Assembly: GCA_015501585.1 (NCBI GenBank)
Contig: JADNRY010000297.1
Location: 1 to 64,000 of the forward strand
Source: Rhodocollybia butyracea
Taxonomy: Eukaryota; Basidiomycota; Agaricomycetes; Agaricales; Omphalotaceae
DNA length: 64,000 bases
Direction of reading: 5' to 3'
Shown here: positions 1 to 64,000 of the stretch, in pieces
Layout of the letters: each line of letters begins with the position of its first letter
How positions within the stretch are numbered: the first letter of the stretch is position 1
The notes under the pieces: generated by a model
What the model was told of the DNA's origin: nothing
Seen by the model: only the letters and a program-made list of their open reading frames with translations
Database searches by the model: none
Translations under genes and position numbers: made by a program

Positions 1-290
1 GGCATATCAGTGGACATCTCTAGTTGCAATTTCCAGCTTGGAGTAGTTGGAGTGGTTGACATTTGGGCTACTGACAGGTGTTGGACTAATTGGCCCTGTC
101 GGAGTAGTTCGAGTAATACAGATGGGTGAGGGAGGGGAGTTGGAGCAATTGGCCCGGTTGGAGTAATTGGAGTAGTTGACATTTGGGCTGTGGAGGGGAG
201 TCAAAGCAATTGCCCCTGTCAGAGTAATTAGGGGAGTTGGAGTAATTGGCCCTGTAGGAGTAGTTGGAGTAGTTCACAGTTGGGTACAAC
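1..290 (-). repeat. Minisatellite, inverted orientation (left block)
   Basis: This is the same 60-61 bp family as the arrays to the right, but in reverse-complement orientation (AGTAGTTGG and AATTGGCCC motifs instead of CCAACTACT and GGGCCAATT). The orientation flips near position 290, so the two blocks meet head to head. No coding function is supported. Confidence 0.85.
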
Positions 291-1110
291 TACTCCAATT
301 CCTCTGACAGGGCCAATTGCTCCACCTCCCCGCCCCAGCCCAAATGTCAACTTCTCCATTACTCCGAGAGGGCCAATCTAGTCCAACTCCCCAACTCCCC
401 TCTCCATCCCAAATGTCAACAACTCCAACTACTCCAAGAGGGCCAATTACCCAACACCCCTCAGTAGCCCAAATGTCAACCACTCCAACTACTGTGACAG
501 GGCCAAGTACTCCAACTCCCCTCACCAGGCCAAATGTCACCTACTCCAGCTACTCCGAGAGGGCCAATTACTCCAACACCCCTCAGTAGCCCAAATGTCA
601 ACCACTCCAACTACTCCAAGCTGGAATCACAACTACTCCAATTACTCCAACAGGGCCAATTGCTCTCCTCGCCAACTGTAATTACTTGAACTACTCTGAC
701 AAGGCCAATTAGTCCAACCCCCGTCTGTAGCCCAAATGTCAACCACTCCAACTACTCCAAGCTGGAAATCACAACTACTCCCAATTACTCCAACAGGGCC
801 AATTGCTCTCCCTCGCCCAACTGTAAATTACTTGAACTACTCCGACAAGGCCAATTAGTCCAACACCCCGTCTGTAGCCCAAATGTCAACCACTCCAACT
901 ACCCCAAGCTGGAAATTGCAACTACTCCAATTACTCTGAGAGTGCCAATTGCTCCAACTCCCCTCCCCAGTGCAAATGTCAACTTCTCCAATTACTCCAA
1001 GAGGGCCAATTTACTCCAACTCCCCAACTCCCCTCTCCATCCCAAATGTCAACAACTCCAACTACTCCGAGAGGGCCAATTACTCCCAACACCCCTTTAT
1101 GTGCATAGCT
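291..1110 (+). repeat. Pyrimidine-rich minisatellite array (block 2)
   Basis: Degenerate tandem copies of a ~60-61 bp unit are built from CTACTCCAA-like 9-mers, a GGGCCAATT core and a CCCAAATGTCAA tail. Unit length varies by about 9 bp where a subrepeat is gained or lost. The array ends near 1110, where ordinary AT-rich sequence begins. Confidence 0.85.
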
Positions 1111-1504
1111 CAAGTAAATAAGTTATAGCGCTGTAATTAAATGCCAGGCATGGTCACTGACAAATAAACTTGATCGCGTATTCCTTTCTTAGTAGTATTA
1201 CCACTCATTAATCATTACTTGCTTGTATTTCTTTTGTTTATTTCATGGCCCACCACATCGCAGAGAGTGTGTCATCATATCTTCTTTGAAGCGTCTTGAG
1301 AAAGTATTTCCGGTGGCTGTGCTATTGCCCGCATTTATATAACTAGGACAGAAATGGACAACTAGCGCTTGAACTTGCAACACTTGGGCAAAAAATCACC
1401 TGATATTACCAGTAACTGGGGTGAAGATCATTTTGGTCGTAAAATTTTAACAGTTACGAACATGAAAGAACAAAGGTGACTAACATAAAACATGCTGTTT
1501 CACT
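1111..1504. other. Intergenic, no gene seen
   Basis: Ordinary AT-rich sequence between the minisatellite and a solo LTR-like fragment. Nothing coding or structured is recognised. Confidence 0.5.
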
Positions 1505-1938
1505 GGCTGACAAAGGTCTGTGCAACCTAGGCTGGAATGGAAGCGGAAGCCGATGTAGGGCCGAAAGGCAGGATCAGGATCGTGGGAATGATATCCGGAA
1601 TAGACTACAAGGCCAAGGAAACGGTGGGACTTCGGTGAAGCTATTAGCAACACCCCCAACACACCACCAAGGTTGTCCCAGAAGGAAAGGAAGTAAAGTG
1701 CAAGAAATCACCGAGGTATGAGCGTGAGAATGGTCCGAGATATGTCCGAGGTAAGGACCGAGCCGAGTCGGCCGGTATCGGACAGAACAGTGAGTATAAG
1801 GAACAAAGAAAGAACTTAAAGGAAAGCTCAGAAAAGTGTGCAATAATGGGTATAGCTTGATTACTCATGTAACTCGTGATTTTTGGCTGAGGAATGATAG
1901 TACAATGTACCTAGCTTATATACAAGTGACCTAATTGT
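1505..1938 (-). mobile_element. LTR-like fragment, copy A (inverted relative to copy B)
   Basis: The reverse complement of this stretch matches 19996-20442 almost throughout, ~430 bp with scattered substitutions. Read on the minus strand it begins with a TATATAAGCTAGG box and runs through repeated TCGG-containing words to a shared end near TTGCAC/GACCTT. That layout fits the R-U5 part of an LTR. The sequence at 1939-2427 keeps the same TCGG-rich style and may be the U3 part of the same solo LTR, but copy B does not contain it. No terminal TG/CA pair or target duplication could be fixed. Confidence 0.6.
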
Positions 1939-3470
1939 TAAATAAAGACAATAAAGTCGGACCAAGGTAATGCCAAGGCCGGAACGAGGTGGAATCAATA
2001 CAAATGATAAAACAATAAGCAATAGAGTAGAAAAGACAAAAGAGATGAACGTCGGCGCACTGCGGACCGCCGTGGGAAAGTAATGAGTACCGAAGGAGTC
2101 CGCCGATATATCGGGCCGAAGGTATGGCCGATAAAGGCGTCGGAAATGTGAGTGCCGGAGTAGGAGTGAATTTGTGAAGTCCAAAGGTATATCGGAAGGG
2201 ATAAAATAGAGAATGGAGTTTCGGAGCTGCCAGAGGTTGTGGGAACTATTGGAGCCATGAGAGACCGTGAGAGAGGGTGAGGGAGTCTCGGAGAGTCTCG
2301 GAATGAGTCGGAACATCTCGGAATAATGATGGAAAGGCATGAACGTAACACTGGCGCCATTTGGTCCGAAAAAGAATATCAATCTTGATTCCTTTTTTGG
2401 TGGAAATTGGACTAATCTACCAGGCAAAATTCAACCTTTTTTTCCAGCGAGATATAGATTAGATTACCTCAAGTTTTTTGGGCGAGATTATAGATGAAAA
2501 ATCTTATCTTTTAAGATTGGTTTTTTGATTGAAATGTTATTATTTTTTTTTTGGGCAAAAAAATATATTATTTATACAACGTTTTTTGCAACTAGTTTCG
2601 GCCTTTTTTTATCGAAACCTGCGGAGTGACTATGCTTTGAGGATCTTTTTTCCACATGTAACATCTTTACATGAAATTTTCACCCAATTTAGTAATGCAA
2701 AATAAAATTCCATTATGATTTAAGCCTAGTTACCTCATACAAAGTATTACAACTAACAGTACTAAAGTATAATAATACAGCAAAATGTAACTCAAACTAT
2801 AGAGTAGCCATAGATAAACATAGATGTAGCGAGTAGTAAAGTGGAGGCAGTGGCAGTGGCGGATGCGAAAATTGCGTCGTTGGGGTGAGCAAAAATAGCG
2901 GTCCATAGACGTAGATAAAGTTGGATGTAGCGAGTGGGCAGCAGCAGCGGCAGATACAAAAATAGCATCATCAGACAAAGACAGCGGTCCATAGGCGCTG
3001 CTCTGGCTTTGATTGGAACAGGAAAAATACAATATAGGTACATATCACATACCAGGTGTCCAATCAAAGAGCCAACTTACTTGTTCACCACAATGGATAG
3101 AAAGTGTGTCGAAGGAAAAACTTCAAGTATGTAAATACTCAACGAATGTCATGGCCAGTGGTGAGAAACATACCAGCATGCAAGAACATCATTGCTAACT
3201 ACTTTGAGGTCCTTCTAAAAGCATGTCAAAGGAAGAATTAAAATAATCAACTGTAAGAACATACCAAAGTCCAACAGTATTGTCACTAACTATTTTGAGG
3301 TTCTTCACAACATAAGACAGAAGTGAGACTGGAGCAGTGGAGAAGAGCTGTCAGGATGGGTGGGAGAACGAAACAAGCAGAAACAGGTGCCTGGCAAAGT
3401 TTTAAACGTGTCCATCACAAGATCTGTTTCTCTTAAGGGCAGGGTCAGCTTGGCCTTTCAATTTTTGCAA
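1939..3470. other. AT-rich intergenic region with small degenerate tandem repeats
   Basis: T-tract-rich sequence around 2430-2700 is followed by two short tandem duplications. The first, about 2811-2908 and 2909-2996, has ~90 bp copies sharing GATGTAGCGAGT and GCGGTCCATAG. The second, about 3168-3223 and 3258-3312, has copies sharing TTTGAGGT and CTTC. An inverted palindrome TGGCGCCA lies at ~2355. No credible gene is seen. Confidence 0.45.
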
Positions 3471-6165
3471 CCACTCCAACTACTCACCCAGGGCCAATTC
3501 CTCCAACTTCCCTCACCAGGCCAAATGTCAACTACTCCAACTACTCTGGCAGGGCCAATGATTCCAACTCCCGTCACCAGGTCAAATGTCATCCAATTCT
3601 AACTACTCCAACAGGGCCAGTACTACTTCAAGACGGCCAATTACTCCAACTCCTCAGCCCAACTACTTCAAGCAGGCCAATTACTCCAACTCCCCTCAGT
3701 GGCCCAAATGGCAACTACTCCAATTCCCCTCAGTAGTCTAAATGGCAACTACTCCAAGTGGGCCAATTACTCCAACACCCCTAAGTAGCCCAAATGGCAA
3801 CTACTCCAATTCCTCTGACAGGGCCAATTGCTCCAACTCCCCTCAGTAGCCCAAATGTCAATCACTCCAACTACTCCCACAGGGCCAAGTACTCCAACTC
3901 CCCTCACCAGGCTAAATGGCAACCCCTCCAACTACTCCAACAGGGCCAATTATTCCAACTCCCCTCACCAGGCTAAATGGCAACTACTCCAACTACTCCA
4001 AGGCCCAATTACTCCAACCCCCCTCCTCAGCCCCAATGCAAGCTACTCCAACTACTCCAACAGGGCCAATTACTCCAACTCCCCTCAGTAGCCCAAATGT
4101 CAACCACTCCCACTACTCCGAGAGGGCCAATTACTCCAACTCCCCTCAGTAGTCTAAATGGCAACTACTCCAAGTGGGCCAATTACTCCAACACCCCTAA
4201 GTAGCCCAAATGGCAACTACTCCAATTCCTCTGACAGGGCCAATTGCTCCAACTCCCCTCAGTAGCCCAAATGTCAATCACTCCAACTACTCCCACAGGG
4301 CCAAGTACTCCAACTCCCCTCACCAGGCTAAATGGCAACCCCTCCAACTACTCCAACAGGGCCAATTATTCCAACTCCCCTCACCAGGCTAAATGGCAAC
4401 TACTCCAACTACTCCAAGGCCCAATTACTCCAACCCCCCTCCTCAGCCCCAATGCAAGCTACTCCAACTACTCCAAGGCCCAATTACTCCAACCCCCCTC
4501 CTCAGCCCCAATGCAAGCTACTCCAACTACTCCAACAGGGCCAATTACTCCAACTCCCCTCAGTAGCCCAAATGTCAACCACTCCCACTACTCCGAGAGG
4601 GCCAATTACTCCAACTCCCCTCAGTAGTCTAAATGGCAACTACTCCAAGTGGGCCAATTACTCCAACACCCTTCAGTAGCCCAAATGGCAACTACTCCAA
4701 TTCCTCTGACAGGGCCAATTGCTCCAACTCCCCTCAGTAGCCCAAATGTCAATCACTCCAACTACTCCCACAGGGCCAAAATGTCAACTACTCCGACTAC
4801 TCTGACAGGGCCAATTACTCCAACCCCCCTCCCCAGCCCAAATGTCAATCACTCCAACTAATCTGAGACACCCAATTACTCCAACTCCCCTCACCAGGGT
4901 AAATGGCAACTACTCCAACTACTCCAACCCCCCTCCTCAGCCCAAATGCCAACTACTCCAACTACTCCAACTCCCCAGTACAAATGTCAACTACTCTAAC
5001 TACTGCGAGTGGGCCAATTACTCCAACTCCCATCAGTAGCTTAAATGGCAACTACTCCAAGTGGGCCAATTACTCCAACACCCGTCAGTAGCCCCAATGG
5101 CAACTACTCCAGCACCCCTCAGTAGCCCAAATTGCAACTACTCCAATTCCTCCAACAGGGCCAATTACTCCAACTCCCCTCCCCAGCCCAAATGTCAACT
5201 ACTCCAACTACTCCGACAGGGCCAATTACTCCAACTACTCAAACTACTCCAGCACCCCTCAGTAGCCCAAATTGCAACTACTCCAATTGCTCCAACTCCT
5301 CTCTCCAGCTCAAATGTCAACTACTCCAACTACTCCGAGAGGGCCAATTACTCCAACTCCCCTCAGTAGCCTAAATGGCAACTACTCCAACTACTCCAAT
5401 TACTCCAATTACTTCAACAGGGCCAATTGCTCCAACTCCCCTCCCCAGCCCAAATGTCAACTACTCCAACTACTCCAACAGGGCCAATTACTCCAACTCC
5501 CCTCAGTAGCCTAAATGGCAACTACTCCAACTACTCCAACTACTCCAGCACCCCTCAGTAGCCCAAATTGCAACTACCCAATTCCTCCAACAGGGCCAAT
5601 TGCTCCAACTCCCCTCCCCAGCCCAAAAGTCAACTACTCCAACTACTCCAAGCTGGAAATCGCAACTACTCCAATTACTCCAACAGGGCCAATTGCTCCA
5701 ACTCCCCTCCCTTGCCCAACTGTAATTACTCAAACTACTCTGACAGGGCCAATTAGTCCAACACCCGTCAGTAGCCCAAATGTCAACCACTCCAACTACT
5801 CCAAGCTGAAAATTGCAACTACTCCAATTACTCCGAGAGGGCCAATTGCTCAGATGCCAACTACTCCAACTACTCCAACAGGGCCAATTACTCCAACTCC
5901 GCTCACCAGGCCAAATGTCAACCACTCCAACTACTCCAACAGGGCCCATCATTCCAACTCCCCTCACCAGGCCAAATGTCAACTACTCCAACCCCCCTCC
6001 TCAGCCCAAATGCCAACTACTCCAAACTACTCCAACAGGGCCAATTACTCCCTTCTCCCCAGCCCCAATGACAACTACCTCAACTACTCCCACATTGCCA
6101 ATTACTCCAACTCCAGTCCCACACCCAAATACCAACTGCTCCAACTTCTCTGACAGCATCAATTA
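3471..6165 (+). repeat. Large 60-61 bp minisatellite array (block 3)
   Basis: About 2.7 kb of tandem units contain CTACTCCAACTACTCC, AGGGCCAATTACTCC and AGTAGCCCAAATGTCAA. Successive GGG cores sit 61 bp apart at 4063/4124 and 5158/5219. The unit has no stop codon in any plus frame, and 61 is not a multiple of three. Long open frames therefore cycle through Thr/Pro-, Asn/Tyr/Ser- and Gln/Leu-rich peptides. Those open frames are a consequence of the repeat and do not by themselves show a gene. Confidence 0.9.
3794..4690 (+). repeat. 416 bp higher-order tandem duplication inside the minisatellite
   Basis: Sequence from 3794 recurs from 4210 with essentially identical order of variant units, a shift of 416 bp. 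A third, shorter start is visible near 4683. Variant-unit order is preserved, so this is a segmental duplication laid over the basic repeat. Confidence 0.75.
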
Positions 6166-7320
6166 ATCTAACTTCTCTCCATGTTTTCCCTTTAAGTTTT
6201 CCTAAGTTCTGCCTTTAAGTTTCCTAAGTCATTCCCCTTGTTTCTATAAGGTTCTCCCTCAATTTCCCTTCAAGTTTGTTAATTTTTTGATTTAATTTTC
6301 CTAAGTTTTCCCTATATCCTTTTTCAGTCTTCCCTTTATATTCTCAAAGTTTTTGCTTTCTGTTTTTGTAAACTTTTCTTCCTTCTTCCTAAGTTTTCCT
6401 ATTATTTTTCCTCTATTTACCCTTTGAATTATCTTTATTCCACTGCTTATTATATCTTTTTGGAATTTTCCAGTCTCCTCTGTTTCATTTAAACATTTCC
6501 TTACTTTTTCATTATTATTTGCTTTGTTCTTCAACTTATTGAAAGATTTTATAAACCCTATTTTCCTATGTTTTTCATATCTTTTAAACTAGGTGCCGTC
6601 TCAAATTTAATTGTGATTCTTCTCTTATGTGACTCCATCACACAATCTGATTTTCCTAAGTTTTAACCTTGTTGATATGGATTATGATTTACTAGGGGAA
6701 TTCTTTCTTTAAATTGTTTCCCCTTGGATTTCCCTTTGTTTTTCCCCTATCTCATCTAATTACTCCCTATACATTTCCTAAGGTTCCTCCCTTATGGTTG
6801 CCATCTTCAAATCTTATTGAATACTCAAATTTCCATATGCTTTTGATAAGTCATACCTTTGAATAATCAATGTTTGCCCCCTTATATCTAAAACATATGA
6901 GATAAATCCTTTTCCTAAGTGCTGCATAGAGACTTCCTTTGTAACTCAACTAATGATAATCTTATATAATGCACCATTTCCCTAAGTTTACTACAATGAT
7001 TCACTAAACTGCTCATCTTATTGATCTGTCATTTTTTGACAGTTTTTGATCTGAATTACATAAGTGGGGCTAACTTAGGGAACCCTGGACGCAGTGACCA
7101 GTGGTCGGGGACATTGGACGTGCAAGATATAGGACCTCCTGATTTTTCGTGGACAAAGATCCTAACAGACCTCTGTTTATCATCTTCGACTCGCTCAAAA
7201 TATCCGGCGCCTGCCCCACTTGTTATGGATAGTACGCCTGAACTTGACTGGATTTTGGAATCTGGTCCTGTCCCTCGCCCCTCAGATCTCCTTAGGATCT
7301 ACATAATCTGCTACGTCGTT
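6166..7320. other. AT-rich intergenic sequence
   Basis: Recurrent CCTAAGTTTTCC-like words give weak internal repetition at 6190-6800. No gene is recognised. The open stretch around 7021-7365 has no recognisable domain. Confidence 0.4.
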
Positions 7321-8140
7321 GTCTTCAGACTCGGAACTTTGTCCAAAAACTTCCAATTCTCTTAGGCGGGTTTCATTTTCTCCAAAAAGACCTCGGAATC
7401 TTTGTCACACCTTCACCTCTTGTCTGTGAAGCCTCTTTTGACACAACTTCCAAAGCAAGTCAGCCACAAGTACGACTTCACCTACCCACTCCTACGTCTT
7501 CCAAATTTACTCACAACGCTCGTGGTCTTGCACAAGAAATCGAGACGGCTAATCACGATGCCAACAACGCCGAGTTTTCAACCATTGTGAATGACTTTCC
7601 TGTCCCTCCTAACCCTACACGCAGAACCCAGCCCAAATTAGACTTCTCAGAAAATACTCAACGCACCCCGTCCACAAAATATTTCTCATGTTCAACTACC
7701 CGACGTAACTAGGTTAACAAAAGCAGCCGATTCACCAGCCATGGGAGCATTCAAATATTCAATCGTTGTCTCTATACGTATCAAGTAATGAACCTCGGGA
7801 TATCGAAGGTCCGTGTATTTTTTTTTCCGTTTGTCTCTTCCCTACTGACTCTTGTCTTTCTAGTCCATCTACTAACAACGATGAACATGATTCAAGACAA
7901 GCTTTCACATCTCGGACGAAAATGGCATCTCTCGTCGTCAAGTACGCGAACTCGAACATGAAATCGAGATGTGGAAAAAAGGCGTTGCGCAGGAGAGAAC
8001 AAGGGCTCTTCAGGTTCTTCAGAGGGCGGGCGAGACGAGCAGTGGCTGATGCGAGAAGGAGTAGAAAGGACAAGGACACGTGATACGAGTATGAGTATGC
8101 AGGAGGCTGACACGTCAGTTCGAGATGAAGCGGCTGTTGA
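7320..8140 (+). pseudogene. Decayed hypothetical gene, exon remnants (left half)
   Basis: Coding-like but frame-shifted stretches are visible. A Ser/Pro/Arg-rich segment lies at about 7325-7430. An acidic/amide-rich segment at about 7407-7712 (NARGLAQEIETANHD) ends in TAG. A Glu/Arg-rich, helix-prone segment at about 7920-8045 contains RELEHEIEMWKKG. They lie in different frames with no clean splice sites joining them. The composition suggests a basidiomycete-specific coiled-coil protein; no family is recognised. Together with the exon at 9690-9972 this may be one gene interrupted by the CTTAAG-rich block. That is an inference, and the pieces could also be unrelated. Confidence 0.35.
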
Positions 8141-8186
8141 ACAAAAGAAAGGTATGTCTACCCGTCAGGAATGGGATTCCATTTTC

Positions 8187-9620
8187 TTAAAGAATCAACT
8201 TTATTTATGATCATGTAGTTTAAAGTACTTTAAGAAGTACATACTACTTATACAACTACTTAAGAACTATAAAATCATGAAATCACCTTGGAAGCGGAGT
8301 GTTGTGAACTGTTCAAAGATGACAATCTTAAGAAATCTTTAATACTATTTCTTAAGAGTACTCTCAAAGCTCACCAGTGGACACGAGAATGCCATGGTTT
8401 GAGGTATGATCTTAAAGGAGTGTTTAAGAACAATTTCTTAAGATCAGAAGAATATCACAAACTCACATCAAAGACATCAATCTTAAGGAATTTTTAAGGA
8501 GGGTATTCCTTGCCTCTTTTGCACCTAGCGCCACTACAGCACACAAGTCAATCTTGAACCGAGAAGGTGCACCAACAATCTGTGAGTTGAAAGTCTGTTA
8601 GAGCCACCACACCAAGTGGTAGGCAGGGCTCAGGAGTGACAGACAGTGGATTGGTTGAGCCAATGTGGCGCAACGAGGTTGGAGGATGAAAGAAAGAAAG
8701 AAGCGAAGTGATGTTAGCGCCCATTTGCATCAACCATGTGATGGGTCAAAGCACCGCCGGCTGTTGTTGGACTAGGGCGCTCCGAAAATACAATAAGAGT
8801 CGGCATGGGCTTTGTCCGATCTTATTTTGTCCTTTCAAACAATAGAGTCCATTTGCTGCAGTCGTTGCTGCTGCTGAGCATAAAGTAGACAGAAGTACTT
8901 TTCAATGCTTGACCACCCGCGGGCCGCATCTCTCTTTCAACCCCCCTCCTGCCTATGTATCGTACAGCCTGAGGTATCATACTTGATGCAAAGTGATATC
9001 AAAGTGTTGTTATTAGGAACAGCTGGACCCACGTTACAGTAGCACTCGGAAATGACAATAAGTATCTCTTCAGCATGGGCCACCCTGAGTCACACCTTTT
9101 GTCTATTGTTTGAGCACTCCTTTGTCTTTTCAAACAATAGACAAAAGCATTATGAATGCTCAACCACTTGTTGAATTGCAGCTGCTTTCCCCCATCCCCA
9201 TCCCCCCGGCCCCCTGCTTGTGAGGATAGTTCTTGGATTCAGGCCGGGCTTGCATGTGGTGACGTGGTCGGCGGCCAACATCATGAAATGTTGGGGAAGA
9301 GGCGGTGAGCTTCTTTTTGCTTGTATGCTTCTTATTGCTCTTAAGAACAATTTCTTAATGAATCGTTCTTAAGAAGCAAGTAAGATTTTTTCCTTAATGA
9401 ATATTTGCACACAGGGGAATGACTTGTTAACAGCATTGATCTTAAGGAAATTTCTTAAGAATTAAAGAAATAAGTAAAGGATGTCCAGAAATAAAGTATC
9501 TTAAGAAATATTTGGTGTGAGGAAATACTACAGGCGACATTAAATACTTAAAGCATGACTTAAAGAATACTCAAAGAATACTTATAGGTTTTCTTAAAGT
9601 ATATGATCATAAATAATGTT
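8187..9620. repeat. Block rich in CTTAAG palindromes / short hairpins
   Basis: Two clusters (about 8187-8500 and 9335-9620) are crowded with CTTAAG and TTAAGAA words arranged as inverted repeats. At 8327-8356 the arms are CTTAAGAAAT/ATTTCTTAAG with a 10 nt loop. At 8408-8445 the arms are GATCTTAA/TTAAGATC. At 9340-9373 the arms are CTTAAGAAC/GTTCTTAAG. At 9441-9459 CTTAAG flanks a 7 nt spacer. The DNA between the clusters holds a diverged direct repeat (about 8829-8950 and 9118-9230, sharing TTTCAAACAATAGA). The layout suggests a non-autonomous mobile element or its termini, but no clean ends or target duplication were found. Confidence 0.5.
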
Positions 9621-9689
9621 TATTCTTTAAGAACAATTGCATCCCACTGTACTACCCGTTCCTTTTTTATGCAATGTTTTAACTGTAAC

Positions 9690-9972
9690 TTTCTGCTCTG
9701 GGATCTCTCCGTTCTCACCTATCTCGTCTCACTAGCAATACTCACCAACATCTCATTGACCTCCGATCGTCGCGCAAATCCGACGTTTCGAATATACGTG
9801 CACTGGAAGTCAAGATGGCAGAGATTAATCATCTTAAGGAGGCTGAGAGACTTGCAGGTGAGATGGAAGTGTTGAGAGTCGTTGAGGAGGGGTTGAAGGA
9901 ACCAATAAAACATCGGACCGGAATCAAATGGGATACGCGTTCGAGGTCGGGTTGCGATTACATACCGGATTA
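9690..9972 (+). CDS. Hypothetical coiled-coil exon (possible 3' end of a broken gene)
   Basis: An open frame of ~94 codons ends in TAA at about 9970-9972. It contains helix-prone charged segments such as EINHLKEAERLAGEMEVL and a basic tail. It has no in-frame ATG near its left end, so it reads like a terminal exon. It may belong with the remnants at 7320-8140. No family is recognised. The opposite strand is also partly open here, so confidence is low. Confidence 0.3.
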
Positions 9973-11357
9973 AGTATTCTTGCTTTGGCAAATAATTTTC
10001 GGAAGGTACGGCTTAAGTATTCGATCTCAGGAGTCGGGCTCAGACCATGCTCTCTTGCAAAGAAATGAACTATTCATCAAACACAGGAACCAACCATCGC
10101 GCACGCTGCTGGTCTGACTTTTGGTAGTAGCTGGTGGTATAAGCCCTCAAGTTGGGGGTAGTCTCGGGAGTGTACCAAGCTTAGAACCAACGGTTCAAAC
10201 GTTCAAGATTGGCGTGGATTACCGTTTGCTTTGGCTCGTCTTGATTTTGTTACCCAGTTACCAGTTTTGTGATCCTGATTGTGGACAAGGCTTGATATAT
10301 ACGTGAATCTGTGACTAGGCTGCCCTCGAGAAGGTTGTTGCCTTGGAGCTACTAGTATCTGCCTTGAACCTTTACACCTTGGAGAGCTAAATTGTTGAAC
10401 GTTTGACATCTTCACTCGCACTTTGGCTCTCGTTGTTATGGAGCCAGTTGAACCAAGGGAGCCAGGAAAAAAATCACATGAAGTTCATATATTGATACAT
10501 CATAGAGGCATTCCGTTGGGGAAAAGCTCCTTAAAAGACCAAAATAACGGCTTTCAGCTGAGCAACATTGGGATGATTTCTGTATTACCAAGTATGGGAA
10601 CTAATGATCAGTAAGATACTTGAGGAAGCTACACAAAAGGTAATAATGATTGAGTAAAAATTGGCTTTGACAGGGCACTTCACAATCTCAGTGGTTAAGG
10701 ATTTGTAAGTATCAAGAGCTGGCCAACTGTGTCTAAAGCAGATGCACAAAATATAATGCAAGAGCGGCTAGTTGAGTAAGATACGTCTTGTTCAAGCTGT
10801 GGGTACACACAGGATGAGTACAAACAATCCTTTAGAACAACTATGCGCAACATACCTGCGAGGCTGGCGATGTTCCGATATTCAAGAACTCCTGTAGTTT
10901 GAATACAAGGAGTATTGAATCAATAATGCTCTCAATAATCTAACAGCACCCTTGGTAAGCTCCATCCTACCCCACTGACATGTACTATGTCCAATGCAGA
11001 ATTATGTTTCCTTATCGCTGCATCTACATGTTCCCACTGGGATGATTGTGAGAAATGTAGGTCTGTAAATTCAGTATCAGGACCATTAAATGTGTTGCGG
11101 TTCTCCCGGGCATTCGATTAATCTACTTATGTCATCTCATCTGAATTGGCAGCATTTTTGGTGGTGCAGCTTCAGTGACACCGTTATATGGTCCGTTTAC
11201 GCCGCCCGCCGGGAACATAAAGTGGGCCTAGGGTTTGCTTTGCTCTCTACTACATTGAACAAACAGAAAGCCTTTCGGTACGTTTCAGTCAAGATAGTGC
11301 AGCCCTTGCTGCCGAACTCAGTGGTTCAACTCACTCATTAAAAAGTATCAGACTATC
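9973..11357. other. Intergenic region upstream of the HET gene
   Basis: No gene with recognisable content. The last ~200 bp probably hold the promoter of the HET gene, but no clear TATA box stands out. Confidence 0.4.
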
Positions 11358-11958
11358 ATGCGACTTCTTCAAATTACCAATACAGACCCAGAGCTCATCT
11401 ACTTTGCAAATGAGCTGGAGATACCAAATTATGTGATCCTCTCGCACGTATGGGGAGACGAGGAAGTGACATTTCAAGATATTCAGGATCCGTTGAAGAG
11501 AAAGGACATGAAAGGGTGGTCCAAGGTTGTGGGAGCGTGCAAGCAGGCGCGCAGTGAAGATTGGGAATATATCTGGATTGACACCTGCTGCATTGATAAA
11601 TCGAGCAGTGCCGAGCTCTCAGAGGCCATCAACTCGATGTACAGATACTACAGGAAAGCAGAAGTTTGTTATGCTTACCTGACAGACATGCAAAATGACC
11701 ATCTTGGCCGGTCCTTCGACCTGAACTTCCGGATGTGTAGATGGTTTACGAGAGGATGGATGCTCCAGGAGTTGATAGCGCCGCCAACAGTTTTCTTCTT
11801 CACAAATGAGTGGATGAAGATTGGAACGAAGGCGAGCCTGCAAGAGACAATCACAGATATTACTGGGATCCCATCGGAGGTTCTGCTGTCACAAGATGGT
11901 CCGAGTGAATGCAGTATTGCAGCAAGAATGTCTTGGGCTGCTGGAAGGGAGACAACAC

Positions 11959-12456
11959 TGTTGAGTGTATATAGTGATAGAACACTTACTGCTTACATAA
12001 GCGATGTCCCACGCTCATATTCCGTCTCTAAACTATGTACTTTTATAGTAATCTTTCGTTACCATGTTGATATCTGCTCTAGTTTACTTTTTGGCTTTCA
12101 TTTGTTCAGTTTGCAAGATATTTTCTCAGTTTGAGTGGTGACTGTTGAAAATATCTATGCGCGCACAATTGTGGACACCCATTTTCACGCCTCATGCGTT
12201 TCAGTACAAATAGAACCAAATAACTACCTATTCCTTACTTAGTTAGAAAGAGTCCAAATCAATATTCACATATCTTTGATTCAGTTCATTGTTTGCTGTC
12301 TATTGGAGTACTGAGGAACTATAAGGCTATTAGTACAACACTATAGTCATTATACTGAGCATAACAACGCTGTACTAAGACGGGTATCACACTGCTTGGG
12401 TTAGCTGAAGGGCGCTCCAGTGTGTTTAACTTCAACAAGTGCAGTTTCCTCCAACA
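11959..12456 (+). repeat. 5' LTR of the copia element
   Basis: 498 bp, TGTTGAG...CCAACA. It contains GTATATAGTG shortly after the start as a possible TATA-like element. Compared with the 3' LTR it carries an extra 20 bp near 12111-12130, next to CAGTTTG. Confidence 0.95.
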
Positions 12457-12470
12457 GGTTATGGGCCCCG
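12457..12470 (+). promoter_or_regulatory. Primer-binding site (tRNA-iMet anticodon-loop type)
   Basis: Immediately after the 5' LTR the sequence reads GGTTATGGGCCCC. This is complementary to the conserved anticodon stem-loop of eukaryotic initiator tRNA-Met (GGGCCCATAACC). Some copia elements are known to prime from an internal half of initiator tRNA rather than its 3' end; that priming mode is inferred here from sequence complementarity. Confidence 0.7.
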
Positions 12471-12608
12471 TGTTCTAACTGTGCATTTCGTTGTTGTGTT
12501 CTTGTTACCTCTTTACTTGTGCGCTCCTCAATAGTTCTATACTATTGTTGTCTTTCTACACTATCAATTGGCTCAGTTGGCTTGTTGGCTCAGTTGGCTA
12601 TTATCACT

Positions 12609-15600
12609 ATGTCTTTCACTTCTACCACTTCCAACCCATCTTTCAAAGTTCTTACCAAGGACAACTACAATGATTGGGTTGGTAATATGAAGGCATCTCT
12701 GATGTCTCAAGGTTTATGGAGACTAGTATCTGGCAAAGAGGCTAAGCCCTCAGATCCAGCTCTGTTGGACAAGTGGGAAATTAAAGCTGAAAAGGCTGCT
12801 GGCTTGATTTTTCTTGCTGTCAGCTCGCCTCAGCAGGTGCCTATTAAGGCATACCAAGAGGATCCCATTGCTATGTGGAGCATTCTAGAGAAACAGCATG
12901 TGTCAAAGAAGCCTGGTGCTAGGTTTAATGCCTACAATGCACTTTTCACTATCACAAAGCTGGCTGATGAATCTCTCATGGACATGGCCTCTAGAGTGGA
13001 AGCTGCTATGGCTGACATTCAAAATCTTCGACCCACTGTTGCTCCTATTGTCTCTGGATCCACTGGCTTCACACTGGACTCACTTGACTCTGAGCTTCAA
13101 TCTATGGCTCTCATTCGTGCACTCCCTGAGGAGTATAAACATCTATCATCCAACCTGCTTATGCAAGACAATCTTGACAAAGACATGATTCTTGCTGCTT
13201 TCCTTGCTGAACAGCAGAATCAAGCTCATGCTGAGCAGTCTGTCAATCGAGCGCAAGCAGCACAGTCTGCACAACAGAAGAAAAAGGGTGGCAATAGTAG
13301 ATATCCCCCTGTTAGGAATGGAGATCCTAAAAACTTCTGCAGCCATTGTGGGGCAAAGGCGCTCCACTGGCCTGAGGATTGTCCTAACAATCCTTACAAC
13401 AAGAAAAAAGGCATCAAGGCCAATAAGGCCAAGGTTACAGAGGTGGAGGAATCTGAAGGAATGTCGGAAAATGCTGGCTCTGCTAGTGCAAGTACTCTTA
13501 ATGGACTATCTTCTTCACATTTTGCTGATACTTTGGAATGGAATACAGACACAGGCGCCACTTCTCATATGACACCTCATAAACACTGGATTCGAAACTA
13601 CACTCCTCACAGAGTGCCTATTCGTCTTGCAGATCATAATGTAGTGTATTCAGAGGGGATGGGCGACGTTTTATTTACTCCTATTGTTGATGGCAAAGAA
13701 GTTAGACAAGTTTTATTTTCTCGAGTTTTACATGTACCGGCTCTTAATAACAATCTCCTCTCAGTTCTTTACTTGACCAAGCATAAAGGTTTTACTGTAC
13801 AAATTCTTAGAGATACTATGGAGTTCTCACTTAATGGTTCTGTCCTGTTCACTGCGTCAGTTAATAATAAATCGGTTGGTTACCTTAATGGACACACTAT
13901 TAGTACAGTAGCTGAGTTTGCAAACGTCGGTTCAACTCTACCTCTTGACCTTGAGCTGTGGCATCGACGCTTCTTTCACTACAATCTGAGTGATGTTAGC
14001 AAGCTGTCTAGAAATGGTATGGTTGAGGGCTTTAAACTCGATTCTAGTGCAAAGCCAGACCCAGTATGTGAACCATGTCTTGGTGGAAAGATGCATGCCA
14101 ATCCCTTTCCTAGTAGCGATACTCGTGCTGGTGAAGTTCTTGAACTTGTTCATATGGATGTACATGATACTGGTGTTGTTTCGCCTTCTGGCTACCGCTA
14201 TTGGATCCCCTTTATATGCGACAAATCACGCTTCAGAGCAGTTGCACTACTCAAAAAGAAGAGTGAAGCATTTGGTGCATTCAAGCAGTTTAAGGCCTGG
14301 GCGGAAAACTCTACTGGTAAAAAGATCAAGGTGATCCGTCATGACAAAGGTGGTGAGTTTATATCCAAAGAAATGGAACAGTTCTTGAAAGATGAGGGGA
14401 TTGAGGTGCAGAGAACAGCCCGGAATCGACCCCAGCAGAATGGAGTTGCTGAACGGCTTAACCGGACATTGGCTGAATTACTGACTGCTATGCTACTGGA
14501 ATCGGGTTTACCAAAGACATTTTGGGCTGAATGCCTGGCTGCGCTTGTTTATGTGCTTAATCGATGCCCAACGTCTGCTGTCCCAGGTGTCACTCCTTTT
14601 GAAGTCTGGTATAAAGTCAAGCCAAAGGTTGACAACTTGTGTGTCTGGGGATGCATTGCGTATATTCATGTTCAAAAGGACAAGCGGCCACATTTTGGTT
14701 CACACATGGAAAAGTGTGTGTTCATTGGGTATCCTGAGGGAGTTAAAGGCTGGAAGTTCTGGAATCCGGTCACTAAAAAGGTCATTATTAGCAAACGTGC
14801 AGAATTTGATGAAAGATTCATGTATGGATCCAAGTCACCTAATCAGCCTACCCTTTGTCGAGACTACATTCCTGTGACTCCTCCGGAACCATCTGCTACT
14901 CCCAATCCATCTAGTACCTCTAATGATCTATTCACACCTCCTGCTTTTTCTGATGAATCGGACTCTGAACCCGCCTCTTCTGATGAAGATGATGTGCCTC
15001 CCCTTAATGCACCTCCTGCTCTTGCTCCCACCCCAGAACCCAAAATACCTGTGACTGACGAGGATGAATCTGATGAGCAACCCATTGCTGTACGTCGCCC
15101 TGCGCGTGCTCGTAAACCTCCTGGTAGATGGTGGGAAGTCAAACCTGCTTCTAAGGGCAATGCCCATAATGAGTCTGATGAATACAATGGAGATGTAGAG
15201 GAACATGGACATGCTGCTAACGGTGTAGAACCTCGAAATTATCGAGACGCTATGCGCAGTCCAGAAGCCTTTAAGTGGGAAGAAGCAATGGACGATGAGA
15301 TTGCTGCTCATCTGGCTAATCAGACTTGGGAAATTGTTGACTTGCCACCAGGAGAGAAAGCTATTGGGTCGACTTGGGTATACCGTATTAAGCACAAGGC
15401 TGATGGCTCTATTGAACGCTTCAAAGCACGCTTGTGTGCTCAAGGCTTCAGCCAAAGACCTGGATTCGACTATCTCGAAACCTATGCTTCAACTCTCCGC
15501 TGGTCCTCATTACGCATTGTACTTGCTCTTGCTGCTATTGATGATATGGAGCTTCGCTCTGTTGACATCTCACATGCGTTTATTAATTCTGACATTGACA

Positions 15601-16805
15601 CAACTATCTACATGAGACAGCCCGAGGGTTTCAAGCAAGGTGGACCAGAGAAAGTTTGCAGGCTAAACAAGTCCCTATATGGGTTAAAGCAGTCGCCCCG
15701 TCTTTGGAGTGAGAAACTCTGTGGTGTGTTAGCCAAGTTGGGCTTCAACCGCCTGGAGTCTGATCCATGTGTTTATCTATTTAAACGCGGTAACCTTAAA
15801 GTGATTGTTCCAGTTTGGGTAGACGATATCACTCTTGCTTGTAAAGACTCTGGTGTTATAGATCAATTTGTCCATGATCTAGAGAAAGAACTTAAACTCC
15901 GTGACTTGGGCAGTACCGACTTCTTACTTGGCATGGGAATCAGACGAGACCGCCAGAACCGAAAACTATATCTTAATGCCCGGCAATACATCCTCCGTAA
16001 ACTCGATGAATTTGGCATGACTGATTCCAAGCCTGTGCGCACTCCCATGAATCCCACTGTGACACTCTCTAAAGCGGACTGCCCCCAAACACCAGAGGAG
16101 AAAGAAGAGATGATCAATGTCCCCTACATGTCGGCTGTTGGCTCCCTATTGTTTCTGGCCATGATCCTTCGTGTCGACACAGCTTATGCATGTGGTGTCT
16201 TGACTCGTTTCAACTCTAATCCTGGATACGCTCATTGGATTGCTGTTAAGCATTTGTGGCGTTACTTGAAAGGATCTCTTGACTATGAGTTGGAACTAGG
16301 GCCAGATCCTGATGCCCCCGATCTGATCACAGCTATTGGTGATGCTGACTTGGGTGGCAACAAAGACAATGGGAAGTCAACAACTGGATACATCATAAAG
16401 GTTGGATCAGGTGCTGTTAGCTGGAGTAGTAAACTACAACCTGTGGTTACTCTATCCTCTACTGAAGCCGAGTTTGTGGCTTCAAATGCGGTGGGCAAAG
16501 AAGTGTTGGCAATACGTTCTCTTCTCAATGAGCTTGGGTATAAAGTCGCTTCTCCTACCATTATCCACACCGACAACCAATCATCCATTCAGGTTGCTAA
16601 AAACCCTGAACATCACGGCCGAATGAAGTATCTTGACAGGACTTTCTACTGGCTCAGAGAACAAGTTGTACATGGGAAGCTTACACTCTCATATTTGCCC
16701 ACTGAGGATAATCCGGCCGACCTGCTCACAAAGGCCCTTGCCAAACCAAAGGTGGAAAAGTTCCGATCTTTGATTGGACTTGTGAAGCCAAACCTTCCTA
16801 GTTGA
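12609..16805 (+). CDS. Copia gag-pol polyprotein
   Basis: The start is placed at the ATG at 12609 (MSFTSTTS), because the open frame to its left overlaps the LTR and PBS; this gives ~1398 residues. Order of domains: a UBN2-like gag; a zinc knuckle near residue 244 with spacing C-x2-C-x5-H-x4-C (one residue longer than usual); an aspartic protease DTGA near 314; a GAG-pre-integrase with LWHRRFFH. The integrase has D near 517, D near 579 and E near 615, the last two in D-x35-E spacing. The reverse transcriptase has VDDI near 1072. RNase H has GDADLGG, SSTEAEF and HTDNQS. PR-IN-RT-RH order is diagnostic of Pseudoviridae/Ty1-copia. No internal stop or frameshift is seen, and the frame ends with TGA just before the polypurine region. 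Confidence 0.97.
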   Translation: MSFTSTTSNPSFKVLTKDNYNDWVGNMKASLMSQGLWRLVSGKEAKPSDPALLDKWEIKAEKAAGLIFLAVSSPQQVPIKAYQEDPIAMWSILEKQHVSKKPGARFNAYNALFTITKLADESLMDMASRVEAAMADIQNLRPTVAPIVSGSTGFTLDSLDSELQSMALIRALPEEYKHLSSNLLMQDNLDKDMILAAFLAEQQNQAHAEQSVNRAQAAQSAQQKKKGGNSRYPPVRNGDPKNFCSHCGAKALHWPEDCPNNPYNKKKGIKANKAKVTEVEESEGMSENAGSASASTLNGLSSSHFADTLEWNTDTGATSHMTPHKHWIRNYTPHRVPIRLADHNVVYSEGMGDVLFTPIVDGKEVRQVLFSRVLHVPALNNNLLSVLYLTKHKGFTVQILRDTMEFSLNGSVLFTASVNNKSVGYLNGHTISTVAEFANVGSTLPLDLELWHRRFFHYNLSDVSKLSRNGMVEGFKLDSSAKPDPVCEPCLGGKMHANPFPSSDTRAGEVLELVHMDVHDTGVVSPSGYRYWIPFICDKSRFRAVALLKKKSEAFGAFKQFKAWAENSTGKKIKVIRHDKGGEFISKEMEQFLKDEGIEVQRTARNRPQQNGVAERLNRTLAELLTAMLLESGLPKTFWAECLAALVYVLNRCPTSAVPGVTPFEVWYKVKPKVDNLCVWGCIAYIHVQKDKRPHFGSHMEKCVFIGYPEGVKGWKFWNPVTKKVIISKRAEFDERFMYGSKSPNQPTLCRDYIPVTPPEPSATPNPSSTSNDLFTPPAFSDESDSEPASSDEDDVPPLNAPPALAPTPEPKIPVTDEDESDEQPIAVRRPARARKPPGRWWEVKPASKGNAHNESDEYNGDVEEHGHAANGVEPRNYRDAMRSPEAFKWEEAMDDEIAAHLANQTWEIVDLPPGEKAIGSTWVYRIKHKADGSIERFKARLCAQGFSQRPGFDYLETYASTLRWSSLRIVLALAAIDDMELRSVDISHAFINSDIDTTIYMRQPEGFKQGGPEKVCRLNKSLYGLKQSPRLWSEKLCGVLAKLGFNRLESDPCVYLFKRGNLKVIVPVWVDDITLACKDSGVIDQFVHDLEKELKLRDLGSTDFLLGMGIRRDRQNRKLYLNARQYILRKLDEFGMTDSKPVRTPMNPTVTLSKADCPQTPEEKEEMINVPYMSAVGSLLFLAMILRVDTAYACGVLTRFNSNPGYAHWIAVKHLWRYLKGSLDYELELGPDPDAPDLITAIGDADLGGNKDNGKSTTGYIIKVGSGAVSWSSKLQPVVTLSSTEAEFVASNAVGKEVLAIRSLLNELGYKVASPTIIHTDNQSSIQVAKNPEHHGRMKYLDRTFYWLREQVVHGKLTLSYLPTEDNPADLLTKALAKPKVEKFRSLIGLVKPNLPS

Positions 16806-16880
16806 AGGAAATACTATGTTGGGGGGTTGTGTTAGTGATTGACTTGTGCTGGATTGCAAAAGTGTTCAATCAGGGGGTTG

Positions 16881-17358
16881 TGTTGAGTGTATATAGTGAT
16901 AGAACACTTACTGCTTACATAAGCGATGTCCCACGCTCATATTCCGTCTCTAAACTATGTACTTTTATAGTAATCTTTCGTTACCATGTTGATATCTGCT
17001 CTAGTTTACTTTTTGGCTTTCATTTGTTCAGTTTGAGTGGTGACTGTTGAAAATATCTATGCGCGCACAATTGTGGACACCCATTTTCACGCCTCATGCG
17101 TTTCAGTACAAATAGAACCAAACAACTACCTATTCCTTACTTAGTTAGAAAGAGTCCAAATCAATATTCACATATCTTTGATTCAGTTCATTGTTTGCTG
17201 TCTATTGGAGTACTGAGGAACTATAAGGCTATTAGTACAACACTATAGTCATTATACTGAGCATAACAACGCTGTACTAAGACGGGTATCACACTGCTTG
17301 GGTTAGCTGAAGGGCGCTCCAGTGTGTTTAACTTCAACAAGTGCAGTTTCCTCCAACA
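16881..17358 (+). repeat. 3' LTR of the copia element
   Basis: 478 bp, same termini as the 5' LTR. It is preceded by a purine-rich CAGGGGGTTG that can serve as the polypurine tract, with a second GGGGGG run near 16820. It is followed directly by the AACAC target duplication and the rest of the HET gene. Confidence 0.95.
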
Positions 17359-18508
17359 AACACGTGTAGAAGACAGGGCGTACTCGCTGATGGGAATTTT
17401 TGGTATTTACATGCCGCCAATCTACGGTGAAGGAGAGCATGCCTTCATCAGGCTTCAGGAGGAGATTTTGAAGGTGTCCAATGATCACACAATCTTTGCC
17501 TGGAAGACAAAGTTGCCATCTATCGGGGGTATACTTGCCACCAGTCCAGATGTGTTTGAAGAAAGTGGTGGGTATATGCATCTGAGTCTTTGGTCCAACC
17601 CCAAGCAACAGCCATTTTCAATGACAAATATGGGCTTACTAGTCCACCTTCCTCTCTTACCCATATTACCTGTCATCGATGATAAGCCACAGTTTCTGGC
17701 TCTTCTGAACTGCGAATCAATTTGGTCAAGGCATCTGGCCATTCTCGTGAAGACATCAATAATTAATGAGAACCAGTATGAGAGGATTCAAACAGACAAG
17801 CTTCTTGAAGATCTTGAAATATGGGCCAAGTGTGGAGAAATTGAGCAGAGCCCACAAGAGCTATTGTTTGAGGCGTGGGCATCCCAGGATCTTTCATCTT
17901 TCAGGTCACATAATCACTTCAATTCTAACCAGATAGCAGTCTTCTATTCTGGTGGTCAGGGAATTGAGCCCATAATGGCAAACCCCTTCAACGCAGACCT
18001 TCCCGTTACCGCCAATACCACTGATCCTGCAGAACATAGGATGGGAGTTTTCACACTGGACCATGATCATTTTCCCCAGACCTTCCTCTTTAGAGATGAC
18101 CAGACCTGCCAGCAGTTTGTTGTTGTGGCTGGAATTTCTATCAGCGGCATTTGGTTGGACCTTGTTATCCTTGGTTCCGAAATACTCAGTCTTGATGAAA
18201 TCCGGCAGCCTTACAGTAATGGCAAGGTACAGCGGAAGAATCTTGACAGGATGTTGAAACTTCTGACAGATACTGTAGTCGTCCTCATTGAGGCACGTCG
18301 TCAGTACCAGAGTGGACTTAATGATACCTGCTATGTCCTCAACGTCCGCATTGTCGACAATTCTTATCCCCAAGTAGCTCCAGCCATCCTTCCTGGCATT
18401 GGCACTTCTTATGCTTTCCATGTATCCTTCTCCGGCGCAATCAATGCTGGTTTCTCCCTACTGGATATAAGTATACCCCGACAATGCTTGGGAGAAACGG
18501 AGCAATGA

Positions 18509-19995
18509 TAGCATGAATCTTTTCTTGAATGATGCCAATATCGCAGGCACCCTCTGTTTTCAACACTTGCAAGTGTGGGCCATCGCGCCAAGTGCGTGGC
18601 AGGTACAAGTCCTGTATCTAGTTCATTGCAAATCAAGTTGGCATGAGCATACTGGCGGAATTTCACAAGTGAGCTTCCAGAAGGGCCCCTTCTACCAGTG
18701 CAACTGCATGGTCAGATCAATCTGGATGGCTGTGAGACTACTTATTTGGTTAGAGGTATGTGTAATGAGATACAGTCTGGACAAGTGTTTATCCAAGAAC
18801 TCTATACAGCCTGTGTTGAAACCCTTTGAAGTCTATTTTCCAACTCAGCGAGGATAGCAATGAACAATGAGCTATCCTCAATTTGTTCTTTGTTGACTTG
18901 TCAATTGGAGTAGAAACATTACAGCGCATACTAGCCCATTGATCCTCTGCATCCGCATGGATAGAAAGTTATGCTTCCAGCAGCACACACAAGGCGAAAT
19001 GAGAAAACGAGAAACAGAGTTGATTTAACAATGGAATATTGAGGGCCCCCAGTGAACATTGATCAGGCGGAACAGGCTCAAACAGGTGCCAAATGGGCAG
19101 AAATGGGCACTGCCAAGATTCACTCAATATCGCCCAAAAATGCTCATTACTTGAGGTACTTTCAGTATCTTTCAGAACACTGCATGACAATAAGCAAAAA
19201 TGAGTAGATATAGGTGGGCTTGAGCTCGTTAAGCTCAATTCTCTCTCAATCAAATGGTAAATTTCATTTGATTTCAAGCTTGAGTGAGTGGAAACAGGCC
19301 CAGATACCAGTACAGTACTACATGACACAGGCTGTATTCCACAATGCCTTGTAAACAGACCTAAGTAATTTTGAGTCATATGATAGCATATAGGTAGGTA
19401 CAAGACTCACTAGAGATCCAGAACCTGCGGTACAAAATAGCGTCAGCGGCTGTGGAACTGTCTGGTGTCCTTCTAGTCATGCAGTTGTGCTATTGACTTT
19501 GCATGAAAGCTGGTCAATGGCAAACTATGATGGTGGAATAATGACATACTGTCCATTGAAACAACTTGAGCCAGCCATGGTAGAGGAGTTTTTGAGGAAA
19601 AATTCGCAATGATTCAGAGGTCCAAGATCAATAAGAGATGAATTTGATGCTCGGTAATGCTAAAAAGATCTTCCAGGTCAGGTAGATCGCCAAAAATGAT
19701 CAATAACACACCTCCCAGCCCAATTTCCATGCCAATTGTCCCAGAGCCTTGAAAAAAAGGTGCCCAAGTTGCAAGTTTGGATCCTAACTGGCAGAAACAG
19801 CAAAATGACCGTCAAATAAGGCTAGAAAAGCTACAGTAAGTCCAAATAATAGATGGTATACACCATTACACACCTTTTCTCATTGAATTTCCTTACCAAA
19901 TACATGACTTGGAAAACTTGTTCTATCAGACTTGTGTACTTTATCAATCTTTATCACACATCATAAAGAAATTGGAAGTCGTAAGAAGCTTGTTG
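18509..19995. other. Gene-poor region downstream of the HET gene
   Basis: Only scattered short open frames without recognisable content. No repeats with clear ends are seen. Confidence 0.4.
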
Positions 19996-20442
19996 AATTA
20001 GGTCACTTGTATATAAGCTAGGTACTTTGTACTATCATTCCTCAGCCAAAAATCACAAGTTAAACGAGTTACAAGCTATACCAGTTATTGCACACTTTTC
20101 CGAGCTTTCCTTAAGTCTTTCTTTGTTCCTTATTCTCACCATTCTGTCTGATACCGGCCAACTCGGCTTGGTCCTTACCTCGGACATATCTCGGACCATT
20201 CTCACGCTCATACCTCGGTCTGACTTCGGTGATTTCTAGCACTTTACTTCCTTTCCTTCTGGGACAACCTTGGTGGTGTGTTGGGGTGTTGCTAATAGCT
20301 TCACTGAAGTCCCACTGTTTCCTTGGCCTTGTAGTCTATTCCGGATATCATTCCCACGATCCTGACCTTGCCTTTCGGCCCTACACATCGGCTCCGCTTC
20401 TATTCCGGCCTAGGTTGCACGACCTTGTCAGAGGGTAATTAA
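19996..20442 (+). mobile_element. LTR-like fragment, copy B
   Basis: Matches the reverse complement of 1505-1938. It begins only ~10 bp before the TATATAAGCTAGG box, so the copy starts at about the promoter and lacks any upstream (U3) part. It ends near CCTAGGTTGCAC. No partner LTR, internal coding region or target duplication is seen. Confidence 0.6.
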
Positions 20443-20889
20443 AGCATTTTGAGCTGGTGACCATGAAGCAACAAGATAACTGAATGCCTCTTGGCACAAC
20501 ACACAAGGGCCTTGTCAAGAGCGTCAAACACATACATTTTCTTCCACTGACTGAGACTCTAACAGTGTAAAAGTTGCCAGAGAAGCAAGATAGCATGTGA
20601 GTGCAGTATTCTCTAAAGGCAAAGCAGCTGGAATAGGTTCAGGATTCCCCAAAGGCAAAACAATCAAGATAGGTTCAGGGTACATAGTACATGACTACTG
20701 TTATGACCCGGATCTAAATCCTATACACCCAATCTTTTTTCTTCTGTAACCAACTATGAACACTATCATTAATACTTCTACTTAACATTTTACATTCATT
20801 AGTTATTCAACACCATTTGGGTTAATGCTGCACACATTCTTCCAGAACACCAGAATGATCTTTAACAGTCACTGCACAGTCTGCACAGT

Positions 20890-21175
20890 CATGACATCAT
20901 TCTAGCTCCACAACTATGATGTCATCTTGCTACTCCACAATCATGATGTCATTCCATTGCTCCGCAGTTATGATATCACATCACTGCTCCACAGCTATGA
21001 CATCATTGCATAGCCTCTTTACATCAATGACTCAATATCAGTCATTGCACAGCCAGATATCTGAGTCAACTACGGTTCCGCATACATGACTCAATATTAG
21101 TCATTGCACAGCAGTACATAGTCAGACTGACTCATCCGCAGTATTTCCGCAGTTATGACTCAAATCTAGTCATTC
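20890..21175 (+). promoter_or_regulatory. Cluster of bZIP-type palindromes in LTR U3
   Basis: ATGACATCAT or ATGATGTCAT (CRE-like) occurs at 20891, 20916, 20943 and 20997. TGACTCA or TGAGTCA (AP-1/Gcn4-like) occurs at about 21027, 21062, 21087, 21128 and 21156. Three of the latter are halves of longer inverted repeats, ATGACT-7 nt-AGTCAT, at 21026-21046, 21086-21104 and 21155-21173. The 3' LTR has the same set. Binding by a Gcn4/ATF-like factor is inferred from motif identity only. Confidence 0.6.
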
Positions 21176-21208
21176 CGCAGCATTTCCTAACTAGTACACA
21201 TTGCACAG

Positions 21209-21216
21209 TATATAAG
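21209..21216 (+). promoter_or_regulatory. TATA box of the gag-only element LTR
   Basis: TATATAAG lies about 110 bp upstream of the hairpin array. The TRIM-like element (TATATAAGTACC) and the copy A/B LTR fragment (TATATAAGCTAGG) have similar boxes. Confidence 0.6.
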
Positions 21217-21317
21217 TAGTCTAGATTTACCAATGTACGTAGACGTATTATTTTTTCTTAAATCCAAACCCCCACTTGTTTGCTGTTATCACTTGTGTGA
21301 ATCACCAGACCAACTCA

Positions 21318-21762
21318 TTGTATATTGTTGAGCTATCTCCAAGTTACAATACACATTTATACATCTTGTTGAGCTAACTCCAAGTTGTATCCACTAACAT
21401 TCACCTGTTGAGCTATCTCCTAGTGAATACTTCTTTAATTGCCACTTGTTGAGCTATCTCCGAGTTGCAACTTCCTATTACTTGTTGAGCTATCTCCAAG
21501 TATTAGACATCACACTCACTATTACTTGTTGAGCTATCTCCGAGTACTAGACACCACACTCACTATTACTTGTTGAGCTATCTCCAAGTACTAGACACCA
21601 CACTCACTATTACTTGTTGAGCTATCTCCGAGTACTAGACACCACACTCACTACTACTTGTTGAGCCATCTCCGAGTATTAGTTCTGATTCATATTACTG
21701 CTTGTCGAGCCATCTCCAAGGGTAATCTTATTATTATTTGTCGAGCTATCTCCAAATAATAA
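21318..21762 (+). repeat. Array of 11 covarying hairpins (constant loop, variable stems), 5' LTR
   Basis: Each unit has the loop TTGAGCTATCTC (variants TTGAGCTAACTC, TTGAGCCATCTC, TCGAGCCATCTC, TCGAGCTATCTC) between two ~10 nt arms that pair. Units lie at 21318-21349, 21359-21390, 21399-21428, 21439-21470, 21475-21506, 21519-21550, 21563-21594, 21607-21638, 21651-21682, 21694-21726 and 21731-21762. Arm pairs differ yet stay complementary: TTGTA/TACAA, ATACA/TGTAT, ATTCAC/GTGAAT, TTGC/GCAA, TACTTG/CAAGTA, ATTAC/GTAAT, TTATTATTTG/CAAATAATAA. Where the 3' arm starts CGAG instead of CAAG the pair becomes a U-G wobble. The array lies downstream of the TATA box, so it should be in the transcript leader. 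Confidence 0.85.
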
Positions 21763-21984
21763 CTTCTGTGAGTTTTGCATTACAAACTAGTTACTAACTT
21801 TACTTGAGCCTAGTTGTTTGAGTATATATTTTTTGCCTAGCGATTTCAACGAACAGAAAGGCTTGCGCTATAATCTCATTAATTTCTCTTATCATTTTTA
21901 CTGCCAAGTTACGTACTGTGAAGGTTTGGACGAGACTATTGATCGAGTCATAACATAATAATACGTCTCCACCCGCCCCCATGA

Positions 21985-24210
21985 ATGTCTACACAAACAA
22001 CTAGATCATACACCCAGATTGGGTCTCACCAATTTGTTCAAGGATCTAATATCCCCACCTTTCCAATTGGTTTTAATGCTCCAGGATATACACTGGGACA
22101 ACACAATACTAATGTTGGAAATACAAACCGGGGGTCACCCACTACTATTTCAAATGGTGAATTTGTAGTAATGCAGAGAATTCACATTGGATCAAAGGGT
22201 TCAAATTTAACGGAAACTGTGGTTCAAGAAGTTAGAATGCCACCTACTGCACAAATTGCACAGATATTTGCTTGTCATGATGACCGTTCCACCAGTCATT
22301 TAGTTGATAATGGTTCGCGAGGACAACAGCAGCAAATGCCTAATTTTGTAGCAAGTGCACCTCTACCTTTTTTACATCATAGCCATTCTGCACAATTTGA
22401 TACACACAAATCTCAAAGTGGAGAATCTACACGGCAAAGCAGGAACATTGTTCAGTTCTCAGAACCAGAACAAAGTCCTTCACTTACCTACCACTCATCA
22501 TCTGCACCAGCAATTACTAGAGCCAAACAGGCAACTGGGAGTACAACAACTAATGGCCAAATGTCTTCTGTACTATCAAGTCAAAGACAAATTGAACCTA
22601 TTAGAAGATCTCCATTGTCTTTAGTCCCTGAGGAAGGGCAAGAGCATTCCATGACTCATAGTAATCCACATCATAAATCTCTCTCTCACCATTCTCAGTC
22701 AGATCACAGTGCTGGAAGTGTTGTTAGGAGTTTAAATCACTCACAAGGGCATGAACAAGCACCTGTTCAATTGCAAGGTTTACAGCCAACTATATCTGCT
22801 CAGAATCATCCATTACCAAGTGGATCTTTCCAAAGTTCAGTAAAACAAGGCTCATACAAGTCAAACAATACTGTACCAGTTCTGAACCAGTTTCAAAATG
22901 AACAAATACAATTTGACAGACTCAGCCAGCAATGCCAAATATTTTTGGAGTCATTAGGCTATAGAAGCAGTAATGCTCAGCCATGGCAATGGATCCAACA
23001 GTTGACAAGACTAGGTCATAGAGAACTTGCATCATTAAGCCCAAACCTGTATCAAAGGATGTCAGAAGAAAGAAATACTCAAATTCTAACACACCTATAC
23101 ACTGAGATACAAAGGGATGAGGTTCAAGCTCTACTGAGGGCAAGGAGTAATATGAGTGTTGAATTAGCACCTTCTCTTCATACAAGCCAATGAGCCAAAG
23201 GACAGGAAAATGCACAAGAAAATGCACAAAGTGCTCACACACCTGTACAAAACACAGGAAATGTGGTAGAAACTCATCCTCAACACAGTGTAGAGGAATC
23301 TAGGGCTCACTCACCAAGCCCTCAGATTGTCAACAGGCTATCTATGTTACAACCTGTGATGCACATGTCGTCAGCACCAGATCCTGTTGAAAAAGTGGAG
23401 CAAGGAACAAGGAATGACAACCAAGTTATTCACTCTGCAACTCTACCTCAACATGATGAATTAGCACATACTGGTAGTAGTCAGGCGCTACTTGATCGAG
23501 GGCAAAGAAATGCCAGCCTTATGAGCAGAAAACAAAATTTTGTAATGTCTACAAAATCTGAACAAGCTCAAGCTACAAGTCAATGTTTATTTCTTGAAGC
23601 CCAACCAATAGATCCAACGCCACTATCTGCAGAAAATAATCATGTTCCACAGACTCTCATTCATGAACCTTTAGGTTTGGACTGGGCTGAGCAAGCACAT
23701 GATTTTTTGCAAAGCAATAATGATTATTCTTTTGTCTCACACAAAGGCAGGACACAAAAAGTCTCAAAAGGAGCCTCACCATTGTTCCCACTAGCATATG
23801 GTCCAGAAATCGATAACTTTGTACAAAATGACTGTCATACTGCTCAAAATATGGTTTTGGATCAGGATAGCCCACCAAACAATCATACATCACAAGCTCA
23901 ACAACAGAGGGCCACCACGCTGACTCCAAGAGCTTCTAGAATGAATCAAGACAATTCTAGAAACGATAATGTTAATAAGATGTCAGTAGTACTAACCACT
24001 TGGGTCACTCCAGAGGAGTATGACCAAAGACAAGGAAAAGGAGCTTGTACTTACTGTGAAAAGATAGGCCACTTTGCCCACCACTGCCCACAACAGCATG
24101 AACATGTGTCAGGTCAAGCTGCATTTATTGAAACTTCCAGAAAAATACCCAACAACATTATAATTGAAGTTAAAGATGAAATTTGGGATATTGATGGCAC
24201 ACTCTTGTAG
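21985..24210 (+). pseudogene. Gag-like protein of the outer element, broken by a stop and a nested insertion
   Basis: The open frame starts ATG at 21985 and is rich in Ser, Gln and His. An in-frame TGA at 23191-23193 interrupts it, and the same frame then stays open to 24210. A CCHC zinc knuckle (CTYCEKIGHFAHHC, C-x2-C-x4-H-x4-C) sits near residue 688. Such knuckles bind RNA in retroelement Gag. The apparent end at 24210 is created by the nested TRIM-like LTR. The original frame resumes after the second ACTCT copy and stops at about 25874-25876. No protease or polymerase motif follows. The TGA could arise by a C-to-T change in CGA or be a sequencing error. Family assignment beyond 'gag' is not possible. 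Confidence 0.7.
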
Positions 24211-24589
24211 GAATTTGGACTGGAATATTTGCAAGTGCCTCCGTGTACGAACCTGAACTGACTCATATGGACTGGAGTCGTAATGTGTCAATATTGCATT
24301 GACTCATTTGTAGTACATAGTTACTGTGCATTGAGTCATTGACTGTGCATGACTGTGCAATGATTCTAAATGACTCATAATGACTTGCCTGGACTTATAG
24401 CAAGTCAATTCCCTTATATAGTGTAGTATACAGTTGTATAGTATATAAGTACCTAGTTTTATGGAATGAGACCCCATCGGGTTGTTGACCCAGGGCTTTA
24501 CCCATCTCTACCCTCTGGTGTGCTTTTGTCCCCACATTTGGAGGATGAGCGTAGCTTGTATTTGAGTTTTTCCCCCTTTTACAACAACA
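24206..24589 (+). repeat. 5' LTR of the TRIM-like element
   Basis: 384 bp with TGTAGG...ACAACA ends. It contains four TGACTCA/TGAGTCA sites (about 24257, 24300, 24332, 24370) and a TATATAAGTACC box near 24443. Confidence 0.9.
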
Positions 24590-24661
24590 CAACCCGATAC
24601 CACCCTTGTAACTTGCAGCCTTTGTACAGTGTGTGCATTGACTGGACCTGGAACCTTTGAC

Positions 24662-25057
24662 TGTGCAGGTAGCACAATTAAAGCCATAACTGAAGTGGAT
24701 ATTGTACAGGTAGTACAACCACTGCACCCGTAACTGAAGTGGAGATTGTACAGGTAGTACAACCACACCGTAACCCCGGATTGCACAGAAAGTGTGCAAC
24801 AGCGTAACCGTAACCCCGGATTGCACAGAGAGTGTGCAACACACGTAACCATATTACCGTAAGGATTGTACAGGTAGTACAACAGAGGTAATATTACCGT
24901 AAGGATTGCACAGGTAGTGCAACAGAGGTAACCGAAACCGAAACCCCCGGATTGCACAGGTAGTGCAACAGACGTAACTCGAAACCCATCCAGATTGCAC
25001 AGGTAGTGCAATAGTAGCTGGACCGTAACCGTAACCCGCAACTGCACAGGTAGTGCA
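24662..25057 (+). repeat. Array of ten covarying short hairpins in the TRIM-like leader
   Basis: Ten inverted repeats with arms of 5-7 bp around a 5 nt loop (mostly AGGTA) start at 24662, 24702, 24746, 24781, 24821, 24866, 24906, 24952, 24995 and 25043. The spacing is 35-48 bp. Arms change together: TGTGC/GCACA, TTGTAC/GTACAA, TTGCAC/GTGCAA, TTGCACA/TGTGCAA (loop GAAAG or GAGAG), TGCAC/GTGCA. Spacers carry CGTAACC words. The array lies right after the 5' LTR, where retroelements keep packaging and dimerisation signals. Confidence 0.85.
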
Positions 25058-25458
25058 CTGTACCGAAATTGTGACTCACATTGACTCACCGAAACCGCAA
25101 CTCACTTTGACTATTGCCGTGGGAAATTGGAATTCCCGGAACCGAAATTTGATCTTGTGACCGCAAACCCGCAACGTATAAGTAGCACTTGTTGTGTTCT
25201 GCACCCCAGCTGAACCCCGAAATTTGGAACCCATATTGAATTGTAATCATGGCTTCTACTACACCGCTACGTTTTACACTATTGAATGTCCCGACCTTGA
25301 GAAGGAAAGCAAAGCTCACTATGCCGATGATATTGACTTTGCATGGTAGAATTTTTATTCTTACCAACTTATGAATCAGGGGGTGTTAAAACATACCTGA
25401 TATTCTTTTGTGTGTCTATTAATTTTTATTGTTGTACACTTTGACACTTGAGGGGGTG

Positions 25459-25842
25459 TGTAGGAATTTGGACTGGAATATTTGCAAGTGCCTCCGTGTA
25501 CGAACCTGAACTGACTCATATGGACTGGAGTCGTAATGTGTCAATATTGCATTGACTCATTTGTAGTACATAGTTACTGTGCATTGAGTCATTGACTGTG
25601 CATGACTGTGCAATGATTCTAAATGACTCATAATGACTTGCCTGGACTTATAGCAAGTCAATTCCCTTATATAGTGTAGTATACAGTTGTATAGTATATA
25701 AGTACCTAGTTTTATGGAATGAGACCCCATCGGGTTGTTGACCCAGGGCTTTACCCATCTCTACCCTCTGGTGTGCTTTTGTCCCCACATTTGGAGGATG
25801 AGCGTAGCTTGTATTTGAGTTTTTCCCCCTTTTACAACAACA
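25459..25842 (+). repeat. 3' LTR of the TRIM-like element
   Basis: Same sequence as 24206-24589 by eye, followed directly by the second ACTCT target copy. Confidence 0.93.
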
Positions 25843-25876
25843 ACTCTTGCGGAGGAATGCAAAAGGGGATGGATAA

Positions 25877-27093
25877 AAGGACATCGACCAGATAAACATC
25901 CTAGCATCTCAATAACCAGATGCTCATAGTCACAATGATTACACCCCAATAACTCTGCTTGCAACTCAAGTGGAAACATCACCAGAAATTATTTCCATGA
26001 TTTTAACCCACCTCAATACATCTATCTGCAGAGCAAAATCAATTAACAGATTTTTGCAGATTTTATCCAATATCTATGCCTCACCTTTCACCAATGATTG
26101 TAAATGAGATTATTGGTCAAATAAGCCCAATTATGCCTTGAATTATGCCATATACTCCGACTCTATAGAAAGCAATGCACCATGTATTGTGCTACTGAGA
26201 GTTCTCACCAGAAAAAACCACAAAGAATGTCAACGCTACCCCAATAATCTCTGACCAAATGCCACTAGTTATAGCAGATAGTGTGCCCAGAAACTGAAGA
26301 AAAAAACATCAGGAAATGAACAAGCTTTGAAAGACATGTAAAAGTGCTGAATGAGAAGAGGAAAGGAAGAAAGTTCTTGGACGATTTGATGAGTTTCAGA
26401 CCAACCTAAGATGAAACAGCTATATCATACCCGCTTTTTCATCTAATAATACATCTCATCAATATCGCATCAAGTCATAACTTGGTCATAAAATAATAAA
26501 ACATCTCCAATTCTCGCCACTTGGACAACTTAAATACCAGATTGGTATTAATGCTTACTGAAATGCATGGATCTGTGTCCAAGACGCAGATACTACAGTG
26601 ACAAGTTTCAAGTTCAGGAAATGAAATGTCCGAAAGTCCACTATTCCCATAAAAATCATCAATCAGACGGCACCAATTGACATCAAAGCCACCATCAAAT
26701 CACTGATATGCAAACAGCTGTATGCAATCAAGCAATCAGAAAAATTTGAAACAATCATTTTGATTGATGGACTTCCCATAAATCAGATCCATGGACATAG
26801 TACCGCCCAACATGCTGATGTACTATTGAAATCATGATGTTTATTGTCCCAGGTCTGATGCAACTAATGTGGCATGGAAAATACACCAATTACAGTAATG
26901 ACACTAACGACACTAATGTCCAATTAATGACCAATTAACAGGCCATCACATAACCACCATTTGAAGTCAGGATGCTTGAACTCATGAACATCTTTACTTG
27001 AGATGCAACTGATAGGTGCAATCCCACTAACTATGACTGGATAACCTAACTCCTATGTGGCCTCAGAGGGTTTCGGCCTTAAGGGGGGAGTAC
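25877..27093. other. Non-coding interior of the gag-only element
   Basis: No open frame of note and no polymerase motif on either strand. It ends in the AAGGGGGGAG polypurine tract next to the 3' LTR. A deleted pol region would fit, but no remnant is recognised. Confidence 0.6.
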
Positions 27094-28310
27094 TGTTATG
27101 ACCCGGATCTAAATCCTATACACCCAATCTTTTTTCTTCTGTAACCAACTATGAACACTATCATTAATACTTCTACTTATCATTTTACATTCATTAGTTA
27201 TTCAACACCATTTGGGTTAATGCTGCACACATTCTTCCAGAACACCAGAATGATCTTTAACAGTCACTGCACAGTCTGCACAGTCATGACATCATTCTAG
27301 CTCCACAACTATGATGTCATCTTGCTACTCCACAATCATGATGTCATTCCATTGCTCCGCAGTTATGATATCACATCACTGCTCCACAGCTATGACATCA
27401 TTGCATAGCCTCTTTACATCAATGACTCAATATCAGTCATTGCACAGCCAGATATCTGAGTCAACTATGGTTCCGCATACATGACTCAATATTAGTCATT
27501 GCACAGCAGTACATAGTCAGACTGACTCATCCGCAGTATTTCCGCAGTTATGACTCAAATCTAGTCATTCCGCAGCATTTCCTAACTAGTACACATTGCA
27601 CAGTATATAAGTAGTCTAGATTTACCAATGTACGGGAGACGTATTATTTTTCTTAAATCCAAACCCCCACTTGTTTGCTGTTATCACTTGTGTGAATCAC
27701 CAGACCAACTCATTGTATATTGTTGAGCTATCTCCAAGTTACAATACACATTTATACATCTTGTTGAGCTAACTCCAAGTTGTATCCACTAACATTCACC
27801 TGTTGAGCTATCTCCTAGTGAATACTTCTTTAATTGCCACTTGTTGAGCTATCTCCGAGTTGCAACTTCCTATTACTTGTTGAGCTATCTCCAAGTATTA
27901 GGCATCACACTCACTATTACTTGTTGAGCTATCTCCGAGTACTAGACACCACACTCACTATTACTTGTTGAGCTATCTCCGAGTACTAGACACCACACTC
28001 ACTACTACTTGTTGAGCCATCTCCGAGTACTAGTTCTGATTCATATTACTGCTTGTTGAGCTATCTCCGAGGGTAATCTTATTATTATTATTTGTCGAGC
28101 TATCTCCAAATAATAACTTCTGTGAGTTTCGTATTACAAACTAGTTACTAACTTTACTTGAGCCTAGTTGTTTGAGTATATATTTTTTGCCTAGCGGTTT
28201 CAACGAACAGAAAGGCTTGCTCTATAATCTCATTAATTTCTCTTATCATTTTTACTGCTGAGTTACGTACTGTGAAGGTTTGGACGAGACTATTGATCGA
28301 GTCATAACAC
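27094..28310 (+). repeat. 3' LTR of the gag-only element
   Basis: 1217 bp with the same termini as the 5' LTR. It has the U3 bZIP cluster and ten hairpin units (about 27713-28116). The hairpin near 28049-28075 has a CGAG arm and a TTGAGCTATCTC loop where the 5' LTR copy has CAAG and TCGAGCCATCTC, again keeping the pairing. Confidence 0.9.
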
Positions 28311-29450
28311 ATCGTGACTGGAACATGACTGTATGACCTGAGATCTAGTAGTACTGTAGCATTTCAAGCAGTTTGTCACAGGTCACAAGGGACCCAGATC
28401 CTCCGAAAGGTCACACCTGGTCACAGCTATTGGAGGGACCTTACAAAAATAAATTTGAGTCACTGGCGCTACAGGTACTAAGATTTTTGCGGCGCACTAC
28501 TAAATTTCGTGGAAGTCACACATATAATTGCGATCTTACGAATTTTCTTTCGGGAGGAGGGGTCACACCTTACAAAGTTACAGTAATCTACTAATGACAA
28601 CCGTCACAACGTGTCTGCTACGATAACGCTACCTTGTGACTGACTAAGGACAGGTCCAACCGGAGTCCAACGTACAAGTAATGGTGAGTTCCCCCACAAC
28701 CGTCAAACAACCGTCAAACATCTGACTTTGCAAGAAATTCCAACAAAAAGGTGAATGGTACCTCATCATTCCTTTCATAGGCCCCCGAGATGGCCGCAAA
28801 GTTGGTAGCTGCGGATGAGCCGTGAGTTGCCTGGCTTGAAATAAACTCAACAAAAACTGATCAAGCTATCAGCGATCAGAGCCAGAGCTCAGCCATAGCC
28901 AGCCATCCGGAGCGTTGAAGGGCCTAGTGGTACAATACTTCATTGTTCCGCATTGTAGATTGGTAACCGACGCTACTTTCAACTTCGGTATTTGCGCTTT
29001 GTCCGGATAGGTAAAGCATCCTCCCCCTCAGTCCAATCTAACGCTATTTCCAGGAAGAATTCGCAATTTACGGAGCGTCCAAGTAGGTAAAGCGTCCTTC
29101 CCTGCCCGCTCAAGCCTTGTCCTTCACTTTCTCGGGCTCCGACATCAGCGTAATGTGAGTCGGCCAGTGGGAGGCACCGTTGTCTGGTTGTCTTCCGAAG
29201 GCAGACCCCAAAAATTTGTTGGCACGCCGCACTATGAGTCCAGATATAGTCCAGAGCTGGACAGCCTTTCGGCTCCCGAGTCAGAGTCCCGCTCACACAT
29301 GCCATTTTCCGTTTTCCCGATGCCTCTTGAACTTCTAAGTATGCCTATGTATAAAGCGACCATGAATCATTAATCATGTATCGCAGCGCAAGATAAACAA
29401 GTCGCTTCGCTGTAATACTTAAAGGATAAGCAGAGCCTCTGGCAACCCCC
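28311..29450. other. Intergenic, no supported gene
   Basis: Overlapping short open frames on both strands between 28370 and 29400 have no recognisable content. The final ~100 bp are the presumed promoter of the membrane-protein gene. Confidence 0.4.
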
Positions 29451-30945
29451 ATGTTTGCTATCACCGCCATTTTCATTGGCACATTCCTGGAGGTTGTGGT
29501 TTATAGTGAGTTTTTCCTTTATGTATGCGCACTTAGTAGTGATTCTCACATCCTCCTATTGATCGTCTAGGTGTTTATGTGGCAACTTTCGTCAGACATG
29601 TCCGGATTCTAGTACTACGCCGGAAACTGCCCCCTAAAGTGTTCATCTTTCTTTCAACAGCAAGTTTACTGCTCTTTGTGGTTGCCACTGTGGTATGCAA
29701 TTAGGACATTTCAAAAAACAACAACTGATGGAGTCTTTGTGCAGACCATGGTGGCGGATCTCATTTTCGCCACAAATATCTTTAAAAATCCCACTGAGAC
29801 TATTGATTTCTCTGGGTATGCAAAGAAGCGCAACATCAAGATTATATGTTGTTCGCTCGCTACAGTGGTTTCAGATACAGTTTTGGTGCGCAGAGTACTA
29901 ATTCCTTGACTGTGTTGCACACACATTCAATCCGATGTAGCTCTATCGTTCGTATATCCTCTATGATTCTCGTCTTCGAGTTGTCGCCCTCCCTTTATTA
30001 GTGTTCGTGGTCCAATGCGGTGTGCCTGTTTGCTATCATGTTTTACTCTCTAGTATTAAAATTAATTGGAAGGTACCGGAATATGGAGCTTAATTTCCCT
30101 CCCTCAGGAAAATAACATTGACCCCTGGAGTGATCGTTCACAAAAATTGACTATTGGTCAAGTTATCTTTGGCTTCATTTCAGGTGCCGTGAACGTGATG
30201 TGTACCAGTAATGACATCCCACTCTTTTAAGGAACATGAGGACTTACTAGAAGAGTCAAAAGGTCTTATTATTGTCTGTATGTGGCGCTCCCACCGTCGA
30301 CTGTTGGCCGCAGGAATACCCAATGTGCAGTCACTAAGTGCGTATGTTCGGGTTGGTGCTCTCATGATTAATTCCGGTGTGTCCCAAAACATTTTAACTC
30401 TGGTCTCTTGGTTGACTCGAAAATCGGAATTCATAGCTGCAATCAATATTGTTTGGTGGATCAGCGTCTTTGTGACTTCGACTATCTCATCGCTTCTGTA
30501 TGAGGTGTGTGCTGCTCCGGTTAGTCCCAACCTTGAACCAAGCTATTGCCTTAGTGAGGTGCTGATTATTGTCCTAGTTTGCTTGTGTCACCGTATGTTG
30601 AGTTATATGCCAAATTCATAGAAGCTAATCTACCTGGTGCCATACCTTGGCTTTTAGGCCTTGATAGTAAGAAGTTCCTTGAATTAACAATTTTGAAATA
30701 AGATTCTCACTTCAAGCCAGTTTTCCGCAATTATTGTCAGCGCTTCAAGGCCGCCTTCATCGGAGTCATTCCGAGTCACCCCCGTTTCGTTTCCATCACG
30801 AGCCTTTCCCCAAGGTTCCATGCCATCGATGGACTTAGTATCAGCAAATGATATATTGGAGACTAGTAGTGCCCAGCTGGCGGGATCATCTCCCCTAGTG
30901 GACAGATCAAATTATGATGGAGCATCACCTGAAGAGACAGTGTAG
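29451..30945 (+). CDS. Multi-pass (about seven TM) basidiomycete membrane protein, with one frameshift
   Basis: The start ATG is at 29451 (MFAITAIFIGTFLEVVVY). Exons joined by short GT-AG introns give hydrophobic helices in the order FLEVVVY, FIFLSTASLLLFVVA, CCSLATVVSDTVL, ALPLLVFVVQC, IFGFISGAVNVMC, GALMINSGVSQNILTLV and IVWWISVFVTSTI. A Trp-Arg-Ser-His loop (MWRSHRRLL) and a Ser/Pro-rich tail to the stop at 30943-30945 complete it. The pattern resembles the large basidiomycete seven-TM families of unknown function (DUF6533/6534-like); ligand unknown. Near 29691 the frame changes by one base in a GG run with no intron to explain it. This is either a real frameshift or a sequencing indel. 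Confidence 0.6.
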
Positions 30946-31822
30946 TAGGTAGGCTCCAAGCTCATTCTGCTGTCAAGCACTTATAGATATGATAGATTGA
31001 GCTGGAGACCTAAAGAGTCCCGAAACGTGGTTATTCAAGATCATCTCCAGTACTCGTTCATTATATATTTCAGCTTGCTTTAGCCTTGTGAGGTGAAATC
31101 AGTATTCCACAAGCAGCTATTTGACATTGTATACTGTCTGTTCGTAGCAGTGTATTGAAGTACTAAGCAGCACTCTGTAGTAATTGAAGGTCTCTCCGTT
31201 AAGGTATGTACTGTGTATGTCAGTATAATCGACAAGATTTGTGGAGAAAGGCCACCTGACCCGAGCAACGGTGATTCGAAGTGAGTGGTACACTCATGAG
31301 GGTGAGTTTTCTTAGTACACCTGTGAAAGCTGATGATTATAATTACTATGTTCATACGTGACAAAGACCCTTATTTACAGGAGTAAGTAGTATTTATGGA
31401 GTGCACTCCGAGCCTCCGTCGGAGTTGCTTCGGACTTATTCACTGTGAAGCCACAATCACTGGTGTACTAAGTCAAAACTGTAGAGAAAGCTACTGAAGG
31501 TAGAGAGCCAAGAGAAGTAGTTAAATCTAGTAGAATGATTGTGTCTTCTTAGTAGCAGCAAATATGCTAATATACTAGATATATGTGCTTGTACTCCCAC
31601 AGCTGCTTCGTTATCCGATCTTTATCAAGCCTACTTTATTGGAAAATTCAGTCAAACCCGGTGCCAAAAAAGTATGAAGTGCGACGATTGCTATCTAGAC
31701 AAGGGCACCAGTGAAGATTTTTTTGAATCTTCGAATCAAAACCTTAGAATTGAATTGACCGCGTCGTGCACGCTGTTTATAGAAACCCACGTATAATTAA
31801 AGAAATCGACGAATAAGAAATC
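30946..31822. other. Intergenic between the membrane-protein gene and GCN1 3' end
   Basis: No supported gene. The two genes converge here, so this holds both 3' regions. Confidence 0.4.
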
Positions 31823-34800
31823 TTAGTTCAGCAACTCCCTGGCTTCTCTGGCGGGCCTCGCAATGTTTGACCTTTCGTTTGTGCAACTCTCATTCACCTT
31901 TGCCACGACACTAGCCATTAATTCCACTTTTTCAAACAGATTCGAGCCTTCCGATGCATCTTGGGAAGCAGCTTCGAGTACCGCGAGCACTACTCGAGAG
32001 GATATCATAGATGCAGCTGTTCCGCTAACAAGATACGTTCTGAAAATTCGAAGAAACGTTAGAGAACAAAACATGATACGAACAATGTTCTACGCACTCA
32101 ACAATGGGCTGCAGAAGATCAGGCCATATTGATAATGCTACCACCAAGGAAGCAATTGATTGGACATAGGACTCTGCCAACCATGTAAAACAGCTTTCCT
32201 AGTAGACTGCAAGAAAAAGACATACCATCATGATTTTCCTTAAAAGCATCATGGACGACCTCCACGCAAGCCTCTCGTGCCTGTTCACCAACATTCTCCA
32301 CAGCGCCTTCTACCACATTCGCAAGCGCCAACACCAAACTTGCTGCGATTCCTTCCTCCGATGCCTGTACCCCACCAATTAATTCTGTGATCACGGGGTC
32401 AACCCGGGGCTGATTCTTCATAAGCACCCCGAGTGCCTTGGCAGCCTTTGTCCGAACAATCACTGAAGCAGGGTCCCCAGCGCTTTTCACGAACGTACGC
32501 TGCAGCTGCGGGAAGAAGGGCTTGACAAACAATGGTATACGTTCAAGCATACTTGTAAGAGCACTGAGAATACCAGTTTTCACGGCTGGAGGATATGTCG
32601 TTGCCTGAGTAGCAACACGAATCAGAGGGCCAGTAAAAGGTACAACAAATGGTTTGAACGCATCAGGCGCAGTACGCTCAACAAGGTCACCGATAGCGTA
32701 GGCCGCTGCCTCTCGTTGTTCGTTGCTTCCCGTCGTCAAGCCCGCAATAATCATTGGTACTAGTGGCGCAATTCCTTTTGGTAGGCTGAATCCAGGAACA
32801 TCGTGGCCTGGAGCACCAGTAGACTCGAGACTACGACGGAAGGGCACCACTAGAGGTTCAAGCTCGTCCTTGGGTATTGATTTGACAAACATGTCCAGAC
32901 AACGTTGAGCGGAAGTGTGAACATTTACATCTCCATCTTCCATCGATGGTATGAGTTGCCTGATCCAATCAACGCGGTATAATGAAGTATCTAGCTCTGT
33001 TACCTCACAGAAGATAGCGAAGAAGTCGAGAGCGCTGACTCGTCTTCGCGGAGATGCATGTGTGGCCCTAGCGATACACATTAAGTTCCCTTATCCTTGC
33101 ATTCCAAGCTGTAAACTTACCAGCCCAAAAGCAGTAGCATCAGCGTATTCAGCCCTTCGGCATCACTGATAGATCCTAGCAGCGCTTCGAGCGCTTCATC
33201 GACAGCTTCCTTGAGCTCTTCATCAGGCTTAGGAGGTCCTTCCAGTACCTTCACGATGGAATTGAGGATGACGGTGAGGCGTCTGCTTAGAGCATTCCCA
33301 GCAACAGTGACTAGGGATGCAAGGGCCCGAGCGTTGAACACAGTCATTGGTGTTGCGGTCAATGTCGGGATGAGTACTGGGAACACCGTACTTGCACGAA
33401 CGCTCATAACCTCTCTCAATGCCTGCAACGCCGTACCTGAGCCCTTTCCGGGTTGCCTGAGTGCTTCCAACAATGTTGGGATAGTCTCATCAATTGCTTT
33501 CGGGCCTATATGTTCTTGCAAAACATCGAAAGCTCTTGCAGCAGCGGTCCGCACATCGTTCTCATCGTCGACAAGGCATTCACGCACGATTACAATGATG
33601 CCATCTTCGTGGTCTTCGCGTTGTGTATCTGTTGTATTTTCCCTAGGAAAGGACCATTAGGTGTCAAAAACGCGACGAAAACCCAGAAAATCATACATAA
33701 TTTCAGATAAGACGATGCAAACGCCTTCACGGGACCTGGGGTCCGTCGACAAAGCCTTGGCGCGAAGGATAGGCATAATTTCTCCAAGTATACGCTCACC
33801 AAGCTTCCTGCACAGTTCGCCAATCGTGCGCCCTGCGGTCTGATTTCCGATCAGTATACTGAACAGGATATGGCTATTAACAGACACATACTTCTTGTTG
33901 CTCGAACTCTGAACTAGAGCTGAGGACGATGATTTGATTGATAAGCTCGGGTAAAATCTCCCGAACTAAGAGAGCATTAGAACCAAAACAATGCATTAAA
34001 AGAAAATATCATCTTACCAGTACGAGGTGTGTTATGAACCAATGCTTTCCAGATCTGAATCGAGGCCTGGCGGACAACCACGACACCATCTTGCCTGACA
34101 AGATACAATGCAGCAAGAAGCCTGTCACGTCGTTCGATACCTAGAACTTCGACAAGAGCACGACGAGAAGCATCGGCTCCACCAGCTTCTGCGATAGCGT
34201 CTTCCTCCTCGTCAATATCCGAAGGCTTTCCAGATATTCCTGAAACTTTGAAAAGTAGCTCTCCAACCAGGGTAATAGAAGCATGCTTAACAAGAGTTAG
34301 AAAGTCACTGCCTTTAAACAACGAACACACTTACACGAATACGCCATCCAGGATCAAACATCCCACGTTCTAATTCTGGTAAAAGTAGGTCGATAGCTTT
34401 GTTGGAATAATTGGTAATGACCATCCGTCCGGCACGCATAGCTGCTTCTCGTACATATTCCTCCGTATCCGAAAGTCCGCTGAGAATGGGTCCAATAATT
34501 TTAGGAAGATGTGGTTGGAAGCGCGTACCGAATGTAGCAGGAAGGAAGACGAGAAGTGACATGAAACCTTCGCGGACCGTAGCACGAGGAGATTGAGCAT
34601 TGGCGATGATGTCCGGAAGTAAGCCTTCGAGACGTTCCATACCCAACCCTGAAAGAACTTCACTGAGACCTTGCGCGGCACCTTGCCTATCCACCCCGGA
34701 AGTATCTGTTTTAAGAGTACGCAGAAGACCGGGTACAAGATCAGGGAAGTGAACTTCGCCCATGCGTTCTACTAACGTCCCAAGGGCTTTCGCAGCAGTG

Positions 34801-37800
34801 GCTCGGGCTTCAGGAACAGGGTCCACCAAGACGACATGGACGAGAGGGAGCAGTTGCGAGAGATAGGGGACAAAATCCTTGGAATCCGTAAGAGATGCCA
34901 GATTACCGACAATCTGAGCGGCCTTCTTCTTTGTATCAGCACCACGTTCTCGGAGACCTCGTTCGATAATTGGTACAACCTAACATATAATGAGGCATGT
35001 CTCTTTCATTTCAAACAGAAACTCACTAAAGCTAAAGAAGAATGGTCAATATAATGCATGAAAGAAGTCTTGAGAAGACTGGATAGTGCATTGGGGGTCT
35101 TTGCGGGATCGACAAGAGCTTTGAGTAGGATCGGGACGAGACCTTGAATTTCAGGGTTACTGATAACCTCGCCAAACTGCTTCAAGCTTTTATTTGCTGC
35201 AGCTCGTACCTGTGCATGCGAGTCGGTCAAGACCCCAGTCAAACGGGGAATGACAATAGGCAGCGATAAAGAAAGCTGACGCGGAGAGCAGTATGCCATC
35301 ATGCCTAGCAATTCAATTGACCCCTTCTTTGACCTCCACTGTTTCTCGTCGAGGCCAGAGAGTAACGACGGAAGGATGAGTTTAACACCATAGCCAGAGA
35401 GGTTGCCCATGATTACACGTGCTGCATCTTGCGTGGCTTCCCGGACGTCCGTGGAGGCATCTCCAAATGAAGTCAAAAGGAGAGGTAGGATGTATTCGAT
35501 ATACGGCTCGAAAAGACGAGCAAGTGTCGTCGACAGGGTTTCAAACGCAAACATAACACCTTGTCGGGGCTCGTAACGCTTCTTGTCCTCGTTAGCAGCG
35601 CGAAGTTTGCTAATGACCGCGAATTCCCTCATCCCATCGATGCCCGTGCCTTTTACAACACCGGCCAGACCATAAGCAGCTCCGCGACGACTCGCATATT
35701 TGGGAGCGTTGAACAGATCTTCGAGAAGGGTATCCACCAACGAGGAAACCTTGGGCCGCATAAACTTGACCAGTGGCGACAAACACTCCGAGACAGCTAT
35801 TTGAACTTGTTCTGATGGTGTTTTGAGGGCTTCTACAAGACGATCTACAATGGTGGGAATACGAGAGTCGGAGGCATCTAAGTGACGGGCTACACGGCCA
35901 AAGAGAATGACGACTGCTTCCTTGATGTAGTCTCCCGTCTCAGTGGCGGGATTGGGTTGGCTGAGATATTCTTCGAACATGGAAATCAGGGCGGCAATAG
36001 AAGCGCGACCATGCAAGTCGATGACTGCCGTTCCTGCAGCCAACATACCCCTCCGCACCTCTGGAGTACGATCGCCCAATGCTTCATCTTGGATCAAGAA
36101 ACGGAAGAACGGTACTACTTCAGCGTCAGTGAAGTAGGGAGCGAGGAGCTGGAAGCCACGCGAAACGGCGACTCGGGCTTGCCAGGGATCAGATTGATCT
36201 AGACTCTGCACGATGACCATGCCCTAGGAAACAGAATCAATAACCCACACATGAAGAGCATATTATGAACTAACATATTGATCATATTCAGGAGCCAATA
36301 TCTTGGCTTTGTCACGATAATAGTCTTGGAGGATGGTCATGACTTCTGTGATGCTCTGAGGCCATACTTCAACACCTTCTGCGATAGCGGCAGCATCGCT
36401 CGATCGAACATATGCATTTTCATGCCCTATACACCCATTCAGATCCAATGTACTTTTGCCCAATGAATACTGACATACCCAAATACTCCAAAAGGTGCTG
36501 AATAAACGACTGTGGGACATCTAACCCGTTATCTTCCCAGATATGACGAGCGAGGCGCGCATTTTGATCATCATCATCGTGGCATACAATCCAGAGCTCC
36601 GGAGACCAGTCAAGGTCAGTTAGATCAAAAGGCTAACATATATACTCTGAACAATCACAACTTTCGCAAAAAATACTGTTCACGTACGTGCAATGCTTGA
36701 AGACAAGAGTTCCGAACGTAGACTTCCTGAATGAGCGTTCCAGATATGAGAACATTGATCTCATCCTTGAGGGCTGAAGCATGGATAGCTTCTCCGAGCT
36801 CAACCAAGGACGAAGACGCTTCTTTGCTGAGTTTGGGTTGAAAGCGAACAATATGGATCAAAAGCTCAAGAGTTTGCTTGCGAGGGAAAGCAACATCCAT
36901 AACTAGAGTGTCCGTCAGATATAGACAACCATGAAAAAAAAAATAGTTTTCTTACATTCGCCGCAATGAAACTTGATGATATCTTGGGTTAAGGAAACCT
37001 GCTCCAGCATCTCTTCCGGCTCCTCGGTAGGTATTCCGCCCTCCGAAACAACATGCTTTAGTAGAGGAAAGATATAAGAAAATGTTGCGGAATCGAAAGG
37101 AACCTGCTCTGACAGGAACCGTATCCGATGAAGGACCCGAAGGACAAGCTCTGTGCGTTATGTTATTGAGACAGCAATAAATAGGACGAAGGAAACGATG
37201 CGTACGGCTTAACGGCTCAACTTGAAGGTCGTCTGGAACTACATTCGGCCTCAGGCAGCGCAACGCAGCTATTCCCGTCCATTTGCGAAATGTGTCGATT
37301 CGTTCGGAGCAGCATCGCGCGAGATTCTGTTTAGAGGTTACTTAGCCACTGACGAACGCAGAAAAACAAAGGACGTACCAGATATGTGTCAAATGCCAGA
37401 TCCCCCACAAGCAAAGACCCTTTATGAAGCGCACCATCCAATAGCAGAATAACGATCGGTGAGATGTACATCCGAAACTCATCGACCATAGTGTCTATCA
37501 AGCTCCTAACAAGATACAGACCACGTTTAAGCTTGGCCGAAATTTTGTCCACATTTGCGCGGATGTCGGCTTCCTTGGATAGCTGAGCTTGTACAAGAGC
37601 TTGCTGTTGTTTGTTCAGCGTAGGCGGAGCTTTTGCTGCCTTGGCTTTCTTTTCTGCGAGAGACTTGCGCAGTTCTGCTTCCCATCGATTGATTTCGCTG
37701 TCTTTGCCTTTCATGTCGCGAACTTCTCCCTTGGAAGATGAGAGGACTAGACAAAGAAGCAAATGAGACGACGCAATCTCCACGGCTAGCTAAAAATAAT

Positions 37801-40800
37801 CAAAACGCACCATCGACGAAAGTTGTGCCTTCAGGAGTGGCCCAAATCCCAAAATCAACCTCAGTCAAGGCGTTGAGGGCATCGACGTTGATATCATCGC
37901 GTAGCTGGTCGAGAATCCTCGGCAAGACATCACTCGGGGATACGAACGCGAGGGTTGAAACAGCTCCGTAACTGGCTTCCGGGAAACCTGGCTGAGGAAG
38001 AGAGAAAAGAGTCACAAAATGCGATTCATATATACATTCGGTCAACGGACCTTGGTGTCGGAAAGTGAAGCATCCAAAATGAGCTTGAGAAGCTTCTCAA
38101 GATGTGATTCAACCAGCGCCCTGGGGTCTATGTTGGCTTTTTGGCACATATCAATCCATGTTTGGCGAGACGGTCCGCCTTGGGGATAGTGTCAAGATAA
38201 ATCCAGAGGATGGCTTGCGATACATCACTCACAAACAAGCTCATGACTAGCTATGATAATAGACTGAACTACCGCGTTCTCTTTGACGGTTGTATCAACA
38301 TCATCTCCAAAGGCCACGGTGCATAAGAGCAGCCCAGAAAGTCGAGAATGTTTGCTCCAAGGTCTGTCGTCAGATGAGCTTGGAACACCGCGTGATAAGA
38401 AGGCTGTGATCGCATCCCGTACAAGATTGTTGGTCAACTTGGGATGCAGAGCGGATGTGTTTTCCAGAGACGAATGTACATCTCGTCGGATTGGAGGAGA
38501 GACACCATTGACGGCAAGATGGAGAAATACTGATCCGAACTGGGTCCTGAAATAGGAAATTGTTCAGCTGTGCACAGGAGAACCCGGATAGACGCAACTC
38601 ACCTTAAAGCCTCATTCTTCGAAACCTCAACATTGAAGAATAACAACGCAGCAACACAAGCTCTCAAAAGCCATTTTTCCTCCTCTGGATCCGTACTTTT
38701 TTGATACACTTTATCCCACAACAAAAACGACGGTTTTACCGATACAGTAGATATCGCCTGTAAAACCTGATTCTTCGATAGAACCTCCTTGAATTTACCC
38801 GATTTCGCCAATGGGCCTAGAAGCAGAGCAACAGCGATATACGCCTCTAGTACTCCTCCGGCTAATGGGTTCGCAGACACATTCTTCAAAGTACTTTCGA
38901 GGGCAGGTATGACAGCCTTGACGAACGCCAGCATGGCCTCGCTGATATTGCTCACGTTGGCTTGATCCTCCCACATCGCGCTGCCCACCAACAAGCAGAA
39001 CGATCGCCTGATAGTTGGCTTGTTACTAGTCATTTCTTTCGCAATGAGCCCTGTGACTTCCGATGAGATAGACTTGTTATTCGCCAGTAAAAATCCGATA
39101 TGAGAGGGTAGAGCGCCAGCGAGGACCGTCACTGCGCCGTCATGAGTCTCTTTTGCTAGCAGCGGAGCCGCTGTCTGTACGATGGATTCCGAAACGGACG
39201 AAGGAGGCAAGGACGCAAGCATTGAGTACAGCGCTACACGATGCTCGGGACCTGAGGTCTTGCCCGTCTTTGGAAGAGCAAACAATTCGGAGACGGCAAT
39301 TGTGAGATTCGAGTCGCAGTCCTTGTTCTTTTCGTTGGCGGATATGAGAGATTTGAAGAGGGAAATGGACGAGATTCGGATGGATGGGTTGCTGGATTTG
39401 GCACTGTTGATAGAGTGGACGAGGACTTTTTTGAAAGAGTCGGACGTGAGCGGATGAGGATAAGTCTCGAAAAAGGCGGAGAGGACTGGATATAAGGACT
39501 GGTTATTGTAGTTTCAGCGCGCCTTGGAAAAAACTTACCATCCAATGAGTATTCCGGGGAACGAAGAACAGCTTTGTCAGCTGTCGGTAGAATCAAAGTC
39601 GTAAAGTCTTCATCGCTGACAAAGTATTGTACGAAGTCGCGAAGGGATGTCTGGGGGAGTATATGAGTATCTTTCCGCCACAAACATAGGGTGGCTTACT
39701 ATTAGGTGCTCCGGTAGCGGCGATCTTGCCATAAGGACAGTGCCGGTGTACAACGACACTAGCTGGGTCTACAAAGCCATTAGCAGTGTGAAAAAGAATG
39801 TGAATCAAGCACCTACCTTCAGCTCTGGAGGAAGTCGTTCCGTAGGCTTTTCTTTTGCGCTCTTCAAGCGAATGAGAACGCTGATAGCAACCCCAACAAG
39901 CTGGATGAACCGTAGTGGAGTTTGACTGTTTTTGATGTGAGCCAAAAGGGTAGAGATGAGAGTTGGTATTTTATCACCGGCCTAATCGATATGTTAGCAC
40001 GAGACAACAGCTAACCAGGAAAATTACGCACAGAGCGTAAAGCACGTCGGGTCCGGACAAGTGCGCCGTTCTTCAGAGACGGTTTGGCGCGATTTGAATC
40101 GCATAGCATGTCCAGCAGGATGGCCAACGATCCGACTACGGATTTCCAGGACGAGGTTTCGGTGAAATGAGGGTTTACTTCAAGGCATACGCTGTATATC
40201 CCTGAGCACCAGCTTAACAGAACAAACAAGTCTGAAGGCGCGTATGAGCTGTGAATAATGATTAGAAGGGGAGAATAACAAGATTCACAACATACCTTGA
40301 CGTCCGTTTGGTGAAATGCGCCACTTCGTTCGAGATCCATCCCACAATCTGCTCAGCAACACCCATTTTTTGTTCATCGGCAGGACCGTTCTCGGTTCCA
40401 CGTATTTCATCTCTTCGTACAAGGACTATACCAACTTGCTCAACCGCTTCTTGCGAAAGACCATCAGAGTATCTTGGATACGTTATCGTCAATAGCTTAA
40501 AGATGTCCAAGACCTGCGATAGAGTCAGATCTAACATACAAAGTCAATAAATACCTGAACTAAAATGAACAAAATGAAATAAAAACACACCTCCATGCCT
40601 TGCCAACGGAAACAACTCATCACGAAGAAACGAAATCCGAACACTCGTCTTGCTTTCCATGAGTATATTCTGAGCTGCCAACATCGAGTTTGACCACTGG
40701 TCCATGACTTTATCTCTCTGCCAGGATTCCATAGAACCAGAACCATCATCGTCGAATTTCCCTGCCGAAGAAAGCCATGACTGGATATCCGATTTACTCA

Positions 40801-40801
40801 T
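31823..40801 (-). CDS. GCN1: GCN1 translational activator (HEAT-repeat ribosome-binding protein)
   Basis: A multi-exon gene (more than a dozen exons, introns ~50-65 nt) reads as HEAT repeats throughout and should encode about 2,600 residues, the usual Gcn1 length. The start is set at the ATG at 40799-40801 (MSKSDIQSW). Recognisable parts: an N-terminal segment with LLSWCSGIYSVCLEVNP; the conserved charged stretch LRKSLAEKKAKAAKAPPTL (about 37,620-37,690); the eEF3-like HEAT block (35,006-36,220, e.g. FAFETLSTTLARLFEPYI); and the C-terminal Gcn2-binding region with repeated RxxAxxALGxL motifs. The last introns resolve cleanly, for example 32174-32225, and join to LVSGTAASMISSRVVLAVL and a stop at 31823-31825. 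Gcn1 binds colliding ribosomes and, with Gcn20, activates the eIF2alpha kinase Gcn2 on uncharged tRNA. No break was seen. Confidence 0.95.
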
Positions 40802-40992
40802 CGGGCCAGAGTCTTCGTCTCTGGACTTGAGTTTTGAGAGGCGAACTTTTCCGGACGTCGTGTTGAAAAGACGCGAAAATTTAAACTTTGAGTGGCAACC
40901 CCGGTGCCGTTCAAGTCGATGAGTCGAATACTTCAAAAAATATTTGCAAGCGCTAAAGCGCTAACGAGGCGCTAAAGTCTTGAACACAAACC
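40802..40992. promoter_or_regulatory. Divergent promoter region between GCN1 and the HYPK-like gene
   Basis: 190 bp separate the two start codons, so both genes must share or closely juxtapose promoters. The palindromic AGCGCTAAAGCGCTAACG stretch near 40950-40965 lies close to the HYPK-like start and is a candidate site. No known factor is assigned. Confidence 0.5.
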
Positions 40993-41377
40993 ATGTCGCG
41001 CAATGGCAATGGCAGACCAGAGCCAGAAGTCATCATGAACGTACGCTGCCTTTAACGTAACCTATCCATCTCTTAAAAACAATCTCATTCCTCAAGTTCA
41101 GCGACGGCTACTCTTACTCCAAAAGCAAACTTGATGCTGCGTGTGTCGCGATCCTCGAAAACGGGCCAGTCAAAACTGTCAAGGATGGAAAAGCTCTTCC
41201 GAAGAAAGAAGATGTGGATTTCATTGTGTGTTTCATCGACTTTTGTGTGGATCACGCTAACCACTTGTAATTCAGGTGAATGAATTCGAGATACCACGAG
41301 CACAAGCGGAGAAAGTTCTGGTAGAGAACAACAAGGACCTGGTACAAGCTCTGCATGCCCTTGTCAAGGGTCATTAA
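40993..41377 (+). CDS. HYPK/NAC-alpha-type UBA-domain small protein
   Basis: Three exons, 40993-41040, 41097-41225 and 41276-41377, are joined by 56 and 50 nt GT-AG introns and give ~92 residues. The first intron uses the AG at 41095-41096; the next AG, at 41101, would cause an early stop. The C-terminal half matches the HYPK UBA-like fold: KKEDVDFIVNEFEIPRAQAE, then VLVENNKDLVQALHALVK. In animals and fungi HYPK binds the NatA N-terminal acetyltransferase at the ribosome and shares this domain with NAC-alpha. The protein is shorter at the N terminus than human HYPK. It is transcribed divergently from GCN1, another ribosome-associated factor. Confidence 0.8.
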
Positions 41378-41619
41378 TCATTGATGATTACGATGAGCGT
41401 GGATACTGTGTAGACTAGTACTGACGACCACAATCAAACAGTTTCCTGCCAACGTTGCTTGAAGCTCGGAGAATCCTGATGTAGTGCAGTTTGGAAATCT
41501 CAGGCCCAAACAGCAGCAATAACCAACCTTTCTGCTTTTTTAAAGATGGTCCAGCGGATTTAAGAGTAGAACGGCTTTGGTCACTCGCGAAAAGAGACTA
41601 TCGATTATCTATGAGCCTA
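41378..41619. other. 3' region of the HYPK-like gene
   Basis: No further gene or motif is recognised. Confidence 0.4.
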
Positions 41620-42345
41620 GATATGCTTTGCAAAGAAAGTCGCAAACGAGGTCGGCCTCGGCGCGACTTGCGCCACAACAGACTTGAGAGCCGTCAAAGG
41701 GCCCCACGAAAATCTGCCTGGTATACCGCAATTACACCAAAGATCAGTGATATATAAAACAAAATGTCATGTTTGTGGCTTGGACTTGTCGGAGTTTAGC
41801 AAACTCGCATTGGTCGCATTCTCTTCATAGTTCGCCTCTGGTTAGCTTTTAGCTAGAACACTAAGGTGCGCACGTTAGATGGGCCCTATGCGAACAAACA
41901 CCAACAGATGAGAATCTGCGACCGATCTTAGAAAACTAGACTAATATTTGCAAAGGAATTCGCAAACGAGGTCGGCGTCAGCGGGTCATTACATTGTAAG
42001 AGACTGGGCGCGACCAAGTTGCCACAATAGAGACGAACATGCTTCCAGTGAAGAGGTGGAAATTCGAGAACTACCATGACGGAAAGGGCCCCACGAAAGT
42101 CCGCTTAGTATACTGAGATTACACCAAAGAGATCGCAGATATAAAACAAAGTGCCATGTTTGCGGCTTGAACTTGTTGGAGTTTTAGCAAACTCACATTA
42201 GTCGCATTATCTTCATAGTTCGCCCTTAACTTAAAGGGTCTATAATATAGAGGGATATATAAGAACACCAAGGTGTGCACGTTCGGTGATAGGAACCTAT
42301 GCGAACAAACACTAACAGATGAGAATCCACGATCCAAACCGTCTT
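41620..42345 (+). repeat. Diverged tandem duplication, ~320-390 bp units
   Basis: Two copies (about 41620-41940 and 41941-42345) share TTTGCAAA, CGCAAACGAGGTCGGC, GGGCCCCACGAAA, ATTACACCAAAG, AGCAAACTC, GTCGCATT, CTTCATAGTTCGCC and ATGCGAACAAACA in the same order, with many substitutions and indels. No coding potential is conserved between them. Confidence 0.75.
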
Positions 42346-42831
42346 AACTCACCCTGATTGGAGTGGAGACATACACGCTTGTGCCCGATATGGACTACAA
42401 GCTATACAACACGCTGTTTCCGTGTTGTATGGCACGAGTCTCTTGTAAATGGTGATGAATGATGTACAGGAAATGAAGCGGATAATAATTATATTGAGCG
42501 TCAAGTCAGAGAGACTCAAGAGATGAGCACGCGTCCACGAGCGGTGTATGAGCCATAACGCGGCATTATGTCTGTACCAGGTTTATTATAGATCTTGGCT
42601 CTGGCCAGTAGGATTCGTTCTATCGACGACGCGTAAGCCCGATAGCTACCGAATGATCAAAGCCGAGGATCCTGAAAACACCATGAGCAAAACAGCTGAC
42701 TTCGCCACAGGATATAAATCTAAAGTGCGTATATGTACTTGTCCCATACCTCATTTTCGAGTTTCAGCTCTTCATCCCTTTCCAACTATCGCTCGCGCCT
42801 GAATCACAGCCCAGCCCAGCCTACGAGAACA
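42346..42831. other. Upstream region of the Ser/Pro-rich gene
   Basis: No gene is recognised. GGATATAAAT near 42711 is a possible TATA box for the gene starting at 42832. Confidence 0.4.
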
Positions 42832-44168
42832 ATGGACTGCATCCCTGACCCTCGTACCCCTCGTAACTCAACACACTGCTGTCCTTGCTTTGTCGAATGC
42901 TCGTCGTTGCCAACGACGCCTGCACAGGACATGTTTGAATCTGGCTCCGTTAACAAGTGTCCATTGAACGTACGTGTGGCGACCTCGACCCTGACTTGGA
43001 TTATGGATACTGACATGCCTGCAGGTTGCAGGATCGAGGATGTGTGCGTGGCGTCACGACCACGGTCCACCCTCGACACCGAAGCCATCGAGAGGGGCTC
43101 ATCGGAGGCTTGAACGAGTGGATGGTTCGCCACTCGGACTTGGATTAGAGTTTGAATCAGCAAAGTCCAACGCAAGCCCGCTTTCGCCACTATCCAAGTT
43201 TGATTCAGACTTGAATCTGTCGGCCCTGCCACCACTCCTCATTCCAACAGGAATGTTGAGTGATTTAATTGGAGCCTACAGCGATGATCCAGAAACCCCT
43301 ATCGTTGGCCCCATTCCACCTTCGCGGTCACCATCGCCGCTTTCGCTACCGCCTCCATTATCCTCGTCAGGGCCATTATCACCTCTGTCCAAGTGTTCGA
43401 GCCTCAAGACATTCGCGTCACCAGAGTTCCCCGGGCCTTCTACCCCAGTCATAGAATGCCAACGCATCAACTCACTCGTCTCCAGCTTGGAGCCTATCGT
43501 CAATCTACAGGAATACGCTTGCGCAGCTCGTCGCAACTATCTCCTTCGTCAAAGTATATCGGAACCCCGCCTCATCCATCCTCAACCGATGGTAAGTCTT
43601 TCTTGCTAAGCTCTTCCCATTCACAGCACCTAATACTCAAGCTTGTATATTCCAGGATGAAATATTCAAACCTAAGTATCACATGCAGCGGACGCGATCT
43701 ACCGAGCAGCAGCCTACAGACCTGCTATCGCCGTCCCTGCAGCCCCAGTCCGGTCATTCCCAAGCCATGTCTGAATTCGGAGTTGTTCGAGGCGTCGATT
43801 CTTCTTCCGCCGTCCGAGACAACACCAACATTCGCGATGACCGAGATCTCATTGTTCACCCCAGTCGTACTCGTAAGCCACAAGACCCAATAGGCTCTCG
43901 AAGACCGACACAACCAGCACCATCGGTCAGCAAGACCGTGAAGAGACTGATGGTGCCGCTTCCAGAAGATTATAGTCCGACGAATAGAAGGTGTGTATAT
44001 CCAAAGGGAAAGTGTCCAGCTCCTCCAATCCAGTTCTTCCTATTTTCTTCTTCGTTTTTGCGACTTTCCATCCCTGTCCTGATGATCTTTGTCCATGCTA
44101 TCCCGCTGTTCCTGCTATTCGTTCTCGTGTGCTTGATACCTACTTTGTTGCCGATGATAATCCTGTAA
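42832..44168 (+). CDS. Hypothetical Ser/Pro-rich, probably disordered protein
   Basis: Exons 42832-42969, 43025-43591 and 43656 onward are joined by 55 and 64 nt introns with GTACGT/GCAG and GTAAGT/CCAG sites, and frames match at both. The protein has a Cys-rich start (THCCPCFVEC) and low-complexity SPSPLSLPPPLSSSGP and SPLSK repeats. The segment SKTVKRLMVPLPEDYSPTNRR is the likeliest functional motif. The frame then runs into a hydrophobic ~40-residue tail and stops at 44168; this tail may be 3' UTR or intron read-through rather than protein. No family is recognised. A nuclear or signalling adaptor role would fit the composition but is not shown. Confidence 0.5.
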
Positions 44169-44310
44169 AAGCCGGGTTGTTCGAAACTATTTATCGTACT
44201 CTGCTATCCTGCTGTTCCTGTTATTCGTTCTTGTTTGTCTGACACCTAGTTTGTTGCCTGATAATCCTGTAAAAGCCGAGTAAAAATTGTTGTTCGAAAT
44301 TATTTATCGT
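44096..44310 (+). repeat. ~105 bp direct tandem duplication
   Basis: Two adjacent copies (44096-44201 and 44202-44310) share GCTATCC, GCTGTTCCTG, GATAATCCTGTAAAAGCC and TTATTTATCGTA. It overlaps the end of the Ser/Pro-rich open frame, suggesting that end is 3' UTR. Confidence 0.75.
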
Positions 44311-45169
44311 AATCGATTGTTGGAAACTCTGATAACTTGCCTAAGATTCTTTGCAAGAAGGTTGAGCGCGATATATGAAGGATGCCAAAGTGACGGGACA
44401 GCCGGAAAGAAAAATAGGGGGAAGAGGGAAAAGTTGGGGGAAAGAGAGTGGACAAAACGGGTGGGAGATGGATGAGATGAGATAAAAAGGTAAATCCGTG
44501 AGAACATGCGCCAAAAATTTAGTTCCCGATTTGGATTACAAAGTTTTATTATAACTTCCACTGTCTGCAAACAATCGAACGGTGACTTTTCCGCCAAAAT
44601 TCCGGTAAGAAAAGCTGCTTCTCCGGAGTCCGAGCAAAAATTTATACAAACGCGTTCACGTGCCACGCGTCTTATACGGTAAAATTCCAATAAAAACGCG
44701 TAGGCCGATGCACTCGAGCTATCCCTGAGCCAGCCCCCCTCTAAGAGATCGAATATTGAATCAGCTCTCTCACCATGTCGATGAATCCAGGGGTATCCCG
44801 GGGACAGCACGAACGAGAAGCCGAAGCTTGCTTCGGAGTTTGGGCCATTCGGGAGTGTGAGGAGCATGGATAAATCGGGATATGGTTTTGGAAGACAGGG
44901 AGAGAAAGCTGTGGGGCTGGGCATATCGATTATCGATTATCCTTCAGAGGCCGGAGGAGTCGTTGCCCAGGTATGTTATGCCCCCGCCAGGAGCTTCTCC
45001 TTCGCAGGCCATTCCCGTTGCGCTTGAACGGAACTCATCCGCGACGTCGAGTTTTCCGTCTCCTGAGTACGCTCGGGAGAGTGTCCATAGCGCGCACATT
45101 ACAGTCTGCTTTCGTTTCTACATAAATAAGCGCCGTCTGACTTTAATTTACTTCCAGTCGTCGATGGCA
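44311..45169. other. Region without a supported gene
   Basis: Both strands are open for part of this stretch (about 200 codons on the minus strand, 44304-44924), but the composition is not protein-like and there is no recognisable motif. Confidence 0.4.
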
Positions 45170-46500
45170 TTTCGTCAATTTACACGGCCAATACGCAGGA
45201 CAACGCTTTGTCTGTTGACCTTTCTAGTCCGAATGCTACAACTGCGGCTACTTGGTTTTGTCCCTGTCAAAAGCGATACTGTTGTGGTTTTTAGACAGCC
45301 CTGTGTTGTGATCTCCAAGGAAATCCAATGGTACGCAGCTCCCCAGGCTCCCTTCATAGACGACAGTCCTTGTCGTTCCTGTCCTGGCCTGTTACGCATC
45401 AAATTCCAAACCCCACTGAAATGAACCGCCCTTGCTCTCGGCAGATTTTGTTTCCCAGATTAACCGCTTTGGAGACTTATGGCACGAGAATGTCAACGCT
45501 AACCTTGAGGATCTCGAAAAACCAAGCATGGATGCCAGCATCAAACTCCCTCGGAAGACCTCTCACGTAACCTCTACAACGTCTGTCTCCATAATCAGAT
45601 TAATCATCTTCCGTACCTCTGCATCCACCGGCTTGTCTGGACTCGGCCACCTTTTATATCTTTCAACACTGATAACTGCTTATCGATATCCCTCTCTTCC
45701 CTCGTAACTTCTTCACCGGATACAACGTCTTGCATGATGCCGCCGCCATACCGACCAAAATCTCCCCCGCCTGCTCCTTCTGAACCTTCTCGTACTTTTG
45801 AATTGACTCTGTGCTTTGATCCAGTAACACGGACAACACAAAGCCCAATGCCTCTGCGTGTTCGATAGCCTGAGCGGACAGATGCGGTAGGACGACAAGT
45901 ATTACTGACGAGCGTAACATTATCATATACCCGCGTTGCATCGGCCCTGCAGGTCCAATACCGCATGCATCCCTGCCTCTTCAATTTACGAAGGGAAGCT
46001 GCAGAATGGGTCACTGCGCCCGAGAGGCTGAGGAAGAATACTGGATTTTGCATCGGTACCGGAGATTCCGATGTTTTCTTATCAGAATCTGGGGCAGGAG
46101 GAGATTTGGAGTAGCGTGAATTCGTTTTTGAATAGGTGGGTTGGACTTTCCCTCCTTCCTCTGTGTCGCGAACTAAACAAACTAACTCCTTCCTCCGCCC
46201 TTCCCCCAGAACTGAAGCCCTCAACGTCTTCAAATCCGGCGTCGTCGTCCCCTACGAGGGCCAACGCTCCTCCACCGTAAACTACATGCAGTTCAATGGA
46301 TCGCTCAAAAAGTTTATACAAAGACATCGAAGGGGAAGAGACAAGGATTGTATTATATTGAGCTGCGTGAGGAGTAATGAGCATCCGGGGATCGGGTTTT
46401 TGAATGGTCTGTGAAAGCTGAATCTCGCGCTGATGAGGGCGAAGTAAGGGACAGTGATACTGGGGAATCCAGAGGTGTTGAGTAAGGTGTGTTTTGCCGA
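45170..46500 (+). pseudogene. UPF1/NAM7 RNA helicase pseudogene (nonsense-mediated decay)
   Basis: Fragments of UPF1 occur in order in shifting frames. The Cys/His domain end shows ECYNCGY near 45228, LLGFVPVKSDTVVV, RQPCV, SLSFLSW near 45370 and then DLWHENVNANLEDLEKP (45470-45525). After a gap, RecA2 motif VQYRMHPCL (45955), [15 protein letters not shown] (46090-46133), an intron, [19 protein letters not shown] (46250-46305), [21 protein letters not shown] (to 46407) and NLALMRAK then a stop then TVILGNPEVLSK. Domain 1B and most of RecA1, including Walker A, are missing. UPF1 is normally ~1,000 residues; an intact copy must exist elsewhere if the organism performs NMD. Confidence 0.88.
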
Positions 46501-46740
46501 TGTTTGCCAATCCAACGTGTTACCTGGTCAGAGTGTAACGTTTAAGAGTTCGAGCATCTCTGAGTTGGATCGCATTTGCTTTCGGATACGCATTGCCCGG
46601 TATACGGATTGGCCTGAATCAGTGACTTTAGCTTTGGCAACGAGGTTTCTGAGAATCTGGGGGCGTACTCACCATCCACAGCAAGAACAACGTCTATAGG
46701 TGTGGCGTAATATATCCAAATACTCAACTATGGGCATTCC

Positions 46741-47928
46741 TTGGGCATTCTTTCACTGATCATACACAGTATATTCCCTCAAAAGGCATACACGCCTATA
46801 GAAACCCTCCGTGCACCAATCTGGAAACTTCCAAACGAGCTTATGCTGCTTATCTTCCAAAAACTCTGTCACGACTCTCTCCTCAGCAAGACAAACCTCG
46901 CAATGGGGCAACCAACCCCATTGCCATTGCTCTTGAGCGCAGTTTGCTCCACCTGGCGCTGCATAATGCTCAACAATCCTACACTGTGGTCCATTATTCA
47001 CGTCGCATTCACAGAAGCCAGCGACTCAAAGCCCAATGGTCGTGCTATCCATATCTTTCTTGAACGATCAAAATCAGCTCCACTGATGATCTTTTTACAA
47101 CTACCGTCTTCATTATCCTCCAAAATGACCATCCAACATCCAGCCTTTCAGGCTCTCATCCATGAAGCCCCCCGATGGAGACTGCTCTGCCTTATAGGGG
47201 ATTTTAGTATCCTTAGAAATGACCACCCTATACGCATGGTTGAGTCGTTGCCGGAACTTGAAGTCCTATCTCTACAAAATAAGGAAGCCCCTGACACACT
47301 TTCAAACTTCCAAGTTGTACCAATGCCAAAGCTTCACCATGCCGTCGTCGTAACGTCACGGTCAGCGATTGATCTTCAATCAAATTTCCCATGGACACAG
47401 CTCACCATGTTGCGCCTCCGTGGATTTCACAATGTCCCAGCGCTAGTACAGCTCTGTCCTAAATTGACACAGCTAGACCTTATCCTGGATTCTGAACTGG
47501 GCAAGGCACTTCCCATTTATCCAGCAGTCATCCGACACAACCATGTAAAAATTCTATCATTGTGGTTGACAAACGATCCTGATATGCCAAAAGTGTTGGA
47601 AAAAGTTTTGGATGTGCTTGATTTCCCCTCTTTGGATTCTTTGGTTGTCAAGTGTTATGAAAGGGTTTCCTTAGGTTGCGGTGCTGCTTTATCGATTGTG
47701 AACAAATTCATTCAACGATTGTCGTTCACTCTATCGGAATTTGCTCTTCACGATATCTACATTTTTCATGACTTCCATAGCTACATTGTCCTCCTCACAA
47801 TCCTTAACTGCAACCCTTCCATTATGCGTCTCACCATATTTGATCCATCAAGAAGTTCAAAAGCTCAAGATGTTATTCACCTTTTACGACATCCTGGTAC
47901 GATGTGCAACCCATCCTACAAACAGTAA
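46741..47928 (+). CDS. F-box-like protein with degenerate leucine-rich C-terminus
   Basis: An open frame of ~395 codons contains an F-box-like stretch WKLPNELMLLIFQKLC followed by LLSAVCSTWRCIMLNNPTLW, the usual F-box helices. Leu-rich segments follow (LPELEVLSLQN, LTMLRLRGFHN, LCPKLTQLDLIL). F-box proteins recruit substrates to SCF ubiquitin ligases; basidiomycetes have many such genes. There is no ATG ahead of the F-box in this frame, so a short 5' exon is likely missing. The ATG at 46730 is in another frame and could belong to it. The 3' end may also be spliced. Confidence 0.7.
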   Translation: MGILSLIIHSIFPQKAYTPIETLRAPIWKLPNELMLLIFQKLCHDSLLSKTNLAMGQPTPLPLLLSAVCSTWRCIMLNNPTLWSIIHVAFTEASDSKPNGRAIHIFLERSKSAPLMIFLQLPSSLSSKMTIQHPAFQALIHEAPRWRLLCLIGDFSILRNDHPIRMVESLPELEVLSLQNKEAPDTLSNFQVVPMPKLHHAVVVTSRSAIDLQSNFPWTQLTMLRLRGFHNVPALVQLCPKLTQLDLILDSELGKALPIYPAVIRHNHVKILSLWLTNDPDMPKVLEKVLDVLDFPSLDSLVVKCYERVSLGCGAALSIVNKFIQRLSFTLSEFALHDIYIFHDFHSYIVLLTILNCNPSIMRLTIFDPSRSSKAQDVIHLLRHPGTMCNPSYKQ

Positions 47929-48972
47929 ATTTTTGGACGCATAAAAAAGACTGTAATGATCTACAAATGGAAATAATCATCGCCATTGGTTCTCTTTAAC
48001 AGGTTAGTATGATTTATGCTTTCATCTATTCTTATCCGTTCTCATTCAATCTCAATAGATCCTGACTCCTCAAGTTGTATAGCATAATCTGTTACACACA
48101 TCCCTTTATTGATCCTCAGTGTTCTGTCTGTTTAGAGGAGACTATTTCAAGCACCAGCACAGTTAGTCTGATCTTGCCACTTTATCATTCGCAACAGAGC
48201 AATTAGAACCCCCCTGAGTTTGCCTTTTTTTGGCTCCTGATCTTCGTCTCTAGCATCCTTAGGCTTGTTCGTCCTGAGGGCACCATCCGCAGCTGCCTTT
48301 CTCAATTGAACCGGTACTGGTACTCCGTTTGAGCATTTAGAACGGTAAGAGAAGAGCAGTTTCATATTTGAATTCGTAGATACATGAGACCGCTGCTCGT
48401 GTCCGTCTCTGGAGTTGTGACAAGGCTGGTCCGGCACCGCATGATGATAGCGCGCGTCCACGTGTACTCCTCACGGAGATTAAAGTGAGCATGAAGTGGC
48501 TACAAGAATAGATTTCAAAGTTCGTTCGACGTTCACCAAACAACGTGTTGTTCCAAGAAAAGACGAGTCAGCCTTATCGGATTCGTCAAGTTTAATAGCT
48601 TGGCGCTGGCCCGGCCCTTAACCAAGCTGATATAAAATCGGGCGCTTACGTGTGTGTTGGTTTCATCCCCTCTGCGATCTTTTCAGCGTCGCGTTGCAAG
48701 TTGCGCGTATGTAGCTGGTCGTGAGGTCCTCGCAGGAGATGAAATTATGGTGCAAGGCATAGACTGCACCTCCGTATCCCCTCGCTGTTACTTTTTTTCA
48801 CAATAGTGGGGTTCGTTAGAGTGGTGTACATATTTCTTTTATCTTTTTGTTACATACTTCTATACCGAATTGTTCAATCACATCAGGTACAGGTTGCTGT
48901 CAAATGAAATTACTCATCTTTTCCTCGGCCTTGAAATTTTCATAAGCCTCTCTCTTGATCTTTACCTTCATC
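47929..48972. other. Intergenic between the F-box-like and PLAA genes
   Basis: A minus-strand open frame (48147-48461, Lys/Asp-rich, no known motif) is too weak to call. Position 48614-48660 carries GCTGATATAAAATCG, a possible promoter of an unplaced transcript. Confidence 0.35.
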
Positions 48973-51900
48973 ATGCCCTACAAATTATCCGCCACTCTGA
49001 AAGCACATACTTCAGATGTCCGTACACCCTTTTCTCGCTTTTGAACCGTGTCTTACACTGCTGGATTATCTTTAGGTACGCGCGGTCATATCTCCGGCAA
49101 ACGATATAATCTTGTCCGCATCGCGAGATTCAACAGCAATCTCATGGCAAAAGGCTTCATCGTCGTCAAGTTTCATCGCAGAAACCGTCATCAAAGCGAG
49201 CTCGAGATACGTTAATGCAGTAGCGTATGTTCCTCCCACACCCGATGCGCCAAAAGGTTGGTGATCAAAGGATACATTGTTATCGTGTATTCATATCTCG
49301 ATCCAGGTTACGCTGTAACTGGTAGCCAAGACTCTATCATCAATGTCTTTTCTTTGTCCTCGCCAAAGGAAGACCCGGATTTCTCGTTGTTGGGTCACTC
49401 GGACAATGTTTGCACATTGGACGTTACACCAGGCGGCACTATAATATCTGGTTCTTGGGATCGGTTCGTTCATCTTTTGAACAGCATCTCGCTGTCCTGA
49501 TCTATCCTTTGTAGCACTGCTAAAGTGTGGAAGAACTTCAATCTGGCGTATGAACTAACAGGACACGAGCAGTCGGTCTGGGCAGTCTTGGCAGTGGACG
49601 AGGAGTTGGTTTTGACTGGTGAATTGCCTATGATTACAACCGAAGATATGGCTCATATCCTTTCTAGGATCTGCTGACAAGACGATTAAACTCTGGAACC
49701 AGCATAAGCTAGTTTCGACATTCAAAGGACACCAAGATGCTGTCCGAGGATTAGCATTGATTCCAGAGCTCGGTTTCGCGTCTGCTTCCAATGACAGGTA
49801 TTACATATCTATCGCCTATACCCAAAACTTTCACTCACTCGTCGCCAGTGAAATCCGTGTCTGGACAATCGGAGGCGATCTCATATATTCACTCTCAGGT
49901 CATACTTCTTTCGTGTATAGCCTGTCCGTCCTACCATCTGGCGGTATAGTATCTGGAGGGGAAGATCGTGCAGTGCGAGTTTGGAAAGGTGCGGTATAAG
50001 CCTGTGCATTTCTGATTCCTTCTGATCGTTTTCCAGATGGCGAGTGCGCTCAGGTCCTTGTACACCCAGCCATCTCTGTCTGGACAGTATCTAGTATGCC
50101 GAATGGCGACATCGTGAGCGGCTGTAGCGACGGGATCATTCGTGTGTTCAGCGAATCTGAAGAACGATGGGCGTCGCCCCAAGAGTTGCAAGCTTATGAG
50201 GATCTGGTTGCCAGTCAAGCGCTCCCGTCTCAAGAGCTTGGTGATATAAAAAAGAACGATCTCCCGGGTCCAGAAGCTCTTAACGCTCCAGGTCAGTTGG
50301 ATACAATCTTCTCATCCCGCTTTCCTCTCTCACGCCTTTTACATAGGAAAGAAACCAGGGGAACAAAAGATGGTGAAGAATGGCGATATAGTAGAGCTCC
50401 ATCAGGTACGCTTTTCATTGATCATACTATACGCCCTTCTGAAACGGGGCGACTAGTGGGATGCAACCAACAACAGTTGGCAGAAAATTGGTGATGTCGT
50501 CGGCGCCGTCGGTCAGGGCACGAAAAAGTTGTACCAGGGCAAAGAATACGACTACGTTTTCGACGTGGATATCCAGGATGGCGTTCCTCCTTTGAAATTA
50601 CCGTTCAACGTTACAGGTAGGCGGTCATCTCGCTTATCTCCTCTAACGTTCACGATATAATTCTTACAGAAAATCCGTACGCCGCCGCTCAGAGGTTCCT
50701 CGAAGTCAACGACCTTCCGCTCTCTTACATTGATCAAGTTGTCGAGTTTATCAATAAAAACACTTCTGGGGTCAGTTTAGGATCAAACGAAGATTATGTA
50801 GATCCTTTCACAGGTACAGGTCCTCCTATTGAACGTGCTACCGTGTGCTAATTAAAAAACCTTGGCTAACTCTATTTAGGTGGCTCAAGGTATCGAAGCA
50901 GTGGCAATTCAGTACCGACCCATCCTTCTGGCTCTTCAGCTTACGTCGACCCGTACACTGGGGCTTCAAGATACTCTGGAAATTCCGCTGCTCCTCCTTC
51001 TGCTCCCTCTTCAGCTTACGCAGATCCTTTCACTGGCGCTTCCCGATATTCTGGAGCTTCTCAAACTACACCGGCTCCTCCTCCTCCAGCACCTTCGAAG
51101 CGAATTCCGATGGTGAGAACCATTGATCTTACAGCATCGACCTTCTCACACCTTATTCAGGCAGCTTGGAACCTCTATAAACCTGCGAATGTTCCCTTAA
51201 TGAGTCGCAAAACGTTCGAAATTGATGGAAGACTACGGGATGAAATAGTAGGTTGATTTCTCCGCTTGTATACGCGCGCAGTACAACCAACTTGTCCTCT
51301 CCTCTAGTCTACTTCATCCCTTGCGTTGTATCCCCAAGAGATTTCATCGTTTGAAGACACGTTCGCTTACCTTACCCAGGCCACTGATCCCAATTCCAAG
51401 AATTTGAATCTACCAGCGCCTACCGCTTCTAGCGTAGAAAGTATTATACAGGTCCTTGAAAGGTGGCCTTCAACTGCACTCTATCCAGGTACATTGTCAT
51501 TTCACATATCACGGATAAATTTCGCTGATTTCCATTTTTCAATGGCAGTCGTCGACCTCACACGACTTGTCGTAGCTTTCTGCCCTGGCCTTTTGGAGGA
51601 TTCTGCCCTGAAAAGCCGTCTTCTCCAGGCCCTTCTCGTTTCAGGGGAATGGTCTTCGTCCTGGGCTCCGCCACTTGTCAAGTCCAGAGAGATTAATCTG
51701 ACATTGGTATTGAAGACGTTGGCGAATATGTTCCAGGAGGGTACCAGTGTTGATGGAACCTGGGTTAATGAGGTGCGTTCAGGCCTGGATCTCCTGGCTT
51801 TAGATGATAGTTTGACTGGGGACATCTGGTCTAGACGCTGTTCGCCCTAAGCCAGCTCCCGTATGAGATCTTGTCCAAGGTTCAGCGTACCTGTCTGGCT

Positions 51901-52396
51901 ACGGTTCTTTTCAAGTATGCTGGTTTTCATCATATTACCTTATCCTCTCTTCCTAACAGCATTTTTGTCTCGTGTAGCATGTCCTGCACACAGCTTCGTA
52001 CGCCGTTTGATGACTACCCGCGGCAGCAGTTTCTCGAAGAAGCTTTCAAGGTAACAACAATTTTTTTCCATTCTAAGCAGATTCAATGGGGTTGAATGGT
52101 TATACATTTCAGATCTTAAAGAACGAGACAGCAGATTCGGAAACAGTCTACCGCGCTTTGTTCGCTGTGGGTAACACTGTGAGTGCATATGTATATGATT
52201 TGTGTTTCTGTAGTTGAGATGACGACTTCACCATCTTCGCCTTTCCCACTAGCTCCATGCCATGAAATCAAACAGCATCCCCCTGGAACCTGCGCAAAAT
52301 CAAACCGTACTCGACACTCTGTCTTCCCTGTCCCCAGCGATCGCAGGAGACGCCCGTGTTCGGGATCTTGTCGGGGAACTTGCGACGTTCTTGTAA
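48973..52396 (+). CDS. DOA1: PLAA/DOA1/Ufd3-family WD40-PFU-PUL ubiquitin-binding protein
   Basis: Seventeen exons can be joined: 48973-49017, 49076-49256, 49307-49463, 49515-49618, 49668-49797, 49849-49988, 50037-50291, 50347-50405, 50457-50616, 50670-50813, 50880-51112, 51161-51247, 51308-51488, 51549-51772, 51835-52050, 52113-52178, 52253-52396. The total is 2526 nt, 841 residues. Seven WD repeats (SGSWD, LTGHEQSVWAV, FKGHQDAVRGLAL, RVWTIGGDL) fill residues 1-300. The ubiquitin-binding PFU domain (QKIGDVVG, YDYVFDVDIQDG, NPYAAAQRFLEVNDL) lies near 345-455, then Tyr-Asp-Pro-Phe-Thr-Gly-Ala-Ser-Arg-Tyr repeats. The Cdc48/p97-binding PUL domain spans 540-841. The splice near 51951 is not fully resolved. 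Doa1/Ufd3 acts with Cdc48 in ubiquitin recycling and ubiquitin-dependent sorting. Confidence 0.93.
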
Positions 52397-52837
52397 AAGT
52401 TTCAAACTTTTTTATACGGACTTACCTACATACATATTATAACTGTGACGATTCCCACCAAAAGGTATACCTCATCATACCGGACCATAACTGCCACACA
52501 GCTTGTAACTATAATCTCCTTTTCGGGTTTGGGGGTTTTTCTTCTGGATTTTGATTGGGTTGTTGCCAGGCTGGGTCTGTGCTTCTCTGTTTTAGATGTA
52601 GATATCGGAAATCTTATTTTGTACCATGGACATCTGGGTTTATTTGGGTTTATATCCTCGAATTCTTATAGGCGGGAGCTCGTTCAAGTTGGTAAGAAGT
52701 TGACTCGTTGACTCTCAATTCCTTCACAAGAACTTCAAGTTCCTGTCTTCAACTCAACCTTGACCTTATGAATGTTTCAGACAAAGAAGCGCTTAAAGGT
52801 TTACTGGGATCTATGAAGCAGGCACCGAGAGGACAAC
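52397..52837. other. 3' region of the PLAA gene
   Basis: No gene is recognised. CTGGGTCTGTGCTTCTCTGTTTTAGATGT at 52570-52598 resembles the sequence at 61431-61452, near the ubiquitin-RING family gene, and marks the edge of a duplicated segment. Confidence 0.4.
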
Positions 52838-53262
52838 ATTGGTAAACGTTGACGTTCAAAAACCACAAGGTTCTGTAGACCTTGGGGTTTTTTTTTTCGC
52901 CACCAAAGGTTATCGATTCGCGTTCGCGTTGACTTCATGAATTAAGCCAGGTATGATCCATGTGGCCACTTGTTATGTGAAGACTGTGACGGTTGGGTGA
53001 GTTGGATAGAGGCCAGTGTCTGTGTGACACAAGGTTGCAAGGCCAAAGTGGAACGGAAGAAGCGTATTGGTGCTCCGATGCCTGAGCCGGGTGAGAAAGA
53101 CGACGATGGCGTCGATGATTTGACGATGAAAGAATTATCGAGTTGAAGAGGTGTGCTCAGATGGGAACGGTGGCTACGTTTCGGTTGATGAAGTTTTCAT
53201 ATCGCCATTGTCCGGCAGAAAATCCACTTAGTGGAATGGTTCAGACTATACTGACAATTTGG
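52838..53262 (+). pseudogene. Ubiquitin-RING family fragment with internal deletion (copy 1)
   Basis: The left end (52838-52900) matches the first exon of the family (PQGSVDLG in the frame NVDVQKPQGS). The sequence then jumps directly to the RING part at about 52948-53260: DPCGHLLCEDCDGW, then VTQGCKAKVERKKRIGAPMPEPGE. Everything in between, including the ubiquitin moiety, is deleted. A one-base loss near 53125 puts a stop in the tail. It is a decayed duplicate of the gene at 58621-61287, with the canonical Gly in CGH that the longer copy has replaced by Asp. Confidence 0.8.
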
Positions 53263-55555
53263 ACCACATTTTTTGTCATAACCTATATATGCATATTCAA
53301 ACTTAGGTTGTTACAATTATCATACTCGTTAGGAAGTATTCCAATCAGCGAGTCCTTGGTACACTCCATCTATCTATCTATCTTATGGTGTGTTAAAGCC
53401 CTGACCTCACCAGAGCACGCATAAAGCTCGTAGAAAAGGTTATTCAAATTGCCTTGCATCGCCGGACTATACTCCGTAGAGAGTCTGATACTTACAATGA
53501 CCAGACGTATAAGAACTCTTCGTTTGGTATGTAAGGTTTCGAAGAGTGGATATCTGTAGCGCCTTGCTGAAAGCAGTATAATTCATGCCGACTATTATCA
53601 TACAACCTTATTCACTTCTCTCATTGAAGCCCTAGGAAGCCTCCTGTGCCGTTACCCGTTTCGTAGGATACAAGACGAGGATGCGGTCATGAAAGTAAGC
53701 AACTCTTGCGATGGTGGTGGCCGACCGTAGTGCTCAAGCATCCTAATCAACAGTTCATCAAACGCGAGGACATCTTTAGGAAAACCAGACGTACATTCCT
53801 CGTGAGGAAGCCCTATTCAAGAGAAGCTATGAGTGATTTTGGCATTCAAATGTTATGATCCCTGCTGAACCAGGCTCCCCCAATTCGACTCCGTTCAAGG
53901 AGAAAAAGTAAAAATTTACCAAATACTAGATACATCTACAAACGATGCAATTGCTCTTCCAAGCCACGGGTACAGCGCGCGGTGAAAAGGTAGAAAGCTA
54001 TACAATAGAAGCGATCTCAGAGTTCTGTACGAAAATGTTATGGCAATGCGCATACCATCAGACCAGTACTCCATTAGTATATCCACAGAGCTGCCCCAAT
54101 CAGCTCTACTTCAGGAGCACGCATGGATATGTTGACGTCGGGATATTCGTACAACTCGTCCAATGAATAGGTGCAAGATAAGGCGGGAAATTTTTGAATG
54201 AATTCGGTGGAGAAGGAAGGAAGAGTTTACACGGCATGGTCCAATAGTTGACCGCCGGATCCAGAAATTAAAAGACTGTAACAGGTAGCCCGGACAAGGT
54301 TCAGTACACATGCATGGCGCAGCTAATGTCACAGACTTACCTGGTTTGAAATCTATTGAGAACATATACGGAAGTCGGTTGGCAGGTGCTTGAAGTTTCT
54401 GATTGCTATTTTGTCCGACCATTGGCGCGCTATCAGTACCAACGCGTTGGGGAGAGCAAAGGAGAGCGCAAGGTGATGGTAGAAGCGAACGAACGTCGGC
54501 AATGCTCGGCAGAGCTGAATGCTGCCGCTTCCTGCCGTTTTAACATGTATATTGGTAAGTTGTGGTCGGTCGTAGACTCGGAGCCTCCGGCCTTAAGGAG
54601 GATACACCAGAATTCTGGCCTAGCCCACAGACAAGTTCCAGAGATCCCGCACCTCTTGCCTCCTCTTGCCCACAGAAGTCCTGATTACTCGGCAAAAAAA
54701 AGGAGCAGATCTGCAGGACTCTGGACTCGGATCTCAGGGATGGACTCGGTCTAACCAGAACTTGAACCTGGGGTACGGGGAGTACTTAGTACGTCCACAC
54801 TCATATTCTGCGAATCTATGTGATAATCTCTAGTATCTACACTATTAGACCGGCTGGTACAACGCTTGTCAAATCCGAATGTGAACTTTACGCGTAGCAC
54901 TTTTGTCCGTTAGTACGCCTTTATTTGCGCCACCTACCGCGCGACTGTCTGAGCACCCATTGGACAACACAAACACCCGTCATACACCACGAAATGCCAT
55001 AGCATCATGTATGTGCTCCTGCGGTGCTTGGCCCTCACCAGATCCCCGCCCTCCGCAGAGACTTCCTCGACACAATCGCTCCCATGGCCATGTGGCTCTG
55101 CCATGGGATAGGACATTCTCGGATTCCGAGGTATACTTTTATCTGCAGCAGTTCATTTTCCATTGGACGAGGGTCGTCCCAATGGCCAAGTTTATTCATG
55201 AGGTAGTGACCAAGCAGTGACATGATGTTGGCGGGGTTCATGGAGAACAGCTCAGAAGGTGGATACAGAGGAGAGTAGATTAGCTTATGCACAAACATGT
55301 ACTTATTGCTCTTTTTCTCCCACAGCCTGAGCGCGTTCAACGTTGCAGTCGACCTTCCCCTTCGCGGATCGAGCTCGCCGCAGCGTGGCTGTTCCCTTGT
55401 GAGACCCCGCCCGATGGCGGAGTCGAGTACAAATCTATCTATCCATCTATCTCATCACGAAAATTATTTGGAGTTTATTGGAGTTTAATTGCTATAGGGA
55501 GTCATCCAATACAATCTAAACTTGGTCCAAAGGGTCTCCCAATCATCTTGCTTCG
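53263..55555. other. Gene-poor region
   Basis: Only short, unconvincing open frames on both strands. Small CTATCTATCTATC microsatellites lie at 53365 and 55436, and a CCTCC...GGAGG hairpin lies at 54585-54602. Confidence 0.4.
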
Positions 55556-56200
55556 CTAGGTGACCTCGCGCGTCTCGCCTTGCTTTGAATAAGGTTTTCC
55601 GATGATTCGTTGACGATCTGGGGGGCCTTTGATAATGGCTATATGCAATAGGCCCGGAGAGCTTGGAACGGGTTGCCAATCTAGCAAAGCACATATGAGG
55701 AACACATTATAAACCAGATTCGGGAGCAAGCACTCACCCCCTCTTGCTATCCACCCAAAACATGGTAACAAAATAGTGCACTCCGGCACTCCGGTGATGA
55801 TGAAATAACCCCATCCCTGCTTGTCCCTCTCTTGTTTAACGTATTTATTCATGTAGAATACCTTGCCAGCCAAAGGCAAGCCAAATAGGTCACTGAGTCT
55901 TTTCGTGAACAACGTTTTCATCGTCGCTGCTTCTTGAGCAGTGGTAGCAGTTATGACAGGTAGACCCTTGGGTAGACCCGTTTTTCCATCAAGCCAGGTC
56001 ACGAAGACTTGAGTAATACTAGGCTGGCAAGACGTCAGTCTTATATTAGGTACTTATACTTAGTAGCAAACACTTACAGCCTGCAGTTGTGTTGATGAAC
56101 TTGATGGCCGCATTGGCCTTGCATCCATTGGGCGAGGGCACACAGCAAGTATCGAACTAGCTATGAGCACGAACAACAAAAGATGCGGGGCAAAGCGCAT
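55556..56200 (-). CDS. Small secreted protein of unknown function
   Basis: Three exons on the minus strand, 56200-56078, 56023-55738 and 55680-55556, are joined at consensus GTAAGT and GTGAGT donors and give 177 residues; frames match at both joins. The N-terminus MRFAPHLLLFVLIASSILA is a typical signal peptide. The mature part contains VFVTWLDGKTGLPKG and WGYFIITGVPECTILLPCF, then a basic, Pro-rich C-terminus. No domain is recognised. Secretion and small size make an effector-like or extracellular role possible, but this is inference. Confidence 0.6.
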
Positions 56201-56880
56201 TTTTCGACGATCGCATCAAGTGATATCACAGATTGACCAGCAAGCTGTGTATTCGAGTGGGGGAAGGTCTGGGAAGGTGGAGACCGGAAATTTTCCGTAC
56301 ACAAGTTGCTTTTTATAAGGCCCAAGGTACAATTGGTCACGTATGCTGTGCAGCTGCAGGGCTAGGACTGGGGTTGAATTGAAAATATCCTTCAAGGCCT
56401 TGTGGTCTCAGGTGGTCTCTTGTGGTATGTAGTAGTTCAGACATATCAAAAAAAAAGCCCACTCCCCACCTCTCCCCACTCGGTTTACTCGGTTTTCGGC
56501 TGTTTTCGGACACTTCCAGAAAACCGTTTTGCTAGATTCGGGCATATCTAAGTAGATCTGAGTGATTTTGGGCGACCCTCTGTGATTGTTTTGTGATGCG
56601 ATGCAGTCAAGGCTGATGCGATGCAGTCAAGGCCGCCGCACACTGCAAGGCGCTGCCCCGCTGCATGTGCTCTAGATGTTGATGTGCTCGTGGTCATCCG
56701 AGGCCTCCTCTTGGGAGAGTAGGAAGTAGCAGTGCATGAAGTCGGTTTTCAGTAGTCGTTTAGGGAATTTAATAATCGGCGGATAACCACCAGCCTCAAA
56801 TTCAAAAATTTAACTTACCCGACTCCTGGCTCCTACCACCTCCTACAACCCTGCTACAACCTAAGCGCCATACTTAGAAG
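56201..56880. other. Intergenic, no supported gene
   Basis: Contains the direct repeat GTGATGCGATGCAGTCAAGGC at about 56594-56633 (two adjacent copies). Nothing else stands out. Confidence 0.4.
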
Positions 56881-57319
56881 TCACCACTTTAACATTTCCC
56901 ATCTATCCATCGACCAAACCCATCCTTTCTTCTCAACTTCTCCATCCACCTCGAAAGCCACTCCGACTGACCCAACCGACCCAAACCAAGTAACCTGCAA
57001 ATCCTTCCGAGTCCAATCCCAATCCCAATCCCAGTATCACCTTCAATGCCACAAAAGCACTCCTCATGCTCGTCTCCACCTCGAATGCTCCTTCGTATGT
57101 CTTAGGCAACGCAATATCCAATGGCGAACGCGAGGAAAAGGTTTTGAGGTGAAGGTTTTGAGGTGGGGGGTAATAGTGTGTTGTCGGCTGAGGCGGCGCT
57201 GGAAAAGTTACCTCCGTGTTCGAAGGGAGGGGACGAGGTTGGGGCTTACGGCCACGGCTGAGGGATGGTAAGGTCAAGAGGACAGGATTGCAGATGTTAC
57301 GATGGGACTGCGAAGACAA
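56881..57319 (-). CDS. Small hypothetical protein (two exons, tentative)
   Basis: The minus-strand ATG at 57319 opens a Pro-rich N-terminus, then LDIALPKTYEGAFEVETS, a beta-strand-like pattern. A 37 nt intron (57004-57040) made largely of an AATCCC microsatellite restores frame into DLQVTWFGS and EVEKKGWVWSMDRW, ending at 56881. Both exons are multiples of three (133 residues in total). The intron is unusually short and the repeat could instead be a slipped coding tract. No family is recognised. Confidence 0.35.
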
Positions 57320-57521
57320 AGAGTAATTGATAAATGCTGTGCGTACGTGTACGTACCCGTTGGTAGATTACATTTGCAAGTTAGAGAAGCTTTCGAGGCC
57401 AGATATGCGGACCCTTGAATTGGCAGTTGTTAGGAGTTGGCGGCGTTCATTGGATGGGTGTATTGCTTGTCTCGATGTTTATTTTCTGGGCACCAAATGA
57501 CTGGAACGAAGAAGTTTAGGA

Positions 57522-58358
57522 CTAGTCCCGAGAGGAGATATCATGTAGAGATGAAGGATTTGAGCACACGTCGTTGACCAATATTCGAACATTTGAGCTT
57601 CGCAGTGAGATGGTACAGAAGTGTACCGTCGGTGCTAGATTATCGAGCTGGTGCGCGAACATGGGCATGTCTGTTTCGAAGTTTTTGATCTTGAGCACGC
57701 CGGTTCTTAGTTTTGGGAGAATAATCGCGACTTTGAAGTCCTTTCAAGAGGATTGAGGACGCGACTTGGTCTGCAACTAGAGTTAATAACTCGAATAGCA
57801 AAGTAATTATAACGAACTCACAAATATCCCAACCCCGTACTGATTCTCTTTTTCCTGCCTCTTCACGTCGCAAACCTTCACCAATCTCAAAAGATCCGAC
57901 GGGAAATATTCAAGAGCCAGTTTTATCGACACGCAATGCACATCCAATTGATCGCTCTGCGTTTGATCAACGGTTCCCGACGATAGATCTCCACGAGAAA
58001 CGAAGAATATCCTATAGCCGAGGTTCCGTAGGGAAAGTAAATTCGGCTTGTTGACTTTTGCAATGATTTCGATGTAAGGATGAAGTAGCTGGTGGCTAGG
58101 AGGCATCGGTATGGAGAGAAAAGCCCTGAGGGATTGGCCAGGTCAGTTGGTCAGTTTGAAGGCTAAGGCCAGCAAAGATATAAAAGATTTCCGTAGGTGC
58201 TCCGGGAAAAAAACTAATTTCTTGGACCGTTCTGTAATGATACTGCGATCTTTTTGAACTGCTAGGATTTCTGTGGATTGGAGTTTGAACCTAGTCGCGA
58301 ACTTTGTTACGTTGAACGTTGAACTTGTTAACGATGCCCGCAGCTGAATGAAGCCCAT
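57522..58358 (-). CDS. Hypothetical protein, minus strand, at least two exons
   Basis: The best-supported part runs from 58106 to 57822 and, after an 81 nt intron (57741-57821), from 57740 to the stop at 57522. It encodes about 167 residues including LGYRIFFVSRGDLSSGTV, YFPSDLLRLVKVCDVKRQE and VAIILPKLRTGVLKIKNF, with a Leu-rich end. An upstream open stretch (58143-58358, MGFIQLRASL) may be the first exon, but no good donor joins it. Composition resembles F-box-associated basidiomycete proteins; no domain can be named. Confidence 0.4.
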
Positions 58359-58620
58359 CGAACCTAGAAATAATAATCGATGTTTGTAGTGGTCCGATGG
58401 TGCCGAATAGAAGCGTGATCGATCCGTTCAACCATGGCTTTTAAAGTCAGAACGTGAGCGTGAGCGCTTGAGCGCCAGCTGCAGGTATACGACTGTGAAG
58501 GTGTTTACTTATCCGTATAAGTACAGTAGTACAGTAGGAAGTACAAGACAGTGCACTTTGATATTTCCGTGCATGGGCGTCTACTGAACACAGCTTCTTC
58601 TCCGTTTTTTCTTGTCTTCA
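58359..58620. other. Upstream region of the ubiquitin-RING family gene
   Basis: No gene is seen. GCATGGGCGTCTACTGAACACAGC at 58571-58594 recurs in altered form near 61602-61627, ahead of the second N-terminal copy, marking the left edge of a duplicated unit. Confidence 0.4.
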
Positions 58621-61287
58621 ATGCTGATCGGAAAAATAAATGTTGTTGTTCAAGGGCCACAAGGATCTGTAGACCTTGGAAATTTCTCCTCGCCACTAGA
58701 ATATGACACGATTGCCAAGTCTCTAGTCACCAAAGGTTGGGCCTTGGTTTACATTCAACTATTTGCAGCTGACTGTTCCTATCTGATCAAGGGATCGAAC
58801 CACCGACGAGTGGCGCGTTTGCGGTCTTGGATAAAGAGGAGTTCCACCTGCGAGTCTCTGGTAGAAAACCGTCAAGCAAGAGTATCATCAACCTGTGAGT
58901 GGCTTGCTGACTCTCTATCTATCCCAACACCAATTTGTGCGACAGTGACCAAACTCTCATTCATCATTATAACACCCATTGTCTTCGCTCTGGTAGTAGC
59001 CCTGATAAACATCGCTCTCCGGGCAAGGCGAAAAATCCGAAGTGAATCCGTTTGTGTGCATGACGACTTGAACTTCTCTTTCGAGAGGTCAGCCTTTGCT
59101 TTGCCTTCATTTCTAGTCTCACTAAATCTAGTCCTGCAGAACGATCCGAGTTCCAGGCAAGTTGTTATAATTATTCTTATGGCCAATCTATGACGTTTCG
59201 TCTAGATAATGGGAAGGAACATCCTCTGCCTCCTGGTTTGGGATCTTTTCAATTATTGTAAAGCAAGCTTTAACTGATGGTATATTATTATTCTGATGTT
59301 TTTGAAAATCAGTAATGTCGCTGACTACGCGGACAAACTCCCTCCTTCTATCGTTGCTCGTGGTGGAGTTTTTATCGTACGCAAATGTCCACGTTCCTTT
59401 CTCTTGCTCCGATCTGATAAAAATACCTCGCACCTATCGTGTTGATAGTCTATGTATCAACGAGAGGCAATGTGGATGAGTTTCCGCAACTCTGGGACAG
59501 ACCGTTACGCCGTGAAGGTATCTGTGGGCAATATCAATGCGTTGACGGCAGTCCTATTTCCGAGGTGCGCCAAGATGGCACTCAAGACTACGTTGTTCTA
59601 GCACCGTCTGGTGGCCAACCGTACGTAGAGATTTCTGCATTACACGTCATGCTGATATTTTTCCTCGACGTCTTAGGTGGCTGGTAAGATCTCAAGTGTT
59701 TGTCCCATAAACTCAATATAGCTAAGTCCTCTTCTCCAAAAGGATGGAATCAGTACTTCGCCGGGTGTTGTTCGCCGTTCGCGCTCTCTTTTCTGTCCAT
59801 ATGCATGGCGTACTTACTTTGAAACATGTAATTTTACAGAATTCGTGGCGATGCACTGGGAAGTGGATACACTGTTGAAGGGCAGTTGACTGGTGGGGAG
59901 GTGTGCACCATCATGATTCAATTGTCTTGATCTTTTATCAACATCATTCCACTAGGATATCGGTGGAGTTCAATTCGATATCTTCAAGCGTACAAGCAAA
60001 CTTTCACCTGTGAACATCTCGGTAAACCACTTGACTTATTCAAGACTCCCCGCCAGCTCGGCTTGAAGCAAGGCGATAGCGTTACTATGGAGGATTGCCG
60101 GTGAGTGCTTCCTATTTCTGAAAATGCACGGACTGATGGTAAAACAGTGACCGCGAGTTGAAGTGCGGAGAGAACCTTTACACTGACCTACTCAAAATTA
60201 CTCTACGCATCACCTTTTATACAGGCAAGGACTAATAGCATTCGTAACGTTGGTGGATGGTCTACTGACAGGACCTTGGTAGGCATGCCAATTATAATCA
60301 AGACAATGACAGGCAAAGAGATCACAATCTTTTGTGAATCGTCAGACACGATTGACAATATTAAAGCAATGATTCAAGATAAGGAAGGTATTCCGCCTGA
60401 TCAACAACGACTTATAAACGCAGGCCGGCAACTTGAAGATGGTCGAACCCTTTCTGGTCAGTACGCCTCTGAGTTCAATACCTTGTTTATTAATTTTTGA
60501 TTTAGACTACAATATACGTCGCGGCGCGTCCCTTATTCTTGTTCTGCGCCTCGTTGGTGGCGGTTTCTATGGGCCAATGGGTTTTGCAGCTGGGGGAAGT
60601 ATCACCCAAAAAATCACCAAAGATCGTTGGCCCATTGCTGCGTACGACCAGACAAATCCCATATGCCTTCAGGTTCATGTATTGAACTCGGTGATGTTTT
60701 CACTGGTAACTGGGCTCCCGCCTCCCAAGTGTCCTGTCTCCGCCAAGACCTATTTAGAGGCAGGGCTGCCGTGGTTCACCCTTTACGATGAACAGCCGCT
60801 TGCTAACAATACTGCTGGGAGGTCTCGCCTTAGAGACGTAAAGTCGGTTGGGGCGATTGACCTCGTGCGCAAAAAGAAAAGGCAACCTCCGTTGCAAGGA
60901 GCATGTTCTTCCTGTGGATCCAGTATGCCCACCTTCAAGCTTTCTCCATGTGACCACTTGCTCTGTGAAGACTGTGACAGTTGGATGGATTGGATGGAGG
61001 CTCGCGTCTGCGTGATACAAGGCTGCAAGGCCAAAGTGGAACGGAAGAAGCGCATAAGTGCCCCAATGCCGGAGCCAGGTGAAGAGGATGAAGACGGGGT
61101 TGACGACTTGACAATGGATGAAAGGATTATTGAGTTGAAGAGATGTGCCCAGAGGGGAATCGTGGCTACGTTTCGGTTGAAGAAGTTTTCAGTGTCGCGT
61201 TGTCGGGCAGAGGATCTACTTAGTGAAACGATTCGTATATGTACAGATTTGGTACAAATAATTTGGAAGTTTAGGCTGATACCGTGA
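58621..61287 (+). pseudogene. Ubiquitin-RING fusion gene, near-complete copy with one-base frameshifts
   Basis: The start ATG is at 58621; segments in order are NVVVQGPQGSVDLGNFSSP; IEPPTSGAFAVL (58800); NVADYADKLPPSIVARGGVF (59315); MWMSFRNSGTDRYAVKVSVG (59470); QDYVVLAP and PWLDGI; GSGYTVEGQLTGGE (59860); KTPRQLGLKQGDSVTM. A GC-AG intron (60225-60282) leads to a ubiquitin moiety (60285-60554, intron 60457-60505). Ubiquitin keeps K6, K11, K27, K33, I44 and G75-G76, but has M29, N45, R48, R63 and V74. After Gly-Gly the frame continues through HVLNSVMF and PVSAKTYLEAGLPWFTLYDE into a C3HC4 RING (CSSC, CDHLLCEDC, CVIQGC) and stops at 61287. One-base shifts near 59030, 59470 and 59990 break the frame; sequencing indels are possible. 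Confidence 0.75.
60225..60282 (+). other. Probable GC-AG intron just before the ubiquitin moiety
   Basis: The donor ACAG|GCAAGG fits the GC-AG class (consensus AG|GCAAGT), and the acceptor is GGTAG|GCATGCC. Removing 58 nt joins FYTG directly to [11 protein letters not shown] in frame. No GT donor gives an open join. Confidence 0.65.
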
Positions 61288-61657
61288 TGATTATTGTCAC
61301 TAGTTCAAGCATACTCATTAGGAAGTATCATCATTGATGAGTCCCCAGTACTCTTATCAGTTGAGTGTGAGGCCTCAACAGAGCGTGGGTAAGCTCGTGA
61401 GGAGTTCAATACAGTGGCCGGACATATGGTGGTCTGTGCTTCTATTTTAGATGTAACGGAAGGAAGGAAGGAAGTGAATTACGGATCCAGGATCTGAACG
61501 CCGGGGCAGCCGAAGCTCCATGGTGCGGCACAAGCACCATGAAATCTTAGTTAGACGTTTCGGTGGGTGTGATTTCACATCACCAGGACTGGTTGCCGTG
61601 GAATGAGCGCCCATTGAATACAGCCTCTTCTTCTTCCTGATCAAGATCAACACGTCC

Positions 61658-62500
61658 ATGGAGTCCAAACTGGTAAATGTTGTTGTCGAGGGTCCACAAG
61701 GAGCTGTAGACCTTGGAAATTTCATCTCGCCGCTAGAATATGACATGATTGTTGAGTCTCTAGTCGCCAAAGGTTGGTCATCGGTTTACTAAGTCGTGTT
61801 ATTCATCCATCTGCAGTTGACCTAACCTGATTGATTCAAGGTATCGAACCACCGATAAGCGGCGCGTTCGTGGTCTCGGAAGAAGAAGAGTTCATCGTGC
61901 AAGTCTCCTGCAGCCAGCCGTCAAGCATGAGTATCATCAGTCTGTGAGTGGCTTGATGACTCTCCATTTTTCTCAGCACTAATTCGTGCGACAGCGACCA
62001 AACTCTCATTAATCATTATAACACCCACTGTATTCGTTCTGGTACTAGCACTGGCCCTCAGCATCGTTCTGTAGACGAGGCGAAAATCCAAATTAATTCT
62101 GCTTGTGTACATGGCAACCTGAACTTCTCTTTCGAGAGGTTAGCACTCCTGTTTGTCTTCTACATTTCCAGTTTCGCTAATCTAGCCTTGAAGAACAATC
62201 CGAATTCCAGGCAGGTTGTTATAAACATCATTATCGCCAATCTATGACGTTTCATCATCTAGATAATGGGGCGGAGCATCCTCTGCCTCCTGGTTTGGGA
62301 TCTTTCCAACTATTGTAAATCACGCCTCGACTGATGATATATCATTGTTCTGATGTTTTTGGAAATCAGTAATGTTGCCGACTATGCGGACAAGCTTCCT
62401 CCATCTGTCGTTGCCCGCGGTGGAGTTTTTATCGTATGCAAATGTCTACATTCCTTTGGTTTGCTCCGATCTGACAAAAATATCTCGCACCCATCGTGCT
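61658..62500 (+). pseudogene. Ubiquitin-RING family, second N-terminal copy, truncated
   Basis: It starts at ATG 61658 (MESKLVNVVVEGPQGAVDLG) and follows the same exon order as 58621-59440: EPPISGAFVVSEEEEFIVQV (61845), NSCDSDQTLINHYNTHCIRS (61983), VHGNLNFSFERL, then NVADYADKLPPSVVARGGVF (62370). It stops being homologous near 62500, where a C-rich minisatellite begins, and the sugar-coat-like central domain, ubiquitin and RING parts are absent. In the stretch near 62080 it lacks the extra A that breaks the first copy, so that copy's frame can be judged against this one. Confidence 0.75.
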
Positions 62501-62529
62501 GGTTATGCTGTTCAAAAGTGTGAAATATT

Positions 62530-62710
62530 CAAGTGTGCTCCCCCCTCACAAATGTGCTCCCCCCCCACAAATCTGGTGTGCTCCCCCTTCAGAAATTCAA
62601 GTGCGCTCCCCCTCAGAAATTATGTGTGCTCCCCCTTCACAAATGTGCTCCCCCCTCACAAACCAGTGTGCTCCCCCCTCAGAATTATGTGTGCTCCCCC
62701 TTCACATAAA
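62530..62710. repeat. C-rich minisatellite (GTGCTCCCCC repeats)
   Basis: About seven units of roughly 20-30 bp share TGTGCTCCCCC with TTCACAAAT or TCAGAAATT. The G-rich complementary strand has several runs of five or more G. It abuts the truncated ubiquitin-RING family copy. Confidence 0.85.
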
Positions 62711-62738
62711 TTATTCATTTTGGATTAGTCATGAAAAT

Positions 62739-62975
62739 TACCATATTTGGTAAGGCCCAGTCACTCAGTCATATGACTCCTTAATCTGAACTTACACAGT
62801 TACTTAATTATATACTATGGTGAGCAATGTAATCTGCTCTAGACCGGCACAGCTGTAGAATGCCAAGAGCTACCATATTTGGTAAGGCCTAGTCTTGACT
62901 CAGTCATATGACTTCCTTAATCTGGATTTATGTACTTATGTCAACTATATTATAGTGAGCAATCTACGTGGGCAT
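62739..62975. repeat. Tandem direct duplication, ~132 bp units
   Basis: Copies at 62739 and 62871 share TACCATATTTGGTAAGGCC, ACTCAGTCATATGACT, CCTTAATCTG and GTGAGCAAT. Confidence 0.75.
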
Positions 62976-64000
62976 GTGTCACATGACATTTGTAGGGATG
63001 AGTATTGAGCAATGACACATGAGTTTCTAGCTCCTACCTGGGTATACTTACAATACCAATTCAAAAGTAAAACCTTGAAACAAAAGGTCCAGACTTCAAG
63101 TTGTTCAATGTTGAAACTTGAAAGTATGGACTTGATGATTGTGCAGGTAAAGAAGTCGACCATGGCCCATTCCATACCAACATCCCACACTGCTTATGAT
63201 TTTTATGCTACTACTAGTTGGATTACTAGGATATACTTAGTAAGTACTCTATCTATCCTCAAAACACAAAAATCTTAGACCAAATCATTGCCAATTCAGT
63301 GGATTGCTTGCACATAACTCACAGTTCTGGTCATGATTCTGGTCAGGGCGAGTCCTGGCAGTGCTACTTTCATCTATCACTTTCTAATACATACTGTATA
63401 GTAATTATTCATTGCAAATTGCACATAGTACCATAGAGTATGTGCAAATGAATGGGCGGGCTGAAGGCCCACTATCAAAAATTGGTACTGTTTCATGAAA
63501 AACCTTGAAAAACCCTCTTGTTATGCATTACTAATTGCCAAATACCCATGCTCCCTAGTTGAGTCCTGTTACATGTTATGGGACTCAAGAGTGTGATTGT
63601 ACATTTGGCCGCACGGCGCAGGATTCCGAGTCATTCTTGCATGTTAGACTTGTGGAGAAGTCACTGACCCACTGTAAACTTCTTCTACTACCACAGGCCT
63701 TACTGTTGTAACTAATAGTAATTTACAGCCAGTGGGCAATAAAGACTGCTGAAGCGCCCTCTGGGTGCTAGTGTGTGGCTTAGGTCGGGTACCTAAAAAG
63801 CCAACCCGACCCGGCACTATACCCATACCTGTGTACACGGCTACGGGTTCCCAGGCGCTTACCTGCCAGGTGTTCAGTTGTCCCATATAAATTTTCTGAA
63901 GCTGTGAAATATCAATGTTACGAGTCCTGAATGTAATGAAGGCTTGTCCTTATGGCCGGTTTTGCGTGGGAATTTCTTCCCGATTAGGGTTGATCTTGCC
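62976..64000. other. No gene recognised at the right edge
   Basis: AT-rich to 63600, then a more GC-rich stretch with GGGTACC and CCCGACCCGG words that may be the edge of another repeat. Short open frames only. Confidence 0.4.

Follow-up and report, generated by a model that had tools for sequence, protein, structure and literature searches.

A hairpin array with a kept loop and covarying stems inside the LTR of a Ty3/Gypsy-type element of Rhodocollybia butyracea

The window analyzed here is a 64,000-nucleotide stretch of Rhodocollybia butyracea DNA (contig JADNRY010000297.1, positions 1 to 64,000, forward strand). It includes a Ty3/Gypsy-type element whose 5′ LTR contains 11 hairpin units at 21316–21764 on the + strand. 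The sequence-only reading had placed the array, also with 11 units, at 21318–21762; its claim is borne out with the limits moved slightly outward, and every arm pair that it quoted is present in the sequence. The element is organized as follows.

20699..21955, + strand: 5′ LTR, TGTTATGAC...GTCATAACA; it matches the 3′ LTR, and many copies stop matching at its 3′ boundary
21209..21216, + strand: TATA box TATATAAG, identified from sequence and found in most arrays compared
~21240, + strand: border between U3 (up to this point) and R/U5 (after it)
21241..21252, + strand: predicted RNA 5′ end and self-primer AGACGTATTATT, the perfect 12-nt complement of 21957–21968
21316..21764, + strand: hairpin array of 11 units, from sequence, folding, re-pairing and covariation
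21810..21820, + strand: U5 segment CTAGTTGTTTG, complementary to 21994–22004 just after the gag ATG
21957..21968, + strand: primer binding site (PBS) AATAATACGTCT, one base after the LTR end
21985..23193, + strand: gag-like N-terminal frame, with an in-frame stop in the window copy; no Pfam family
23194..24210, + strand: the same frame past the stop, with a CCHC knuckle (ORF list)
27083..27093, + strand: polypurine tract GGGGGGAGTAC, from sequence
27094..28309, + strand: 3′ LTR, with a TATA box at 27604–27611, a self-primer at 27637–27648 and a 10-unit array at ~27711–28118

The two LTRs are 96.7% identical in their longest aligned piece (1.03 kb), and no target-site duplication is evident at the element ends. 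A pattern search located the exact LTR/PBS junction TAACATAATAATACGTC at 52 places and its one-mismatch form at 4. Within U3, the segment 21017–21189 comprises repeats containing TGACTCA, which we take to be reminiscent of bZIP sites. Elsewhere in the window are a copia-type polyprotein of 1461 aa in a single frame (12420–16805) and minisatellite stretches (40–6150) with 61-bp-type units around CAACTACTCC.

The units of the 5′ array are these.

21316..21351, + strand: unit 1, stem ATTGTA..TACAAT
21357..21392, + strand: unit 2, ATACA..TGTAT, loop variant TTGAGCTAACTC
21396..21431, + strand: unit 3, ATTCAC..GTGAAT, on its own the least stable and in another register
21437..21472, + strand: unit 4, TTGC.ACTTG..CGAGT.GCAA
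21473..21508, + strand: unit 5, CTA.TACTTG..CAAGTA.TAG
21517..21552, + strand: unit 6, near-copy of unit 5
21561..21596, + strand: unit 7, near-copy of unit 6
21605..21640, + strand: unit 8, near-copy of unit 6
21649..21684, + strand: unit 9, near-copy of unit 6, loop TTGAGCCATCTC
21693..21728, + strand: unit 10, ATTAC..GTAAT, loop TCGAGCCATCTC
21729..21764, + strand: unit 11, TTATTATTTG..CAAATAATAA, loop TCGAGCTATCTC

The 12-nt loop is TTGAGCTATCTC; the loop 13-mer TTGAGCTATCTCC is exact in 7 of the 11 units and differs by one or two bases in the other four. Stems typically consist of four inner pairs (CTTG with CAAG, CGAG or TGAG) followed by at least three outer pairs, and many stems have an internal mismatch at pairs 5–7. 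Units 5–9 are tandemly repeated with a period of 44 nt, and their arms are almost the same. Because they are near-copies, the array has 7 distinct stems and not 11, and the earlier statement that the arms differ completely between units holds for those 7 only. The array in the 3′ LTR is one unit shorter, with 10 units as compared with 11 in the 5′ LTR. With regard to pairing of the loop elsewhere in the element, all matches to its complement in the window carry three mismatches. Outside this genome, an exact 20-mer in a contig of the viral collection (L107) stands alone, with no array or tandem repeat, and was taken as a chance match.

The window units were picked by their loop and not by pairing, and they are therefore an unbiased set for a re-pairing test. 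In the 7 distinct units, the duplex energy of arms paired within their own unit is −48.4 kcal/mol as compared with a mean of −22.6 over 5,040 re-pairings, and the true pairing alone among the 5,040 permutations reaches this value; when outer pairs are counted, 2 of the 5,040 are as good as the true pairing. Covariation was scored in 10 distinct units, nine from the 5′ array and one from the 3′ array. Double-sided changes occupy 14 cells as compared with 4.8 ± 1.8 in shuffled sets, none of 500 shuffles being as high, and the covariation score is 0.391 versus 0.192 (1/500 shuffles). Sliding one arm by 1–3 columns reduces the paired cells from 82% to 34–45%. The count of further pair types in these units is not above that of the shuffles (259/500). 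The arms are thus complementary within units and covary between them, and the re-pairings and the double-sided cells confirm the proposal that stems covary within a single array. Complementarity beyond shuffled controls was established in the comparison between units; family copies are nearly identical and offer too little change for the same comparison, and their unit classes contain no double-sided change.

The leader folds better than its dinucleotide shuffles (z −4.1 with 20 shuffles; z −3.6 overall with 40), and its local folding gives z −4.8 (40 shuffles). A count of perfect hairpins of at least 7 bp does not pick out the window array (1 versus 0.89 in shuffles) because most stems hold a mismatch. 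The same count gives 6 in the leader of the relative L063 (largest shuffle, 3) and 3 in that of L064 (largest shuffle, 2); the leaders of L067 and L065 fold weakly better than shuffles (z −1.6 to −2.0). Together, the data support the array as a selected RNA structure in the 5′ leader of the element.

Variation per site was compared in 506 units from 53 distinct arrays, after identical arrays had been collapsed into one and overlapping loci, as well as arrays of one or two units, had been omitted. It is lower in loops (0.018) than in stems (0.040–0.042) or flanks (0.056) in these units, which were gathered by whole-unit similarity; a biased, loop-based filter had given 0.015 for the loop. The pattern GAG[CT][CT]A[ATC][CT]TC fits 499 of the 506 loops, the GAG and (C/T)TC ends being kept. 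Such ends might serve contacts between the loops of two RNA copies, because the core GAGCUAUCUC partly self-pairs (GAG with CUC) and the array would then be a multivalent dimerization site; hairpin loops do serve dimerization in retroviral leaders, according to the available part of one report (PMC516450). The same GAG and CUC bases, however, can also pair within their own loop, and the loops of relatives do not all keep them, so that we consider this reading quite unlikely. At least two units are chimeric, combining 5′ and 3′ arms from different units with a stem that is broken as a result, as would follow deletion between units.

Folding energy does not reveal which strand is used, because the reverse strand of the array folds as well or better (−113 versus −101 kcal/mol). 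The class assignment left out 6 of 490 units. Pair variants within unit classes comprise 23 G·U, 7 A·C and 17 other events, and 24 of these 47 (7 A·C and 17 other) break a standard pair. On the + strand, G·U exceeds A·C by 23:7 (sign test, 0.005), which fits a + strand RNA; the excess falls to 12:7, which is not significant, when the recurrent pair positions 1–2 are left out, and it is therefore support rather than proof. These observations also bear on a function at the DNA level, in which the units would work as repeated enhancers or silencers, either as palindromic sites for binding or as cruciforms. Inverted repeats are palindromic in DNA too, and the good folding of the reverse strand agrees with this, but G·U is favored on one strand (23:7, or 12:7 without the two recurrent positions), the loop as a whole is not palindromic, and the array is downstream of the predicted start and within an ATG-free leader. 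A role in DNA is accordingly very improbable, and RNA is, in all likelihood, the selected molecule.

The self-primer AGACGTATTATT begins 32 nt past the start of TATATAAG, and the lowest-energy fold of the leader closes it on the PBS. In the 3′ LTR, the 12-mer is preceded by GG, which lengthens the match to the PBS to 14. The self-primer is imperfect in some copies, such as C481 with one base changed. At the U3/R junction, different copies have different bases ahead of AGACG (GTT, GTG, AGT), and the two LTRs of the window element likewise differ there (21239–21240 and 27634–27636); untemplated addition at the RNA 5′ end may be the cause.

From the self-primer to the end of the PBS, the window leader has no ATG in 728 nt, as compared with 10.1 expected from base composition and with 3–17 occurrences of the other orders of the letters A, T and G. 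U3 has 15 ATGs, the last at 21233, and the next is at 21981/21985, at gag. Among the leaders of 16 relatives, 11 have no ATG and five have one (expected, 4.1–7.2). The absence of ATG favors both the predicted start site and a model in which ribosomes scan across the array. Because of the self-primer/PBS match and the ATG-free leader, the predicted RNA start is upstream of the array, which is very probably transcribed; the placement of the array in the 5′ leader by the sequence-only reading is thus indicated, with a start site that is itself a prediction.

A leader with no ATG would be scanned, and this would also suit a reading of the loops by a host RNA-binding protein or by the translation machinery, with effects on gag translation, stability or export. 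The stability of single units is moderate (−6.6 to −10 kcal/mol), and scanning ribosomes can probably pass hairpins of this kind. Against it, no Rfam family reaches the gathering score in the window, and we regard such a reader as rather unlikely. A separate long-range helix, 11 bp and perfect, can form between U5 (21810–21820) and the start of gag (21994–22004); its gag side is intact in L108 and altered in part in L109. Some retroviruses have U5:AUG pairing, a likeness for this helix.

Pairing of the loop with a tRNA by way of its complement ATAGCTCAA, which we take to resemble a tRNA D-arm sequence, was also weighed. The genome does have sequences such as GATAGCTCAGTTGG beyond the arrays, which might be tRNA genes, but nine matching nucleotides in a widely shared tRNA core are weak evidence, and elements that, as it appears, prime themselves have no need of a tRNA primer; we give this explanation hardly any credence.

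Related elements were sought in the genome with a piece of Gag; among the 109 of 276 candidates scored, there were close copies and families at roughly 31–54% identity. The leaders of 3 and of 20 further stretches were compared, and a self-primer/PBS pair of 10–16 nt is present in 16 of the 23 (3/3 and 13/20). The 7 of the 20 without a self-primer are L070, L077 and L080–L084, of which L077 and L083 are cut short by the end of a contig. In 12 of the 13 from the 20 that do have one, a TATA box is 33–38 nt upstream of the self-primer. The self-primers comprise five 12-mers: AGACGTATTATT in the window family, AGACTTCTTATT in group II, AGTCTCTATATT in group III, AGTCCTAATATT in group IV (one element) and AGATTTGCTATA in group V (one element). 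Each of the five covaries with its own PBS between families. One element of group II (L106) encodes an aspartic protease, RVT_1, RNase H, an integrase, SH3_Tf2-1 and Chromo over three ORFs.

The hairpins of these groups can be described as follows. (i) In group IIa (L063) there are six, with loops of the form AGC/AGT...C; their stems include ATTACTG/CAGTAAT, TACTACTG/CAGTAGTA and CTATATTG/CAATATAG. (ii) Groups IIb and IIc carry three, located at corresponding positions and with loops that differ somewhat. (iii) Groups III and IV have a hairpin resembling the CTATATTG one, GTATAG..CTATAC and GTATTG..CAATAT, with one pair broken in L065 of group III. In groups III–V, which have self-primers, the hairpin lists contain no comparable array. 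Compensatory changes are seen in the leader alignment of the relatives, from CTG..CAG to TTG..CAA and from ATACTATTG..CAATAGTAT to ATATTACTG..CAGTAGTAT. For 16 hairpins from four leaders, none of 200,000 random re-pairings is as good as the true one. For the 9 hairpins of relatives alone, two of which share arms, 12 of 362,880 permutations are as good; because these 9 were chosen as hairpins, the test is not an independent one, and the 7 window units are the unbiased set. A strict search with the loop motif, which was framed after the loops had been seen, gave no hairpin in six of eight relatives, six in one (group IIa, 0/400 shuffles) and one in another (group V, 5/400 shuffles), with no support in groups IIb, IIc, III or IV. 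Since only two of the eight are positive, homology of the loop beyond group IIa is suggestive only.

The position of the array between the self-primer and the PBS, which the lowest-energy fold closes on each other, raises the possibility that the hairpin chain mainly serves the self-priming fold, by compacting the leader and blocking other pairings, thereby helping the 5′ end to reach the PBS. At 32 nt per unit, 352 of 704 nt would be in hairpins, and the remainder is close to the whole leaders of array-free relatives (329–431 nt). A mere spacer, however, would not need a kept loop, and the gain from compaction is small (~0.75 kcal/mol by a simple loop-entropy formula). Array-free relatives also have a self-primer, and the array is therefore not needed for self-priming as such. 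Help in self-priming is plausible but weak as the sole reason for the array, and as its main purpose we think it unlikely.

In the window copy, the product of 23194–24210 matches the C-terminal third of the Gag of relatives (residues 237–367 of 376) and not the capsid part. No pol-sized frame follows gag in the ORF list, and no reverse transcriptase (RT) match lies on the window contig among the 104 of 607 candidates scored. The gag-like frame is open for ~749 codons in several other copies of the window subfamily. A 384-bp duplication, 100% identical (24206–24589 and 25459–25842), is located at or after the end of this frame. In C465, a second subfamily copy, an insertion splits a Gag that includes capsid and CCHC, and the sequence up to the 3′ array contains no pol-sized frame. 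The pol-less interior of the window copy has 23 other copies at 97–99% identity over at least 2 kb, so pol-less copies have spread, presumably using proteins of intact relatives. C481 and C591 have a 9-unit array and, in this order on a single strand, a PBS identical to that of the window, Gag matches and RT matches; they are likely autonomous partners.

TR-GAG elements are non-autonomous LTR elements. Like them, the window copy and C465 keep LTRs and a gag-like frame and show no pol, and the window copy also has a PBS and a polypurine tract but no pol-sized frame. Unlike them, it is fungal, its frame is interrupted by a stop and has no capsid match, and likely autonomous partners are in the genome. 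The Gag of L061 has Retrotrans_gag and CCHC, and the named relatives of Gag are from Dendrothele bispora and Tetrapyrgos nigripes; together with the match of a housekeeping-type gene to Moniliophthora, these point to an agaric host. The Gag frames of L063, L064 and L065 are very long (1,314–1,486 aa); no Pfam family is matched by the long region that precedes the capsid domain in L061, L063 and L065.

Self-priming leaders are already known; what seems new is a hairpin array like that of the window element. Tf1 self-primes with the first 11 bases of its own RNA (PMC7175516), Tj1 has the same arrangement (PMC4600332), and Tcn1 of Cryptococcus has been proposed to use Tf1-like self-priming (PMC7175516), as described in the accessible portions of these papers. 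The window element resembles Tf1/sushi elements in being Ty3/Gypsy with a PBS complementary to its own predicted RNA 5′ end, and one relative (L106) has a chromodomain integrase, although the window copy has no pol-sized frame. It differs in its 12-nt primer and its ~740-nt leader with an array, a feature that the accessible text on Tf1 and Tj1 does not mention. Full-text searches, judged by titles and opening abstract lines and with few subscription journals represented, gave no array of this kind in an LTR retrotransposon. The nearest functional likeness appears to be with the GACG-tetraloop leader hairpins of alpha- and gammaretroviruses, which act in packaging and perhaps in dimerization (PMC516450, available part). 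As in the window array, these leader hairpins share one conserved loop, whereas the window loop is 12 nt and not GACG and occurs in ~9–12 copies with covarying stems in a fungal retrotransposon. In Ty3, the nucleocapsid of Gag is required for RNA packaging (PMC4974528, available part); its Ty3/Gypsy Gag with one CCHC knuckle is like that described here, but Ty3 requires tRNAiMet.

We tentatively favor the array as a multivalent module of structured RNA that is read by Gag, in a self-priming Ty3/Gypsy family of the Tf1/sushi type, for packaging, dimerization and priming. The RNA would start at or near AGACGTATTATT, which would fold back on the PBS and prime reverse transcription, with ~9–12 small hairpins between the two. 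The stems would be free to take any complementary sequence; as the loop is kept while the stems vary, the loop would be the part that is read. The protein that reads the loops would most likely be the Gag of the family (capsid and CCHC nucleocapsid), the best candidate, with its capsid domain and CCHC knuckle; the Gag of Ty3, similarly, depends on its nucleocapsid for packaging. Gag bound side by side on the hairpins would mark the RNA for packaging, dimerization and priming, and ribosomes would scan the ATG-free leader to reach gag. The window subfamily, which keeps the array without pol or a capsid match, would carry a cis-acting signal served by the proteins of intact relatives. The structure of the array and where it lies are well supported; we infer Gag as the reader, packaging as the purpose and the position of the RNA start. 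With less confidence, the array could possibly be a tandemly expanded "operator" of near-identical loops on interchangeable stems, each a candidate docking site for Gag and duplicated from an ancestral hairpin, so that the RNA would be chosen by avidity and not by one complex packaging fold.

How Ty3/Gypsy elements choose the RNA that they package is poorly known. The array is a natural experiment in which the stems vary, the loop is kept and the number of units changes in whole steps; families with and without arrays share one genome, and the loop is indicated as the recognized part. The self-primer and PBS covary across five groups of elements, which makes a clear example of Tf1-type priming for an agaric fungus. 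If the operator reading is correct, the array would be, as far as is known, the first packaging or priming signal of the array type in a Ty3/Gypsy element.
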